Positions 1 to 45,429 of a DNA stretch of 45,429 nt are shown here, in pieces. The notes beneath the pieces were generated by a model. That model saw only the letters and a list, made by a program, of their open reading frames with translations, searched no databases and was not told the DNA's origin. The position numbers and the translations under genes were made by a program. Source of the DNA: a virus; IMG/VR virus record IMGVR_UViG_3300044608_001918, positions 1 through 45,429 of that record; one strand, given 5' to 3'. Numbering within the stretch: position 1 is the first letter of the stretch; every line of letters starts with the position of its first letter.

Positions 1-127
1 GCGACAGCGTGAGCGATTCGCCGATGCTGTAAAAGGCCAAGCGATGGGCTCCCCATTCGCCCGGCGTTCCGCCTGCACCGGCATTGCTGGCAAACACGCG
101 GATGCGATTTTGCGTGATTGTTTGCGA
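1..127. repeat. Terminal direct repeat, left copy (circular contig overlap)
   Basis: These 127 bases are identical to 45303-45429. A fibre gene reads through the joint in one frame, with 777 codons counted round the circle. The repeat is therefore best read as an assembly overlap on a circular or circularly permuted molecule. A true 127-bp terminal repeat on a virion molecule is possible but less likely. Confidence 0.93.
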
Positions 128-1468
128 CGTTTGCGTGGTAGTGGTCGTAGTACCAGAAATCCGGCTGGTAAAGTTCGCAGATGCGGCTCTGGACACGCCA
201 AGAAACCCCGTCGCGGCAGTAGCGGTCGCGTTGCTGATAGAACGTGCAGCAAACAGCAGGTTCGCACCGGATCGGGCAATTCCGCTCCAGCCCGTCCCGT
301 AAATGTCGCCTATCATGTACCCAGATGATGCCACCGCTGAAGCGTACACCGACAGGTGGAAAGAGTTCTGCGGTTCGACGTTATTGTTGCGGTTGGTGTC
401 CAAGCTCTTTGTCGCTCCGTTGCCAAGGAGCCCCGTCTTTCGGTTGTAGTCGGCACCGACGAAGTTGTTGTTCGTCGGTGCCGCATCAACCAGCGGCGTC
501 AACGCACCGGAGAGCGTGCGAGCGCCGCAGAGGATGCAACTGGCCTTGATCGAATTCCAGATGCCGTCTGCCTTGCATCCGACTATGAAGTCGTTGATTG
601 CATCGCGGGTAGCCGTTTCCAATGCCAGCGTGTCCGCGAATTCAACGCGGGTGATGTAGGTGTTGGCGTCGGCGTCGGCATAGGTAGGGGGTGAGTATTG
701 CGGAATGGCAACCCCCCACTTGCTGCTCAAGTAACTCACCACCGACGACCGTTCGGAGGCATTGAGCGACCGATTGTAAAACAGCACTTCGCCAATGTGG
801 CCGACGAAATGCTGGAAAGGCGACGATGCGTTCCGCATTCCAAGGGCGATGTTGACGGCTTCGTTAGTTGTGTTTGTCGGCGTGGCGGTGGTGGAGATGC
901 CGTCGTTGAACCGCATCTGCACAAACGACCCGTTGTAGTCAAACGTAAACAAGCCGTTGACGTTGGCTGGAAATACCGGAGAGGAGGACGGGGCTGCCCC
1001 GTTAGCCTGAGCAAGCGACCCGGCAGTATTTTGCGCGAGCTGTACCTGATTCTGCCCCTTGCCAAACAGGGTTTTCACAAGCGCGCTGTTGTCTGTGCTG
1101 CGACAAACGATGTAGATCGACCAAGGATTTCCCGGCGCGGAAACCAAGTTGTTTCCGCCAATCGTTTGCGAACCAAGGTTCAAAAATCTACCGCTGCTAA
1201 AGGTGACTCCCGGCCTGCCAGAAATGGCCGATGCCGTCAGCGTAGGCTGGCTCCCTCTAGTCGCCTGCGAAAACGCCTGACCAAACCTGCTCTTGTCTCT
1301 CCACTCGCTCACGCCAGTTCCGGTCGTGAGCGTGCTGGAGTCCATCGCGTCCCACCAGCCACCAAGACCAGCAATCGAACGCGGATCGAACCCCCTAGAG
1401 GGCAGGCCCAGCAAGCCATACGGCATCGGCGGCGGCCGGTAGCCGCTGGTCAGGATGCCGGGATTCAC
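1..1468 (-). CDS. LamG-domain tail fibre / receptor-binding protein, N-terminal part
   Basis: This is the first 489 codons of a 776-residue protein that continues past base 1 into 45302-44440. It starts at GTG 1468, overlapping the upstream stop (GTGA). An ATG about 15 codons in is an alternative start. Residues from about 20 to 260 look like a laminin-G/concanavalin-like sandwich: a WWDAMDSS opening, a GVSEWRDKS motif, a long beta-rich body, then HIGEVLFYNRSL and a closing YLSSKWG. The next module (about 683 down to 1) is Ala/Ser/Thr-rich and resembles the C-terminal module beyond the joint. It is the last of three fibre-type genes after the cement gene, which fits a host-recognition fibre. 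The domain call rests on pattern only, and the receptor is unknown. Confidence 0.8.
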   Translation of the reverse strand, partial: MNPGILTSGYRPPPMPYGLLGLPSRGFDPRSIAGLGGWWDAMDSSTLTTGTGVSEWRDKSRFGQAFSQATRGSQPTLTASAISGRPGVTFSSGRFLNLGSQTIGGNNLVSAPGNPWSIYIVCRSTDNSALVKTLFGKGQNQVQLAQNTAGSLAQANGAAPSSSPVFPANVNGLFTFDYNGSFVQMRFNDGISTTATPTNTTNEAVNIALGMRNASSPFQHFVGHIGEVLFYNRSLNASERSSVVSYLSSKWGVAIPQYSPPTYADADANTYITRVEFADTLALETATRDAINDFIVGCKADGIWNSIKASCILCGARTLSGALTPLVDAAPTNNNFVGADYNRKTGLLGNGATKSLDTNRNNNVEPQNSFHLSVYASAVASSGYMIGDIYGTGWSGIARSGANLLFAARSISNATATAATGFLGVSRAASANFTSRISGTTTTTTQTSQTITQNRIRVFASNAGAGGTPGEWGAHRLAFYSIGESLTLS

Positions 1469-1848
1469 AGGTCGGCACCCATTGCCGTAACGTCGATGCT
1501 CTCCGCATTGTGCGTGCTGACGCGCACCGACCACGACGCATTGGGGAGCACGAGGTTGTTGTAGGTGGTGACGACTCGCGTTCCCTGCACACTCGCAGAC
1601 ACGGTCGCCGCCGCCACTGCGATCTCGTCAAAGAAAAAGAACGTCGTGCCGTCGTACAGGAACACCCGCACCTGCCCTGCGGTCGTCGTCACGCGGGCCT
1701 TGATGACGATCTCCGCGATTCGCGTCCCGGTGCTGGCTCCGGTGATGAGCGTGGCGACGGTGCCAGTTCCATCGCGGTTGGTATTCGCGGTGGCGACGTT
1801 GACGCTGGCGATGCGGGGCGTGACGGCAAAGGCTGGATCGGCGGCCAT
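1465..1848 (-). CDS. Small beta-rich virion protein next to the fibres
   Basis: This 127-residue protein is rich in Val, Ala and Thr and probably folds as a beta sandwich. ATG 1848 has a clear AGGAG six bases upstream. It has no signal peptide or membrane segment. It lies between a collagen-like fibre gene (stop 1858) and the LamG fibre (start 1468), whose GTG overlaps its stop, so the three are probably translated together. Proteins of this size beside fibre genes are often fibre connectors or head/tail decorations. I do not recognise a specific family. The Phe run FFFF near the middle is unusual but lies in a normal strand-like context. Confidence 0.7.
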   Translation of the reverse strand: MAADPAFAVTPRIASVNVATANTNRDGTGTVATLITGASTGTRIAEIVIKARVTTTAGQVRVFLYDGTTFFFFDEIAVAAATVSASVQGTRVVTTYNNLVLPNASWSVRVSTHNAESIDVTAMGADL

Positions 1849-1857
1849 GGGGAACTC

Positions 1858-2856
1858 CTATCGAAAAGATGACCAGTTGAAAATGTTGACTGCGGCGCGG
1901 GCGCGACTTGTGAGACGGGCGTTTGAGAGCGTGCCAGAGGTCAGGTCGCTGGCGTTGGTGCTGCCGCTCGTGACCGTCTTCCACGTTTGATCCCCCGCGA
2001 GGAACGTCGTGGAGGTGGCCGAGCCGCTGCCGAGCCGAGCCGTAGCGATGGTGCCGCTGGTGATGTCTGTGGCGCTATGTGTATGAAGTGCGGTCGCTGC
2101 CCCAATGTCGGCCGGCGTCAGTGCGTCGGTGCCGCCTGTCGCGTGGCTGCTCTTGTGCGCCGCCAGGGCGAGCGACCCGCTCGAAGTCGTGAGCCCCGTG
2201 CCGATGGACAGGGCGACCGTCTGCGTGCCAGCGTTGTAGGTGACCGGAGCCGTGGCTGCGACGACGCCTGGATCGCCTTGCGGGCCTGCTGTTCCGGCTG
2301 GGCCGGCTGGCCCCGTGGCCCCGGTGGCCCCGGCAACGCCCTGGATTCCTTGGATGCCTTGCTCGCCGCGCTCGCCTTGCGGCCCGGTGCTCCCAGCCGC
2401 GCCCTTTGCGACCAACAGTTGCCAGTTGTACCCCGGCGGAGCCCCGCCGATCGTCCACCCGCCGGTCGCCGGCAGCCACCACAGGCCGCCGTCAAACGTC
2501 ACCGCGTCGTACAGACCGTAATTGGTGAAGTTATCCCACTCACCGCGATAGTTGTAGGGCATCGGGCCGGTTGCGCCAGCAGCTCCGGCCGGCCCAGGCG
2601 GGCCTTGAGGCCCGACTGTGGATGCAGCAACCCACTGATTCAGATCGCTCGCCAGCCTCCACATACTTTCGTCAGCCGTCACGAACACCAGCATCCCCGC
2701 CTCGCGACGAGGGGCCGGGATCGCGTCCCGCTCGACCAGCGTGGCCACCGTGCGGTAGCCGCCCTTGCCGTAGCGGGCTTCGTGCGACGGGTGAACGTCG
2801 GTCGTGTCGAACGGCACGACGGGGGCGATGACGTTGGTGCCTGGGATCTTCGGCAT
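1858..2856 (-). CDS. Tail fibre with collagen-like Gly-X-Y repeats
   Basis: This is a 332-residue fibre. Two collagen-like stretches (GPQGPPGPAGAAGATGP and a longer GPQGERGEQGIQGIQG-type run) flank a short WWLPATGGW-type carbohydrate-binding-like segment that recurs in phage fibres. The C-terminal third has LTPADIGAA and SGTIATARLG motifs, common in phage tail-fibre shafts (the side-tail-fibre repeat family). The start ATG 2856 overlaps the previous stop as TGATG. A frame-open extension back to 3420 exists but is Arg/Gly-rich shadow over the upstream gene. The protein probably trimerises through the collagen segments. Tail versus head-fibre placement cannot be settled from sequence. Confidence 0.85.
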   Translation of the reverse strand: MPKIPGTNVIAPVVPFDTTDVHPSHEARYGKGGYRTVATLVERDAIPAPRREAGMLVFVTADESMWRLASDLNQWVAASTVGPQGPPGPAGAAGATGPMPYNYRGEWDNFTNYGLYDAVTFDGGLWWLPATGGWTIGGAPPGYNWQLLVAKGAAGSTGPQGERGEQGIQGIQGVAGATGATGPAGPAGTAGPQGDPGVVAATAPVTYNAGTQTVALSIGTGLTTSSGSLALAAHKSSHATGGTDALTPADIGAATALHTHSATDITSGTIATARLGSGSATSTTFLAGDQTWKTVTSGSTNASDLTSGTLSNARLTSRARAAVNIFNWSSFR

Positions 2857-3539
2857 CACGACACCTCCACGAGCGGAGAGCCAGTGATCGGATACGTGCT
2901 GCGATAGATGCGGTAGGACCGGCTGGCCTGGCCCGTAAACGCAATCGAGCGAGTCGTGACCTCCCAGGCGGTCGAACGAAAGCCGTTCACGTCGATGTTG
3001 GCTTCGCCAAACGACGCTGGAACGACCACGTAGACGTAGGCCGCGTTCGCCACGAGCTGCTTCATGGCCGTGCGGTTGGTGGCCATATCGAGCTGGAGCT
3101 GGGCCGCAATCTGCTGGTCGGTGATGGCCGCAGCCGTCGAAACGCCAATCGCCCGCACGAGCAAGGTTTCGTTCGGCACGGCGGTAGAGCCTGCGACGGC
3201 CATCGTGTGAATCCGGCGAATCTTTTCGGATCGGTCGGCCCACCGCCATGCGTTGCGGGAGCCGTCTGGGATCGAAACCTCGTACGTTTTCTCCGCACCG
3301 TTTTCGTCCACCACGATCCGGTCGCCGCGCTTCGGGTCTTGCGGCAGCTCGTCGCGATGAATGAAAAAGTCTCGCGTCTCCATGCGGACAAGGTTGCCGG
3401 CCTTGTCCACTGCTTCCCATCGTCCGGTGACGAGCGTTGCCCTGCAGAACCGTGCGATGCCAACCGAAGGGCGGTATTCGACTTCAACGGCGAGATGCTC
3501 GCGCCGCTGTTCCTCAAACCACGCTTCGGCTTTGGCCAT
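2856..3539 (-). CDS. Virion-module protein of unknown function
   Basis: This is a 227-residue protein. ATG 3539 is preferred, with AGGA just upstream; a TTG at 3569 in the same frame has no better site. The N-terminal half is charged and alternates strands and helices (RFCRATLVTGRW, TRDFFIHRDELP). The C-terminal half has a YVYVVVP strand and ends in SPLVEVS. It shares a stop/start overlap with the collagen-like fibre gene downstream. It follows the cement gene, a position often held by head-completion or fibre-attachment proteins. I do not recognise the family. Its codon use matches the neighbouring structural genes. Confidence 0.65.
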   Translation of the reverse strand: MAKAEAWFEEQRREHLAVEVEYRPSVGIARFCRATLVTGRWEAVDKAGNLVRMETRDFFIHRDELPQDPKRGDRIVVDENGAEKTYEVSIPDGSRNAWRWADRSEKIRRIHTMAVAGSTAVPNETLLVRAIGVSTAAAITDQQIAAQLQLDMATNRTAMKQLVANAAYVYVVVPASFGEANIDVNGFRSTAWEVTTRSIAFTGQASRSYRIYRSTYPITGSPLVEVS

Positions 3540-3627
3540 CAAGTCCTGCAAGGCAATCTCCCCACCCAAGGCCGGGGGCCAGCGGCGTTTTCCGCTGCCG
3601 AACCCCCGGCCTGGTGCGCGCTCGGGC

Positions 3628-3954
3628 TCAAGACTTCATCAGCTTGATGACCGCCGTCGCATCGCCAGACGCCGCGGCAGCAACCGCGTAGCCGGCGAGC
3701 GTGTTGCTCGTTGCGGTGGTGGTCAGCACCTTGTTGGTGTTGTCCCAATACACCTTGGCGTACGCAGTCACCGCGCCGGCCGCCTTGGCGTGCTCGATCA
3801 CGCCATCGACAATCAGCGACCCCTTCACGTTGGCAGCGATCGCCGTCTGAGCGATGCCGATGCCGACCGAACCCATCAGCACCACGTCGCCGGCCGCGAC
3901 GGCCGAGCTCGGGGTGTAGTCCAGGGCCGCGCCCTGCTGAACGAACCGTGCCAT
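3628..3954 (-). CDS. DUF2190-type capsid cement (decoration) protein
   Basis: This 108-residue protein has the typical DUF2190 pattern: a start with FVQQGAALDYTPSSAVAAGDVV, a GIAQTAIAANVKGSL strand region, then VIEHAKAAGAVTAYAKVYWDN and an Ala/Gly-rich end. DUF2190 proteins are small capsid-decorating (cement) proteins that bind the outside of the shell. It directly follows the capsid gene, as expected. A strong 13-bp hairpin lies between the two genes (3997-4030) and may set the capsid-to-cement ratio. The stop is followed by about 90 bases without a gene before ATG 3539. Confidence 0.85.
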   Translation of the reverse strand: MARFVQQGAALDYTPSSAVAAGDVVLMGSVGIGIAQTAIAANVKGSLIVDGVIEHAKAAGAVTAYAKVYWDNTNKVLTTTATSNTLAGYAVAAAASGDATAVIKLMKS

Positions 3955-3996
3955 CTGTCAACTCGCTTTCTGGAGAGTGAAACGCTTGTCGGTAAA

Positions 3997-4030
3997 GCCC
4001 GGCGGCTGGCTTTGGCTCCAGCCGCCGGGC
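3997..4030 (-). terminator. Strong hairpin between capsid and cement genes
   Basis: A perfect 13-bp inverted repeat (gcccggcggctgg / ccagccgccgggc) with an 8-base loop lies 16 bases past the capsid stop. Read on the minus strand it is followed by only three Ts, so it is more likely a partial terminator or an RNA-stabilising or processing hairpin than a full stop. Confidence 0.55.
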
Positions 4031-4046
4031 ACGTTGAACATCACGC

Positions 4047-5900
4047 TCAGGCGGTGGCCATCCGGTAGGCACCCTTCGACTCGGCCTTGGCCACGCCGAA
4101 GGAGAAGTGACCCCGCACCTGGATGCCCAGGGTGTCGAAGTCGGCCTCGGCCTGCTGCACGGTCGGCGTCCGCTGACCGTTCAGGAAAGCCACCTCCATC
4201 GCCGGGAGCTCGCCGGGGTTGGCGACGAGCCACCAGGTCGTGCCGCTCGTCAGGTACGACGAGCTCACCACCTGGTACCGACCCGCCAGCACGTTGACGT
4301 TCGTGCGGGTCGAGTTTTCGCCGGTGATGAGCAGCGAACCGCCCATCAGCTCGGCAGCCGTGATCTCGAGCTCCGGCGGCACGAGCAGCATCGCCGGGCT
4401 GATGCCGAGCGGGTTGCCGTCACCGTCCTTGAGCTTCCGGTAGGAAGCCGCCGCCGTCTTCAGCGACGAAATGGCGAGAGCGTTGCCGCTGGCCGCCGTT
4501 TCCTTCGCGAAGTAGGTGGCGTTGGAGTCCTCGAAGGCACCCCAGAACACCTTGTTGAGCTTGATCGAGGCACCGCGGCCCAAACGCTGCGGAACCACGG
4601 TCAGAGCACCGAGATCGTCGTTCACGATGTCGACCATCGTGATCGCCGACAGGCGGCCGTAGAGGTTCGCCTTGATCGACCGAGTCTCGTCGCCGGCCTC
4701 GGCCATCTTGAGCTCACCGCCGTTGCCCACCTCGTCGAACTCGAACCCGCCCGTGACGCGGACGCCGGTGACTTGCTTGTAGTCACTGACGCTGCGGACA
4801 GACGAAATCCGATCCCACGTCGACTCAACCGCCGTGAAGCCCTGGAGGAGGAACTTCCCGTAGGTCGCCGACAGCACGTTGCTGATCGAGTGGGTCGCGA
4901 AGCCGCTCGCGAGCACCTCCCGAATCGTCCCCTGAGTGATGCGCGACGGGCCGGTGTACCCATTGGCACGAGCCGCCTCGACGAGCACCTCCCCCAGCGA
5001 CGTGTTGGCACGTCGCCGGTCAGCCGCCTCGAGCACCTTGGCGTCGTAGGCCTTGTCCACGCCGGGCAGGCCGCCGGCGAGGCACAGAGCGGCCTCGATC
5101 ACCTTGGGGTTGCTCGTGGCATCGGCGTCCACGACGTGGACGGCCGGAGCCTTCGGCCGCTCGGCACGCACTTCGGCGAGCCGCTCGGCACGAATCTTCT
5201 GGAGCACGAGGTTGGCAACCGTCTCGGCGTCGACGAGGGAGGCACCGTCGCCGCCCTTCGCCGCCACGATCGGGGCGGGAGCCTTGGTTTCCGCGGCGAC
5301 ACTCGCCGGGGCTTCCGTCTGCGGCGCGGCGGCCTCGACGGGCTTCTGGTTGAGCTCATCGCTCATGGGGTTGCCCTCATTCGCTTCGGCAGCGATCGCC
5401 GCGGACGTTCGACCGTCCGCACCAAACAGAACCACGCTCGTTTCTCGGAGATCCGATTGACGGGCGACTGACACAGGGCCGGAGAAGTCGCGACCGTTGA
5501 CGGTCACAACCCCACCAGCGTTTACGTTTTCGATGGCCATGGCGTCGGCACCGATCGACGCCTGGAGCGGCACGCCAGCCTTCGCGTAGCGAATCAGCTT
5601 GTCGGCGGCAGGCTCACCACGAATCAGCTCGCCGCGAATGACGAGCTGGTTGCCATCGTTGAGGATTTCGGTCGAGCGGCCGATCACGCTATCAAGCAGC
5701 GGCAGCTCCTTGCCGTGGGCGTAGAGGATCGGAATGCTGGCCTTGGCCGCGTCCATACCGGCCAGGTCGACCACCAGCGGATTCCGGCTCCAGCCTTGGC
5801 GGATGGATGCCCCGGTGTAGGCCACGAGCTCAAACGTGGCCGGTGCGGCCTCGTCGGCAGCCTGGACGTGGAGATCGGCCGAGAGCGTGATGCGGTTCAT
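4047..5900 (-). CDS. Fused prohead protease and Mu gpT-like major capsid protein
   Basis: This single 617-residue chain joins two head functions. Residues 1-180 match the prohead (scaffold) protease pattern, with a likely catalytic His in YAHG (His62) and Ser in LQASIG (Ser115). Residues about 180-240 are an Ala/Pro/Glu-rich linker, which may act as the scaffold. Residues about 250-617 resemble Mu-like gpT major capsid proteins (GTIREVLASGF, KFWG-type helix, AMLLVPPELE, WWLVANPGE). The ATG overlaps the portal stop (ATGA). The protease would be expected to cleave within the linker and free mature capsid subunits. There is no separate protease or scaffold gene in the head region, which supports the fusion being functional. 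Confidence 0.88.
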   Translation of the reverse strand: MNRITLSADLHVQAADEAAPATFELVAYTGASIRQGWSRNPLVVDLAGMDAAKASIPILYAHGKELPLLDSVIGRSTEILNDGNQLVIRGELIRGEPAADKLIRYAKAGVPLQASIGADAMAIENVNAGGVVTVNGRDFSGPVSVARQSDLRETSVVLFGADGRTSAAIAAEANEGNPMSDELNQKPVEAAAPQTEAPASVAAETKAPAPIVAAKGGDGASLVDAETVANLVLQKIRAERLAEVRAERPKAPAVHVVDADATSNPKVIEAALCLAGGLPGVDKAYDAKVLEAADRRRANTSLGEVLVEAARANGYTGPSRITQGTIREVLASGFATHSISNVLSATYGKFLLQGFTAVESTWDRISSVRSVSDYKQVTGVRVTGGFEFDEVGNGGELKMAEAGDETRSIKANLYGRLSAITMVDIVNDDLGALTVVPQRLGRGASIKLNKVFWGAFEDSNATYFAKETAASGNALAISSLKTAAASYRKLKDGDGNPLGISPAMLLVPPELEITAAELMGGSLLITGENSTRTNVNVLAGRYQVVSSSYLTSGTTWWLVANPGELPAMEVAFLNGQRTPTVQQAEADFDTLGIQVRGHFSFGVAKAESKGAYRMATA

Positions 5901-7348
5901 GCTTGCTCCTGCTCCTGGGGCTCATCGCTGGGGGCATCCGGCTGTGCCGGATTCAGGCCGAGCTCTTGCTGCAGGGCGGCCTCGACCGCCCGCTGCCGCA
6001 TGACAACCCGCCAATCGCGGCCGCGCTTGGAACAGACCTCCGAAAGGCTGGCCATGTTGGCCGCCACCATGGCCGCATCCGCATTGGCTTCCTTCAAGGG
6101 GTCGACGTGCTCAAAGCCGTCCCACGTCCACGACCAATTCCACGCCGAAAACGGCGGCAGGCCGCGGGGGATGACGCCGCCAACGTCCACGGCCTCGTCG
6201 AGCCACGACATGAGCAGAGGGTCGAGAAAAACCCGCTCCATGTCGTTCCGCTCGACCGCGATTCGCTTGCGATAGACGAGGTAATCGCCACGCATCGACG
6301 AGTAATTCGCCGAAGACGAATCCATGGCCGCCACGATGTAGGGCATGTCGATGCAGCGGGCGATTTCGTTGAGCATCCGACGCACGAACTGGTCATGCGA
6401 GCTGGTCGGATGCTCCGCCTTCATCTGCACCGGCTCCCATCCCTCGGGAGCCGCCATGGCCATGCCGCGGACGATGGGCAGCGTTTCGCCAAGGTCGATG
6501 CCGCTGGCCGTGCCGCTGGCCGGCATGGTGGTCTTGAAGATGGCCGCGAAATTGGCCGCAGTCTCGGCGGCCGTCACCACGGCGAGCGTGTACCGGCGGA
6601 GCAGGGCGAACAGTTCGAGGGCCGGAGCGATCTCCGGCACGCCGCGATGCTGGCCAGGCCGGGTCGCGTGGAACCAATGGCACACGTAGTCGGCGTCAAC
6701 CCAATCGCCTTCAAGGATGAAGCCGGGCGTCAGGGAGCCGGGGTGATGCTTGGCCACCCAAAACTGGCTGACGTTGCCGTCCTGGTCGAAACGCAGGCCG
6801 TCAACGTCGTTCTCGGTCATAAAGCCGAGCGGCGACATGACCTGGTCGGCCTCGACGAGCTTCACGTCGAGCTGGACGCCGCTGAGCCGGCGGTTGTTCG
6901 TCTTGAGAGCGAACACCTCGCCGTCGCTGATCTTGGCCCCCTTGGCGATCCGCAGTTTGCGGGCCAGGTCGATGTTGACGGACCAATCGTAGACCGCGGT
7001 TTCAATCGCCCGCACGGCATCGGGCGACACGTCAGGCCCAAGGTCGAGCTGGAGCCGCGGGCCGGTGCCGACAAGGTCGTTTGACCACGTGCTCGCGATG
7101 CCGGCCGCGTACGAGTTGTTACGCATTTCGTAACGTGCCCGATTGCGGAGCGTGCGACGAACGTGCGGCAGCAGCGAGGCGTCTGCCGAGTAGTGGTCGG
7201 CGTTGGCCCAATGGTTTTTGTTGAGCTCGGTCGTCTGTGCCGAGTCGTACTTGGCGTGTACCAGCGACGAAATGGCCGTCTTCTGGGCGTCGACGGTCGC
7301 CTGGAGCGACTGCCGGGACGGGCCAAGGATTTTGGAGAGGAGCCCCAT
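5897..7348 (-). CDS. Lambda-type portal protein
   Basis: This 483-residue portal belongs to the lambda gpB family (Phage_portal_2). Typical features are an N-terminal HY(S/A)AD-like segment, RNRARYEMRNNSYAAGI, the DLVGTGPRLQ motif, GEVFAL, HWFHATRPGQHRGVP and SSANYSSMRGDYL near the C-terminus. Twelve copies form the ring at the capsid vertex through which DNA enters and leaves, and where the tail docks. ATG 7348 overlaps the gpW-like stop (TAATG). An upstream in-frame extension to 7393 lies inside the gpW-like gene and was rejected. The C-terminus is Pro/Glu/Gln-rich and probably disordered. Gene order TerL, gpW-like, portal, protease-capsid matches lambda-like heads. Confidence 0.92.
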   Translation of the reverse strand: MGLLSKILGPSRQSLQATVDAQKTAISSLVHAKYDSAQTTELNKNHWANADHYSADASLLPHVRRTLRNRARYEMRNNSYAAGIASTWSNDLVGTGPRLQLDLGPDVSPDAVRAIETAVYDWSVNIDLARKLRIAKGAKISDGEVFALKTNNRRLSGVQLDVKLVEADQVMSPLGFMTENDVDGLRFDQDGNVSQFWVAKHHPGSLTPGFILEGDWVDADYVCHWFHATRPGQHRGVPEIAPALELFALLRRYTLAVVTAAETAANFAAIFKTTMPASGTASGIDLGETLPIVRGMAMAAPEGWEPVQMKAEHPTSSHDQFVRRMLNEIARCIDMPYIVAAMDSSSANYSSMRGDYLVYRKRIAVERNDMERVFLDPLLMSWLDEAVDVGGVIPRGLPPFSAWNWSWTWDGFEHVDPLKEANADAAMVAANMASLSEVCSKRGRDWRVVMRQRAVEAALQQELGLNPAQPDAPSDEPQEQEQA

Positions 7349-7554
7349 TAGCCATTGGCTCCTGGAGCTTCGGTGCGGCGGAAATGCAGGCAAGCGAACG
7401 GCGAACTGGCCGCGGCCCGCGAATCCATCACAAAACGGGCCGCCTCCACCTGGCGGTCGAGCTCGTGCTGCTCAACCTCACCGGCCTCGGTGCGGGCACG
7501 ACGGGGCTGCGCGAGATTCGCGGCAACTGCGTCGATAACGTCCTCGTTGGCCAC
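7348..7554 (-). CDS. gpW-like head-tail connector protein
   Basis: This 68-residue protein has the same length as lambda gpW and occupies the same slot directly before the portal gene. The pattern (helix, short turn GEVEQHELDRQ, second helix AARFVMDSR) agrees with the small alpha+beta gpW-like proteins found before lambda-type portals. It would sit under the portal and help attach the tail. The start is GTG 7554, with GGAG eight bases upstream. A strong hairpin (7566-7592) ends just before that ribosome site. The assignment rests mostly on position and general pattern. Confidence 0.7.
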   Translation of the reverse strand: MANEDVIDAVAANLAQPRRARTEAGEVEQHELDRQVEAARFVMDSRAAASSPFACLHFRRTEAPGANG

Positions 7555-7565
7555 TTGCAGGCTCC

Positions 7566-7592
7566 GGTAGGCGGCATGGAATGCCGCCTACC
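7566..7592 (-). promoter_or_regulatory. Hairpin abutting the gpW-like ribosome binding site
   Basis: A perfect 11-bp inverted repeat (ggtaggcggca / tgccgcctacc) with a 5-base loop sits immediately before the GGAG of the gene starting at 7554. Its last paired bases touch the ribosome site, so it could tune translation of the head operon or protect the 5' end of a processed mRNA. It has no T run. Confidence 0.5.
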
Positions 7593-7616
7593 TACAAGTG
7601 TACCAATGTCCACGCT

Positions 7617-7706
7617 TTAACTAAGGAACTCAACGAGCGTTTGGCCGTCGTCACACTCGGCGTCGACCTCGTCAGCGAACTCTGGACCCCAGCGATCGGT
7701 GAACAT
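7617..7706 (-). CDS. Acidic 29-residue micropeptide
   Basis: A short open frame from ATG 7706 to TAA 7617 encodes 29 residues with a strongly acidic middle (FADEVDAECDDGQ) and hydrophobic end (TLVEFLS). A clear CGGAGG lies eight bases before the ATG, which is why I call it. It sits in the 246-base gap between a small membrane protein gene and the gpW-like gene. No family is recognised. Bases 7707-7800 upstream hold only a GGCCGGCCGGCCG palindrome and no other obvious gene. Confidence 0.45.
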   Translation of the reverse strand: MFTDRWGPEFADEVDAECDDGQTLVEFLS

Positions 7707-7800
7707 GGCGGATGCCTCCGGTGCCTACTTGCACCCTAGCAGCCGTCACGGCCGGCCGGCCGTTCGTGTGGCCGGTCCTAATCCGCGTGTGGTAGGCGGC

Positions 7801-7944
7801 TCACTTGGCCGCCATGGCCAAACCGACATTGGCCAGCGAGTAGCCCAACCAGGCAATCGCCATGCCGGGCGAGCCCTTGGCGTACTGGTCGATGGCCACG
7901 GCCAGGTAGATCACGCCGACGAACAGAATCAGTCCGCTACTCAT
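7801..7944 (-). CDS. Small two-helix membrane protein
   Basis: This 47-residue protein has two predicted membrane segments (SSGLILFVGVIYLAVAI and MAIAWLGYSLANVGLAM) joined by a short polar turn, DQYAKGSPG. ATG 7944 overlaps the end of the upstream gene by eight bases, so translation is probably coupled. It could be a holin-like or inner-membrane accessory protein, but it lies in the head/packaging region rather than with the other lysis candidates. The function is unknown. Confidence 0.6.
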   Translation of the reverse strand: MSSGLILFVGVIYLAVAIDQYAKGSPGMAIAWLGYSLANVGLAMAAK

Positions 7945-8035
7945 CGTATGGGTATCCGTCCTCTGGATCGTCCGAGTAGACGCCATCGGCTTCGTTGTCC
8001 CACCAAGCCGGCCGCACGTCTGGCAGTTGGGTCAT
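7937..8035 (-). CDS. Acidic 32-residue protein
   Basis: This is a very short acidic protein (32 residues) with a PAWWDNEADG core and DDPEDGYPYDE tail. Its ATG overlaps the previous stop as ATGA, and its own end overlaps the next gene by eight bases. This tight coupling on both sides is the main reason to accept it. It is too short for the usual length cut-offs. There is no recognisable family; acidic mini-proteins of this type sometimes act as inhibitors or DNA mimics, which is speculation here. Confidence 0.5.
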   Translation of the reverse strand: MTQLPDVRPAWWDNEADGVYSDDPEDGYPYDE

Positions 8036-8277
8036 TTCTTGTCTGCCTCGACCCATGCGGCGGCCTTGAGCAGCCAAGCCGAAAGCCTGCGGATGGCATC
8101 GCCGTCGCTTTCGTCGAAGCATAAGGCCGGAACGCTCACGCTCTTGCCAAACTCTACGCGGCCGTGGCCGTCGATGTCGCATTCCCATTGGTCGCATTCG
8201 GCTTGCAGCTCACGCTCGCCGTAGACCGACACGTCGAGGTTTCGCGTGAGCGAGAGCGGACGCGGCTCACTGGCCAT
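8032..8277 (-). CDS. Hypothetical 81-residue phage protein
   Basis: The protein starts at ATG 8277 (MASEPRPLSLTR). The in-frame extension to 8343 is Arg/Ser-rich shadow of the upstream gene. The body reads as short strands (LDVSVYGER, CDIDGHGRVEFG) followed by an amphipathic helix (DAIRRLSAWLLKAAAWVEADKK). It overlaps the preceding gene by 11 bases and the next by four (ATGA). The family is unknown to me. The small alpha/beta layout would fit a regulatory or adaptor protein. Confidence 0.6.
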   Translation of the reverse strand: MASEPRPLSLTRNLDVSVYGERELQAECDQWECDIDGHGRVEFGKSVSVPALCFDESDGDAIRRLSAWLLKAAAWVEADKK

Positions 8278-8521
8278 CGGCGGGCTCCTCGAGGATGCGG
8301 CGGCGCTTGCACTGCGGGCAATCGGGGTGGTGGGCAAACGCACGGCTCGACGTAGAGATCACCCACCAGTGGCCGTCGTAAACTCGCGTGACCATGCAGG
8401 AGGTGGCCGGCGGGCCGCCGTCCACCTGGAGCTGCGGAGGGCTCCAGGCGAACGACAGCACCACCATCATTGCGATGCCGACGACAGCGACTAGGTATGC
8501 CAGGCCGTCGAAGAACCGCAT
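8267..8521 (-). CDS. Membrane-anchored protein with a CxxC knuckle
   Basis: This 84-residue protein starts at ATG 8521, overlapping the previous TAA. Residues 5-25 (DGLAYLVAVVGIAMMVVLSFAW) form one membrane segment. The C-terminal domain carries a CPQCKRRR knuckle that could bind zinc or form a disulfide, plus another Cys in TSCMVTRVYDG. It lies in a string of small overlapping genes between TerL and the head genes, several of them membrane-bound or secreted. The function is unknown. Confidence 0.6.
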   Translation of the reverse strand: MRFFDGLAYLVAVVGIAMMVVLSFAWSPPQLQVDGGPPATSCMVTRVYDGHWWVISTSSRAFAHHPDCPQCKRRRILEEPADGQ

Positions 8522-8823
8522 TAGCGATACCTCACGACCGCAAACCATCCGCGGCGGAGCGGCGACCAGGCGACACCGATGTCGACCGGCTGACGCTTAC
8601 CCCAAAAACAGCATCGGCGAATGGCCGCATCGGCAGACTCGGTCGAGAATCCGATGCCTTCGGTCTGCGAGCAGCCGGAATGCACGAGGGCACCGCGGCG
8701 GGCGATGACGACTGCCGCGTCCTGGGCGGTCTGGACGACGGTGGCACGGCCCCGCACAACGACCGTGTCGGCGGAGGCGACAGAGGCGAACAGGCAGGCA
8801 ACCGCGAGGAGGATGGAACGCAT
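8521..8823 (-). CDS. Secreted protein with Sec signal peptide
   Basis: This 100-residue protein starts at ATG 8823, nine bases after AAGGAG. It has a classic signal peptide (RSILLAVACLFASVASA) with likely cleavage after ASA. The mature part has a GCSQTEGIGFSTESADAAIRRCCFWGKR stretch and ends GWFAVVRYR. The three cysteines (GC and CC) suggest disulfides outside the cytoplasm. I have an impression of similar short secreted proteins in environmental bacteria but cannot name the family. It may be a lysogenic-conversion protein acting at the envelope. Confidence 0.65.
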   Translation of the reverse strand: MRSILLAVACLFASVASADTVVVRGRATVVQTAQDAAVVIARRGALVHSGCSQTEGIGFSTESADAAIRRCCFWGKRQPVDIGVAWSPLRRGWFAVVRYR

Positions 8824-8893
8824 GGTGAGGTTCTCCTTGAGGAATCGGGCCAGCCCCAAGAATGCCCGCCTATCGAAATACTTGAATGCCAGT

Positions 8894-10999
8894 TCAGCGG
8901 CCCATTTTGGCCATGAGTTTCGCCCTGGCGGCGGCCATTTCCTCCCGGCTGATTACCTTTCGCTCGGCCCGGCCGGCCGTGGGATCGACGCCAACGGCCG
9001 AAACGCCGCTGTACGAGGCCGCGACGGCCGACCCGATCACGCAGTCGAAAAGGTGGTTGTCACGGCCAGGCGTAAGCCTCCATTCGTCCACAACACGCAT
9101 CTTCGACTCGACCCGCACCGGGGTTTCAGCGGCCATCTGCTCGGCAAACATTTCATGCTGGCCGGCGTGGATCGTGAACCCCTGCGGATCGCCAACAGAC
9201 AACTTCATGCGGGCCGCCACAAACGTCTTCCACGAGTTTGTGTCGTACAGCACGTGCCGCTGCCTCTGGATCGTGCTTGTCCTCCAGTTTGCCCCCACCC
9301 GCTCGCCGCGGTCTGGCGGCTTGTCGCTGATGGTCTGGCCGGATGCACCAACGAATCGGCCGTGCGTCGGCAAGACTCGCGGCCCCCACTTGGATCGCCG
9401 GGCGAAGTCTCGCACGACTTGGTGGGTCTGAGCCCAATTTGCATCTATGAACAACTGGCCGACCCGCAGCACGGCGTCGTCCGTCTCGCGGGCAAACTCT
9501 CGGTCGAGCAGCATGGCCGCCACCTGCTCGAGGCCGGCCAGGATCGCCGCTTCGACGTTCGTGCCGTGAGCTCGCGATAGCGTCTTCTTGGCGTCCCGAA
9601 GCGTGTAGTAGGACCGCCCTTGGTCTGGGTACGTGCCGTAGGCGACTACGTGACCGCGGAACTGATGCCCCCAGGCGAGCACGGCCCAATAGAGCAATTC
9701 CTTCTGCACGTCCACGAAGCACGTCAGCGTGTCGAGCCCGCCAGGCACGACCCACCGTGGCACGTTGACGACTCGCTGCCGAATGTCGTCGGCCGTGATG
9801 CCAATGGAGCCCGTATCGCGGTTGATCGGCTGCTGCTGGAACTCGCTCGCGAAAACGTCCGGCCCGTCGTCGAGATAGGCGTTGTATGCGTGCTGGATCG
9901 CGGAGCATTCTCGCTCTGGATCGAAACACGAATACCACGACACGAGGCAACCGTCATCCATCGCCTTACGGTTGGCCAGATAGAACTCGTTGGCCTCGCG
10001 GTGGGCTCTGGCCTGGTCGCCGACGATGTCGGACGCGAAGGTCTTCCGCAGCGTGGCGTAGCGGTCGAGCCAAAGGTCGTCGTGCTTCGTGGCCCAGGCC
10101 CGCACCATCGGGATCCGCTCGCCTTGCCATGCCGGGTGCTTGCCCTGGTCGAGCAACTGATCGACCATGTCGCCCTGTTCGATCACCGTCGCATTGACGA
10201 CGCAGGCGATGCTCGTCGTGTGGCCGGCCAACTTCATCACGCTTTTGAGCAGAATTTCCAGCCGGCTCTGGCACTGCACCGGCGAGCGGGCCGACTCGCG
10301 GGTCTGCGGATCGTCCACGATCACAAAGTCGGGGCGGAGCTGTTTGCCGTCCGCGGACTTGTGACGCAGGCCGAGAATGCTGCCAGTGAGCCCCTTGCTC
10401 ACGATGATCGAGCCGGCCGACACGCTCTTGGGGATGGCCGGCATGACGAGCGTGTCTTTCCGCCACTGGATATGCGTTCGCTTTCCCTCACAGGTCTGCG
10501 AGTTGCACCGCTGCGGCTTTCCTTCCAAGGCCCGCACCGGAAAACAGACCTCGGGAAAGTCCTCGCACAGCAGATCGTTGTCGGAGAGCTCGGTCTTGAT
10601 CGACGTGATGGCCTTATCGGCCAGGCCGGCCTCGGCGGCGAAGATCGCACCGAACTTCCGATGGCCGTAGAGCATCGCCCACAGAAGGGCGTTTTCCGAG
10701 ATCGTCGACTTGGCGAATCCGCGGTACACCGCGTTCACGAACCTGCCGCCCCTGAGGATGCAGTCCTGAATCCGCGAAATCACCCGTTTGTGGTCGTCCG
10801 AGAACGGCGACAGACCCGTCGAATACGGAAAATACGTGGTCAGGAACTTTTCTAGGTCGCGCCTGCAGGATTCACGTCGCTTGGGATGCTTCGGCTTCGG
10901 AATCTTGCCGATGTCGGCACCCAGCCGCGTGGTTTCGCGGCCGCGTTCAACGGTTCCGGCCCGGCGTTTCTCAATCGCCTCTTTGCTCTTGGCGACCAT
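8894..10999 (-). CDS. Terminase large subunit (DNA-packaging ATPase/nuclease)
   Basis: This 701-residue packaging motor protein has the ATPase half with a Walker A-like RGFAKST (residues 93-99), Walker B FVIVDD (225-230) followed by PQT, and the coupling region. The nuclease half shows a conserved FVDVQKE Asp and a late DNHLFDC segment, as in lambda gpA-like enzymes. It cuts concatemers and pumps DNA through the portal. The ATG overlaps the nuclease stop (TGATG). No small terminase gene could be recognised upstream. Lambda-like order with gpW and portal follows, although six to seven small genes are inserted between TerL and the gpW-like gene. Confidence 0.9.
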   Translation of the reverse strand: MVAKSKEAIEKRRAGTVERGRETTRLGADIGKIPKPKHPKRRESCRRDLEKFLTTYFPYSTGLSPFSDDHKRVISRIQDCILRGGRFVNAVYRGFAKSTISENALLWAMLYGHRKFGAIFAAEAGLADKAITSIKTELSDNDLLCEDFPEVCFPVRALEGKPQRCNSQTCEGKRTHIQWRKDTLVMPAIPKSVSAGSIIVSKGLTGSILGLRHKSADGKQLRPDFVIVDDPQTRESARSPVQCQSRLEILLKSVMKLAGHTTSIACVVNATVIEQGDMVDQLLDQGKHPAWQGERIPMVRAWATKHDDLWLDRYATLRKTFASDIVGDQARAHREANEFYLANRKAMDDGCLVSWYSCFDPERECSAIQHAYNAYLDDGPDVFASEFQQQPINRDTGSIGITADDIRQRVVNVPRWVVPGGLDTLTCFVDVQKELLYWAVLAWGHQFRGHVVAYGTYPDQGRSYYTLRDAKKTLSRAHGTNVEAAILAGLEQVAAMLLDREFARETDDAVLRVGQLFIDANWAQTHQVVRDFARRSKWGPRVLPTHGRFVGASGQTISDKPPDRGERVGANWRTSTIQRQRHVLYDTNSWKTFVAARMKLSVGDPQGFTIHAGQHEMFAEQMAAETPVRVESKMRVVDEWRLTPGRDNHLFDCVIGSAVAASYSGVSAVGVDPTAGRAERKVISREEMAAARAKLMAKMGR

Positions 11000-11352
11000 C
11001 AGCCGCCTTCCTTGAGCAAGCCCTTGGCTCGGAGTATTTCGATGGCGAAATCCACGGCCCGGCTCGTTTCGACGATGAGCACGCTCGGGCGGCGGTTCGA
11101 GCGGTGCCAGACGGCCGGGACGGCGTTAGGCGGGGCGTCGGCCTTGGCCTGGTCGACGGCCGCCCACAGGGAAAGCCGCTCGGTGCGTTTGCACTCGACG
11201 TGCAGGTTGACGCCCTGCAGGACGATGTCGGGGCTATCCGGCCCGCCCTGAAACTGGACGCCGCGGCGGGCCGGGACGCCCAGGAGGGTGCCCAGCTCGG
11301 CAGCAGCCTCCCGTTCGCCAACCTTGCCTTTGGTTCTCGATTTTGAGCCCAT
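10999..11352 (-). CDS. PD-(D/E)XK nuclease, Holliday-junction resolvase-like
   Basis: The 117-residue protein begins MGSKSRTKGKVGEREAA at ATG 11352. The catalytic pattern of PD-(D/E)XK enzymes is visible: an early Glu in GEREAA, then SPDIVL, then HVECKR. The size and pattern match phage resolvase/VRR-NUC-like nucleases that cut branched DNA before packaging. It sits directly before TerL with overlapping start and stop, so branched replication products could be trimmed as packaging begins. The in-frame ORF to 11433 extends into the upstream gene and was rejected. Confidence 0.75.
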   Translation of the reverse strand: MGSKSRTKGKVGEREAAAELGTLLGVPARRGVQFQGGPDSPDIVLQGVNLHVECKRTERLSLWAAVDQAKADAPPNAVPAVWHRSNRRPSVLIVETSRAVDFAIEILRAKGLLKEGG

Positions 11353-11356
11353 AGCC

Positions 11357-12229
11357 TTATTCTCCCACGGAAGCTCGTAGTTTTTGGGCCATAGCCCGCT
11401 TGGTCGCCTCAAGCCGGGCCGTGTCGTCGCCATTCCAGCCCTGCGGAGGAGGCCGGTCGTCTGGACGTGCCGCGGACGGCTTCCGGTTGTCGTGAAGCTC
11501 GTCGTACTTGCCCTGCAGCACCTTTTTGACGAACCTCGGCCCGCAGAACTGCGTCAGCGCCACGGGCGTCCGGAAGTATTTGCAGCCCCGTAGGCGGCCG
11601 ATGGCCTCCAAGGCTGCCGGGAGCCATTCGGGGTCGGCAAGAGACTCCACGGCCTCGTCCGGTGGCTCCGGTGGCGTCCAAGGCCGTCGATTGTCAGCCG
11701 GCTTGGCGTTCCATGCCGCCCGCAAGGTTGCCCATCTTGCCGCCTGGTCCCCTTCCGCGCACGCAGGCGGAGGAGGAGGAACTTCTCCTGTCCTCTCCTC
11801 TCCTCTACTGCGCTCGAGCGCAGCCGCGTCCTGCGCTTGAGCGCAGGCAGTGCCGGATCGGCGTTTTCGCCCAGGATCACGCTCATCTTGAGCCTTGGCC
11901 CGGTCTTGGTGCTGGAGTCTCGCCTTGGCCGCCTGGCTGAACCGCCGATCCCACCCAGGGACCGCGACGGTAGCGGCCGTCTCGTCGATTTCCAGCCACC
12001 CGACGGCCACCACGGCTCGCCAGAAGGCGTCATCCCCTCCGCACGTCCTCGTCAGCCGCGGGATCGTCATGCGGGCCGTCCCGTCGGCGCAGTGCATCGA
12101 GGCCCAGCCCCAAAGCTTTCTGAGGCGGTAGGTCACGACCTCGACGGAATGGCCCGTCAGGTCGATGAGCTCTTGCACCTCCGGCTTCTCGTCGAGAGCC
12201 AGGTCTACCGCAATCCATTCACCGGCCAT
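11357..12229 (-). CDS. Replication-initiation-type HTH protein (DnaT/gpO-like)
   Basis: This 290-residue protein starts at ATG 12229, with GGAGG seven bases upstream. The N-terminus (EWIAVDLALDEKPEV, VVTYRLRKLWGWA, RLTRTCGGDDAFWRAVVAVGWLEID) is the winged-helix pattern seen in phage replication proteins of the lambda O / DnaT-like type. A charged, Pro-rich linker follows, then a C-terminal domain (EAIGRLRGCKYFRTPVALTQFC, FVKKVLQGKYDE) like the helicase-loader end of such proteins. It probably binds an origin or loads the host helicase. The long Ala/Gln/Arg linker has a run of Pro (VPPPPPACAEG). It follows the CCNNG array. Confidence 0.7.
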   Translation of the reverse strand: MAGEWIAVDLALDEKPEVQELIDLTGHSVEVVTYRLRKLWGWASMHCADGTARMTIPRLTRTCGGDDAFWRAVVAVGWLEIDETAATVAVPGWDRRFSQAAKARLQHQDRAKAQDERDPGRKRRSGTACAQAQDAAALERSRGEERTGEVPPPPPACAEGDQAARWATLRAAWNAKPADNRRPWTPPEPPDEAVESLADPEWLPAALEAIGRLRGCKYFRTPVALTQFCGPRFVKKVLQGKYDELHDNRKPSAARPDDRPPPQGWNGDDTARLEATKRAMAQKLRASVGE

Positions 12230-12297
12230 AGAAAAACCTCCGTCCAATTTCTCGCCGCGGCGTCGAAGCCGCTTTCGTGCCTATCACGGGCGAGATT

Positions 12298-12432
12298 CCT
12301 TGCCTTGCCATGCAGCGCCGAGCCTCGCCGCGCCATGCCATGCCGCGCCGATCCCCGCCGAGCCAATCCAAGCCACGCCACGCCACTCCTGGCCTGGCCT
12401 TGCCACGCCGAGCCACGCCGAGCCACGCCTAG
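12298..12432. repeat. Degenerate CCNNG pentamer array A (27 units)
   Basis: Twenty-seven units of five bases run in strict phase. All but one begin CC, all but three end G, and the middle bases vary. On the transcribed strand this reads CNNGG. The array begins five bases past the stop of the gene ending at 12438, with CTAGGCGTGG as its first two transcribed units. It matches array B (13251-13370) in unit, phase and first units. No stable frame can encode it because five is not a multiple of three. Confidence 0.85.
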
Positions 12433-12437
12433 AAAAA

Positions 12438-13004
12438 TCAAAGCTCAATCTTGAACTGCTCCACCTCGTACCGCCCAAAGAACGGCCGAAAAGTTCCGAC
12501 GCCGAGCATCCCGCCCATCGTGATTGCCTGCCTAAGATTCTCCAGAGAGCAATGCTTGTTTTCGATGTATTCCAGCGTGAACTGCAGGTTCCAAGGCGTT
12601 GCAACTACAGGCCTGTGCTTTGGGTTAGGAATGCCTCCCTTCACTCGAGCAACAGTCCTGTGCTCGTAGACCTTGTCATTGAATCCATTGAAAACAATAG
12701 GCCCGTTGTCATCGCAAATCGGAATCTCGAATGGAGAAATCGAAACGTAGCTGGCGATTCCAAGCCCGATCGTCTTTCCGTTCTTTCCGAAGAACTGCCG
12801 ACACACGCTCTTGGTGTTCTCCGCACAGAGCATTGAAAACAGATTGACTGCGGGAAGCGTCAAACGCCGTTCTCCGTCGAGGTACATCTTCTCCGCGACA
12901 GGGAGTTGGGTGCTGTTGTCGCCCGCGTACCTGTCGAACATCAAAGGCCGAACTCCGATGAGTTTGCACGCAATCGAAATCGCCGCCGAGGTTGCTGTGG
13001 CCAT
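12438..13004 (-). CDS. Unknown 188-residue phage protein with GxGxFRPxFGRY end
   Basis: The protein starts at ATG 13004 and ends with a motif MLGVGTFRPFFGRYEVEQF that I have seen at the end of a family of phage proteins of unknown role; the Gly-rich tail and beta-alpha alternation recall RRM-like folds. Base composition is visibly less GC-rich than its neighbours, which suggests recent acquisition. It shares 296 bases with the GIY-YIG frame, offset by one. The pair is bounded on both sides by CCNNG arrays. It has no membrane segment. Function is unknown; nucleic-acid binding is a guess. Confidence 0.65.
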   Translation of the reverse strand: MATATSAAISIACKLIGVRPLMFDRYAGDNSTQLPVAEKMYLDGERRLTLPAVNLFSMLCAENTKSVCRQFFGKNGKTIGLGIASYVSISPFEIPICDDNGPIVFNGFNDKVYEHRTVARVKGGIPNPKHRPVVATPWNLQFTLEYIENKHCSLENLRQAITMGGMLGVGTFRPFFGRYEVEQFKIEL

Positions 13005-13254
13005 ATCCTTCTGCCGCTAACGCGGCCTCCTTTACCGTGACTTCAAACCACTCGCCGCGAACGCGGCGAGACGCAAAATGCACATGGAGCGTCTTTTCCA
13101 AAAGACGCTCGTCGTCACACTCAACCTTCGCGAATACGTGCAGTTCGCGATGGTTGCCTGTTTGCAGGCCTCCCTTCCTTTTTCTTGGATCGCACGACAG
13201 GCCAATCTTCACTGGACCTTCACGCGACTCGCCGATGATGTAAACGAAACCCAC
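12709..13254 (-). CDS. GIY-YIG domain protein (T5orf172/Mug113 type)
   Basis: Residues 1-75 match the T5orf172-type GIY-YIG fold: GFVYII, then VKIGLSCDPRKR, LQTGN, LLEKTLHVHFASRRVRGEWFEV. Such proteins are nucleases or DNA-binding modules in phages, sometimes mobile. After about residue 92 the frame runs on through the start of the next gene. That tail looks like shadow sequence, so the functional protein may end earlier by frameshift, or the gene may be frameshifted into the downstream frame. The start is GTG 13254, inside the last unit of array B, whose AAGG-like units could serve as a ribosome site. GC content is lower than in neighbours. Confidence 0.7.
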   Translation of the reverse strand: MGFVYIIGESREGPVKIGLSCDPRKRKGGLQTGNHRELHVFAKVECDDERLLEKTLHVHFASRRVRGEWFEVTVKEAALAAEGYGHSNLGGDFDCVQTHRSSAFDVRQVRGRQQHPTPCRGEDVPRRRTAFDASRSQSVFNALCGEHQERVSAVLRKERKDDRAWNRQLRFDFSIRDSDLR

Positions 13255-13370
13255 GCCTTGCCTTGCCTCGCATTGCCCTGCCTTGCCGAGCCTTGCCGCG
13301 CCTCACCTTGCCTTGCCCGGCCTCGCCGAGCCCTGCCCCGCCGTGCCGCGCCGCGCCCGGCCACGCCTAG
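13251..13370. repeat. Degenerate CCNNG pentamer array B (24 units)
   Basis: Twenty-four pentamers run in perfect phase with no insertions. All but one begin CC and all but one end G. On the transcribed strand the first two units are CTAGG CGTGG, the same as in array A, and the array begins seven bases past the stop of the upstream gene. The last unit overlaps the GTG start of the GIY-YIG gene. Many units read CAAGG on the RNA strand, so they resemble tandem ribosome binding sites. Confidence 0.85.
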
Positions 13371-13377
13371 CAGTGAT

Positions 13378-13692
13378 TTATGTTGCCAACGCAACCCTCC
13401 ACTCCCGCTCCATGCACCCGCTCAATCCTTGAACCTCACGGCCCGTCAGCTCGACCCTGCCAAGCCGCTGCAGCTCGGTGAGCCGCTTGTTGACCTTGTG
13501 CGGCAGCAGGCCGCAGCGGGCTCCAATCTCGCTCTGGCCGGCCGGCCCAAGCCGAAGGGCGGCCACGATCCGCTCGCCATGCGACCGCACGGGGGCGACC
13601 TTGGCGGCAGCGTGCGACGTGGACGGGTCGCGGCGTCTGGCCATCGCGAACAGTGGCAAGGCTTCCGTGCTTGCTGGGTAGTAGTCGCTCAT
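13378..13692 (-). CDS. Winged-helix DNA-binding protein
   Basis: This 104-residue protein starts at ATG 13692 (AGGAG nine bases upstream). It begins with a phage-typical segment RRDPSTSHAAAK and continues into a winged helix: ERIVAALRLGPAGQSEIGARCGLLPHKVNKRLTELQRLGRVELTG. Small proteins of this kind are common in early phage operons, where they may modulate transcription or replication. The extension to 13734 was rejected for lack of a ribosome site. The stop is followed by array B. The DNA target is unknown. Confidence 0.75.
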   Translation of the reverse strand: MSDYYPASTEALPLFAMARRRDPSTSHAAAKVAPVRSHGERIVAALRLGPAGQSEIGARCGLLPHKVNKRLTELQRLGRVELTGREVQGLSGCMEREWRVALAT

Positions 13693-13838
13693 TCCGTGAG
13701 CTCCTGTGTATTGGCCCGCGTGACGTGCGGGCATCCGGTCGAGTCACCCAATCGGAGGCCTGGGCCTCGACTGCCGTGTTTGTCGCCACTTGCGGCTTGG
13801 CGGCGAATGCGGCAGGTGAACGCTGCCGCTACGGCCAT
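13689..13838 (-). CDS. Possible 49-residue ORF
   Basis: An open frame from ATG 13838 ends exactly in an ATGA overlap with the winged-helix start, typical of this genome. The product (AVAAAFTCRIRRQAASG...) is basic and has no recognisable domain. The nearest AGGAG is 15 bases upstream, too far for a strong site, and a competing frame is open in the same DNA. I list it mainly because it would fill an otherwise empty 164-base gap. Confidence 0.25.
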   Translation of the reverse strand: MAVAAAFTCRIRRQAASGDKHGSRGPGLRLGDSTGCPHVTRANTQELTE

Positions 13839-13856
13839 CGCGGGCCGGTCTGTCTC

Positions 13857-14111
13857 CTAATGGCTCCAGGTTTCGTCCCACCGTGCCTCCCAAAAGGCAC
13901 GGTCGTCTGGCGTCATGTCGCGTACTTGCCGCTCGAGGTCGCGGGCCGACATTCGGCGAACTTGATCCTTCACCGACTGCCGATCCATGGTCAGCAGCAC
14001 AGGCTCCTTCGGAATGAAAGTGTGCAGCTTCGTTCCGTTCGACCACGTTCGCACTCGAACGAGCACGTGGCCGTGGTCTTCTGTCACGTCGCTGACGATC
14101 ACGTCTTCCAT
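13857..14111 (-). CDS. Hypothetical 84-residue early protein
   Basis: ATG 14111 follows GAGG and lies 11 bases after the SSB-like stop. The longer frame to 14306 is shadow of that gene. The protein has an N-terminal beta region (EDVIVSDVTEDHGHVLVRVRTWSNG) and a charged helical C-terminus (KDQVRRMSARDLERQVRDMTPDDRAFWEARWDE). No family is recognised. Position directly after the SSB-like gene suggests a role in DNA handling, but nothing in the sequence demonstrates one. Confidence 0.6.
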   Translation of the reverse strand: MEDVIVSDVTEDHGHVLVRVRTWSNGTKLHTFIPKEPVLLTMDRQSVKDQVRRMSARDLERQVRDMTPDDRAFWEARWDETWSH

Positions 14112-14122
14112 GACGGGGATCC

Positions 14123-14638
14123 TCAAAAGGGGATGGTGTCTTCCGAATCGACGGCTGCGGCAGCGGCCGGCTTCTTTGCCTTGGCGGCCGGCGGTGCCGG
14201 GGCGGCCTTGGACGGCGGCAACGGCTGCGACGGGCTGGGGAGCCATTCCTTTACGTTGACGTAGGTGAAGCCCTTGTCGTTGGGCTCTGTTGTCACCGTC
14301 TGGCAAATGACCGTGCGGCCCACGAGCGACTCGACGAATGCCTCTTTCGACACGGCCGGCGGCAGCGTGACGCCAGCACAGCGGCCGAGCCCCTCCACCA
14401 GGCCTCGCCAGTGCCGCGGAATCTGCGTCTTCGAGTTGAACTTGTTGCCGAGCTCGTCCTTGAACTGCACGACAACCTTGATGCCCTCGGCCTGCGGGTT
14501 CTTAACGGGATCGACCCATCGCGGCCGATCCGGCTCGTAGACCAATTTGGCCTCCGTAATCGTGCCGACGTTCTTGCCGTTCGGCAGCGCCGCGGCTCGT
14601 TCGGGCGTGTCGTCCCATCCCCAATCGTCTGCGCTCAT
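14123..14638 (-). CDS. Single-stranded-DNA-binding-like protein with acidic IPF tail
   Basis: This 171-residue protein has a beta-rich core (EAKLVYEPDRPRWVDP, IKVVVQFKDELGNKF, FTYVNVKEWLP) followed by an Ala/Pro/Lys linker and an acidic C-terminal tip DSEDTIPF. That tip is the hallmark of bacterial and phage SSB proteins, where it recruits repair and replication partners. The core does not obviously match the E. coli SSB OB sequence, so it may be a divergent OB fold or a convergent tail. The ATG overlaps the previous stop (ATGA). It shares an operon with a Sak4-like ATPase, which in other phages needs an SSB partner. Confidence 0.72.
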   Translation of the reverse strand: MSADDWGWDDTPERAAALPNGKNVGTITEAKLVYEPDRPRWVDPVKNPQAEGIKVVVQFKDELGNKFNSKTQIPRHWRGLVEGLGRCAGVTLPPAVSKEAFVESLVGRTVICQTVTTEPNDKGFTYVNVKEWLPSPSQPLPPSKAAPAPPAAKAKKPAAAAAVDSEDTIPF

Positions 14639-14826
14639 GTCTGAATCTCCGGCTCGTGCGGCTTGTGACCGACGCGGACGATCCGCTCGGATTCACCACT
14701 CACAACGTCTGAAATGTGCGACAGCGTCTTGGCGGCGTTGCATTCGCCTTCTTCGAACGAATCCAATAGCTGCCGAATCTTGCGGAGTCGGTCGACCGCG
14801 ACTGCTCCGCGTTGGTGGTCGTGCAT
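14635..14826 (-). CDS. Hypothetical 63-residue protein
   Basis: ATG 14826 is preceded by TAGGAG. The protein is helical (AVDRLRKIRQLLDSFEEGECNAAKTLSHISDVV) with a polar tail ending HEPEIQT, and its stop overlaps the SSB-like start (ATGA). It lies between the recombinase and the SSB-like gene. No family is recognised. The helical layout and coupling to the SSB-like gene would suit a small partner protein, but that is inference. Confidence 0.55.
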   Translation of the reverse strand: MHDHQRGAVAVDRLRKIRQLLDSFEEGECNAAKTLSHISDVVSGESERIVRVGHKPHEPEIQT

Positions 14827-14835
14827 CTGGTTCTC

Positions 14836-15669
14836 CTAGCTGGCTACGAGTACCGGGGTCTGCGGGGCGTGCTCGCGAATCTGGCCCCAGTCGATGTAGG
14901 CCTGTGCCGCGAGTGCGGCGGTCCTGTGGCCAAGGTGAAGGCTCGCCTTGCCAGGCATGGCCATCTCGATGTGAGTGGCCCCAGACCTGCGCAACCACTT
15001 CGACGTGCCAGGCAGGCCGGCGGCACGGCAAAGCTGCTGCCACCACCGCATTGCTTGGCGTGGCTTGCAGGCCCATCCAACAATCCGGCCGTCAGGAGAA
15101 CGCTTGAGCATCCGCTGGCAGGCTTCGACGCAGGCCGGCGTCATTACCTTGTGCAGCGGGTCGCCGGTCTTGCTCTGCGTCCATCGCAGAATGTTGCCGT
15201 CCAAGTGATCGGCACGAAACGCCCAAATGTCGCCGTGCCTGCTTCCAGACTCGTATCCGAGAAGCGTCCAGGCCGTGAGGAAGTCGCCGATGTCGGCACC
15301 GCTGCGAAGCAGGTGGCCGCGGTATTCGGAAGCCTTTGCCAACAGCGTCCGCACCTGGTCGACGGTCCAGGCCCGCGTCGGAGACTTCTTGGCCTTGATC
15401 CGCATGACGCCGCGAGGCGCCTCGTCGATCATTCGCGTTTCGTATGCCCACCGCCACAGCGAAAGCAGCATTACCCGGTCGCTCTTGGCGGTGATCGCAG
15501 ATACGGACTCCAGCCGCTTCCGCAGGTAGGCGTTCACGGCATCGGCCGTGACAACCGTCGCCCTGCCGGCCAGCGACTTCATGTTGTGGCGGTAGAGTTT
15601 GCAGACAACTCGCTCCGCCAAATACCGATCCGCAATCGACTTGAACGTCAAAGGCTTTTGCTTACGCAT
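14836..15669 (-). CDS. Tyrosine recombinase (recombination-module copy)
   Basis: This 277-residue tyrosine recombinase starts at ATG 15669, with GGAGG six bases upstream; a TTG at 15684 is less likely. Catalytic positions visible are Arg144 (YESGSRHGD), Lys167 (TQSKTGD), Arg227 (KWLRRSG, where the usual His-x-x-Arg box has Lys instead of His), His248 (LGHRTAA) and Tyr258 (AQAYID). The N-terminal SAM-like domain is short. It sits between Sak4 and SSB-like genes rather than beside attP, so dimer resolution or another internal rearrangement is a reasonable guess. It is a clear paralogue of the integrase at 18599. Confidence 0.82.
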   Translation of the reverse strand: MRKQKPLTFKSIADRYLAERVVCKLYRHNMKSLAGRATVVTADAVNAYLRKRLESVSAITAKSDRVMLLSLWRWAYETRMIDEAPRGVMRIKAKKSPTRAWTVDQVRTLLAKASEYRGHLLRSGADIGDFLTAWTLLGYESGSRHGDIWAFRADHLDGNILRWTQSKTGDPLHKVMTPACVEACQRMLKRSPDGRIVGWACKPRQAMRWWQQLCRAAGLPGTSKWLRRSGATHIEMAMPGKASLHLGHRTAALAAQAYIDWGQIREHAPQTPVLVAS

Positions 15670-16585
15670 CGGCGGCCTCCGCAAACGCAGCCGGCTCGAG
15701 CACCCGATGCCGCTCGTCGACGAGCCCGCGGAGCGTGGCCACCTGGTCGGCGGTTAGCTTGCCGCGGCTCTCCATGTCGTCCACCAGGTCGCCGATCTCG
15801 CCGAGAGCCTCGACAGTCTCGGCATCGGCAATCCGCTCGCGGAGCGTCGGCTGCTTGGCTGGCTTCGGCCCCGACTCCCACAGGTGCGAGAGCGACGTGA
15901 TGGCCATGGGAAGTTCCGCGTCCAGGCCGTAGCGGTTTTTGGCGTCGAAGGCGGCTGTGTGCTGCGTGTGCAGCACCCGCTCCTTGCCGCCGCGGGCCTT
16001 GGTGCGGCCGTCCGACCCCTCGACCATTGCGACCTTCCAGTTGCAGAACAGCAGGGCGTCGGCCCACTCGCGGAACAGCGGCCCCGACTGCTTCGTCAGC
16101 TTGAGCTGCCAGCGGTCGTAGCCGTCGAGCTCGTCCGGCGGGCTGACCCGCTTGACCTCGCTATGAGCCACAAAGACGACGTGCAGGCCGCGATCCATGA
16201 GCTGATCGGCCAACGACAGCAGGCGAGTAATTTGCTCGGCCACCATCACGTAACCCTTGCCAAAGCCGAAATCCTCAATGGATCGCTTGTTGGCTTTGGA
16301 CTTGATCGCCTCGATTACGTGCCTCTCCGCCCAATCGGCCGAGTCAATCACCACGCTTTTGAACCCCTGCGAGTCACGAACGAGCTCGTGCATCGCTCCT
16401 TCCAGAGTCACCCAATCGGGGCAAGAAACGCGGGCCACGTCGAGCTGCCTTGTGCCATCTTCCGTGTCCAGCACGACAGGATTGGGGAACTGGCTTGCCA
16501 GGGTCGTCTTGCCGATGCCCTCCAAGCCGTACAGCACAATGCCAACTGGAGAAGCTTGCTTCCCGCGAATGATTTTCAGAGCCAT
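15662..16585 (-). CDS. Sak4-like recombination ATPase
   Basis: This 307-residue P-loop ATPase has Walker A GLEGIGKTT (residues 20-28), a Walker B-like SVVIDSADW near residue 75-82, and VFVAHSEVKRV as the next RecA-core strand. The arrangement matches phage Sak4 proteins, RecA-related annealing/recombination ATPases that work with SSB. The C-terminal part is helical and charged. ATG 16585 has AAGGA upstream; the longer frame to 16912 is shadow sequence. It overlaps both the small membrane gene upstream and the recombinase downstream. Confidence 0.8.
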   Translation of the reverse strand: MALKIIRGKQASPVGIVLYGLEGIGKTTLASQFPNPVVLDTEDGTRQLDVARVSCPDWVTLEGAMHELVRDSQGFKSVVIDSADWAERHVIEAIKSKANKRSIEDFGFGKGYVMVAEQITRLLSLADQLMDRGLHVVFVAHSEVKRVSPPDELDGYDRWQLKLTKQSGPLFREWADALLFCNWKVAMVEGSDGRTKARGGKERVLHTQHTAAFDAKNRYGLDAELPMAITSLSHLWESGPKPAKQPTLRERIADAETVEALGEIGDLVDDMESRGKLTADQVATLRGLVDERHRVLEPAAFAEAADA

Positions 16586-16713
16586 CGCTTTGTTCCTTCC
16601 TTGGTCGCTTGAGAGAGAGTGAGCACCACCAACGCAACAGCGGCAGCGGAGACAACGGCCAACGTGGCCGCCGCAGAAACCAGTGCAATCGCCAGCCCTT
16701 CGGCGGAGATCAT
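16576..16713 (-). CDS. Small single-helix membrane protein
   Basis: A 45-residue protein consists almost entirely of one membrane helix (GLAIALVSAAATLAVVSAAAVALVVLTL) with a short basic tail ATKEGTKRWL. ATG 16713 overlaps the previous stop (ATGA) and its end overlaps the Sak4 start by ten bases. Its place in an early DNA-metabolism operon is odd for a lysis gene. Superinfection exclusion or membrane tethering are possible roles, both speculative. Confidence 0.6.
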   Translation of the reverse strand: MISAEGLAIALVSAAATLAVVSAAAVALVVLTLSQATKEGTKRWL

Positions 16714-17036
16714 GCGGATGCCCTCCCGTACGTGTCGGCCATCCCGGCAATCGCCGCATCTGCCTCGGCATCGCCAGGCATCCGGTCGTCGTCGTCGCGA
16801 GCCGCGGCGACGTGATCGAAGGCCTCGTCGATGGCATGGCACATGGCCATGAACGAATCCGGCCCGATCCGGTAGACGCCATGCGACTGACGCCTGGCGT
16901 CAATCGCGACACGGCGAGCCGACCGCAGGACGGCCAGCAACTTCGACCGCTCGAACGTCTGCCGCTGCGAGCGAATGTCGGATGCTCCGCGATCCGCCCT
17001 CAGCCCAACGCAACCAACTTTTGCAAACCTACGCAT
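16710..17036 (-). CDS. Hypothetical 108-residue early protein
   Basis: ATG 17036 lies inside the end of csrA and has GGAG ten bases upstream. The start of the longer frame at 17114 lacks a good site. The protein is basic at first (RRFAKVGCVGLRADRGAS, RSKLLAVLRSARRVAIDARR) and acidic later (DEAFDHVAAARDDDDRMPGDAEADAA). No domain is recognised. It is translationally coupled to both CsrA and the following membrane protein. Confidence 0.55.
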   Translation of the reverse strand: MRRFAKVGCVGLRADRGASDIRSQRQTFERSKLLAVLRSARRVAIDARRQSHGVYRIGPDSFMAMCHAIDEAFDHVAAARDDDDRMPGDAEADAAIAGMADTYGRASA

Positions 17037-17220
17037 GACCTTTGCTCTCCTTTGCAAGTCGTTCCCGAACCTCATCACGCACGACAACCATTTCCCGTGG
17101 TGCCGTGATCCCAATGCGAACCGTGCCCTGCCGAACCCTCGTGACCATGACGTGAATCGTTTCGTGGCCAGGCACTTCGATCGTCACGCCCTCGTCGACT
17201 TTCAATCCGAGCAGTAGCAC
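17029..17220 (-). CDS. csrA: CsrA-family RNA-binding regulator
   Basis: A 63-residue protein aligns with CsrA along its length: MLLLGLKVDEGVTI at the first strand, a short insertion, then VTRVRQGTVRIGITAPREMVVVRDEVRERL. The RNA-contact Leu4 and the Arg in the VxxRDE segment (E. coli Arg44) are kept, but the usual TRK/TRR after the first strand is changed to GLK. CsrA dimers bind GGA motifs near ribosome sites and block or stabilise mRNAs. The start is GTG 17220, six bases after AGGGAG. As the third gene after the early promoter it could reprogramme host or phage translation. Confidence 0.88.
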   Translation of the reverse strand: MLLLGLKVDEGVTIEVPGHETIHVMVTRVRQGTVRIGITAPREMVVVRDEVRERLAKESKGHA

Positions 17221-17245
17221 GGCAACTCCCTAAAAATCCCGCTGG

Positions 17246-17584
17246 TCAGCCATGACTCGCGGGGGTGGATCCTGTCACGCGGCTCCTCTGCCGCTCCTTC
17301 CCGCTGGCGTCCGAGCCCGCGGTTTCCTGTCGTTTGCGAGCCCGCACAATCGGCGGCTCGCCGTGAATCGCACGCGACCGCTGCAGCGCCGAAAGGCGGT
17401 CCAGCACGTCGCAGTCTTCGGCCAAAAGCTCCGAAATGGCCTTTCGCATGAGCTCGAGCGAATCGACGGCCTCGACGATGGCGTCGTAGATGGCCTCGCG
17501 GTCGCCCATTTGCAGGCGGTCGTCGATGGTCAGTTCGTCTTGCTCGTCGAGCGTCAGCCGGCGGTCGGCCTGCTCGCTGTTCAT
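17246..17584 (-). CDS. Hypothetical 112-residue early protein
   Basis: ATG 17584 begins MNSEQADRRLTLDEQDELTIDDRLQMG, a normal-looking acidic start. The open frame continues upstream to 17929 but there it is Arg/Gly-rich and lies over another gene. The protein has a long helix (REAIYDAIVEAVDSLELMRKAISELLAEDCDVLDRLSALQRS) that may form a coiled coil and a basic, disordered tail. No family is recognised. It precedes csrA in the operon. A weak ribosome site makes the exact start uncertain. Confidence 0.55.
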   Translation of the reverse strand: MNSEQADRRLTLDEQDELTIDDRLQMGDREAIYDAIVEAVDSLELMRKAISELLAEDCDVLDRLSALQRSRAIHGEPPIVRARKRQETAGSDASGKERQRSRVTGSTPASHG

Positions 17585-17628
17585 CGCACGGCTAAACAAT
17601 TCCCAAGCAACCCGCTGAACGCTGACAA

Positions 17629-17868
17629 CTAGGCGGAGCCGCGAATTGCTCGCGATACCTCCATCGCTATCGGCTCCACCGGGCGAACAGGGACGAGCCC
17701 CATTCGCTTGCGGTCGCGTAGACCCTGCTGAACCCATGCCAGCCGGACGGCCGATGCCTCCAGCTCGATGAGCAGCTCGTTGGGGTCGGGCACCGACTGC
17801 TTTCGGCCGCCCCGTCGCCCGCGATTGCAGGCGAGCCCGTTCGTGTCCGTTCGAACCCCGCGCTTCAT
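17629..17868 (-). CDS. First gene of the minus-strand early operon, unknown
   Basis: ATG 17868 has a strong AGGAGG eight bases upstream. The frame extends to a TTG at 17970 but that has no site. The 79-residue protein begins basic (KRGVRTDTNGLACNRGRRGGRK) and then has a helix (PNELLIELEASAVRLAWVQQGLRDRKRMG). No family is recognised. It is the first gene after the promoter at 17982-18010, giving a leader of about 107 bases. The basic start could bind nucleic acid. Confidence 0.6.
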   Translation of the reverse strand: MKRGVRTDTNGLACNRGRRGGRKQSVPDPNELLIELEASAVRLAWVQQGLRDRKRMGLVPVRPVEPIAMEVSRAIRGSA

Positions 17869-17981
17869 GCCGGTCGCCTCCTGCGGTGCGGAGCGTGGGC
17901 CGACGTGTCGCGTCCTGCTTGCGTGCCATCCGGCGGTCCCTCGCCTTGCTTCGTCGATCACTACGATCAACGTCGGCGGGG

Positions 17982-18010
17982 AATCTAGAAGTCTTTCAAA
18001 ACTCCGTCAA
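17982..18010 (-). promoter_or_regulatory. Early promoter of the minus-strand operon
   Basis: On the minus strand a -35 TTGACG (18010-18005) and -10 TAGATT (17987-17982) are separated by exactly 17 bases. Transcription would start near 17975 and lead into the gene at 17868. A 12-bp inverted repeat (17994-18024) covers the -35 box and spacer. It lies between the XRE gene and the operon it presumably controls. Confidence 0.7.
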
Positions 18011-18024
18011 GAGGAGTTTTGAAA
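17994..18024. promoter_or_regulatory. Candidate operator: 12-bp inverted repeat over the -35 box
   Basis: tttcaaaactcc and ggagttttgaaa form a perfect 12-bp inverted repeat with a 7-base centre. It is AT-rich in a GC-rich genome and overlaps the -35 of the early promoter, as expected for a repressor site. The neighbouring XRE protein is the natural candidate. It could also fold as RNA, but no T run follows on the minus strand. Confidence 0.6.
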
Positions 18025-18051
18025 AATCTTTCGGAACTGAAAAATGCCCGG

Positions 18052-18288
18052 CTAAGAAGCCAGCTTTTGCACCGACACGCCGAGAGCGTCAGCGATGCGA
18101 CAGGCGGTATCGAGGCGAGGCTTGGCCTTCCCCATCAGCAACGCCCACAGACCTTCGTAGGTCATGTCGGCCTTCTCGGCGAGATCGCGCCGCGACATTC
18201 CACGCTTGGCTGCCATGGCTTCAATCCGTTTGCCCCAGGCACACGGTTCCTTTTGTCGGGGCCGTCCCCCTGGGTGTCTCTGAGCCAT
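18052..18288 (-). CDS. XRE-family (Cro/CI-like) HTH repressor
   Basis: This 78-residue protein starts at ATG 18288 with GGAGGG eight bases upstream. Residues about 20-75 form a single HTH_3 domain: RIEAMAAKRGMSRRDLAEKADMTYEGLWALLMGKAKPRLDTACRIADALG. It has no oligomerisation or protease-sensitive domain, so it is more like Cro or a minimal repressor than lambda CI. It lies between attP and the early promoter and points toward the operator. The ORF extended to 18450 would run through the attP tRNA fragment and was rejected. It is probably the lysogeny switch protein. Confidence 0.8.
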   Translation of the reverse strand: MAQRHPGGRPRQKEPCAWGKRIEAMAAKRGMSRRDLAEKADMTYEGLWALLMGKAKPRLDTACRIADALGVSVQKLAS

Positions 18289-18328
18289 GATCGCTGCCCT
18301 CCGTGGAGTGTATGGCGTTTGCCTCCAG

Positions 18329-18360
18329 CGGTGCCTGGCCATATGGTTGACCAGGCACCG
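18329..18360. repeat. Perfect hairpin beside attP
   Basis: cggtgcctgg and ccaggcaccg form a 10-bp stem with a 12-base loop (ccatatggttga) ending five bases from the tRNA-like 3' end. It may be a recombinase arm site, a terminator of the tRNA-directed transcript, or part of the XRE leader. No T run supports a strong terminator. Confidence 0.45.
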
Positions 18361-18364
18361 CAAA

Positions 18365-18425
18365 TACACCCCGCTGGGCTCGAACCAGCAACCTTCGGTT
18401 CCGTAGACCGATGCTCTACTGGAAC
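18365..18425 (-). other. Candidate attP: 3' part of tRNA-Arg(ACG)
   Basis: Read on the minus strand, this carries the 3' two-thirds of a tRNA: the 3' D-stem GAGC, a 5-bp anticodon stem (TCGGT/ACCGA) with loop CTACGGA (anticodon ACG, Arg), a variable AGGTT, a 5-bp T stem (GCTGG/CCAGC) with loop TTCGAGC, the acceptor 3' strand GGGGTGT and discriminator A. The acceptor 5' strand and a proper D arm are missing, so it is not a functional tRNA. This is what a phage attP core looks like when integration is into a tRNA 3' end. The integrase starts 174 bases away. Confidence 0.78.
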
Positions 18426-18478
18426 TGAACGAAGCAGGATCGGCCCACAAGGTAGCAGCAAGACCAACCTTGCCGAAT

Positions 18479-18497
18479 ACCGGATTTGCCGGTTTTT
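18479..18497 (+). terminator. Weak intrinsic terminator-like hairpin
   Basis: ACCGG and CCGGT form a 5-bp stem with a 5-base loop, followed by TTTT on the plus strand. It could end transcription entering from attP before int. The stem is short, so efficiency would be low. The remaining bases up to the int start (18498-18598) show no clear promoter. Confidence 0.35.
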
Positions 18498-18598
18498 CGG
18501 GGCGTTTGACGGTGCCGCGTCGGGCCGGAAACTGACGCGAACCTCGCCGCGAGTGGGGGCGGAGTCCCCTCGTTGCGGTACGCCACGAGGATCGCGAT

Positions 18599-19492
18599 AT
18601 GTTCCGCCGAGCCGGTCCAGAGACACTTGGGCAATACGCCAGGGAAGGCTACGGCCTCGTCCGCGACGTGAAGCCATCGACACTGCGGCAGTACGTGATT
18701 GTCGCGGATTTGTTCGAACGGTGGGCCGGCGGCCCCGTCAAGCTCGAGGAGCTCGACGAGCGGAGCGTGTCGGCGTGGCTGCGGGACTATTCCGAGGAGG
18801 CCGCCCCGCACACAGTCAGGGGGAAAAAGGCGATGCTCTTGGCCCTTTGGCGGGGGGCGTCCGACGATGGTGCCTGTGAGGAGCCAATTTCGCGTCGGGT
18901 GCGGAAAACAAGGGTGCCGCAGCAGGTCGTGACGGCCTGGACGAAGGAGGAGGTCGAGCGGCTCCTAGCCGCCTGCCAGAAATTGCCGCGGTGGCATAAA
19001 TGCGGACTCCGCCGAAGTGTCTGGTGGGATTTGGCCGTGCGAGTGGCGTGGGAATCCGGCCTCCGCTGGGGCGACCAGATAGTGTTGCCGGTCGGCAGCG
19101 TGCGGCCGGACGGCCTCGTGTCGTGGTCGCAAAGCAAGACGGGCAAGGTTGTCACGTTTCAGTTCTCGGGCAGCACGATGGCGGCCCTAACGGCCAGCCT
19201 TGAGCAGTGCCCGCGGCAGCTCGTGATGCCGTGGCCGTCTTCGCAGGAAACATTTCTCGACCAGGTCGAGCGGCTTGTGCAGCGGGCCGGGATCCGGCCG
19301 GGAACGTGGAAGTGGATTAGGCGGGCCAGCGGCACAGACGTTGAGCTGCAGCAGCCGCAGGCTGGCCACAAGCACCTGGGCAACACGGCCAAGGTGTTCG
19401 ATGCGTTCTACGGCGACCAGACGATCATTGGCCGCACGATTCCGGCACCGAGAGAGCTGCTGATGGAGGCATTGAATAAGACCGCTGGGTAG
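18599..19492 (+). CDS. int: Phage integrase, tyrosine recombinase family
   Basis: This is a 297-residue integrase. The N-terminal domain (LGQYAREGYGLVRDVKPSTLRQYVIVADLFERWAG) looks like a SAM-like core-binding region. The catalytic set is Arg156 (ESGLRWGD), Lys180 (SQSKTGK), Arg241/242 (KWIRRASG; His of the His-x-x-Arg box replaced by Lys), His257/259 (GHKHLGNT) and Tyr271 (AFYGD). ATG 18599 has GAGG eight bases upstream. The tRNA-like attP lies just upstream. It is a paralogue of the recombinase at 14836 and shares the unusual KW(I/L)RR box. It would catalyse integration and, with an excisionase-like partner, excision. Confidence 0.85.
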   Translation: MFRRAGPETLGQYAREGYGLVRDVKPSTLRQYVIVADLFERWAGGPVKLEELDERSVSAWLRDYSEEAAPHTVRGKKAMLLALWRGASDDGACEEPISRRVRKTRVPQQVVTAWTKEEVERLLAACQKLPRWHKCGLRRSVWWDLAVRVAWESGLRWGDQIVLPVGSVRPDGLVSWSQSKTGKVVTFQFSGSTMAALTASLEQCPRQLVMPWPSSQETFLDQVERLVQRAGIRPGTWKWIRRASGTDVELQQPQAGHKHLGNTAKVFDAFYGDQTIIGRTIPAPRELLMEALNKTAG

Positions 19493-19520
19493 TATTGGCT
19501 CAACCAAAAGGAGGGACGAC

Positions 19521-19880
19521 ATGAGAAGCGTTGTTGTTGCGTTGGCGTTGCTGGCTTCCTGTTCGGCATGGGCGGAAAACCATGTTGGGTTCGAGGCCCG
19601 AATCGACGAGGATTCAAACCTCATTCGCATTTCCGAGTTTTACGCAGCGAGCCGGGCTCGAGGGTCGGGGCTCGGAACCGGCGACGTGCTTGTGGCGATT
19701 GACCGAGTGCAGATCAAGCACCCGAACACGATTCACAGGTACGCAAAACGGAAAAAGCTCGGCGAAGTCGTGACCATCACCGTCAATCGGAACTACCGAT
19801 TGGTGGAGAAGAAGGTCGTGCTGGTGGATGGAGATGAGGCCAGAAAGAGCGGCACGTTGGGCTATATCGGGGGGCGGTGA
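19521..19880 (+). CDS. Secreted single-PDZ-domain protein
   Basis: This 119-residue protein starts after AGGAGG. A signal peptide (RSVVVALALLASCSAWA) precedes one PDZ domain: NLIRISEFYAASRARGSGLGTGDVLVAIDRVQIKHPNTIHRYAKRKKLGEVVTITVNRNYRLVEKKVVL. PDZ domains bind C-terminal peptides, here outside the cytoplasm. No protease domain is attached, unlike DegP/HtrA. The Cys in the signal region (LLASCSAWA) could also make it a lipoprotein, but the spacing is imperfect. Beside int, it is a candidate lysogenic-conversion factor that modulates an envelope protease or receptor. Confidence 0.78.
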   Translation: MRSVVVALALLASCSAWAENHVGFEARIDEDSNLIRISEFYAASRARGSGLGTGDVLVAIDRVQIKHPNTIHRYAKRKKLGEVVTITVNRNYRLVEKKVVLVDGDEARKSGTLGYIGGR

Positions 19881-19993
19881 GCGCACGGGGTCGATCATCA
19901 TGTCGAGTTCGAAGCGGGGAGGCCCGCCGCGGGCGGGCCGGAAGGACCCGCGGCCCGCTAGTGAACGTCCGTACGCTTAGCCCCCCGATAGGG

Positions 19994-20047
19994 GTATTTC
20001 GATGGCCGCCCGCGAGTATTTCGATAGACCGCGACGAGTATTTCGAT
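19994..20047 (+). repeat. Three direct iterons GTATTTCGAT, 22-bp period
   Basis: The 10-mer starts at 19994, 20016 and 20038, so repeats face the same side of the helix two turns apart. Inverted copies lie at 20095-20104 and 20267-20276. The outer pair extends to a perfect 17-bp inverted repeat (GGGGTATTTCGATGGCC). Single copies also occur at 8872, 25806, 27825 and 37603. Confidence 0.8.
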
Positions 20048-20295
20048 AGACGATGGCCGCTCACCTGGCCGGCTGATGGCCGGCCAGGTCTGCTATCGAA
20101 ATACTCGTGAGCTCACGCCCGGCCATCGTGGCCGTTCACCTGGCCGACGTGGCCGGCAGCAACGGCCGACGATGGCCGCTGGTGAGCGGCCATCTCCGGC
20201 CGACGTGGCCGTTCACCTGGCCGACGAGCGGCCGACATGGCCGGGCGTGGCCGCTCGTGACCGGCCATCGAAATACCCCCACAATGGCGACCAAA

Positions 20296-20343
20296 TGTTG
20301 CAAAATGCTGCAGCAAAATCGAACACTGTAGCATTTTGCAACA
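20296..20343. repeat. 14-bp inverted repeat in the control region
   Basis: TGTTGCAAAATGCT (20296-20309) pairs with AGCATTTTGCAACA (20330-20343) across 20 bases. The spacing of arm centres (34 bp) suits a regulator binding as a dimer of dimers. It could equally be a plus-strand RNA hairpin. It marks the border between the TGGCCG-rich and AT-rich halves. Confidence 0.65.
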
Positions 20344-20441
20344 CAATGCCGATTGGCCCCAAAAATCGAAAAACATAGTTTCGCGGCCGAAAACGGCATT
20401 TTTCAGAATCTTTTCGTTTCGGCACGATATTGGCATATATT

Positions 20442-20471
20442 CCCTTGCAATTGTGACCGATAGGATACAAT
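20442..20471 (+). promoter_or_regulatory. Promoter P1 with the conserved 17-mer
   Basis: TTGTGACCGATAGGATA (20451-20467) is shared exactly with P2 and P3 and runs into a -10 TACAAT (20466-20471). A CCCTTGC -35-like segment precedes it. The -10 ends six bases before ATG 20478, so the transcript would start at or next to the ATG and lack a ribosome binding site. Confidence 0.7.
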
Positions 20472-20477
20472 AGCAAC

Positions 20478-21056
20478 ATGAACACCAACGAACACAAGCG
20501 ACGAGCGGCCGAACTGGGAGTGGCATGGGCCGACGTGCTCACGATCTATCGTGAGACTCGTGAGCTCGAAGCCGCCGACGTTGAATGTCGCCGGGCCATT
20601 CGCGAACACGTATACGCTTTCATGGGCCATGCTCACGGCGGCCGGTTCAAGCTTGCAAACCGTGCAGCGTTCAACGGCGGTGATGCAACCTACATTCAAG
20701 GCCTGGACGTGGCCGCGGCCGGCTTGGGCCTGGCGGCCGACGAGCTTTACGCCGAACTGAACACGCCCGCTCCGGCCTTGCGGCCGGCCGACGACGTAAT
20801 GGCCGAGTGTGTTGACCGTGCCGCGGCCATGGCCGCTCCGGCCACTCCGGCCGACGAGCTCGCCGACATGGTGCCGCTCGTGCAGGCCGCCCACGTGGCC
20901 GACGTAACCGAACAATGGCTCCGCCTACTCGTGAAGTCGGGCAAAATCCGCGGCCGCAAGTCGGGCCGAAACTGGCTCGTGAGCTCCGCCGACGTGGCAT
21001 TTTTCACGCGGCACCCCACGGCCGGCCGTCCCCGCCGCGAGGCCGCCCCGTTCTAA
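20478..21056 (+). CDS. Regulator with C-terminal excisionase-like HTH
   Basis: This is a 192-residue protein. The N-terminal two-thirds is helical and acidic (AAELGVAWADVLTIYRETRELEAADVECRR), with a variable Ala/Asp linker. Residues about 140-180 form a MerR/excisionase-like HTH: VADVTEQWLRLLVKSGKIRGRKSGRNWLVSSADVAFF. No Shine-Dalgarno precedes the ATG, and the P1 -10 lies six bases upstream, so the mRNA is probably leaderless. It could bind the control region, the shared 17-mer, or attP arms as an excisionase. Its C-terminal HTH resembles the small protein at 24741. Confidence 0.68.
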   Translation: MNTNEHKRRAAELGVAWADVLTIYRETRELEAADVECRRAIREHVYAFMGHAHGGRFKLANRAAFNGGDATYIQGLDVAAAGLGLAADELYAELNTPAPALRPADDVMAECVDRAAAMAAPATPADELADMVPLVQAAHVADVTEQWLRLLVKSGKIRGRKSGRNWLVSSADVAFFTRHPTAGRPRREAAPF

Positions 21057-21118
21057 TTGTCCCCTATCGGCCACAATGGCCACGCCACTCACGCCAACCA
21101 AAAGAGGAGCCCCCACAA

Positions 21119-21376
21119 ATGACCGTCAACCAATTCGCCCGCCTGGCCGCCGAGCTCGCCGGAAAGCCGGCCGACGTTCGCCGCACGTTCGAGCTGATGG
21201 CCGCCGGCGACCTGGCCGCGGCCGCCAATGCGGCCGGCGGCCGCGGTTCCGATACGTGGTGGGCGGCCGAGTTTTTTGTTCTTCGCCTGGCCGAACACGG
21301 GGCCACGGAGCCGCCGCGGTTCAAGGCCGCCGAGCCGAAGCCACGCCCGCGCACGATGGCCCTTTTTGCTGACTGA
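21119..21376 (+). CDS. Hypothetical 85-residue protein
   Basis: ATG 21119 has GAGGAG upstream. The protein is helical and Ala-rich (VNQFARLAAELAGKPADVRRTFELMAAGDLAAAANAAGG), then WWAAEFFVLRLAEHG, and ends in a basic Pro-rich tail PKPRPRTMALFAD. No family is recognised. It is in the P1 transcription unit. Ala codons are nearly all GCC, as in the whole plus-strand block, which may reflect a common history. Confidence 0.55.
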   Translation: MTVNQFARLAAELAGKPADVRRTFELMAAGDLAAAANAAGGRGSDTWWAAEFFVLRLAEHGATEPPRFKAAEPKPRPRTMALFAD

Positions 21377-21446
21377 AGCCACGCCAACCAATACACCCGA
21401 CACGGCCGCGGGAAACCGGCCGCACACTTGAACGGAGCCCGACACG

Positions 21447-21860
21447 ATGAACGCCACGCCCACATATCACGTCCGGAAAATCAGCGACCCACGCAGCCGC
21501 GGCGCGTGCTTCTGGTTCGAGATCGAAGCCACGGCCAGCAACGGCGCCCGCTGGCACGTGGCCACGGTCGACACGCGGAAGGAGGCCCGCGAACTACTGG
21601 CCAGCATCGAGGCCGACGACGCCCGGCGCCTGGCCGAGGCCGCCAGCCGTGCACGTGAGGCCGCGTACGCTCGCCTTGACGCTGCCCGCCGCACGGCCGA
21701 CGAGCTCAACGCCCGCCGCCGCGTTGCCCGTGCTCACGGCCTGGCCGGCGACCTGGCCGATGAGCGGCTCGCCGCAGCTCGTGAGTTGATCGCCGCTCGA
21801 GCCGCCTACGACGCGGCCGTGGTCGCCGAGTTCCCCTACGCCGACGAGGTAACCGCATGA
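21447..21860 (+). CDS. Hypothetical coiled-coil protein, 137 residues
   Basis: ATG 21447 follows CGGAG. The N-terminal part is a small beta region (TYHVRKISDPRSRGACFWFEIEATASNGARWHVATVDT) resembling short antiparallel sheets. The rest is a long Ala/Arg/Glu helix typical of coiled coils (KEARELLASIEADDARRLAEAASRAREAAYARLDAARRTADEL). The stop overlaps the next ATG. No family is recognised. It may oligomerise. Confidence 0.6.
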   Translation: MNATPTYHVRKISDPRSRGACFWFEIEATASNGARWHVATVDTRKEARELLASIEADDARRLAEAASRAREAAYARLDAARRTADELNARRRVARAHGLAGDLADERLAAARELIAARAAYDAAVVAEFPYADEVTA

Positions 21861-21955
21861 TCGCCCTTGCACTCGCCACCGCCTTGACCCTGGCCGCCGC
21901 GGCCATCGTCGACCACCTGGCCACGCTGACGACGAAAAAATTTCTTACCCCTTAA
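21857..21955 (+). CDS. 32-residue single-helix membrane peptide
   Basis: ATG 21857 overlaps the previous stop (ATGA). The peptide is a hydrophobic helix (IALALATALTLAAAAIVDHLATL) with a short basic end TTKKFLTP. The TAA is just before promoter P2. The coupling and coherent membrane segment support it despite the length. It could be a toxin-like or exclusion peptide, which is speculation. Confidence 0.45.
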   Translation: MIALALATALTLAAAAIVDHLATLTTKKFLTP

Positions 21956-21980
21956 CTACTTGTGACCGATAGGATACAAC
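21952..21980 (+). promoter_or_regulatory. Promoter P2 with the conserved 17-mer
   Basis: -35 TTAACT (21952-21957), 17-base spacer, -10 TACAAC (21975-21980). The spacer and -10 contain TTGTGACCGATAGGATA (21960-21976), identical to P1 and P3. It drives the ardC gene, which has its own AAGGAG before ATG 22030. Confidence 0.75.
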
Positions 21981-22029
21981 TAACCAACCAGCGGCTAAGA
22001 CGGCCGCCAAACTTCGAAGGAGAGACAAG

Positions 22030-22974
22030 ATGCCCGCGACAACGACAACCCGCCCCGACGTTTACCAGACCGTTACCGACGCCATCGTGGCCCGGCTCGA
22101 AGCCGGCGACGTGGCCCCCTGGCATCAGCCGTGGAAGGCCGGCCACGCGGCCGGCCCGACGTGTCGACCGCTCCGCCACAACGGCCAGCCGTACAGCGGA
22201 ATCAATGTGCTCATGTTGTGGATGGCCGCCGAGGCCAAGGGCTACACGGCCCCGCTCTGGCTCACGTTCAAGCAGGCTACCGACTTTGGCGGCCACGTCC
22301 GGAAGGGTGAGAAGTCGACCACCGTGGTCTACGCTTCGACGTTCAAGAGGACGGAAACCAGCGACGACGGCACGAAGGTAGACCGCTCGATACCGTTCCT
22401 CAAAACCTACGCCGTATTCAACGCCGAACAATGCGACGGCCTGCCCGCTCGTTTCACGGAGCAGGTCCCGCCGCCGGCCGGACACGTCGACCCGCTGCCC
22501 GCCGTGCTCGACTTTGCCCGCCACACCGGCGCCGACATTCGCACCGGCGGCGCCCGTGCTTACTACACGCCGACCGGCGACTACGTGCAGATGCCCGAGG
22601 CGGCCACGTTCGAGAGCCCCGAGGCCCACGCGGCCACGCTGGCCCACGAGCTCGCACATTGGACGGGCCACGGCTCCCGCCTGGCTCGTGACTTCAAGGC
22701 TTCGAAGCGCTTCGGCGACGACGCCTACGCGGCCGAAGAACTTGTCGCCGAACTGGCCGCGGCTTTCCTGGCCGCCGATCTAGGCTTCGAAGCCACGCCC
22801 CGCGACGACCACGCCGCCTACCTGGCCTCGTGGCTCCGCGTGATGAAGGCCGACAAGCGGGCCATTTTCACCGCCGCCAGCGCGGCCAGCCGGGCGGCCG
22901 CCTACCTGCACTCGCTCCAGCCGGGCGGGGCCAACGTCCTGGCCGAGGAGCTCGAGCCCGCCGCCGCGGAATGA
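22030..22974 (+). CDS. ardC: ArdC-like antirestriction protein
   Basis: This 314-residue protein has both ArdC parts. The N-terminal ssDNA-binding domain (DVYQTVTDAIVARLEAGDVAPWHQPW, GQPYSGINVLMLW) is followed by a zinc-metallopeptidase-like domain with HELAHWTGH (206-214) and a downstream Glu in AAEELVAEL as the third ligand. ArdC proteins bind incoming single strands and counter host restriction. It heads the P2 unit with ribosome site AAGGAG. Its N-terminal domain is also found with plasmid primases, and a Prim-Pol lies nearby. Expression in a lysogeny-side block fits protection during entry or transfer. Confidence 0.88.
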   Translation: MPATTTTRPDVYQTVTDAIVARLEAGDVAPWHQPWKAGHAAGPTCRPLRHNGQPYSGINVLMLWMAAEAKGYTAPLWLTFKQATDFGGHVRKGEKSTTVVYASTFKRTETSDDGTKVDRSIPFLKTYAVFNAEQCDGLPARFTEQVPPPAGHVDPLPAVLDFARHTGADIRTGGARAYYTPTGDYVQMPEAATFESPEAHAATLAHELAHWTGHGSRLARDFKASKRFGDDAYAAEELVAELAAAFLAADLGFEATPRDDHAAYLASWLRVMKADKRAIFTAASAASRAAAYLHSLQPGGANVLAEELEPAAAE

Positions 22975-22985
22975 CCCCACGCCAT

Positions 22986-23010
22986 GCCGGCGGCCACCGT
23001 GGCCGCCGGC
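22986..23010 (+). terminator. GC-rich hairpin after ardC
   Basis: GCCGGCGGCCA and TGGCCGCCGGC form a perfect 11-bp stem around a 3-base loop, 11 bases after the ardC stop. There is no T run, so it may slow polymerase or stabilise the ardC mRNA 3' end rather than act as a full intrinsic terminator. Confidence 0.45.
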
Positions 23011-23044
23011 CGGAACCAAGCGACCCCAACCAGGAGCCCCGACC

Positions 23045-23719
23045 ATGCACCGATTCAAAGTCTTAGGAATGACCGACGAGCCGGGATACTGTGACCTATG
23101 CGGCACCAGGTGCCCACGCCGCCGCGTAGCCGTTGAACTGATCCTAGAAGACGGCAGCACGACCGGCGACGTTCAACTGTGGGGCGTGGTCTGTGCCGCC
23201 GAGGCCCGCAGCGGCCGCCGCGACTCCGCCATAGCCCGGCAGCTACGGGCCGAGGCCGAGGAGGCCGGAGCCTACGCCGGCCCGGCCCGCAGCCGCCGCC
23301 GGCCGGCGATGCCGCACGCACGCCGGCAGACACGCCGCGAGGCTATCGCGGCCGCCGCTGCCCTGGCTGCCGAGGCCCGTATCGTATGGTTCCGCACCGC
23401 GTCGGCCGTGCCGGCCGAAGTGGCCGCCGCCGAGGCCGGCGGCCGGCCGTGCACGCCGGGCGGCCGATACTACACCCACGACGGCGGCCGCCTCGTCGAC
23501 TCGACCGACGAACTGATGGCCGACGACAAGCGCCGCCGGTGGCTCGCCGCCGAGGCCCGTTTCATCAACGCCGGGCACCCGCCCATCACCGGCCGCCGCT
23601 ACGCACACCCGGACGGCCGGCGGGCGATCGTCAACAGCACCAGCCCCACCGACCTGGCCAGGTTCGAGCGGCACGGCTTCCGGCCGGCCGCTGCCCCGTG
23701 CCCAGCGGCCACCGCCTAG
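23045..23719 (+). CDS. Protein with N-terminal Cys knuckle, unknown
   Basis: This 224-residue protein starts after GGAG. Residues 14-50 hold a likely zinc site (YCDLCGTRCPRR... plus a later VCAAEA). The middle is Ala/Arg-rich and helical, and the C-terminal part contains two short similar segments (GGRPCTPGGRYYTHDGGRLVDS and ITGRRYAHPDGRRAIVNS), which look like an internal repeat. No family is recognised. The zinc knuckle and basic helices suit nucleic-acid binding. Confidence 0.6.
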   Translation: MHRFKVLGMTDEPGYCDLCGTRCPRRRVAVELILEDGSTTGDVQLWGVVCAAEARSGRRDSAIARQLRAEAEEAGAYAGPARSRRRPAMPHARRQTRREAIAAAAALAAEARIVWFRTASAVPAEVAAAEAGGRPCTPGGRYYTHDGGRLVDSTDELMADDKRRRWLAAEARFINAGHPPITGRRYAHPDGRRAIVNSTSPTDLARFERHGFRPAAAPCPAATA

Positions 23720-23813
23720 CGGCGGCCGCCCCCGCCCGCCCCGGCACGCCGCCGGGCTGGACGGGGCCGGCCCTTCGCCGACCCGTAGACCCCAACCCCA
23801 GGAGCCCGTAACC

Positions 23814-24218
23814 ATGGCCACGACTTGCACCCGAACGAAACTTGCCGACGCCGCAGCCGAGGCTATCGCCTGCAGCTTTCACAACCTGCCCGCCGGCCAC
23901 GTCCCGACGTATCACGAGAAAGAGCAAACATGCGGAGGCTACGCGGCGGAATCGTGGACGACCAACTACATCACCATCCACCCGCACGAAATCGACCACG
24001 AGCACGCCGACCAGCTACCGCCGTTCGTCGCCGCGATTCTGTGGAACGTCCGCCCCTACGCATCCAACGACGCCCGCCGGATCCCGACTGTGAGCGTGGC
24101 CGCTTTCATCACGCCGACCGGCGGCCGCCTGGCCCGCACCATGACGGCCGAAACGGCCGCGGCCATCGAAGCCGAAACCGCCGAGCTGCTCGAGGGATTT
24201 GGGCCGCGTGCCCGCTGA
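23814..24218 (+). CDS. Hypothetical 134-residue protein
   Basis: ATG 23814 follows AGGAG. The sequence is well-mixed and less biased than its neighbours, with His/Cys-rich segments (CSFHNLPAGHVPTYHEKEQTCGGYAAESWTTNYITIHPHEIDHEHADQLP) that could bind a metal, followed by a beta strand (RIPTVSVAAFITPTGGRLA) and an acidic helix. No family is recognised. It is the second gene after ardC. Bases 24219-24333 after it are Pro-codon-rich and hold no clear gene. Confidence 0.6.
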   Translation: MATTCTRTKLADAAAEAIACSFHNLPAGHVPTYHEKEQTCGGYAAESWTTNYITIHPHEIDHEHADQLPPFVAAILWNVRPYASNDARRIPTVSVAAFITPTGGRLARTMTAETAAAIEAETAELLEGFGPRAR

Positions 24219-24333
24219 CCCGGCCGCCCCCACGCCGCCCCCGCCCCCGCCGGCGCCCGAGGCCGGCGGCACCGGGGTCGACGTGGCGACTTCCGCCACC
24301 CACGCCCGCTACCCCAACCGGAGAACCACGCCC

Positions 24334-24627
24334 ATGCCCGCCTACGCCGTCATCAGCAACTACGCCGGAAAGGTGATCGACCACCGCGACTACCCCCGCC
24401 GGTGCCGCAGGCTTTCCGAGGCCGAACTGCTCTACACGATCGCCGACGCCCGCGAAAGCATCGCCGCCTGGCCCGACTCGCCAAACGCAGGGTACTACCA
24501 GGATGAAATCAGCTACGCCGCCGGCGAGCTCGAGCGGCGCCGCCGCGGAGGCCGGAGGGACACGAGCCCGGCCGCGGTCGCGGCCGCCGTCCGCGAGGCC
24601 GCCATGGCCGAACTGCTCGACGAATGA
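24334..24627 (+). CDS. Hypothetical 97-residue protein
   Basis: ATG 24334 (PAYAVISNYAGKVIDHRDYPRR) has CGGAG ten bases upstream. The open frame back to 24199 is a Pro-rich run without a site. After a short beta start the protein is helical (RRLSEAELLYTIADARESIAAWPDSPNAGYYQDEISYAAGELERRRRGG). No family is recognised. It ends just before three ATGAAGCCACGC repeats. Confidence 0.55.
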   Translation: MPAYAVISNYAGKVIDHRDYPRRCRRLSEAELLYTIADARESIAAWPDSPNAGYYQDEISYAAGELERRRRGGRRDTSPAAVAAAVREAAMAELLDE

Positions 24628-24700
24628 AGCCACGCCCGCCCACGCCCATGAAGCCACGCACGCCCAGCCTTGCCGCCCCAATGAAGCCACGCACGCCAGC
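24625..24700 (+). repeat. Three tandem ATGAAGCCACGC units
   Basis: The 12-mer ATGAAGCCACGC occurs three times, the last two extended as ATGAAGCCACGCACGCC, between the stop of the 97-residue gene and promoter -35 at 24706. Related GCCACGC segments recur in most intergenic gaps of this block (21073, 21376, 22976, 24963, 25397, 25459). Confidence 0.65.
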
Positions 24701-24705
24701 CGACG

Positions 24706-24735
24706 TTGACAATAGTGCCCGACCGGGAATAATTG
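24706..24735 (+). promoter_or_regulatory. Consensus-like promoter for the small HTH gene
   Basis: -35 TTGACA (24706-24711) and -10 ATAATT/TAATTG (from 24729/24730), spaced 17-18 bases, give the best sigma70-type match in the block. The -10 ends five bases before ATG 24741, so transcription would begin at the start codon. It lacks the shared 17-mer, unlike P1-P3. Confidence 0.7.
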
Positions 24736-24740
24736 CTCCC

Positions 24741-24959
24741 ATGGCACCAAAAATAGATCCCGACAAATACATGACCGTTGGCAACGCGGCCAAGTTGGCC
24801 AACGTCAGCCGCGGATGGATGCGGCGACTCGTGAAGGGCGGCCACGTGGCCGGCATCGAGATCGACGGCCAGACGTTCGTGCTGCAGACGGCCGCCAAGG
24901 CTTACGCCGACACGATCCCGCCACTAGGGCGGCCACGCGGCGGCAAGCACCCGAACTAA
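24741..24959 (+). CDS. Small excisionase-like HTH protein
   Basis: A 72-residue protein starts at ATG 24741 without a Shine-Dalgarno. It is nearly all one MerR/excisionase-type HTH: DKYMTVGNAAKLANVSRGWMRRLVKGGHVAGIEIDGQTFVLQTAAKAYADT. It is basic at the end (RPRGGKHPN). A consensus promoter ends five bases upstream, pointing to a leaderless mRNA. It could act as excisionase for the integrase or as the regulator of the conserved 17-mer promoters. Its HTH resembles the C-terminal part of the 20478 protein. The frame open upstream to 24624 runs through tandem repeats and was rejected. Confidence 0.72.
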   Translation: MAPKIDPDKYMTVGNAAKLANVSRGWMRRLVKGGHVAGIEIDGQTFVLQTAAKAYADTIPPLGRPRGGKHPN

Positions 24960-24990
24960 GGAGCCACGCACGCCAAGCAAACTACAGCCC

Positions 24991-25019
24991 TTGCCTACTT
25001 GTGACCGATAGGATAGTAT
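24991..25019 (+). promoter_or_regulatory. Promoter P3 with the conserved 17-mer
   Basis: -35 TTGCCT (24991-24996), 17-base spacer, -10 TAGTAT (25014-25019). It contains TTGTGACCGATAGGATA (24999-25015) exactly as in P1 and P2. The gene at 25068 has GGAGG before its ATG. Three identical elements in one strand indicate a shared regulator. Confidence 0.75.
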
Positions 25020-25067
25020 TCAGACACCAAGGCCGACAAACGGCCACAACCCTGGAGGATTGAAACC

Positions 25068-25397
25068 ATGACCACGCCCGCCCATGACCCCGACGCCATC
25101 GTGCTCGAGGCCTGCCCGCCCGAGCTCGCCACCATCAGCCTTGCCGGTATTGTCGGCTGCGATCCGCTCACGCGGCCCGTCGTCGACGCCCTGGCCGATG
25201 GCGCCGAGCTGCCCGAGGAGTTTCAGATTCTCGACACCTACGCCGACTGCGGTGAGCCGTCGTCGGTCTGGCGGATTCAGCGAATCCGCCAGGAGGTACG
25301 CGAGACTCTCCAATTCTTCGGCCTGCCCGCCACGCTCGCCGACCGGCTCCCGCCGGCCAGCCTCGAAGAAACGCTCGTCGGCCTGGAGATTCTGTAG
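25068..25397 (+). CDS. Hypothetical 109-residue protein upstream of Prim-Pol
   Basis: ATG 25068 follows GGAGG. The protein is acidic and helical (DALADGAELPEEFQILDTYADCGEPSSVWRIQRIRQEVRETLQFFGLPATLADRLPPASLEETLVGLEIL). No family is recognised. It is first in the P3 unit, before the Prim-Pol gene, so it may be a helper for priming. That is inferred from position only. Confidence 0.6.
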   Translation: MTTPAHDPDAIVLEACPPELATISLAGIVGCDPLTRPVVDALADGAELPEEFQILDTYADCGEPSSVWRIQRIRQEVRETLQFFGLPATLADRLPPASLEETLVGLEIL

Positions 25398-25410
25398 CCA
25401 CGCCGCCCCC

Positions 25411-25436
25411 GCCCGCCGGCAACAGGGCCGGCGGGC
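25411..25436 (+). terminator. GC-rich hairpin between 25068 gene and Prim-Pol
   Basis: GCCCGCCGGC and GCCGGCGGGC form a perfect 10-bp stem with a 6-base loop 13 bases after the stop. It has no T run. It may attenuate or process the transcript before the Prim-Pol gene. Confidence 0.4.
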
Positions 25437-25466
25437 ATCACCCACGCCAATCACGGAGCCACGCCC

Positions 25467-25952
25467 ATGCACGACCTCGCCCCCCTCGCCGCCGCCGGCT
25501 GCCGGTTTATCCGGCTCGCCCGCGGAGAGAAACGCCCGTTAGGTGCCGCCTGGCAGCACCGATCCACTGACGACTTGATATACGTCAACAAATGGTTGGC
25601 CGCCGGCTCCAACGTCGGCCTGCTACTTGGCCCCGAATCGGGCGTGGTGGACGTTGAATACGACGATCCGGCCGGGCTCGAGCAGCTCGCCGCGTTTGGC
25701 GTGCTCGACCTCCGCACGCCCGCCTACCGCTCCGCCCGTGGCGAGCACAGGCTATTCCGTTGGGAGCCGTGGATGCCGGCGACCGCGGCCGTGAAGGTGG
25801 ACGACATCGAAATACGCATCGGCGGCCGGGCCGCTCAATCTGTGCTTCCGCCCAGCCGCCACCCCAGCGGTGCCGCCTACGAGTGGATCACCGACCCCGC
25901 TACGCCTATCGCCCCGTTCCCCGCCCAACTGCTCGCAGGAGTCTACGCATGA
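25467..25952 (+). CDS. Stand-alone Prim-Pol (AEP primase-polymerase) domain
   Basis: This 161-residue protein matches the N-terminal bifunctional primase/polymerase domain: GEKRPLGAAWQ, SNVGLLLGPESGVVDVEYDD with metal-binding acids (residues 62-66), RGEHRLFRW (91-99) and LPPSRHPSGAAYEW (127-140). In other mobile elements this domain is usually fused to a helicase or HTH; here it is alone. It would lay primers, or short DNA, at an origin. The iteron region and ArdC in the same strand block suggest a plasmid-like replication set. The stop overlaps the next ATG (ATGA). Confidence 0.83.
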   Translation: MHDLAPLAAAGCRFIRLARGEKRPLGAAWQHRSTDDLIYVNKWLAAGSNVGLLLGPESGVVDVEYDDPAGLEQLAAFGVLDLRTPAYRSARGEHRLFRWEPWMPATAAVKVDDIEIRIGGRAAQSVLPPSRHPSGAAYEWITDPATPIAPFPAQLLAGVYA

Positions 25953-26200
25953 TCCGCGACGTGCTCCGCTCCGTGCTCGTGGTGGCTACGCTCGCCGCCG
26001 CCGCCTCGATCCTGGTCGACACGCGGCTCCGCTTGGCCGCTATCGACGCCTGCCACCGGCAGGCCGTGGCCACCCACGCCGCCCCGCAGGCCGCCTACTA
26101 CGCCGCCCCAGCCACGCCGCCGCAGCCCGAGGGACGGCTGCAGCAGTTTGGCCGGGCCGTCGTCAACATGGCCGACGCCGCTATTGGCGTGGTGCGTTAG
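25949..26200 (+). CDS. Small membrane-anchored protein
   Basis: ATG 25949 overlaps the Prim-Pol stop. Residues 4-25 (DVLRSVLVVATLAAAASILVDT) form one membrane segment, followed by an Ala/Pro-rich outer part (HAAPQAAYYAAPATPPQPEGRLQQFGRAVVNMADAAIGVVR). Its 83 residues end in a TAG that overlaps the stop of the convergent minus-strand gene by four bases (26197-26200). The function is unknown; surface exclusion is one possibility. Confidence 0.55.
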   Translation: MIRDVLRSVLVVATLAAAASILVDTRLRLAAIDACHRQAVATHAAPQAAYYAAPATPPQPEGRLQQFGRAVVNMADAAIGVVR

Positions 26201-26892
26201 TCGAGCACGCCGATCGCCATTACCTGCAGCTCGGCGGAAGGATTCACAAACGACAGAGACACGCCCGTGCCGGCCGCCGTGGCCGCCGCCGAAAGCGTGA
26301 TGGCCGTGCCGCTGGTGATGGCGGCAATGGTGGCCCCGGCCGGGATCCCCGTGCCCGTCGCCGACATTCCGGCCAGCAGGCTTGAGGTCGAAGAAAGGCC
26401 CGTCACCGCCACCTGGCCGCTCGTGGTGTTGCCCGTGAGCGTGTAGGCCTGGTCGGTGTTAACGATGCTCATTACCTTCGACGTGTTAGAAACAAGGAAC
26501 CCGGCTTTCGGGGCCGTGGCTACGACGATGCCGTCCGGTGCAACCGCGAGCGTGCCGCTGCTCGAAAAGCCGGACCATCGGTTAGTCGGCGATCCGCCAA
26601 CCGTGAACGTCGTCACCGGCGAAAGGTTGCGAAGCACGAACGCCTTCGCCTTCCACAGGTACAGGTTTCCCGTGGCGCCGAATACTGAACGCGGCAGGGC
26701 AGTGAGGTCGAAAGAATCATCGCCGCCGGCAGCGAGCGAGTAGGTTTTCGCCCAATAGGAATCCGCCTGGTCGTCGCCCATGCCATTGGCCAGAGCCAGG
26801 GCTAGGTTGATCGTGGTGGAATCAACCGCTGTGCCGTCAGTCCACGTCGGGCTGAACTGCACCGTACCGAACATCGAAAAAGACCGTGCCAT
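26197..26892 (-). CDS. Beta-rich virion or surface-associated protein
   Basis: This is the last gene of the minus-strand operon. The start ATG 26892 overlaps the previous TAA with GGAGG upstream. The 231-residue protein begins MFGTVQFSPTWTDG, with WAKTYSLAAGGDDSFDLTALPRSVFG and a C-terminal Ig-like or repeat region (TSGQVAVTGLSSTSSLLAGMSATGTGIPAGATIAAI). The last part matches a motif seen in phage decoration and fibre proteins (TGTGIPAGATI). It may decorate the head or tail. No signal peptide is seen. Confidence 0.6.
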   Translation of the reverse strand: MARSFSMFGTVQFSPTWTDGTAVDSTTINLALALANGMGDDQADSYWAKTYSLAAGGDDSFDLTALPRSVFGATGNLYLWKAKAFVLRNLSPVTTFTVGGSPTNRWSGFSSSGTLAVAPDGIVVATAPKAGFLVSNTSKVMSIVNTDQAYTLTGNTTSGQVAVTGLSSTSSLLAGMSATGTGIPAGATIAAITSGTAITLSAAATAAGTGVSLSFVNPSAELQVMAIGVLD

Positions 26893-27278
26893 TACCGTAC
26901 CTCCCGTGAGCGTTGGGCCATTTCTTGCAATCGGTCACGCCACTGCGACGACGACCACCATAGTTCGAGGATCACGTGGCAGATGCCGACGACCGTGCCG
27001 GCCAGCAGCATTTGCCACATCGGGCCGACGCCGTGCCTGGCCTCCCATTGCTCACGCACCTGGGCGCGAACGAGGGCCATCGCATGGTCTATGCTCTTAT
27101 GGCACCGCCCGCCGGCCAGCTCGGCCGCCTCAAGATGCTTGTGCGGCCAATGCCGAACGACGAGCATCGTCAGCTCGTCGATCCGCCACGTCTGGCACCA
27201 TTGGGCACGGTTGCCCAGCCGATAGCGAACGTGGGCCGCGAGCTGCTCTAGGGGCTCCACGCTCACCTCGTCGGGCAT
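26892..27278 (-). CDS. Putative membrane protein of the lysis region
   Basis: This 128-residue protein has an N-terminal soluble helical part (DEVSVEPLEQLAAHVRYRLGNRAQWCQTWRIDELTMLVVRHWPH) and one membrane segment (MWQMLLAGTVVGICHVILELWW), then a charged tail. It overlaps the gene upstream by 16 bases. The position with other small membrane genes makes a holin or antiholin role possible, but the long soluble part is unusual. Function is inferred from context only. Confidence 0.55.
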   Translation of the reverse strand: MPDEVSVEPLEQLAAHVRYRLGNRAQWCQTWRIDELTMLVVRHWPHKHLEAAELAGGRCHKSIDHAMALVRAQVREQWEARHGVGPMWQMLLAGTVVGICHVILELWWSSSQWRDRLQEMAQRSREVR

Positions 27279-27565
27279 TTGCCGTCAGGACACGCTTTCG
27301 GCGACTTGCACTTGCACGTTTTCGGGCATGGACACACCTGCGAGATTCGCCCGTCCGGCTTCCAATAGCCGTTCACGCACGTGCCGCCGCAAGCACAATC
27401 CGCCGGCGCAGGCGGAGCCGGCGGGGCAGGGGGCTCGGCGTCCGGCGCAAACGCCGCATAGGCCACCGCCACGGCTCCGGCCGCACGCGGCCGCTCGAGG
27501 TCGATCGCCTGGGGATCCGCAGACAACCACGCTAGGAAGGCGAGAATCCATTGCCATAGTGACAT
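27263..27565 (-). CDS. Cys-rich secreted protein
   Basis: This 100-residue protein starts at ATG 27565. Residues 1-17 (SLWQWILAFLAWLSA) are a signal or anchor. After a Pro/Ala linker (PPAPPAPPAPA) comes a Cys-rich domain with CACGGTCVNGYWKPDGRISQVCPCPKTCKCKSPKACPDGKCP, about ten cysteines. It would fold by disulfides or bind metal outside the cytoplasm. It sits in the lysis region. Its role could be envelope damage or shielding; nothing specific is shown. Confidence 0.6.
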   Translation of the reverse strand: MSLWQWILAFLAWLSADPQAIDLERPRAAGAVAVAYAAFAPDAEPPAPPAPPAPADCACGGTCVNGYWKPDGRISQVCPCPKTCKCKSPKACPDGKCPTR

Positions 27566-27826
27566 TCACCACCCCCTCGCGTGATTGAGCAACGGCTGGC
27601 CGTCTTCGCCAAGCCGGGCGTGAACGAGATAGGTTTCCTCGACCGACTCCGGCGGCTGCTCGGCCACGAGCGCCACCCACAAGAAGCCTTTCGCCATCCT
27701 GGCCAGCATCCGCAGCACGGGCCGATCCTTGACCGGAGCTATGGGCGAGCTCGGCGAGCTGGCCAGCCAGTAGCCGGCCGCCAGGGCGACGACGAGCGCG
27801 AGAATCGTGTTGCGATCCAGCCGCAT
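27566..27826 (-). CDS. Membrane-anchored small protein (spanin-like candidate)
   Basis: ATG 27826 has AGGAG seven bases upstream and a GTATTTCGAT element over the start codon. The 86 residues hold an N-terminal membrane segment (NTILALVVALAAGYWLA), then a periplasmic-looking part (RMLARMAKGFLWVALVAEQPPESVEETYLVHARLGEDGQP). One anchor plus a small outer domain after the peptidase gene fits a spanin-like or accessory lysis protein. No canonical spanin motif is visible. Confidence 0.5.
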   Translation of the reverse strand: MRLDRNTILALVVALAAGYWLASSPSSPIAPVKDRPVLRMLARMAKGFLWVALVAEQPPESVEETYLVHARLGEDGQPLLNHARGW

Positions 27827-27836
27827 CGAAATACTC

Positions 27837-28982
27837 CTACAAGGCCAAGGCTTGAATCGACGGAGGCACCGGCTGCTTCCGCTCGACAGGCTCACGCTGC
27901 AGCCATCCGCCGTGGTGGAGGTCACGCCACTCAAAGCCGCTGACGCCGCCAATCACGAAAGAATCGGATTGCCGCAGGATCGCCTCGGCGTCTGCCCGCG
28001 TCATCCAGAAGGAGCCGTCGGGCTGATCGGCCGGATGCTTTGGCCCGCCCACCCACGCCTTTCCCCAGGAGTTGATGCACAGCACGCCGTCGCGTGGATT
28101 CTGCATCGGCGGCTCGCCGTTCTTGCCGCTATTGGCCGCGTATTTCACGCTGGCCAGGAGCATACAGTGGTTCCATTGCGAACCACGCGGCAAAAATCCA
28201 TCAGCGTCACGTACAGTCGTCTTCGCGAATCCAACATTCGAACAGATCGGCACCACGTAACCGGCCTCGAGCGCGGCCACGAGCGACGGCCAATCCTCGC
28301 AGAGGGCCACGGCCCTGGCGGTATGCTTCATGCCCGCCTGGCCGATCACCTCGGGGCAGCCATTCGCCCCCCATTCCTTTGACCGCGGGATCGAATACTC
28401 CGACAGGTCAAACTGGCCGTATTTCTCACGGTAGACGATCCCGCCCACGCCGCTCTTGAGCCCGGCCACCCAGCGGGCCGCGGCCGCTCCGTAGCTGCCG
28501 TCCGAGTAGCCGGCAAACTTTACCGGCGGCAGTCTGGCGGCCGTGCGGGATCCGCCGTAGATCGGTTCGGTCGCGACGAGCTTCGGAGGCTTTGGCATCT
28601 TGCCGGTGGCCCAATCAACGCTCTGGGCGAAGTACGAGCCCAACGCCCACCCAAATGACACACACGAGCCGTGAGCACCCTGGTTCCACGGCGAGAAGGG
28701 CCGGCCGTATACCTCTTTGTGGGCAGCGTCGACATACCTAAATAGGTATGTGTCTTTCCCTTGTGCCTTGGCGATGCACTCCGCACCGGCCTGGCGGAAC
28801 ATCGGTTCGTCGAGCTCCGACAGAAACTCGCGGACGCCGGCCGGGTTCGGCACGTAGCCCATGCCGTGCCCGTCGCCAATCGACTGCTCGAGCTGCCGGC
28901 CCGCCTGGCCGGCCACCACGAACGCCAGGGCGATAAGGGCGACCGAGGCAATGAGCGTCCAGTTCTGATTACTTCGTGACAT
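27837..28982 (-). CDS. Membrane-anchored papain-like (C1A) cysteine peptidase
   Basis: This 381-residue protein has an N-terminal anchor (WTLIASVALIALAFVVAG) and a papain-type domain. Catalytic groups are Gln101 and Cys107 in NQGAHGSCVSFGWA, His272 in SQWNHCMLLASV, and Asn304 in CINSWGKAW. This is the C1A order Cys-His-Asn. ATG 28982 was chosen; upstream residues to 29015 are shadow. It occupies the lysis region among small membrane genes, and no lysozyme, amidase or NlpC-like gene was found. It may cut a protein component of the envelope, or process virion proteins. Protein-rich cell envelopes would make such a lysin logical. Confidence 0.82.
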   Translation of the reverse strand: MSRSNQNWTLIASVALIALAFVVAGQAGRQLEQSIGDGHGMGYVPNPAGVREFLSELDEPMFRQAGAECIAKAQGKDTYLFRYVDAAHKEVYGRPFSPWNQGAHGSCVSFGWALGSYFAQSVDWATGKMPKPPKLVATEPIYGGSRTAARLPPVKFAGYSDGSYGAAAARWVAGLKSGVGGIVYREKYGQFDLSEYSIPRSKEWGANGCPEVIGQAGMKHTARAVALCEDWPSLVAALEAGYVVPICSNVGFAKTTVRDADGFLPRGSQWNHCMLLASVKYAANSGKNGEPPMQNPRDGVLCINSWGKAWVGGPKHPADQPDGSFWMTRADAEAILRQSDSFVIGGVSGFEWRDLHHGGWLQREPVERKQPVPPSIQALAL

Positions 28983-29532
28983 CAGCCGCCGCCCTCGCCA
29001 GGTCGCGATATGCACTCACCCACTTGGCTCGCTGCTCGGGTGAGACAGGGCCGCCGGCGGTGCCGACCGCCTGGTCGAGGTACTTGTGGATGGCGTCCCG
29101 CACGTGCGGCTGGCGGGCTCCCAGGCTTTCGCCCCTCATTCGCCCCTCGCGGGCGGCGATGCGAAGATCGTCGAACGACACGCCGCTCGTGAGCCGCGGC
29201 TGCGTCTTCATTCCGTCCACCTCAAGACACGACGCGATCTCGTCGCACAGGCCGGACAGCATCGCAGCATCCGCGGCCGCAGTCGGACCAATGAACAACC
29301 CCTTGAACGAAAGGCCGGCCGGGGCGGGCGGTGCCGGAGTCGGCTCGACGCCGGCCCCTCGCCGCTCGAGCGAGTAGGCCACCAGGGCGGCCACCAGCAG
29401 CCCGGCGGCCACCAGCGTCCGGCCGTCCATCTTCTGAATGGCAGGAGACTCCGCCAGCAAGCGGAGCTTTTCGGTGATCCACTCGCGGCCGACGTAGAGG
29501 CCGGCAGCAAGCAGCAGGGCGGCAGTAATCAT
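28969..29532 (-). CDS. Two-helix membrane protein of the lysis region
   Basis: This 187-residue protein (ATG 29532, overlapping the upstream stop) has an N-terminal hydrophobic helix (ITAALLLAAGLYVGREW), a second one (TLVAAGLLVAALVAYSLERR) and then a soluble domain with SGLCDEIASCLEVDGMKTQPRLTSGVSFDDLRIAAREGRM. It lies directly before the C1A peptidase. Two short helices plus a cytoplasmic tail resemble class II holins with an extension. I cannot confirm a holin family. Confidence 0.55.
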   Translation of the reverse strand: MITAALLLAAGLYVGREWITEKLRLLAESPAIQKMDGRTLVAAGLLVAALVAYSLERRGAGVEPTPAPPAPAGLSFKGLFIGPTAAADAAMLSGLCDEIASCLEVDGMKTQPRLTSGVSFDDLRIAAREGRMRGESLGARQPHVRDAIHKYLDQAVGTAGGPVSPEQRAKWVSAYRDLARAAADVTK

Positions 29533-29903
29533 GCGGCTCTCACCATGGGCAGGATTTGCTCGACGGCACCAGACGCCAACGCGAGCACGAGCGAACGAAC
29601 TGTGGGCCGCAGCAGCAGCCAGAGGGGATAGGCGGCGAAAGGCACGCACTTGTCGGCCACCAGGTCGAATAGGCTGGCGGCGGCCGCCATCACCAGTTCC
29701 TTTTTCTCCGCTCCCGTCAGGCCGCGAATGTGGTCGAGCGTGTCGATCGACATTCTGAGCAACGCCACGAGCAGCTCGCCAAACTCACGCCACGTCAGGC
29801 CGTCCACGGCCGAGGCCTTCGCGGCCTGGAGAAACGCCTCCACCTTTTGGGCGAGATCGGAATAGTTGGCCGCCGACGCCATGGCACCAGTTGCAGCAGT
29901 CAT
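29529..29903 (-). CDS. Hypothetical 124-residue lysis-region protein
   Basis: ATG 29903 overlaps the previous stop (ATGA). The protein is mostly helical (DLAQKVEAFLQAAKASAVDGLTWREFGELLVALLRMSIDTLDHIRGLTGAEKKELVMAAAASLFDLVADK), and the last third is hydrophobic (CVPFAAYPLWLLLRPTVRSLVLALASGAVEQIL). The layout could be a peripheral membrane protein. No named family. It precedes the two-helix membrane gene and is coupled to it. Confidence 0.55.
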   Translation of the reverse strand: MTAATGAMASAANYSDLAQKVEAFLQAAKASAVDGLTWREFGELLVALLRMSIDTLDHIRGLTGAEKKELVMAAAASLFDLVADKCVPFAAYPLWLLLRPTVRSLVLALASGAVEQILPMVRAA

Positions 29904-30190
29904 TTAATGAGCCCCTTTTCCCACAGTTCTTTTGCGGTCGTGACGTTGCAACCAAGTTCGTAGGCCAGCACTTCCCAAAACGTGACGCTTGGTTTCGGCC
30001 GGCTCGTGATGCAGCCAAGGCCGGTCGACTTTTTGGGTTGGTAGTGCACGTGCTCGCCGCCCTCGCCTGGCGGGGCCAACGCCTCGCGGCCTTTCGGGCC
30101 GTGGCGAAATAGCGTCTCGTGCGTCCTAGCTCGCTGAATCACGTTGCTCGCTCTCCTACTCCCATTGTACGAATGTTCAGGTATAGGCAT
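29900..30190 (-). CDS. Hypothetical 96-residue protein
   Basis: I chose ATG 30190 (TGGAG about nine bases upstream); the frame is open to 30283 but there it overlaps the kinase gene. The product is basic and His-rich at first (RASNVIQRARTHETLFRHGPKGREALAPPGEGGEHVHYQPKKSTGLGCITSRPKPS), ending in a neat helical segment (VTFWEVLAYELGCNVTTAKELWEKGLIK). No family is recognised. It joins the kinase and lysis regions. Confidence 0.5.
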   Translation of the reverse strand: MPIPEHSYNGSRRASNVIQRARTHETLFRHGPKGREALAPPGEGGEHVHYQPKKSTGLGCITSRPKPSVTFWEVLAYELGCNVTTAKELWEKGLIK

Positions 30191-30224
30191 TGGCGTGCGG
30201 CTCCAGGCAATCCCGGCCGGCTTG

Positions 30225-31214
30225 TTAGGCGGCGGAGGCCGCGGCAGAAAAGGCTTCCTCGACCTTGCGGCGGAGGTCTTCAATCGTGCCGTCGTTCACG
30301 ACGAGCACGTCGCCGTCGAGCATTTGGATGCCCGCCTCGCTCTTGTGCTCCACATCGGCCGAATCGGCCATCGGACGCCGGACGTGGCAAATCCGCCCGC
30401 CGGCCTCGCGGATCATCGTGGCCTCGTTTTCAAATCGCACGTCGGCCACGACCACCATCGAAATGCCCTGCTCGCGGAGCTGGTTGATTCTCCGCCGGCA
30501 GAGCTGGAGCCAAATGTCTTGGGCCACAGTCTCACGCCCCCACTCGGTCCCAAGGGACTGCAGCATTTGGCGAGGGGACTTGCCGAGCCATTCAATCGGC
30601 CGCTCTTTTTGCTCGCGATGCCGCAACAGCACTTCGGGGATTCCCGTCATCGTCGAAAGCGCCGCATAGAGCGGGTCGGCAAGTTGGATAACAACCGCCC
30701 CCGGAATCATTCCTGCAGACACGCTTTTGCCGCTGCCGGCCCGCCCGGTCATGCCAACCAATCGAAACTCTGCCCGCTCATACTTCGTCGTGTTGATCGG
30801 CTCGGCCGGCTGCTCGCCGCGGATCCTGGCCAGCATGGCCTCACGCCGCTCGCGGATGCCGTTCCACAAGGCCTCGAGCTGCTCGGGCGGCATCGACGTG
30901 GCGACGGGAATCGGCTCGTCAAACGTCGGCTGCTCGGCAACCGTGGCCGGCTCTAGGCGGTGCAGTTTGGCGTAGTCGGCCGGGATGCCGTCGTAGAACA
31001 CTTCCGGCACGGCGCCCACGCTCTTGGCCTGCACGGCCTGCCGCAGTTCCGCCAGCTCACGCTCCAGGTCTTCAATCGTCTTCAACAGAGTTTCCCTTTC
31101 ACGGATGAGGCGAAACGTGTGAGCGGCCAACGTGCCGGACGTGCCGGCATCCCAGCAGCCTTGAAACCGCCTGGCGTCCTGCATCGCCTTGGCAACGTAT
31201 TCGGCGTCGAGCAT
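30225..31214 (-). CDS. Deoxynucleoside monophosphate kinase with N-terminal extension
   Basis: This is a 329-residue protein. Residues about 150-329 match phage dNMP kinases (T4 gp1-like): P-loop GMTGRAGSGKS (154-164), ADPLYAAL, RQMLQSLGTEWGRE, a VVVADVRFENEA box and HVRRP. It would raise dNTP pools for replication. Residues 1-145 are an extra domain with a coiled-coil-like ETLLKTIEDLERELAELRQAVQ segment and a Pro-rich linker that I do not recognise. ATG 31214 starts just after the MPE stop. Being with virion and lysis genes rather than early genes is unusual for a nucleotide kinase. Confidence 0.82.
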   Translation of the reverse strand: MLDAEYVAKAMQDARRFQGCWDAGTSGTLAAHTFRLIRERETLLKTIEDLERELAELRQAVQAKSVGAVPEVFYDGIPADYAKLHRLEPATVAEQPTFDEPIPVATSMPPEQLEALWNGIRERREAMLARIRGEQPAEPINTTKYERAEFRLVGMTGRAGSGKSVSAGMIPGAVVIQLADPLYAALSTMTGIPEVLLRHREQKERPIEWLGKSPRQMLQSLGTEWGRETVAQDIWLQLCRRRINQLREQGISMVVVADVRFENEATMIREAGGRICHVRRPMADSADVEHKSEAGIQMLDGDVLVVNDGTIEDLRRKVEEAFSAAASAA

Positions 31215-31215
31215 T

Positions 31216-32292
31216 TCATGCGGCCGGCTTCTTGAGGTCGCGGTCGCACCAGACGGGAAGCGCCTTCGTGCATTCCCGCCGCGACGAATCGACAATCACG
31301 AGCGACTGACTTGGAGCCTCGGCCTCGGCCCGAATCCGCAGGGCGAAGGCGTTCATGCCTATCAAGCTCCCGTTCGATACGTAGCGGCCGCGAAGCCAGC
31401 CGAATTGGTGCCAATGCCCGAAGATGTCGAGATCGGCCCGCCGCCCGCGATTCCAAGCAGCGATGGCCTTGTTGGCTGGAATGGTGATGCCGCCGATTCC
31501 GCCTTGATAGCGACCGATGGAATGGCCGTGGTGATACCGGACAGTGAACCCGTCGAGGTCGAGGTACCCCAGGTATCCCTCGGCAATCTCCCAGCGGACG
31601 TTTTTCCTAGACTCCGCCGCGGCCATCATCAAATATGCGTTGTGTTCAAAACTGTGCTGGTGCTCCGTTGACATGCGGATGCGTTCGGTACTCCGGCCGT
31701 GGTTCCCCGGCTGCGTGACCACGATCACTTCCTTGGCCATGTCGGCGGCCATGTCGATGATCGACCGCAGGCGAGCGGCCGCCCACCGCATCGCTTCCAT
31801 CGGGGCCATCGCGGTCGTTTCCACGAGCTCCTCGTGGATATGCCCGCTGACGAAATCCCCAAGGCAGGCCAAGACGATCCGGTCGATATTCACCAGGCGG
31901 CGCTCGTGCTCGATGAGGCCCGATAGCCGCTCCGCCAGCTCGGCGATCCGTTTGTCGGCAATCGCGAGGTCGAACCGATTTGCACCGCTGGTTTGTTCCA
32001 GCGTCACGGTTTCCTCGACGTGCCAATCGGAAAGCACGGCAATGGCCGTGGCGGCCGTGCCGCTCTTGCGGACGGGGCGGGGCTTATATGCTCCCGCCGG
32101 CTTGATGTCGGACAGGCCGGCCAGCGTGGCCACCTGGGCGTTGGATGCGTCCAGGGCAGAAAGGGCGGATTTGTAGCGGCCCTTGAGGCTCGCCACTTCC
32201 GCCCGCAGTCTGGCCAGCTCGGCGTCGGATGCCAGCCGATCCGCCTGGTCGAGCCCCGCCTGAACGTCAGCAATTACTCTGCGACGAGCCAT
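31216..32292 (-). CDS. Calcineurin-like metallophosphoesterase
   Basis: This is a 358-residue phosphoesterase with the metal-site motifs in order: DWH (89-91), GDFVSGHIH (145-153), GNHG (196-199), HHGHS (254-258) and GHWH (292-295). The N-terminal 75 residues form a coiled coil (DAELARLRAEVASLKGRYKSALSALDASNAQVATL). It may cleave nucleic acids or a small-molecule phosphate; related phage proteins are known but poorly characterised. ATG 32292 overlaps the upstream gene by 19 bases and has GAGG upstream. An alternative start at 32424 is shadow. Confidence 0.85.
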   Translation of the reverse strand: MARRRVIADVQAGLDQADRLASDAELARLRAEVASLKGRYKSALSALDASNAQVATLAGLSDIKPAGAYKPRPVRKSGTAATAIAVLSDWHVEETVTLEQTSGANRFDLAIADKRIAELAERLSGLIEHERRLVNIDRIVLACLGDFVSGHIHEELVETTAMAPMEAMRWAAARLRSIIDMAADMAKEVIVVTQPGNHGRSTERIRMSTEHQHSFEHNAYLMMAAAESRKNVRWEIAEGYLGYLDLDGFTVRYHHGHSIGRYQGGIGGITIPANKAIAAWNRGRRADLDIFGHWHQFGWLRGRYVSNGSLIGMNAFALRIRAEAEAPSQSLVIVDSSRRECTKALPVWCDRDLKKPAA

Positions 32293-32534
32293 CGTGTTAC
32301 TGCCTCGTGTCCGATGGTGAATCCACGCTCTGACAGATGCTTGGCAATCAGCCGGCCAATGGCCGTCTTCGTGGCTCGCTTGGAATCGAGCTTCCCGGCC
32401 CGCCAGGCCTTGCGGACCTCGCACACCTCCGCGTACACGTCGGCCGGCAATGCTTCCACCAGAGGCCGCGGCCCCCGGTTCGGCAGCCCGGCCGTAACTT
32501 GCTCGAGCAGGCTTCCGCTGCTTGGTTTAGCCAT
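32274..32534 (-). CDS. Small helical protein upstream of the phosphoesterase
   Basis: An 86-residue protein (ATG 32534, GGAG nine bases upstream) begins AKPSSGSLLEQVTAGLPNRG and continues into a helical, HTH-like C-terminus (RKAWRAGKLDSKRATKTAIGRLIAKHLSERGFTIGHEAVTRWLV). The terminal helix-turn-helix suggests DNA binding, possibly as a regulator. It is coupled to the phosphoesterase by a 19-base overlap. A small terminase role is conceivable but it is far from TerL. Confidence 0.55.
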   Translation of the reverse strand: MAKPSSGSLLEQVTAGLPNRGPRPLVEALPADVYAEVCEVRKAWRAGKLDSKRATKTAIGRLIAKHLSERGFTIGHEAVTRWLVAE

Positions 32535-32552
32535 GCGTGGCGCTCCGTGGGT

Positions 32553-33029
32553 CTAGTGCAGGGTGCCAGAAGCCGAAACGGCGTCAATGCGGGATTTGGT
32601 GCGTGCCCTGCGGCACGCGAGCTTCACAAGCTGCGTTGCCCCGAAGTCAGTCCACGGGAGCCGCGTCTCGCCCGCGTCTCGCCGCTTGGAGTGCTCCTCA
32701 CGCAGCCAGCCGACAATCTCGTCGATCCGGCGCTCGCACTCATCCGGACCCCACATGTCCATGACCAGGGCTCGCCGCTCGCAGGCGCACCCAGGCTCGG
32801 CCGTAAAGCCAAGCCAATCAGACAGAAGGGACTTCAATTCGGTTCCTGGGCCGCCACGCCCTGCGGCGGCCAACGCTATGCGATCCCGCGACAGCTTGTA
32901 GTCGCTGGACGAACGGCAGGCGGCGACGATGTTGTCGGACTTGGCAACTACGCGCCGGCCGCAAGCCCGGCACACAGCGTCGTACTTGCCGTCGGCGAGT
33001 CGCTGTATATCAAACTCGCAGTAGCTCAC
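32553..33029 (-). CDS. Zinc-ribbon-like phage protein
   Basis: This 158-residue protein begins SYCEFDIQRLADGKYDAVCRACGRRVVAKSDNIVAACR, with four cysteines in a zinc-ribbon pattern, followed by GTELKSLLSDWLGF and CACERRALVMDMWGPDECERRIDEIVGWLREEHSKRR. The second half (GTELKxLL ... MDxWGPDxC...IVGWLREE) is a pattern I recall from proteins of unknown role in phages and environmental bacteria. The ATG overlaps the tail gene stop (ATGA). The product may bind metal and nucleic acid. Confidence 0.6.
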   Translation of the reverse strand: MSYCEFDIQRLADGKYDAVCRACGRRVVAKSDNIVAACRSSSDYKLSRDRIALAAAGRGGPGTELKSLLSDWLGFTAEPGCACERRALVMDMWGPDECERRIDEIVGWLREEHSKRRDAGETRLPWTDFGATQLVKLACRRARTKSRIDAVSASGTLH

Positions 33030-35044
33030 TGAACGCTGACCTCTAGTGCGCCAAGCTCGCAGCGACGAATGGGGCTATATCCCCATACAGTTCGGACGAA
33101 AATGTCCCCTTCGTCTCGGACCATCACTTGATTACCCCAGCTTTCGCCCTTTTTTGTCCCGGTGACAATAGGGCCGAAACGCTCCCACGCTGAATAGTTC
33201 TTGCATGGCACCGGCTCAATCGGCGTCGTCGTGTCGACGTATGTCTGGATGTAGTACTTGCCGGCGGTCGTTATCGTGACTCCGTTGAGTTGCTTGCCGT
33301 AATACTGGCCCGGGTCGTTGACCTGAACGGATTCGATTTCGCCAGTGCTGCGAAAAAAAAGACCGCCGTCATAAATCTGAACAGATGTTATTGCGCCGTT
33401 TTCGTCGACTGAATCGACGATTGCGAAGAAATAAGAAGATGGGGACTGCTGGCCGGTGGTCGTCGCCTGAAGCTGATCCCAGACGGCGTAGCCCGTCCCT
33501 CCGTCAGTGATCGTGACAGACGAAATGGCCCACGCTGGCCGGCTCGGCCACTCCGCCCCGTCGCTCGTTTCCGTAAGCGTGATGGAGAAATCTGCCCCGG
33601 TGCCGGAGCCAACGATACCGACGCCAACGTCTGGTTCTTCGCGGCCTGTCCTTGCAAACGCAATCGCGCCTGAGTCGATGCCTGTGTTCTCGGCTGAAAA
33701 AACAACCGGCTCCATGTCATCGTATCCATTCGTCAATCCTGAGACGCTAACAGACGCGACGCCCCAGGTGGGCGGGGTCGATCCGTTTGGAGTAACAGAA
33801 ACTGTGAATGTGCCTCCGGTTCCGCCGCCGATTTTTGCCGTTAGAGTTGGCGCTACGCGCGAGACGTTCAGAACGGCAGTAGCCTCCGCCTCGACAACAA
33901 TGTCTGGCCCACCGGCAGCGCTGAACGTCACGGCATCCCCGTCCTCCCACCCGCTGCCGGCGGTCGTCACCGAAACAGACTGGACCGACCAGGTCGCCGA
34001 CAGCCCCGTTCCCTGCTGCGCTAAAGTCACCGACAAATCCATCCCGGATGTGTTTGCCGGTGGTATGGCAGACACGGTGGGCTCAAGTCTGGCTCGCGTG
34101 ACTTGCACGCCAGAAAGCCCGCTGAGGTAGTTTTTGTATTTCTCAAACCCAAACGGAAACCCGCCGTCATACACCTGCACTTCAGACAGCGCGCCGCCTG
34201 GCCCCTTAAACACAGGATGCAAGTAGGGAAAGTCTCCAGATCCGTTGAGTACTTTTGCCTCGAGGACCGGGCCTTGCCCGCTTGTCACTGGAGTCCCCGA
34301 AACCGCTACGGAATTGAGCCGCCAGTATGGCCGTCCGTAGTCGTCCGCTTTTTGTTGAATAGTGGGCGTCAGAACTACAGGATGCTCTACGGTTTTGTTT
34401 TGCGCTTCGTCAAAGTAGAGAGCTTTGATCTGAACCTCGGGTGGCCTTCTGTCTCGGTGCTTTAGGACGCTGAGACTCGCCGAGCTGGCGAATGATCCGA
34501 AGCCCGCCAGGCTGCGCAGCGTGACGAACTCGTTGCCGTACAGCCCTTCCTGCGGAAAAACCGTCGGCGCGCCGGACTCCGTTGCGTTCAAGTATCGACC
34601 AGTGGCGTTGGTCGTGAAGTCAGCCGTGAATTGCAACTCGCTTTGTTCTGCGTAAGCGCAGTTCACACCAGGAACCGTGCCCTTCGTCCACGTTTTGTCG
34701 CTCCACTCACTGGGAGGCTCAATTGGGCCAAAAGGCGATGAAAGTGGATTGCCAGACGGCGGCAGGCGCGTGGCCTCCGACCCGCATACCTGGAAGCCGT
34801 GCTGAATAAAACAGCAGATGTCTAGGGCTGCGGTGACGCCTGTTTCTTCGCAAACGAGATCATAGGAAGGGGCGGCTATGTAGCCGTCGAGGCCGTAGCC
34901 GTATATCCCCTCCTGAAAGATTTGCCCCTCGCCGCCCCCAGTCGTGAAGTCCAGCACGACCTGCTCCGGCTCGTCCGTGCAGACAAGACACACGCGACAC
35001 TCGTCGTTAGCCTTGCAACACGGATTGCACTCGCTTCCGAGCAT
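33026..35044 (-). CDS. Tail-tip / receptor-proximal protein, Cys-rich start and repeated beta modules
   Basis: This is a 672-residue protein. ATG 35044 was chosen over 35086, which overlaps the upstream gene. The N-terminus is Cys-rich (cysteines at about residues 6, 9, 10, 16, 19 and 22), probably binding a metal. From about residue 330 a beta module of the type SVSVTTAGSGWEDGDAVTFSA repeats three to four times with varied sequence (TITDGGTGYAVWDQL, VSGLTNGYDDMEPVVF). Such modules occur in phage tail-tip and fibre proteins. It lies after two other tail genes and the tape measure. GC content is slightly lower than elsewhere. Confidence 0.7.
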   Translation of the reverse strand: MLGSECNPCCKANDECRVCLVCTDEPEQVVLDFTTGGGEGQIFQEGIYGYGLDGYIAAPSYDLVCEETGVTAALDICCFIQHGFQVCGSEATRLPPSGNPLSSPFGPIEPPSEWSDKTWTKGTVPGVNCAYAEQSELQFTADFTTNATGRYLNATESGAPTVFPQEGLYGNEFVTLRSLAGFGSFASSASLSVLKHRDRRPPEVQIKALYFDEAQNKTVEHPVVLTPTIQQKADDYGRPYWRLNSVAVSGTPVTSGQGPVLEAKVLNGSGDFPYLHPVFKGPGGALSEVQVYDGGFPFGFEKYKNYLSGLSGVQVTRARLEPTVSAIPPANTSGMDLSVTLAQQGTGLSATWSVQSVSVTTAGSGWEDGDAVTFSAAGGPDIVVEAEATAVLNVSRVAPTLTAKIGGGTGGTFTVSVTPNGSTPPTWGVASVSVSGLTNGYDDMEPVVFSAENTGIDSGAIAFARTGREEPDVGVGIVGSGTGADFSITLTETSDGAEWPSRPAWAISSVTITDGGTGYAVWDQLQATTTGQQSPSSYFFAIVDSVDENGAITSVQIYDGGLFFRSTGEIESVQVNDPGQYYGKQLNGVTITTAGKYYIQTYVDTTTPIEPVPCKNYSAWERFGPIVTGTKKGESWGNQVMVRDEGDIFVRTVWGYSPIRRCELGALEVSVQ

Positions 35045-35045
35045 C

Positions 35046-35804
35046 TCAGCACTCCGCAGCCACAAGCATCCACGTCGTTTCGACAAGGACGCACATTACG
35101 AATCGAGTATCGCCGGCACCTGGGGCGGCAAGCGTTGCAAACTGATTCAATGCCTGGAAGGTCTGCGACGGCTCATAGTCGCTCCCGTCAGGGTAAAGCC
35201 GCGTCACGGTCGCGACGGCACCTTTGTTCCACGCCGCAGAGACTTCGCCGAAACGAGCGCCTCCGCTCCCGACACCAGCTCCGGCTCTTATCAAGCACCA
35301 TTTGCCTGCGCCTGTGCCGCTCGACTTCCACAGGATTTTGGCCGGCCCATCGTCGGCAGACTGAATCTCCGACGACGATCCCTTAGACCTGGCCGACGAG
35401 TGGGATTCGCTAACAACCTCAATCTTTGCCTGCACCACCCCCGACAATGCGACCCGACCGATGCCGCCATCCGGTATTGGCTCGACGGCAATCGCGAATG
35501 GCTTGACTGCGTCGGTTGGCGTGACGCCAACAATCACTGGCTGATCCTCAAACGATGCCTTTGCTGCATCGCCGGAAGAAGGATCAAAAACGACGCCAGA
35601 AACCTCGAGCACGCCCCACCGTGCGATGGCGTCTCCTGAGTCGTTCCGGCAAAGCACAATGTTCCGCGCCGGCTCTGGCGAATTTAGTGACGTGCCGGCC
35701 ACGCCAACGCTTGTGCGGGTCAGCGCGTTGATCCGGTTGATTTGCTCCGCCGCCAGCCGCATCGGCTGGCCAGGAAGAACGTGCTGGCGTGGGTCGCGCT
35801 TCAT
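35046..35804 (-). CDS. Tail-region structural protein
   Basis: This 252-residue protein starts at ATG 35804 overlapping the previous stop (TGATG). The N-terminus (KRDPRQHVLPGQPMRLAAEQINRINALTR) is helical; the rest is beta-rich (NIVLCRNDSGDAIARWGVLEVSGVVFDP, GRVALSGVVQAKIEVVSE) and resembles collar, tail-tip or fibre-attachment proteins. No family is recognised. It lies between a larger tail protein and the Cys-rich tip protein, so a tail-tip role is inferred. Confidence 0.6.
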   Translation of the reverse strand: MKRDPRQHVLPGQPMRLAAEQINRINALTRTSVGVAGTSLNSPEPARNIVLCRNDSGDAIARWGVLEVSGVVFDPSSGDAAKASFEDQPVIVGVTPTDAVKPFAIAVEPIPDGGIGRVALSGVVQAKIEVVSESHSSARSKGSSSEIQSADDGPAKILWKSSGTGAGKWCLIRAGAGVGSGGARFGEVSAAWNKGAVATVTRLYPDGSDYEPSQTFQALNQFATLAAPGAGDTRFVMCVLVETTWMLVAAEC

Positions 35805-36751
35805 CAGTTGGCCAAGAAGGCATTAACTGCCTGCCGAACCGCCTTATTGTTTTTCGGCGTCTTTGCTTTTGCCGGAGTGATTCCAGGGATGAGCAGTGAA
35901 GACCAGTCTTTTTCTTCGTAGACCTCTTGGACAAACGCAAACTTAGGCATTCGCACTAGCCGGTCCGCGCTCTCCTCTGGCTCGTACATGATCCACATGT
36001 ATTCCCAGCCCTTTTTCTTTACGCCGGTGATGCCATTGACGTAGACAAGGTCGTTGTTTGGCCGACACTCAAAATCAAACGTCACGGCCACAAACGGATC
36101 GCCGCCTTGCCACTGCGCTCGAGCACCGACAAACAGCGCTTCGCCAGGCTCGAAATACCGAAACTTCGTCTTGTTGACAGTGCCGGTGAGCTGATAGACC
36201 GCACTTACAAAATCACCAGTCAGGGCCAACGACGCCGGCGCAATCCACGTTTCCGAGTAGCGAAGCGACGGCCGCACGACATCAAGCCCCTGGACGCCGT
36301 CGCCAGACACGTTGATTGCATCGTAAATCTGTGGCGAGTTGCCTCCTCCAGGCGTGACCGTCGTCTTGTACGCCTGCGTAATGTGCTCCGTGTGGCCGGT
36401 GGTGTCCCACGCGATACTGCCCGCCAGCGGGTCGCTAGAACCACCGCCGCCGCCACCGCCTCCGCCGTCGCTGTAATCCAGCGTTGGGAGTAGCGTCGAG
36501 TACGTCGCCGAAATCTCGTAATACTTGTTGCCGATAGGCTTCACGTCGAGCTTTCGGCGGGTCCAAAACGGCCCGTATCCGCCGGCTAGATACCGCGGCG
36601 CGTAGTCCTGAATTCCATCGACTGCACCGTTGAAGCCATCGGCCTGGCCGATCACGAACCGGCGAGTGCATTCGCGGACTTCCCCAGACTCCCAATCTTG
36701 TGAGACTGATCCCGTTCCGGAGTCGATGAGCTCGAAGACCTGGACGCTCAT
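35804..36751 (-). CDS. Distal-tail-type structural protein with poly-Gly linker
   Basis: This 315-residue protein follows the tape measure and overlaps its stop (ATGA). An aromatic-rich beta N-domain (GPFWTRRKLDVKPIGNKYYEISATYSTLLP) is joined by nine glycines (residues about 96-104) to a second domain (PQIYDAINVSGDGVQGLDVVRPSLRYSETWIAPA, VAVTFDFECRP, WEYMWIMYEPEE). In siphoviruses the gene after the tape measure is usually the distal tail protein. The long Gly linker is unusual. The assignment is by position and general character only. Confidence 0.65.
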   Translation of the reverse strand: MSVQVFELIDSGTGSVSQDWESGEVRECTRRFVIGQADGFNGAVDGIQDYAPRYLAGGYGPFWTRRKLDVKPIGNKYYEISATYSTLLPTLDYSDGGGGGGGGGSSDPLAGSIAWDTTGHTEHITQAYKTTVTPGGGNSPQIYDAINVSGDGVQGLDVVRPSLRYSETWIAPASLALTGDFVSAVYQLTGTVNKTKFRYFEPGEALFVGARAQWQGGDPFVAVTFDFECRPNNDLVYVNGITGVKKKGWEYMWIMYEPEESADRLVRMPKFAFVQEVYEEKDWSSLLIPGITPAKAKTPKNNKAVRQAVNAFLAN

Positions 36752-39360
36752 GAGAAGTACGCTCCTGCCTTTGCTGTGTTCACGACGACCGACCGCAGCA
36801 GGACGTTGCTCTGTGCCGTCAGTTGGTTGTTCGTCGCCATTGCCACGGCCATCGTGCTGCGAAGCCGCATCATGTGCTCGCCTAATTTCAGGAACCCAGC
36901 CGCGATTTGGGTGCCGTCCGTAGCGGCCGCGGCAGCAGCCGGAGCGGCAGCGGCCACGGCTGGCGCGGCGACACCAGAAACCGCGGCGCCTGTGTTTAGC
37001 GGTGCGATCGCGGCCGCGGCAGAAGCAGAGCCGGCCATTTGCTCGAGGGCGCTTGCTGCGGCGGTGGCGCTCGAAGCTGACTGCCGAACAGAATCGGCGG
37101 CAGGCCCGCCGAGGAACGCATCGAGAGCCGCGATCTTGGCTTGCTTGTCGGCCAGTGCCGCCACGTCGATGCCGGCGGTCGGCATTTTGCCGGCCGCGGC
37201 AAAATCAAGCGCCGGAGCCGTGGCCCGCTTCTGCATTTCTGCCACATCGGCCGCCAAGGATTCCCTTAGCCTGGCGGCGGCGTCTTTGTCGCCGCCAACC
37301 AGCGCGCGGCCTTCGTCGGCGAGCCGCTGTAGAACCTGGACGGTGGCCGCGGTGTTGGCCGCCGTCTGCTTGTTCACGTCCATGAGCGGGTTCAGTTCCG
37401 GCCCAATGCCGATCCCGCCAGCACTGCCGCCAGCCCCGAACGAGCCCAACGTCTGGCCGAATCCGTTTTCAGCCGACTTTCGCAACTGCTCGACCGCGTC
37501 CAGCTCGGCAGCGAAGTTATTGCCCAAGGCCTCGGCGGCGTTGTTGTAGCTGGTGGTGTTGAGGATCCCGCCTTTGAGCTGCCGCTGGAGCCTCACCAGG
37601 CCATCGAAATACTTTTTCGATGCCTCCTCGCCAGCATCGCCAAACTCCTTGGCTTTTTCTGCCGCCTTGAAATAGGCGTCGGTCTGTGCAGTGATCGCCT
37701 TTTGGGCGTCCTGCTCCATTTCCGAGTCCTCTGCGTCCAGCTCGGCGGCCAGGCGGTTCCGCTCGAGCGGGTTGCCGACCATCGGGTCGCGGTTCTGGTC
37801 TGGCTTGATCGCTTGCTCTGGCGCGACTGGCTTCTCTTCTTTCTTGGCCTTGCGATTTGCTTCCCATCTGGCGAAGTCGTCGTCGACCTTTTTCAGTGCG
37901 GCCTCGAGGCCGTTCGCAAAAAAGTTTTGGTCGAACGCGGCCGCAATCCAAATGCCAAGCTTGGCCCACACGGATTTCAGCCGCATGGCCCATTCTTCGA
38001 GGTCGGTGAATGCCCCCGTCATGTAGGCCGCGAGGCCGGCGAGGGCCACGACCACCAAGGCGATTCCGCCGGCAGGGCTGGCAAGCGCGGCGAGTATTGC
38101 ACCAGCAGCCGCGAGCCCCTTGACTGCAAGAGAGGCCGCAATCGCCGCTGTGCCGAGAGCCACCATGCCGGCTGCGACCGCCGACACGGCCACGGCTAAT
38201 TCCGGGAACTGACTAATGAGCGAGGCCACCCACTGCATCATGTCAAACAACGCCGTAGTGGCCGTTTGCAGGCCGCCGGAAATAGCTTGGCCAAAAGCGA
38301 TTGAAATAAGCTCAACGCCTGTCTTTAGCCGGCTGAATTGGCCTGAAATCCCCTCCATCGTGATCGCAAACTTTTCGGAGACAGGCAGGGCGTTCTGCAT
38401 TTCCTTTGCGATGTTGGCAAACCCCTGCTCGCCGATATTCGCGAACGCCGTGATGACCTTGATTCCGCGTTGCTCAAAGACATCGACGAGCGCCTGCTGG
38501 CTCATCATCAACTCTTCGGCGTTGCCACCCATCTTTCCAAGGGCACGCTCGAATACTCCAGCGATTTGCTGCATCGGCAGCATCTTGCCGGCCTCGTCGC
38601 GGAAGTCGGCCATGCTGAGGCCAAGCACCGCCAATGCTTCCTGGGCATCATCGGTCGGTGCCACTAGCTTGGTAAGCATCGTCTTAATGGCCGTGCCGGC
38701 CTCTTCGCCCATGATGTTGCTTTTGGCGAGTGCCACCATGGCCTGCGAAATGCCGAACAGCGATTGGTTGAACGCCTTGCCGGCTGAACCAACCTGGCTG
38801 AATGATTCCACCATCGCCGAGATTGACGTTTCGCTCGAGTCGGCCGCGGCGGAAAGCGTGTCGACAGCCTCTTGGGCCGATACGCCGAACACGTTCATGG
38901 CCGCCTTCATGAAGACGGCCGCCTGCTCGGCATCCACGCCACCGACTTTGGCGAACTCAGCAGCCGACTTGCCGGCACCGGCCAGCACGTCGTCGACGCT
39001 CATGCCTGCCTTAGAGAGCTCGAGAAACGCCTGGGCCAGCGTGGTGGGCGACATTCCCATGCCAGACCCAAGCTGCTTTGCTTGGTTAGCTAGGCGGAGT
39101 ACGTCTTCGGCCGCAAGGCCGGCCGCCCCCTTCATGCCGAGCAGTGCATCCTCAAACCCGGCAGCCTGCTTGGCCGCCAGCACGAGCGGAGCCCCAAGGG
39201 CCGCACCACCAAGAGACATTCCGGTCCCGAACCGCTGCAGCGATTGGGCAACCGACTGCATCTTCGACTGCACGCGGGCCATCGCCTGCTGGAATTGGCC
39301 GTCCTTTGCGAAAATCTCGACGTAGGCACCGCCCGCACGGATTCCACCAGCTCCAGCCAT
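36748..39360 (-). CDS. Tail tape measure protein
   Basis: This 870-residue protein is the longest of the tail cluster. The N-terminal region (GGAYVEIFAKDGQFQQAMARVQSKMQSVAQSLQRFGTGM) and the TP901-type core (FEDALLGMKGAAGLAAEDVLRLANQAKQLG, ALAKSNIMGEEAGTAIKTMLTKL, SAMVESFSQVGSAGKAFN) match tape measures. There are hydrophobic membrane-like segments around residues 375-450 (VAVSAVAAGMVALGTAAIAASLAVKGLAAAGAILAAL), then a long charged helical C-terminus. It sets tail length and is ejected ahead of the DNA. The ATG overlaps the chaperone stop by one base (TAATG). Absence of sheath genes suggests a flexible tail. Confidence 0.9.
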   Translation of the reverse strand: MAGAGGIRAGGAYVEIFAKDGQFQQAMARVQSKMQSVAQSLQRFGTGMSLGGAALGAPLVLAAKQAAGFEDALLGMKGAAGLAAEDVLRLANQAKQLGSGMGMSPTTLAQAFLELSKAGMSVDDVLAGAGKSAAEFAKVGGVDAEQAAVFMKAAMNVFGVSAQEAVDTLSAAADSSETSISAMVESFSQVGSAGKAFNQSLFGISQAMVALAKSNIMGEEAGTAIKTMLTKLVAPTDDAQEALAVLGLSMADFRDEAGKMLPMQQIAGVFERALGKMGGNAEELMMSQQALVDVFEQRGIKVITAFANIGEQGFANIAKEMQNALPVSEKFAITMEGISGQFSRLKTGVELISIAFGQAISGGLQTATTALFDMMQWVASLISQFPELAVAVSAVAAGMVALGTAAIAASLAVKGLAAAGAILAALASPAGGIALVVVALAGLAAYMTGAFTDLEEWAMRLKSVWAKLGIWIAAAFDQNFFANGLEAALKKVDDDFARWEANRKAKKEEKPVAPEQAIKPDQNRDPMVGNPLERNRLAAELDAEDSEMEQDAQKAITAQTDAYFKAAEKAKEFGDAGEEASKKYFDGLVRLQRQLKGGILNTTSYNNAAEALGNNFAAELDAVEQLRKSAENGFGQTLGSFGAGGSAGGIGIGPELNPLMDVNKQTAANTAATVQVLQRLADEGRALVGGDKDAAARLRESLAADVAEMQKRATAPALDFAAAGKMPTAGIDVAALADKQAKIAALDAFLGGPAADSVRQSASSATAAASALEQMAGSASAAAAIAPLNTGAAVSGVAAPAVAAAAPAAAAAATDGTQIAAGFLKLGEHMMRLRSTMAVAMATNNQLTAQSNVLLRSVVVNTAKAGAYFS

Positions 39361-39686
39361 TAGCTGCCCCCCTTCGCGTCACGGCCCGCAAAGAGCGACC
39401 GCAAAAACTCTGGGCTCGCCTGGGGCAGCGGCGGCGGCTCCATGAATGGGTGGTAGTCCGCAGGGCTCGGAGTGTGGCCGCTCTTGGGGTCAGAATGAAT
39501 TGCAGCGAGCAGTGCCATGATGGAGGCCGTGTGATTCCAGCGGTCGTAGCAGTGTCCGTAGGCCATCCAATCCAGCTCGCGGAGCGTGTAGCCCCACGGG
39601 TCTACGCCGCAGACACCGGCGAGCTCGAAGCAGAGCTCGTAAGGGTCTGGCGCAGGCTCGTCTCGAAGTCGATCTCGTTCATCGCT
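39360..39686 (-). CDS. Tail assembly chaperone, T part (made by -1 frameshift)
   Basis: The frame ending at 39360 is open well above its first ATG (39566) and already encodes protein-like sequence there: DPYELCFELAGVCGVDPWGYTLRELDWMAYGHCYDRWNHTASIMALL. The aromatic LRELDWMA...WNHTA pattern is typical of GpT-like chaperone tails. It is in the -1 frame relative to the G part, so translation probably shifts at the GAAAAAG at 39691-39685 or nearby, as in lambda G/GT. The chaperone keeps the tape measure soluble and recruits tube protein. A minor product starting at 39566 is possible. Confidence 0.72.
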   Translation of the reverse strand, partial: SDERDRLRDEPAPDPYELCFELAGVCGVDPWGYTLRELDWMAYGHCYDRWNHTASIMALLAAIHSDPKSGHTPSPADYHPFMEPPPLPQASPEFLRSLFAGRDAKGGS

Positions 39687-40075
39687 TTTTCGGCCGCGGC
39701 GGCGCCTTCTTCTCGCACCTTGCGATAGGCCGCCTGGTACTTCTCCATCGCCGTCTTCAGGAGCGTCCGTCTCGGCTCTTGGAAAAAATTTACGATTTCA
39801 CGCAGTAGCGCCTCCGCGGCGGTTTCGATCACCTGGCCGTCAATGACGGCAAAGAAGTCATCGTCTTTCTTGCGGGCCGCCTCGAGCTGCGGGCGAATCA
39901 CGGCACAAAGCACTTCGCAGAGCTTCACGTCGTCGGCAAAGAGTTCGCCAACGGCCTTTTGGTCGCCAACCAGGCCTAGCAGGTTCACGTCCGTCAGGTC
40001 GCGAACCCGCTTAACAGTGGCCACGTTAACGGCAACAACCCAATCCGTGCCGTCTGTCGTCTTAAAGGTGCTCAT
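39602..40075 (-). CDS. Tail assembly chaperone, G part
   Basis: This 157-residue protein directly follows the third tube-like gene (ATG 40075 overlaps its stop, ATGA). Its body (TFKTTDGTDWVVAVNVATVKRVRDLTDVNLLGLVGDQKAVGELFADDVKLCEVLCAVIRPQLEAARKKDDDFFAVIDGQVIETAAEALLREIVNFF) fits the helical first half of tail chaperones located before the tape measure. Most translation should stop at 39602; a fraction shifts -1 to add the T tail. Start 40087 in the same frame is an overlap with the upstream gene and was rejected. Confidence 0.75.
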   Translation of the reverse strand: MSTFKTTDGTDWVVAVNVATVKRVRDLTDVNLLGLVGDQKAVGELFADDVKLCEVLCAVIRPQLEAARKKDDDFFAVIDGQVIETAAEALLREIVNFFQEPRRTLLKTAMEKYQAAYRKVREEGAAAAEKAMNEIDFETSLRQTLTSSASSSPVSAA

Positions 40076-40437
40076 GCGTAATCCCAAAGTTTGAACGTCA
40101 CGTCGTAGGCGAGAACCTGGCCAAGTGGATTGTCGATTCTGGCTTCAACTGGAAGGAACTTTCCGTCGATAACGCCATCCACAACGACCCGGACAGGAAT
40201 TGGCGGATACCGATTGAACTTTGACCAGATCGTCCCGAAATTCACAGGCCAATAGATGAGTGCCCTGACTGTCACGTCAACGCCGACAGGAAGCGTTGAG
40301 GTCCACAGGTGATCCCAGGCCGTCACATCGAACTGCTTCGTGTCGATCGAAACTTCGACATCGCGGGTGCCGTCCATGACTACGCCGTCAACGCGAAACT
40401 TCTGCTCGTGACCGAGCTTAATGTTGACGTTTGACAT
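40072..40437 (-). CDS. Tail-tube-like protein, third of three paralogues
   Basis: This 121-residue protein has the shared layout SNVNIKLGHEQKFRVDGVVMDGTRDVEVSIDTKQFDVTAWDHLW, then a beta-rich second half ending AYDVTFKLWDYA. It aligns with its two upstream neighbours at x-LG(R/H)-x..., RDV-x-V... and DVT. It is the last before the tail chaperone, the usual slot of the major tube protein. Which of the three forms the main tube is unknown. Confidence 0.7.
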   Translation of the reverse strand: MSNVNIKLGHEQKFRVDGVVMDGTRDVEVSIDTKQFDVTAWDHLWTSTLPVGVDVTVRALIYWPVNFGTIWSKFNRYPPIPVRVVVDGVIDGKFLPVEARIDNPLGQVLAYDVTFKLWDYA

Positions 40438-40458
40438 AGCCTCGGCCTGTCGCTGGCA

Positions 40459-40815
40459 TTACGAGCCGGAAGCGGCCGGCGACAAGCCGTAGCTGATGGT
40501 GTATTCCACCACGCCTCGCGGAGTGACGCGGTCGTTGATCGTCAGGACGGTTGCCTCGAGGTCGGACGGCAGGCCCGCCACGTCTTGAGTTCCAGCGTCA
40601 CCGACAGCGGCCGAATGGTTCATGCAAACCACGTCGATCGTGCAGTCGATCAAGCCGGGCATGTACGCCGCTTGCGTAATCGCAGTCGAGAGGAACGTAG
40701 TAACGTCGAGTTCCTCGGCCGTCACGTTGATCGTGACATCGCGAATGTCGACGTTGTCGACGCCAGGCAGCACCGCCACTGCATCGCGGCCAAGCTTGTA
40801 GGTGACTGTTGACAT
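40459..40815 (-). CDS. Tail-tube-like protein, second of three paralogues
   Basis: This 118-residue protein (ATG 40815, AGGA upstream) reads STVTYKLGRDAVAVLPGVDNVDIRDVTINVTAEELDVTTFLST and continues with AAYMPGLIDCTIDVVCMNHS and a C-terminal VVEYTISYGLSPAASGS. It shares LGRD, RDV and DVTT with the flanking paralogues. Related tube proteins form hexameric rings; three different ones could form a mixed tube, an adaptor ring or a terminator. Divergence is high, so the duplications are old. Confidence 0.7.
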   Translation of the reverse strand: MSTVTYKLGRDAVAVLPGVDNVDIRDVTINVTAEELDVTTFLSTAITQAAYMPGLIDCTIDVVCMNHSAAVGDAGTQDVAGLPSDLEATVLTINDRVTPRGVVEYTISYGLSPAASGS

Positions 40816-40836
40816 GGGTATTCCTGTGAGTGGGGC

Positions 40837-41214
40837 TTAACGATAATCGCCGGGTCCGATCGTGACCTGGCTACCTGTCGGAAGCGCCGAGCCTGGGCGG
40901 AACTTGAGCCGATAGGTAATCACACCAGCCTGCGGCTCCTCTCTCGTCGCGGACATACAAATGAAATTTGTGAACGCCTCGCCGCTGAGCGTGATGGTGT
41001 ATGCCTGGCCAATAACGAAAGACGTTGTCGCCGTTGCAAATACGCTGCACTCAAGCGTCGTGGCCGCAAATCCGGCAACTGTCAGTTTGAATGGCTTTGC
41101 GTGCTCTCGCGTCGTAACGTCGATCCGCTCGCCCTCTCGCGTCACCGTGAGGTCGGTTGCTCCGGTCAAGCCGGATACCGTGTAGTCGCGGCCAAGGGTG
41201 TAGGTGGCAGACAT
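40837..41214 (-). CDS. Tail-tube-like protein, first of three paralogues
   Basis: This 125-residue protein (ATG 41214, GAGG upstream) reads SATYTLGRDYTVSGLTGATDLTVTREGERIDVTTREHAKPFKLTVAGFAATTLECSVFAT, then VIGQAYTITLSGEAFTNFICMSATREEPQAGVITYRLKFRPGS. It shares the LGRD and DVTT anchors with its paralogues. The region 41215-41265 upstream holds no gene. Its exact role among the three is not determined. Confidence 0.7.
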   Translation of the reverse strand: MSATYTLGRDYTVSGLTGATDLTVTREGERIDVTTREHAKPFKLTVAGFAATTLECSVFATATTSFVIGQAYTITLSGEAFTNFICMSATREEPQAGVITYRLKFRPGSALPTGSQVTIGPGDYR

Positions 41215-41265
41215 TCGCGCCCTCGCGTGCAGGATTAAGTACCTGTACGTCAGTATAGCACGGCA

Positions 41266-42012
41266 CTACATCGACCGAGCGACTCGACCGGCCGAGAACT
41301 GCCCCTCAAACATCTTGGCGAGCTGCGGGCGAGACTTCTCCAGTGCCGGCAGCATGAACGGCCGCGGAGGATACGTGACGGTCTTCGTTACGCCGGCAGG
41401 AAGCCAGCGGCCGCCGCCTGGCGTTTCGTGCTTGCTCGTCCACCGCACGATGACTTGGCGGGCCGGCGTGTATTTCGGAACCCACGCCCAGGCCGTGAGC
41501 GTTCGCTGGCCGCCGAACTCGTGCAGGTGCGGGATACCCCAATCCTTGCCCTTCTTGCTTGGGCCGACGACGCCCGACCTCGAGCCGGGGTCGTAGGCGT
41601 TGTAGAGATTGCGGCGGAATCCGAGCATGTGGCCGTACGGCACGTGCGTGTAGGGCGGCGTGCCTGGCGGGCTGGCCGGCGGATACTTCATTTCCATGAT
41701 CCGCGTTTCCAGTGCATCGCGGACGCTTTTCCTCATGCCAGGCGTCTTGAGCAGGGCATTCAGGCCGACGCCGGGGTTGTCCCGCATGATCTTGAGCTTG
41801 GGGCGGGCAGCGCCCACCTTGATGATCGACTTTTGGGCCGTCCGGCGAACCAGGAGCGAGGCTCGCGTCAGAGCCTTGTATTCCATCGCCGAGAGGGCGT
41901 TTTTGACCTCGGCTCGGTCAAAGAAATACCGCGTCGAGATCGTAGTCGGGATCCGCGGGACGCGGAGCGACAGACCTGGGAACAGGGCCGGGGCTCGTCT
42001 CACGAACAGCAT
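41266..42012 (-). CDS. HK97 gp10-like / minor head-tail protein
   Basis: This 248-residue basic protein begins LFVRRAPALFPGLSLRVPRIP and contains KALTRASLLVRRTAQKSIIKVGAARPKLK, PPASPPGTPPYTHVPYG, WGIPHLHEFGGQRT and YPPRPFMLPALEKSRPQLAKMF. The PPRPFM...AL...K pattern at the C-terminus is typical of gp10-like neck or tail-completion proteins. It lies between the tail-terminator candidate and the tube-like genes. ATG 42012 follows GAGG. Confidence 0.68.
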   Translation of the reverse strand: MLFVRRAPALFPGLSLRVPRIPTTISTRYFFDRAEVKNALSAMEYKALTRASLLVRRTAQKSIIKVGAARPKLKIMRDNPGVGLNALLKTPGMRKSVRDALETRIMEMKYPPASPPGTPPYTHVPYGHMLGFRRNLYNAYDPGSRSGVVGPSKKGKDWGIPHLHEFGGQRTLTAWAWVPKYTPARQVIVRWTSKHETPGGGRWLPAGVTKTVTYPPRPFMLPALEKSRPQLAKMFEGQFSAGRVARSM

Positions 42013-42019
42013 GGCGGCC

Positions 42020-42505
42020 TCACGAGGCGGGGGCGGCCAACTTGTCCTGCGGCACCATCCACATCACCTCGACCTGCGAGAGGAACACGTTCCGCTCGGT
42101 CAGGGCTTCGCGGTCGTAGGGGGTGGCTATCGAAATATCCGTCCAATCGGCGTACGGGATTTGGGCGAGCGTGACGTGGTACGAGCGAATCGCGTCCACG
42201 ATGGCCATGTTCAGGTCTTCCAGGTCGGCAATCTCCTGCTCGCCGCCGACGTGCTTGGCGATGACGATGCCGACGCCAATGTCGAAGAAGTCGGCCCCGC
42301 GGGGCTGCCCCTGGTCGTTCTGGTTGACGCCGATTGGGCCTGGCACAACCGATACCTTGAGCGTGCCGAGATCCTCGAGCTGATAGTCGGGCACCCGGCG
42401 GAATGTCGCCGCGATGGCCGGGATGGCCGTCGTCCAGGTGACTTCCGAGAGGGCGGCCGCCAGTTCCGTGGCCACGAGCCGCTGAATATGGGCAGGTGTG
42501 GGCAT
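42020..42505 (-). CDS. Tail terminator / neck protein candidate
   Basis: This 161-residue protein (ATG 42505, extension to 42604 rejected) has an alpha/beta layout: HIQRLVATELAAALSEVTWTTAIPAIAATFRRVPDYQLEDLGTLKVSVVPGPIG, a central VGIVIAKHVGG strand, then NMAIVDAIRSYHVTLAQIPYADWTDISIATPYDREALTERNVFLSQVEVMWMVP. Tail-terminator (gpU-like) proteins have this size and mix and occupy this slot before tube genes. The specific family is not confirmed. Confidence 0.6.
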   Translation of the reverse strand: MPTPAHIQRLVATELAAALSEVTWTTAIPAIAATFRRVPDYQLEDLGTLKVSVVPGPIGVNQNDQGQPRGADFFDIGVGIVIAKHVGGEQEIADLEDLNMAIVDAIRSYHVTLAQIPYADWTDISIATPYDREALTERNVFLSQVEVMWMVPQDKLAAPAS

Positions 42506-42560
42506 ACCCCTATTAGACCACGCACCCGGCACAACCTCGCCGCTGTAGCGTCGCGCAGGC

Positions 42561-42872
42561 TTACAGGCACTGGGTAATCCCGGCCGCCGCGTACTTGTTG
42601 GCAAACCGCTTCAGCCCGGCGACGTGCTCGCCAATGTGCGGCAGCACGACGGCAACCCAATCGGCGTCAATGTATTGGTGGCCCTTGAACGTCACGACCG
42701 TCTGCCCGGCATCTGCCGCCGCGACCATCCCTTCGTTCTCGTCCTTGAAGCCAATGGCAGCCGACATGAAAACGCGGCCACACTCCTCAACCAGTAGCTT
42801 CCGCTTCCACCGCTGCGGAAGCATCCTTTGAATCTCGGCCCAATCCATCTCAATCAGTCGCACGGTGCCCAT
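42561..42872 (-). CDS. Hypothetical 103-residue protein in neck region
   Basis: ATG 42872 has a strong TAGGAGG upstream. The protein reads GTVRLIEMDWAEIQRMLPQRWKRKLLVEECGRVFMSAAIGFKDENEGMVAAADAGQTVVTFKGHQYIDADWVAVVLPHIGEHVAGLKRFANKYAAAGITQCL. It is alpha/beta with a basic middle. No family is recognised. Bases 42873-43019 upstream hold no convincing gene. Confidence 0.6.
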   Translation of the reverse strand: MGTVRLIEMDWAEIQRMLPQRWKRKLLVEECGRVFMSAAIGFKDENEGMVAAADAGQTVVTFKGHQYIDADWVAVVLPHIGEHVAGLKRFANKYAAAGITQCL

Positions 42873-43019
42873 GTGGTTCCTCCTAGAACGCCCGCACTTT
42901 AGCCGCGTTTGTTGGCAACGCAATACGGAATACAGGCATCAACCAAGGTCAACGTGCCGAAACGTGCCAGCCGGTGCCAAGGCCTTCCAGGCGAGCGACC
43001 GCACTTTCGCTCAGTAGCG

Positions 43020-43313
43020 TCAGTCGGCTTTCCAGCCGTTGTGGACATAGGCCAGCACGGCCTCAAACGCAGCCACCTCGCCCGCCGTCCTCGCGGCCTC
43101 TGCGGTGAGTTCACTGCCGCCGGCCTTTCCGATCAGGCCGATGGTGTCCAGCCGCGTGGCCCGCTTCTCAATCTGCCACCGGAGCCAGCCGGTGAAGTTG
43201 TCATGCTGCCGGTTCAGCGACTCGGCCATGAATTGCTGCGAGTCACGCAGGCCAGATATGAGGTTGTCGCGGCGAACGATTGCGGCCTTGTGGGTGCTGT
43301 AAATCATCTTCAT
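43020..43313 (-). CDS. Hypothetical helical protein, 97 residues
   Basis: ATG 43313 has AAAGGAG upstream. The product (KMIYSTHKAAIVRRDNLISGLRDSQQFMAESLNRQHDNFTGWLRWQIEKRATRLDTIGLIGKAGGSELTAEAARTAGEVAAFEAVLAYVHNGWK) is nearly all helix, possibly a four-helix bundle. No family is recognised. The 120-base gap upstream (43314-43433) is AT-richer and holds a TTGCTT...AAGCAA inverted pair but no clear promoter. Confidence 0.6.
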   Translation of the reverse strand: MKMIYSTHKAAIVRRDNLISGLRDSQQFMAESLNRQHDNFTGWLRWQIEKRATRLDTIGLIGKAGGSELTAEAARTAGEVAAFEAVLAYVHNGWKAD

Positions 43314-43433
43314 TGTAACTCCTTTGTCTCTCCCTGCGGCGTGTAGTGTCAAGTTCCGTCGCAAGAAAACTGTTTGCTTCCAATATGTCATTCTGTAAGC
43401 AATTACGCTGCGTTTCTCTTACGAACCGCGCAT

Positions 43434-43679
43434 CTATTGGCGATTACCGTCAGTTGATGTGCGGCCCAGTAGCCCGAACAAGGCGTCGTGATGCCTGCGG
43501 TAGTCAGCGGAGTCAGCGAACGCCCAACCGTCTGCGGCCACCGCCGCGTGTCGGAGCATGAACGCCACCGCCTCGCGCTCCTCTGCGGTGAGCGTGTTGT
43601 CCCGCTCGGGAACGTCATCGCCCAAATCGCGTGTTTTCGCCTTGGACTGTCCCGAGCGGGAAAGGTCGATGTCGCTCAT
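43434..43679 (-). CDS. Hypothetical 81-residue protein
   Basis: ATG 43679 begins SDIDLSRSGQSKAKTRDLGDDVPERDNTLTAEEREAVAFMLRHAAVAADGWAFADSADYRRHHDALFGLLGR. The first part is polar and disordered-looking, the second is helical. No family is recognised. It follows the BPSL0761-like gene in the same small unit. Confidence 0.55.
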   Translation of the reverse strand: MSDIDLSRSGQSKAKTRDLGDDVPERDNTLTAEEREAVAFMLRHAAVAADGWAFADSADYRRHHDALFGLLGRTSTDGNRQ

Positions 43680-43709
43680 GCCCGCAGCCTAGCCGACTGG
43701 TCAATCGGG

Positions 43710-43931
43710 TCAACGCTCGTCCTGGCTCGCGATCCGCTTGGCCGCGTCGATGTCGAACGAATCGGCACGGCCGAGGTCGAACCAGTGCGGATAGTGCCGC
43801 AGCAACCGCCTAGCCTCCTCGCGTACCTCGCGGCGGATGCCCTTGATCCCGCCCTCATAGGGGCTGGCGAGCCGCAGGAGGAACGCCTGCGTGCGGATGA
43901 CGCTACTGGTTCGTTCGGCAGGGAGGGTCAT
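43710..43931 (-). CDS. BPSL0761-family-like small protein
   Basis: This 73-residue protein (ATG 43931) reads TLPAERTSSVIRTQAFLLRLASPYEGGIKGIRREVREEARRLLRHYPHWFDLG. The ERTxxVxxTxxFLxxL...VxxEARRLLRHYP pattern matches the small BPSL0761 family of phage and bacterial proteins of unknown function. A frame extension to 43976 has no site. A promoter-like element with a perfect palindrome lies upstream at 43999-44027, so it may be separately regulated. Confidence 0.65.
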   Translation of the reverse strand: MTLPAERTSSVIRTQAFLLRLASPYEGGIKGIRREVREEARRLLRHYPHWFDLGRADSFDIDAAKRIASQDER

Positions 43932-43998
43932 TTTCCATTTTCCCGAAATGCGAAAGCTCGGTTGGTTTCGTTGCAAAACCTCTGCACAAGTTCACAAG

Positions 43999-44027
43999 TA
44001 CCTAGATTCGCGAATCCCGAACGTCAA
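43999..44027 (-). promoter_or_regulatory. Promoter-like element with 12-bp palindrome
   Basis: On the minus strand, -35 TTGACG (44027-44022) and -10 TAGGTA (44004-43999) are 17 bases apart. The spacer holds a perfect palindrome GATTCGCGAATC (44005-44016). The -10 is weak, which would suit an activator- or repressor-controlled promoter for the genes at 43931 and below. Confidence 0.5.
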
Positions 44028-44140
44028 CATCTACGGTGAGTAAAGCCGCCCCGCGCTGCCTAAGAGCATGAAGCCCGTGAGCCGCGTGGAACGCGACCGT
44101 TCAGCAGGCCGCAGGGAGGCTGTACTCTGTGGGTGTACGG

Positions 44141-44443
44141 TCATTCCGGCTGCGGCAACAGGGCCAAGGCGTCCGCAATCGGCATCACTTCGATCTCATC
44201 AAACTTGCTCGCGTCAAGGTGCGAGAACGGCACCGACAGAAACCCGCTGACGCACTCTGTGAGAATGTCGGCAGTCAACATGAATCGCCCGTCTGCCATC
44301 GGAACCGCGTTTGGCACAATGGTCGGATCGCCGTACTGCGCGTGAACCTCCGCGAGCCTCTGTGCCAGCGATGGCCCAAACACAAGGGCGTGATCGCAGC
44401 CCCACTGGTAGGACACCGGCAGCGTTACTTCCGAAAGCGTCAT
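44141..44443 (-). CDS. Hypothetical protein downstream of the LamG fibre
   Basis: This 100-residue protein overlaps the fibre stop (ATGA), so it is co-translated. It reads TLSEVTLPVSYQWGCDHALVFGPSLAQRLAEVHAQYGDPTIVPNAVPMADGRFMLTADILTECVSGFLSVPFSHLD. Genes directly after receptor-binding fibres are often fibre chaperones, and this one could be such. No family is recognised. Bases 43932-44140 after it hold no gene apart from the promoter-like element. Confidence 0.55.
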   Translation of the reverse strand: MTLSEVTLPVSYQWGCDHALVFGPSLAQRLAEVHAQYGDPTIVPNAVPMADGRFMLTADILTECVSGFLSVPFSHLDASKFDEIEVMPIADALALLPQPE

Positions 44444-45429
44444 ACGTTTCTGCCTAAAGCTGTCTGAAATGCTTGCATCGCTGTGTAATAAGCAGTCGCT
44501 TGCGATGCAGTCATAGGCCCACCAATCGAATACGCCGCCAGCCGTCCGTCGAACAGAACGTTGGCTTGAGATGACCTGCCAAAAACCGTGAACTCAGAAG
44601 TGGCGGCTGGGGGGGAGGCGATTGTAGAGTTTGATCCGATTGAGGTGCCGTTTCGGAAATACTCGCGCGCATTGCTGGCGGAATTAGTTCCGACTAAATG
44701 ACCAGTGATGTCTGCCACTGATGTGAAAATTGCAGCGGAGGCACTGACCCATGCGAGTCCCGCGTTTGGGCCGCCGTCCCTTGCGAACAGGTAGAGTTGG
44801 GGTGTGCCTAGATGATACCGGAAATTTCCGCTGCCAGCCGATTGAGCGCTCGCGGCATAAACGGACATATGACCATTACCAGTACCAGAGGGCATCGCGT
44901 CGCCAACCAGCAGGCCAGTAGACAGGTATTTGCTGCTGCCGTTGCCCTTCAATCCGCCACTACCGCCAGCCTCCACATAGTCCGCGTCAACGAACGGGCC
45001 GACGTTGGTGTCGATGGTGTTGCCAAGTTGCGTACCGGCCAGCGACGTTGCTCTGTAGAGCGGCGTGCGGCAGGCCGCTAGGTTGCCGCCGCAGAACAGA
45101 TTGAGCCGGTAGAAGCGGTCGCGGATGCCAGCGGCGTCGATGGCGTTGCAAAAGTCGTTGACCGCAGCGGCAGTCGTCGCGGATACGGTGCCGCCGTTGT
45201 CGTAGACGCGGTTGAGCCAACCCTGCGCGTCGGCGTTGGCAACCTGCGGGACGATGGCGGTTGAGATGGCGCTGTAGAGCGTGGAGACGCGGGAATCCAA
45301 AAGCGACAGCGTGAGCGATTCGCCGATGCTGTAAAAGGCCAAGCGATGGGCTCCCCATTCGCCCGGCGTTCCGCCTGCACCGGCATTGCTGGCAAACACG
45401 CGGATGCGATTTTGCGTGATTGTTTGCGA
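44440..45429 (-). CDS. LamG-domain tail fibre / receptor-binding protein, C-terminal part
   Basis: This is the continuation of the gene that starts at 1468 and crosses the joint (45303-45429 repeats 1-127). The C-terminal module starts near 45255 and parallels the preceding module: (I/V)NDF near the start, GLKGNGSSKYLSTG versus GLLGNGATKSLDTN, GHMSVYAASAQS versus FHLSVYASAVAS, and a final FGR..., RLAAYSIGGPMTASQATAYYTAM. So two similar modules follow the LamG domain, perhaps by internal duplication. This end likely contacts the receptor and is the region to watch for host range. Confidence 0.8.
   Translation of the reverse strand, partial: SQTITQNRIRVFASNAGAGGTPGEWGAHRLAFYSIGESLTLSLLDSRVSTLYSAISTAIVPQVANADAQGWLNRVYDNGGTVSATTAAAVNDFCNAIDAAGIRDRFYRLNLFCGGNLAACRTPLYRATSLAGTQLGNTIDTNVGPFVDADYVEAGGSGGLKGNGSSKYLSTGLLVGDAMPSGTGNGHMSVYAASAQSAGSGNFRYHLGTPQLYLFARDGGPNAGLAWVSASAAIFTSVADITGHLVGTNSASNAREYFRNGTSIGSNSTIASPPAATSEFTVFGRSSQANVLFDGRLAAYSIGGPMTASQATAYYTAMQAFQTALGRNV
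45303..45429. repeat. Terminal direct repeat, right copy
   Basis: Identical to 1-127. It closes the circle inside the fibre gene without a frameshift or stop, which supports the circular reading. Confidence 0.93.

Follow-up and report, generated by a model that had tools for sequence, protein, structure and literature searches.

A probable VIPR locus with a GIY-YIG gene and a tRNA-like array tail in an IMG/VR phage contig

The window, by which we mean the whole 45,429-base stretch of DNA analyzed here, is an IMG/VR contig from an uncultivated tailed phage and encodes terminase, portal, head, tape-measure, and tail-fibre proteins. The locus of interest lies on its minus strand, and it reads in one direction throughout: array, GIY-YIG gene, vipr gene, array, tRNA-like tail. 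The upstream array (array 2, 13251-13370) is followed by a GIY-YIG gene of the T5orf172/MUG113 kind, a putative accessory gene (12709-13254), and its open frame continues into vipr (12438-13004), a gene for a 188-aa RAMP-type protein predicted to bind guide RNA. Next come the downstream array (array 1, 12298-12432) and its tRNA-like 3′ tail (12250-12295). A small HTH gene (phrog_1123, 13378-13734) makes the left border and a replication-initiation gene, rep (phrog_2509, 11357-12229), the right one, both also on the minus strand. The GC content is 53% between the arrays versus 66-67% in the flanking genes, which bears out the lower-GC gene pair of an earlier analysis that used the letters alone (the sequence-only reading). 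Elsewhere, the window has a 75-bp repeat in two copies with 81% identity (20119-20269).

Array 1 runs from 12432 to 12298 and has 27 CNNGG units, and array 2 runs from 13370 to 13251 and has 24. Each of them keeps a single phase with zero slips, and the middle bases of the units are variable; one-base departures from CNNGG occur in 4 of the 27 units and in 2 of the 24. Both arrays open with CTAGG CGTGG, 5 nt after the vipr stop for array 1 and 7 nt after the stop of the upstream gene for array 2, and the last units of arrays of this kind are rich in AAGG. Each array has a segment score of 21, whereas sequences simulated with an order-2 Markov model (60 runs) reach no more than 4.5 and the rest of the window reaches 3; about 4-5 units is the most that chance would produce. 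On all these points (two in-phase arrays of 27 and 24 pentamers, variable middle bases without phase slips, and a common start 5-7 bases past a stop) we find what the sequence-only reading had described.

To identify the protein, we used two sets of loci. The array-first set consists of the matches listed in an IMG/VR scan for eight in-phase GGCNN units. The protein-first set consists of 80 relatives of the window Vipr picked without regard to arrays. The array-linked genes form one family, whose proteins have about 190 residues and a C-terminal loop rich in Gly, and the window gene belongs to it. Among the matches listed, 75 of 102 variable-array loci encode this family, and in 99 of 101 cases in the array-first loci the closest arrays run in the same direction as the gene. 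The sequence-only reading had raised the case of relatives with the gene pair and no arrays; we observe arrays in 76 of the 80 protein-first loci, with 0 antisense, and two loci scored as array-less (L269 and L271) contain TNNGG-type units that our C-only detector skips.

A profile of the family that includes the window protein matches PDB 36pp, the "SUSP1 Vipr protein," with an E-value of 2.1e-43, the single convincing solved structure. All 60 family members match phrog_4652, of function unknown; the family has no Pfam entry, and the window protein has no Cas family match in Pfam. The AlphaFold2 model of the window Vipr has a pLDDT of 94.5, and its best Foldseek matches are the Cmr/Csm RAMP subunits of CRISPR type III (E-value 3e-6, TM about 0.6).

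VIPR, for Viral Interference Programmable Repeat, is a CRISPR-like targeting system presented in a preprint (bioRxiv 2026.04.26.720920, PMC13142463), which describes a RAMP protein that is directed to DNA by repeat RNAs of the GGY/NN design. In that preprint, the guide RNAs (vrRNAs) are 9-16 YNNGG repeats plus a structured tail, and double-stranded DNA is recognized by NN pairs read with one base skipped between them. VIPR is reported there to repress competing phages, and to come in seven types with six accessory genes, vap1-6, with nucleases only in types III and V, the types that are enriched in defence islands (PMC13142463). Thus, the statement in the sequence-only reading that no named element has this design no longer holds, as VIPR has been named since April 2026. 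A search of the literature for the CCNNG/GGCNN motif found nothing, and the name was reached only via the protein.

The window carries both a Vipr-family RAMP protein and GGY/NN arrays beside its gene, and from these two features we conclude that this is very likely a VIPR locus and that the arrays are its vrRNA genes, with a probability that we put at around 0.94. A structured 3′ tail after the repeats is present for array 1 only. With 27 and 24 units the window is outside the published range of repeats per vrRNA. We read this length as a variant feature and no bar to membership, since array architecture varies in the preprint as well, which mentions staggered arrays whose vrRNAs overlap, and hammerhead-interspersed arrays (PMC13142463). 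The long arrays may produce one long guide or several overlapping guides. Another locus, L007, has a single array of 140 CNNGG units (6313-7012) adjoining vipr, far beyond the published vrRNA length.

As a reference, the VIPR locus of Escherichia phage SUSP1, read by a similar script, displays the same array design. Both loci are phage-borne and have a single small RAMP gene flanked by sense YNNGG arrays, and in both the NN bases are variable and the GGY bases constant. They differ in that the second gene is upstream of vipr and overlaps it in the window while it is downstream in SUSP1, in the length of the arrays (24-27 units in the window versus 12-16 in SUSP1), and in the upstream array, which is fused to a start codon in the window alone. 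The tails are also different, tRNA-like in the window and another fold in SUSP1, a pseudoknot according to PMC13142463, and at the Y position the window units are C-rich whereas SUSP1 uses T. The window Vipr also shares its fold, a Gly-rich loop, and an expected role as guide-RNA scaffold with the Class 1 CRISPR RAMPs (Csm3, Cmr, Cas7), but only at 9-17% identity. Unlike Class 1 CRISPR systems, the window has neither cas genes nor CRISPR repeats or spacers, and its code would be non-contiguous; the array region has no long repeats of the CRISPR-Cas kind.

Regarding the GIY-YIG gene, its assignment to the T5orf172 type in the sequence-only reading agrees with Pfam (E-value 3e-10 for T5orf172, 4e-12 for MUG113). 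Ten example GIY-YIG proteins are all above the Pfam cut-offs, and Y5, K16-I17-G18, R26, E53, H57, and the GEWF motif are invariant in 20 of 20. The window protein, like T5orf172/MUG113 nucleases, has the full domain with the conserved Tyr, KIG, Arg, and Glu; it is not free-standing, though, but embedded in a VIPR operon. Its start codon is a GTG at 13254, within the last unit of array 2 (CGTGG), such that the array runs straight into the gene with no space for a non-coding tail. The same layout, with CATGG as the last unit, is found among its nearest kin, in L241, L243, L244, L245, and L247. Because the start codon sits in the last unit, the upstream array by all appearances doubles as the leader of the GIY-YIG gene.

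The most serious alternative accepts the VIPR locus and takes the GIY-YIG gene as a selfish homing passenger with no accessory role. GIY-YIG enzymes are often free-standing homing endonucleases, and one rep relative (L453) has a GIY-YIG match without vipr. Against it, in 42 of the 80 relatives the gene is directly upstream of vipr and overlaps its 5′ end, with an identical relative frame in 42 out of 42, across Viprs down to about 40% identity. It is placed between array and vipr and breaks neither of them, and on the Vipr tree its presence requires 3 changes versus 24 expected with shuffled labels. The overlap itself gives a mixed signal. The same frame is open in vipr genes without GIY-YIG (median of 207 nt, versus 219 nt with it), so that the long overlap is in part a by-product of the vipr sequence, as the passenger explanation would have it; yet 4-fold sites diverge less within the GIY-vipr overlap (0.39 vs. 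0.53), which is at most a possible dual-coding region. Overall, we consider the passenger unlikely, and from the conservation of sequence and position we lean towards a working VIPR accessory nuclease.

How the arrays change between relatives bears on what they do. Among relatives with about 90% identical Vipr, zero arrays have the same NN series as those of the window; the GG-C frame, by contrast, is retained. Such complete guide turnover beside a nearly constant protein would be as expected for programmable guides. It is difficult to reconcile with the arrays being TRAP-like or autoregulatory protein-binding leaders, by which the RAMP-like protein would regulate how its own operon is translated, DNA targeting playing no part, since a fixed site needs no NN positions that are fully replaced between 90%-identical systems. 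The presence of arrays immediately on both sides of vipr and in its orientation, the end of array 2 in the GIY-YIG start codon, and the AAGG-rich last units all suit that explanation. Many arrays, however, are distant from start codons or belong to multi-array series, and the SUSP1 Vipr is reported in the preprint to have been demonstrated to bind vrRNA and target DNA (PMC13142463), all of which makes autoregulatory leaders very improbable. TRAP-like repeats, as well as two-tetrad G-quadruplexes, were discarded after the RAMP link and the guide turnover.

An ordinary GC-rich microsatellite, produced by slippage near a homing endonuclease (a GIY-YIG mobile intron-type element), would account for the presence of a GIY-YIG gene and for pentamer tracts being common in cellular genomes, but it is almost certainly wrong, because those cellular tracts are mostly near-identical copies and viral arrays have a unit variety of 2.9 bits, identical neighbouring units are not in excess in viral arrays (289 observed vs. 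279 expected), and GIY-YIG is absent from about half of the array-bearing vipr loci. Using the same pattern, the median unit entropy is 2.86 bits for viral arrays and 0.96 bits for cellular-genome arrays among the matches listed. As the genome-contig scan gave mostly low-variety microsatellites, copies of one unit, arrays alone are not diagnostic in cells. Among the matches listed, the GC content of the phages with such arrays spans 39-76%. In L009, L032, L043, L054, L091, and L105, a variable array is flanked by at least 3 kb on each side and vipr was not detected; these arrays are possible orphan or trans-acting guides.

The sequence-only reading had offered two options for the gene unit with its arrays, a mobile cassette or an unusual 3′-end element. 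The second does not survive the reading of the arrays as probable vrRNA genes. As for the first, judging from gene order the unit between the HTH gene and rep behaves as an acquired accessory cassette. That idea holds because the closest rep relatives lack vipr (it is present in 0 of 80 viral loci whose rep genes are the closest), and because in two loci, L470 and L497, the HTH gene and rep are immediate neighbours, the empty site that the sequence-only reading had proposed to look for. In L515, a 35-unit array (2805-2979) immediately precedes rep, and vipr is absent from the 2.8 kb upstream; it is a possible orphan guide array.

The tail of array 1 has the outline of a tRNA minus the anticodon arm: a 7-bp acceptor-like stem, a D-arm-like hairpin whose loop contains GG, and a T-arm-like hairpin with UUCGA. 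Its minimum free energy is -24.5 kcal/mol for 12249-12297, with a z-score of -3.26. This outline recurs with altered pairs in the tails of L244, L243, and L241, and L243 has an additional hairpin at the anticodon-arm position. For the 16 base pairs all 62 cells are paired and 6 pairs are double-changed, in an alignment of few (4) sequences. Rfam reports nothing relevant for this tail. The tRNA-like domain of tmRNA and minimal RNase P substrates consist of an acceptor stem on a UUCGA T-arm, with GG at the D position and no anticodon arm. The window tail resembles them in each of these respects, and it differs in having no CCA end and no Rfam recognition, and in sitting after a guide-RNA array.

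A simpler acceptor-plus-T-arm descriptor, run on distinct array ends, matches after 19 of 422 of them, with 0 matches in the reverse complements and 0 in 2,110 shuffles. It also matches 16 sites before arrays, which we take to be mostly the same elements located between successive arrays. Such caps follow arrays in Mycobacterium phage LittleE and Gordonia phage MakoManhole. The window tail, with a 6-base loop and an extra arm, is not among the 19 matches; from their common outline, our reading is that it and the simpler caps are akin. In LittleE, MakoManhole, and Gordonia phage Trine, an acceptor/T-arm-like element that has GTTCGANTCC-type loops comes after several of the arrays. In L444, a Planctomycetota bin with seven arrays beside a Vipr 40% identical to that of the window (2257-3463), a conserved TTTGATCGCATT-like tail, which is of a different type, comes after most of the arrays.

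How could the locus work? By analogy with SUSP1, each array would be transcribed as a guide RNA and covered by Vipr, with one subunit on every pentamer that grips the GGY bases and leaves the two variable ones exposed. The complex would then bind double-stranded DNA as NNxNNxNNx, skipping one base per unit, and competing phages or prophages would be repressed or attacked. In this subtype, the GIY-YIG protein may cut or nick the bound target. Array 2, with AAGG repeats that resemble ribosome-binding sites and a last unit that contains the start codon, would serve as the GIY-YIG leader. A tRNA enzyme, for example RNase P, would recognize the tail of the downstream guide and set the 3′ end of that guide; going by shape, we give the action of RNase P or a relative of it on the tail a little less than even odds. 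The full combination, a nuclease-armed phage VIPR with RNase P-matured tRNA-mimic caps and an array-started GIY-YIG protein cutting an NNx-addressed target, is a tentative proposal that we would bet against as a whole.

Searching for targets of the window guides with five 8-unit seeds against IMG/VR returned unextended background matches only, which is unsurprising if the targets are unsampled. Testing skip rules of 0-3 with 419 arrays against 2.6 Mb of fetched DNA gave no excess for any of them, NNx included.

VIPR has been proposed as a forerunner of CRISPR, with detailed work so far only on the SUSP1 and P. fulva systems. The GIY-YIG subtype is widespread in metagenomic phages, and it pairs a predicted nuclease with a guide operon inside phages, where the preprint ties nucleases to host-defence types (PMC13142463). 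The GIY-YIG/vipr overlap, the array-supplied start codon, tRNA-like tails, and accessory-cassette status were not found in the main text of PMC13142463. The tRNA-like tails provide a testable answer to how vrRNA 3′ ends may form, and they are present in a cultured phage, LittleE, whose host M. smegmatis is a laboratory organism. If the tail does capture tRNA processing, guides would have a further way to mature, distinct from the hammerhead-interspersed arrays of the preprint (PMC13142463).

Concerning occurrence, a search with the window sequence as query, at the sensitivity used, did not find Vipr in 50,697 phage and 72,556 plasmid records, and the family profile, run on genomes of two phyla (398 and 392 genomes), found no GIY-type system. 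VIPR loci with genes annotated as hypothetical proteins are found in LittleE (L439, 1166-2942), MakoManhole (L437), and Trine (L438). One MAG contig (L193) has two different vipr genes about 2 kb apart.

Follow-up and report, generated by a model that had tools for sequence, protein, structure and literature searches.

The window, that is, the whole 45,429-nucleotide stretch of viral DNA analysed here (IMG/VR record IMGVR_UViG_3300044608_001918), almost certainly belongs to a temperate Planctomycetota phage and contains the common core of its attP, which the phage tyrosine integrase joins to the tRNA-Arg(ACG) gene of the host. The kind of site is well known: on the basis of an exact host match, linkage to the integrase gene (int) and an integrated relative, it is an ordinary attP consisting of a tRNA 3' half, which restores the tRNA upon integration. 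As originally predicted, the segment sits between the XRE gene and int (Table 1).

Table 1. Features of the attP region and other elements observed in the window
Feature	Position	Strand	Remarks
Second, distant tyrosine recombinase	14836-15684	-	29% identity to int; PHROG integrase 3.6e-19
Small XRE-type HTH gene, RHPGGRPR arm	18052-18288	-	First gene past the tRNA end, same strand as the tRNA; Pfam HTH_3 7.6e-09
Inverted repeat	18328-18361	.	3 nt past the tRNA 3' end; arms 18328-18341 and 18348-18361; probable accessory (arm) region of attP; lacks a T run
attP common core, 50 bp	18365-18414	-	3' part of tRNA-Arg(ACG), allele GCTGG/CCAGC
Core, 46-mer	18365-18410	-	Exact copies in viral and genome contigs
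Core, GCAT	18411-18414	-	
TAGA beside core	18415-18418	-	Extends host tRNA identity (window versus host loci); varies among relatives
Core-int stretch (P-arm side)	18419-18598	.	Degenerate inverted core-like site TCTACTGGAACTG, + strand, beside the core
Tyrosine integrase (int), 297 aa	18599-19492	+	PHROG integrase 1.4e-15
Repeated GGCCG/CGGCC words and copies of GTATTTCGATAG	20000-20280		Past the PDZ gene
ArdC-like anti-restriction protein	22030-22974	+	Pfam ArdcN 3.7e-44, MPTase-PolyVal 8.3e-49
Rfam DUF3800-VIII RNA match	44045-44120	-	41.2 versus gathering 40.2, barely above

The minus strand of the core exactly reproduces, over 50 bases, the 3' portion of a planctomycete tRNA-Arg(ACG), beginning just 5' of the anticodon stem and ending at the discriminator base. 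Compared with the host genes seen, identity comprises TAGAGCAT plus the 46-mer, 54 bases in total, and reaches position 18418. The core includes the anticodon stem TCGGT/ACCGA, the T stem GCTGG/CCAGC, the 3' acceptor strand GGGGTGT and the discriminator A, and its anticodon loop (CTACGGA) and T loop (TTCGAGC) read exactly as described before. The original prediction of a tRNA fold lacking the 5' acceptor strand agreed with the Rfam tRNA model, which matched minus-strand positions 18430-18373 (31.8 bits, gathering 29; model positions 10-63 of 71, without the acceptor stem). The D-stem 5' side in this alignment did not hold up: host identity begins at TAGAGCAT (18418), and thus that side is phage flank that pairs fortuitously. 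No tRNA could be found by ARAGORN in the whole window, as expected when the 5' acceptor strand is missing.

The exact 46-mer could be identified in 43 genome contigs, 42 of which were titled planctomycetes (Schlesneria, Planctomycetaceae and some Kuenenia, all Planctomycetota) and one only 'bacterium'. At all 43 loci it completed an intact tRNA-Arg(ACG) as detected by ARAGORN, and the bases immediately upstream were identical throughout (GCACCCCTAGCTCAATTGGATAGAGCAT). Thus, the anticipated bacterial tRNA-Arg(ACG) exists, with exact matches that end at the tRNA 3' end in 43 out of 43 cases. GCAT followed by the 46-mer was present in 28 out of 72 genomes of one family but in only 1 out of 392 genomes drawn across the phylum, which was the centre genome itself. 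On this basis, the suggestion that the core could identify the host holds for the phylum and a few Planctomycetota families, but not for the species. Chance matching could be excluded: the 46-mer occurred in 70 IMG/VR contigs versus none for a control 46-mer from the integrase gene, and a backward-pattern control gave no match in either the 72 family genomes or the 392 phylum genomes. In addition, two host contigs (L072 and L095) stop exactly at the tRNA 3' end, and a third (L080, from the same bin as L072) begins with an overlap that stops there. Such ends would fit integration in nature, where one upstream sequence has several continuations in the assembly graph.

To characterize the viral side, we examined the contigs sharing this core. 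GCAT preceded the 46-mer in the window and in all 70 viral copies, and the remaining flanks were mostly dissimilar. Half-tRNAs of two further host alleles were detected, one in 55 viral contigs and the other in 3, and GCA followed by a 47-mer was common to all 128 contigs with the three alleles. In 119 of them, a divergently oriented relative of int (44-82% identity) was located 73-248 bp upstream of the core; in the other nine, the contig begins no more than 240 bp from the core. A complete tRNA was found in none of the 128 core-bearing contigs. It should be noted that a protein-based scan of viral contigs recovered only 10 loci, the DNA pattern being far more productive. A related integrase (44% identity) at locus L115 (G022:C68) has a different tRNA-like 3' half downstream, near position 2552 of the locus, which is perhaps another target.

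In the window, the core is 184 bp from int, and a tyrosine integrase gene thus adjoins attP. HxxR is a catalytic motif of tyrosine recombinases. The catalytic R, K, R and Y of int are kept in the aligned relatives, and its residue 238, at the position of the HxxR His, is Lys in the window and in 102 out of 104 aligned relatives. The protein scored 23.4 bits against Pfam Phage_integrase, below the cut-off of 27.1, and no match could be observed by tblastn against 50,697 GenBank phages, nor any among solved structures. The second recombinase of the window also reads KWLRR in this motif; comparable second recombinases, on the tRNA strand and at most 5 kb after the core, were present in 12 of the 63 viral loci long enough.

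Evidence of integration came from a relative in contig C154 of G073, a genome belonging to the same family. Its int (positions 406-1188) is 51% identical to that of the window, and a prophage of 34.2 kb lies between a tRNA 3' fragment (221-272) and a complete tRNA-Arg(ACG) (34449-34524). The direct repeat spans 55 bp, from GCAT to TTCGG. An XRE gene of the window type follows the complete tRNA, host-like sequence follows the fragment (judged by eye against other host flanks), and the contig also encodes relatives of several other window proteins, although its tRNA allele differs from that of the window. Thus, the prophage bounded by this repeat that was predicted to exist could be found, at the very junction proposed. 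This integrated form, with a flanking repeat and the tRNA restored on one side, is that of the relative only, and no lysogen of the window's own phage was found among the host genomes searched. Matches to int were detected in 5 of the 42 host genomes reached via the tRNA loci (42 of 43 loci, L080 and L072 being the same bin), one of them strong, and in none of 170 genomes in the family of the Schlesneria genome G019. A short contig of another host (G049) showed the int-core-XRE arrangement with a core equal to that host's own allele.

We also analyzed the tRNA alleles. A complete tRNA copy fitting the search pattern was present in 40 out of 72 family genomes, with three alleles only: GCTGG (28), GCAGG (6) and GAAGG (6). 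These are the same three that were found in viruses, an agreement that is partly by design because only these three were searched there, the other two having been first met in G073 and G049. Acceptor-stem position 7 is C in the GCTGG and GCAGG alleles and G in GAAGG. Its partner, position 66, is supplied by the phage half upon integration and is correspondingly G or C, so that the 7:66 pair is C-G in the former two alleles and G-C in the latter; with the wrong allele, C would face C, or G would face G, in the acceptor stem. On an integrase tree (FastTree, 105 rows including the window, each at least 230 aa), the allele changes at least 12 times (starred branches force 11 for the commonest allele), indicating that the tRNA 3' half has been repeatedly replaced among related integrases.

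The sequence identity, the host genes, the linkage to int, an integrated relative for which the two junctions were found and the matching alleles all support an attP on the 3' part of tRNA-Arg(ACG). Based on these observations, Int would recombine the core with its exact counterpart in the host gene. We infer that strand exchange takes place in or near the anticodon loop, with CTACGGA between the half-sites GCATCGGT and ACCGAAGG, and the exchange point would be the 5' end of the identity block. At one junction, the host 5' half and the phage 3' half would form an intact tRNA; at the other, the displaced host 3' half would adjoin int. For a well-paired tRNA, the 3' half brought by the phage would need to be of the same allele as the host gene. 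The window's own phage probably integrates in the same manner.

Sequences around the core were then considered as candidate integrase arm sites. The hairpin previously noticed at the edge of the segment is present, although not with the proposed size of 10 bp: it has two arms of 14 nt, 6 nt apart and 93% complementary. Inverted repeats past the core scored higher than shuffles (mean 6.30 versus 4.19; 70 distinct flanks). In 90 of the 128 viral contigs used for this count, core-like sites occurred upstream in 12 flanks (0.5 expected) and downstream in 4 (0.13 expected), a minority of flanks. Among 55 distinct viral flanks (from 71, near-copies and short flanks removed), ACCnTA past the core was found in 31, usually between +13 and +17, and AGGCAA in 28, usually between +36 and +41; neither occurred in 41 host flanks. 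These motifs and core-like sites are candidate arm sites. The palindrome past the tRNA end keeps its structure while its sequence is hypervariable among near relatives; the otherwise near-identical phages L033 and L070, for example, have both flanks in common but not the palindrome. This speaks against a simple operator of the HTH gene, as does the finding that palindromes differ where the HTH proteins are 91-99% identical (L024/L050 and L018/L055). A role as intrinsic terminator was rejected, as no T run follows.

The first gene past the tRNA end, on the tRNA strand, encoded a small HTH protein in all 120 loci with at least 350 nt downstream (out of 129, that is, 128 plus the window), its start mostly about 50-105 nt past the tRNA end (start positions estimated). 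Two types were distinguished: 61 XRE-like (type A, including the window) and 59 HTH_17/MerR-like (type B), the latter placed weakly to moderately with excisionases and directionality factors (Pfam and PHROG). The models were built from 68 entries of the same loci, and at most about half of the 120 matches are independent of training. On the integrase tree, the two types replace each other 14 times, with 12 of these changes forced by starred branches (9 of the 105 rows have no HTH label), and L211 and L213 differ in type with integrases 96% identical. Two different folds may perform a single function in this slot, or the shared core may be the point where modules are exchanged; the two readings are compatible.

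After integration, the restored tRNA would lie about 75 nt upstream of the HTH gene and in line with it. It is conceivable, although rather unlikely, that lysogeny and the host tRNA promoter are coupled through this site, the HTH gene being transcribed from that promoter in the lysogen only. The orientation of the gene on the tRNA strand in 120 out of 120 loci, and likewise in the prophage, agrees with such coupling, as does the absence of a terminator-like site from the stretch scanned around the prophage junction; on the other hand, the gene may own a promoter, and a weak terminator-like match, near the chance rate, is present in the T arm of the window. Slightly more doubtful is a broader proposal, in which the attP-adjacent slot would be one functional position and the XRE protein a recombination directionality factor or regulator of unusual fold that has repeatedly replaced an excisionase, driven by the tRNA promoter in the lysogen and so switched on by integration. 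The gene order and the lack of a terminator-like site at the prophage junction are consistent with this switch. The site does not belong to the class of integration-dependent immunity, in which attP lies inside the repressor open reading frame: the core ends 76 nt before the start of the XRE gene (the putative repressor) at 18288, and attP does not interrupt that frame.

The HTH gene also bears on whether the block might be a host tRNA fragment at attR, in a contig cut from a bacterial chromosome, instead of attP in a free genome. Although attR and attP are alike on the int side, we consider this highly improbable: the window ends are identical over 127 bp, such that the record looks complete as a genome, a conserved phage HTH gene follows the tRNA end, and no bacterial genes were seen beside the tRNA 3' end in the window. 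Such an HTH gene was absent from the complete host tRNA copies followed by 350 nt of sequence, except at the G073 prophage site; this comparison includes some sites twice, under separate locus ids. A tRNA-like decoy, or a phage tRNA gene that has decayed or been truncated, is an equally improbable alternative to an attachment site. The tRNA fold from the D arm onward, above the Rfam threshold, speaks for it; against it, the 128 viral contigs carry the segment undecayed in three exact host alleles (exact copies were searched, so decayed ones would escape), with the same 5' cut-off base and beside int, and the junctions of the integrated relative contradict it.

The attP reading can be compared with known systems, one of which is located at argW, an arginine tRNA gene. 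As far as described in PMC2951348, the KplE1 prophage at argW, with IntS and TorI, likewise combines a tRNA target, a tyrosine integrase and a small directionality factor; its core is 16 nt and the intS promoter overlaps attL, which holds the argW 3' end, whereas here the HTH gene adjoins the rebuilt tRNA. A tRNA common core is typically 30-45 bp according to the account in PMC10865867, where mycobacteriophage Boilgate at tRNA-Lys similarly has a tRNA 3'-half core near int and a functional tRNA rebuilt at one junction. In contrast with Boilgate-type sites as presented there, the core here is longer (50 bp conserved, 54 bp in the window), the host is a member of Planctomycetota, and int is found at the displaced-fragment junction, not beside the rebuilt tRNA. 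Phages with tRNA-dependent lysogeny, as outlined in the same source, also use a tyrosine integrase and an attB in a tRNA gene, but the shared sequence there is about 10 bp and the phage brings an entire tRNA, whereas the core here is long; the window, having no complete phage tRNA (ARAGORN), falls outside that class.

In the literature searched, few temperate phages of Planctomycetota have been described, and no paper on Planctomycetes and attP turned up. The core places an uncultivated phage and 128 further viral contigs in Planctomycetota and exposes a planctomycete tRNA-Arg target common to a large family of phages. The int-attP-HTH module, with its two interchangeable HTH types, provides a natural experiment on directionality factors, and the tRNA allele offers a way to predict, and to test, in which hosts lysogeny would leave the tRNA unspoiled.
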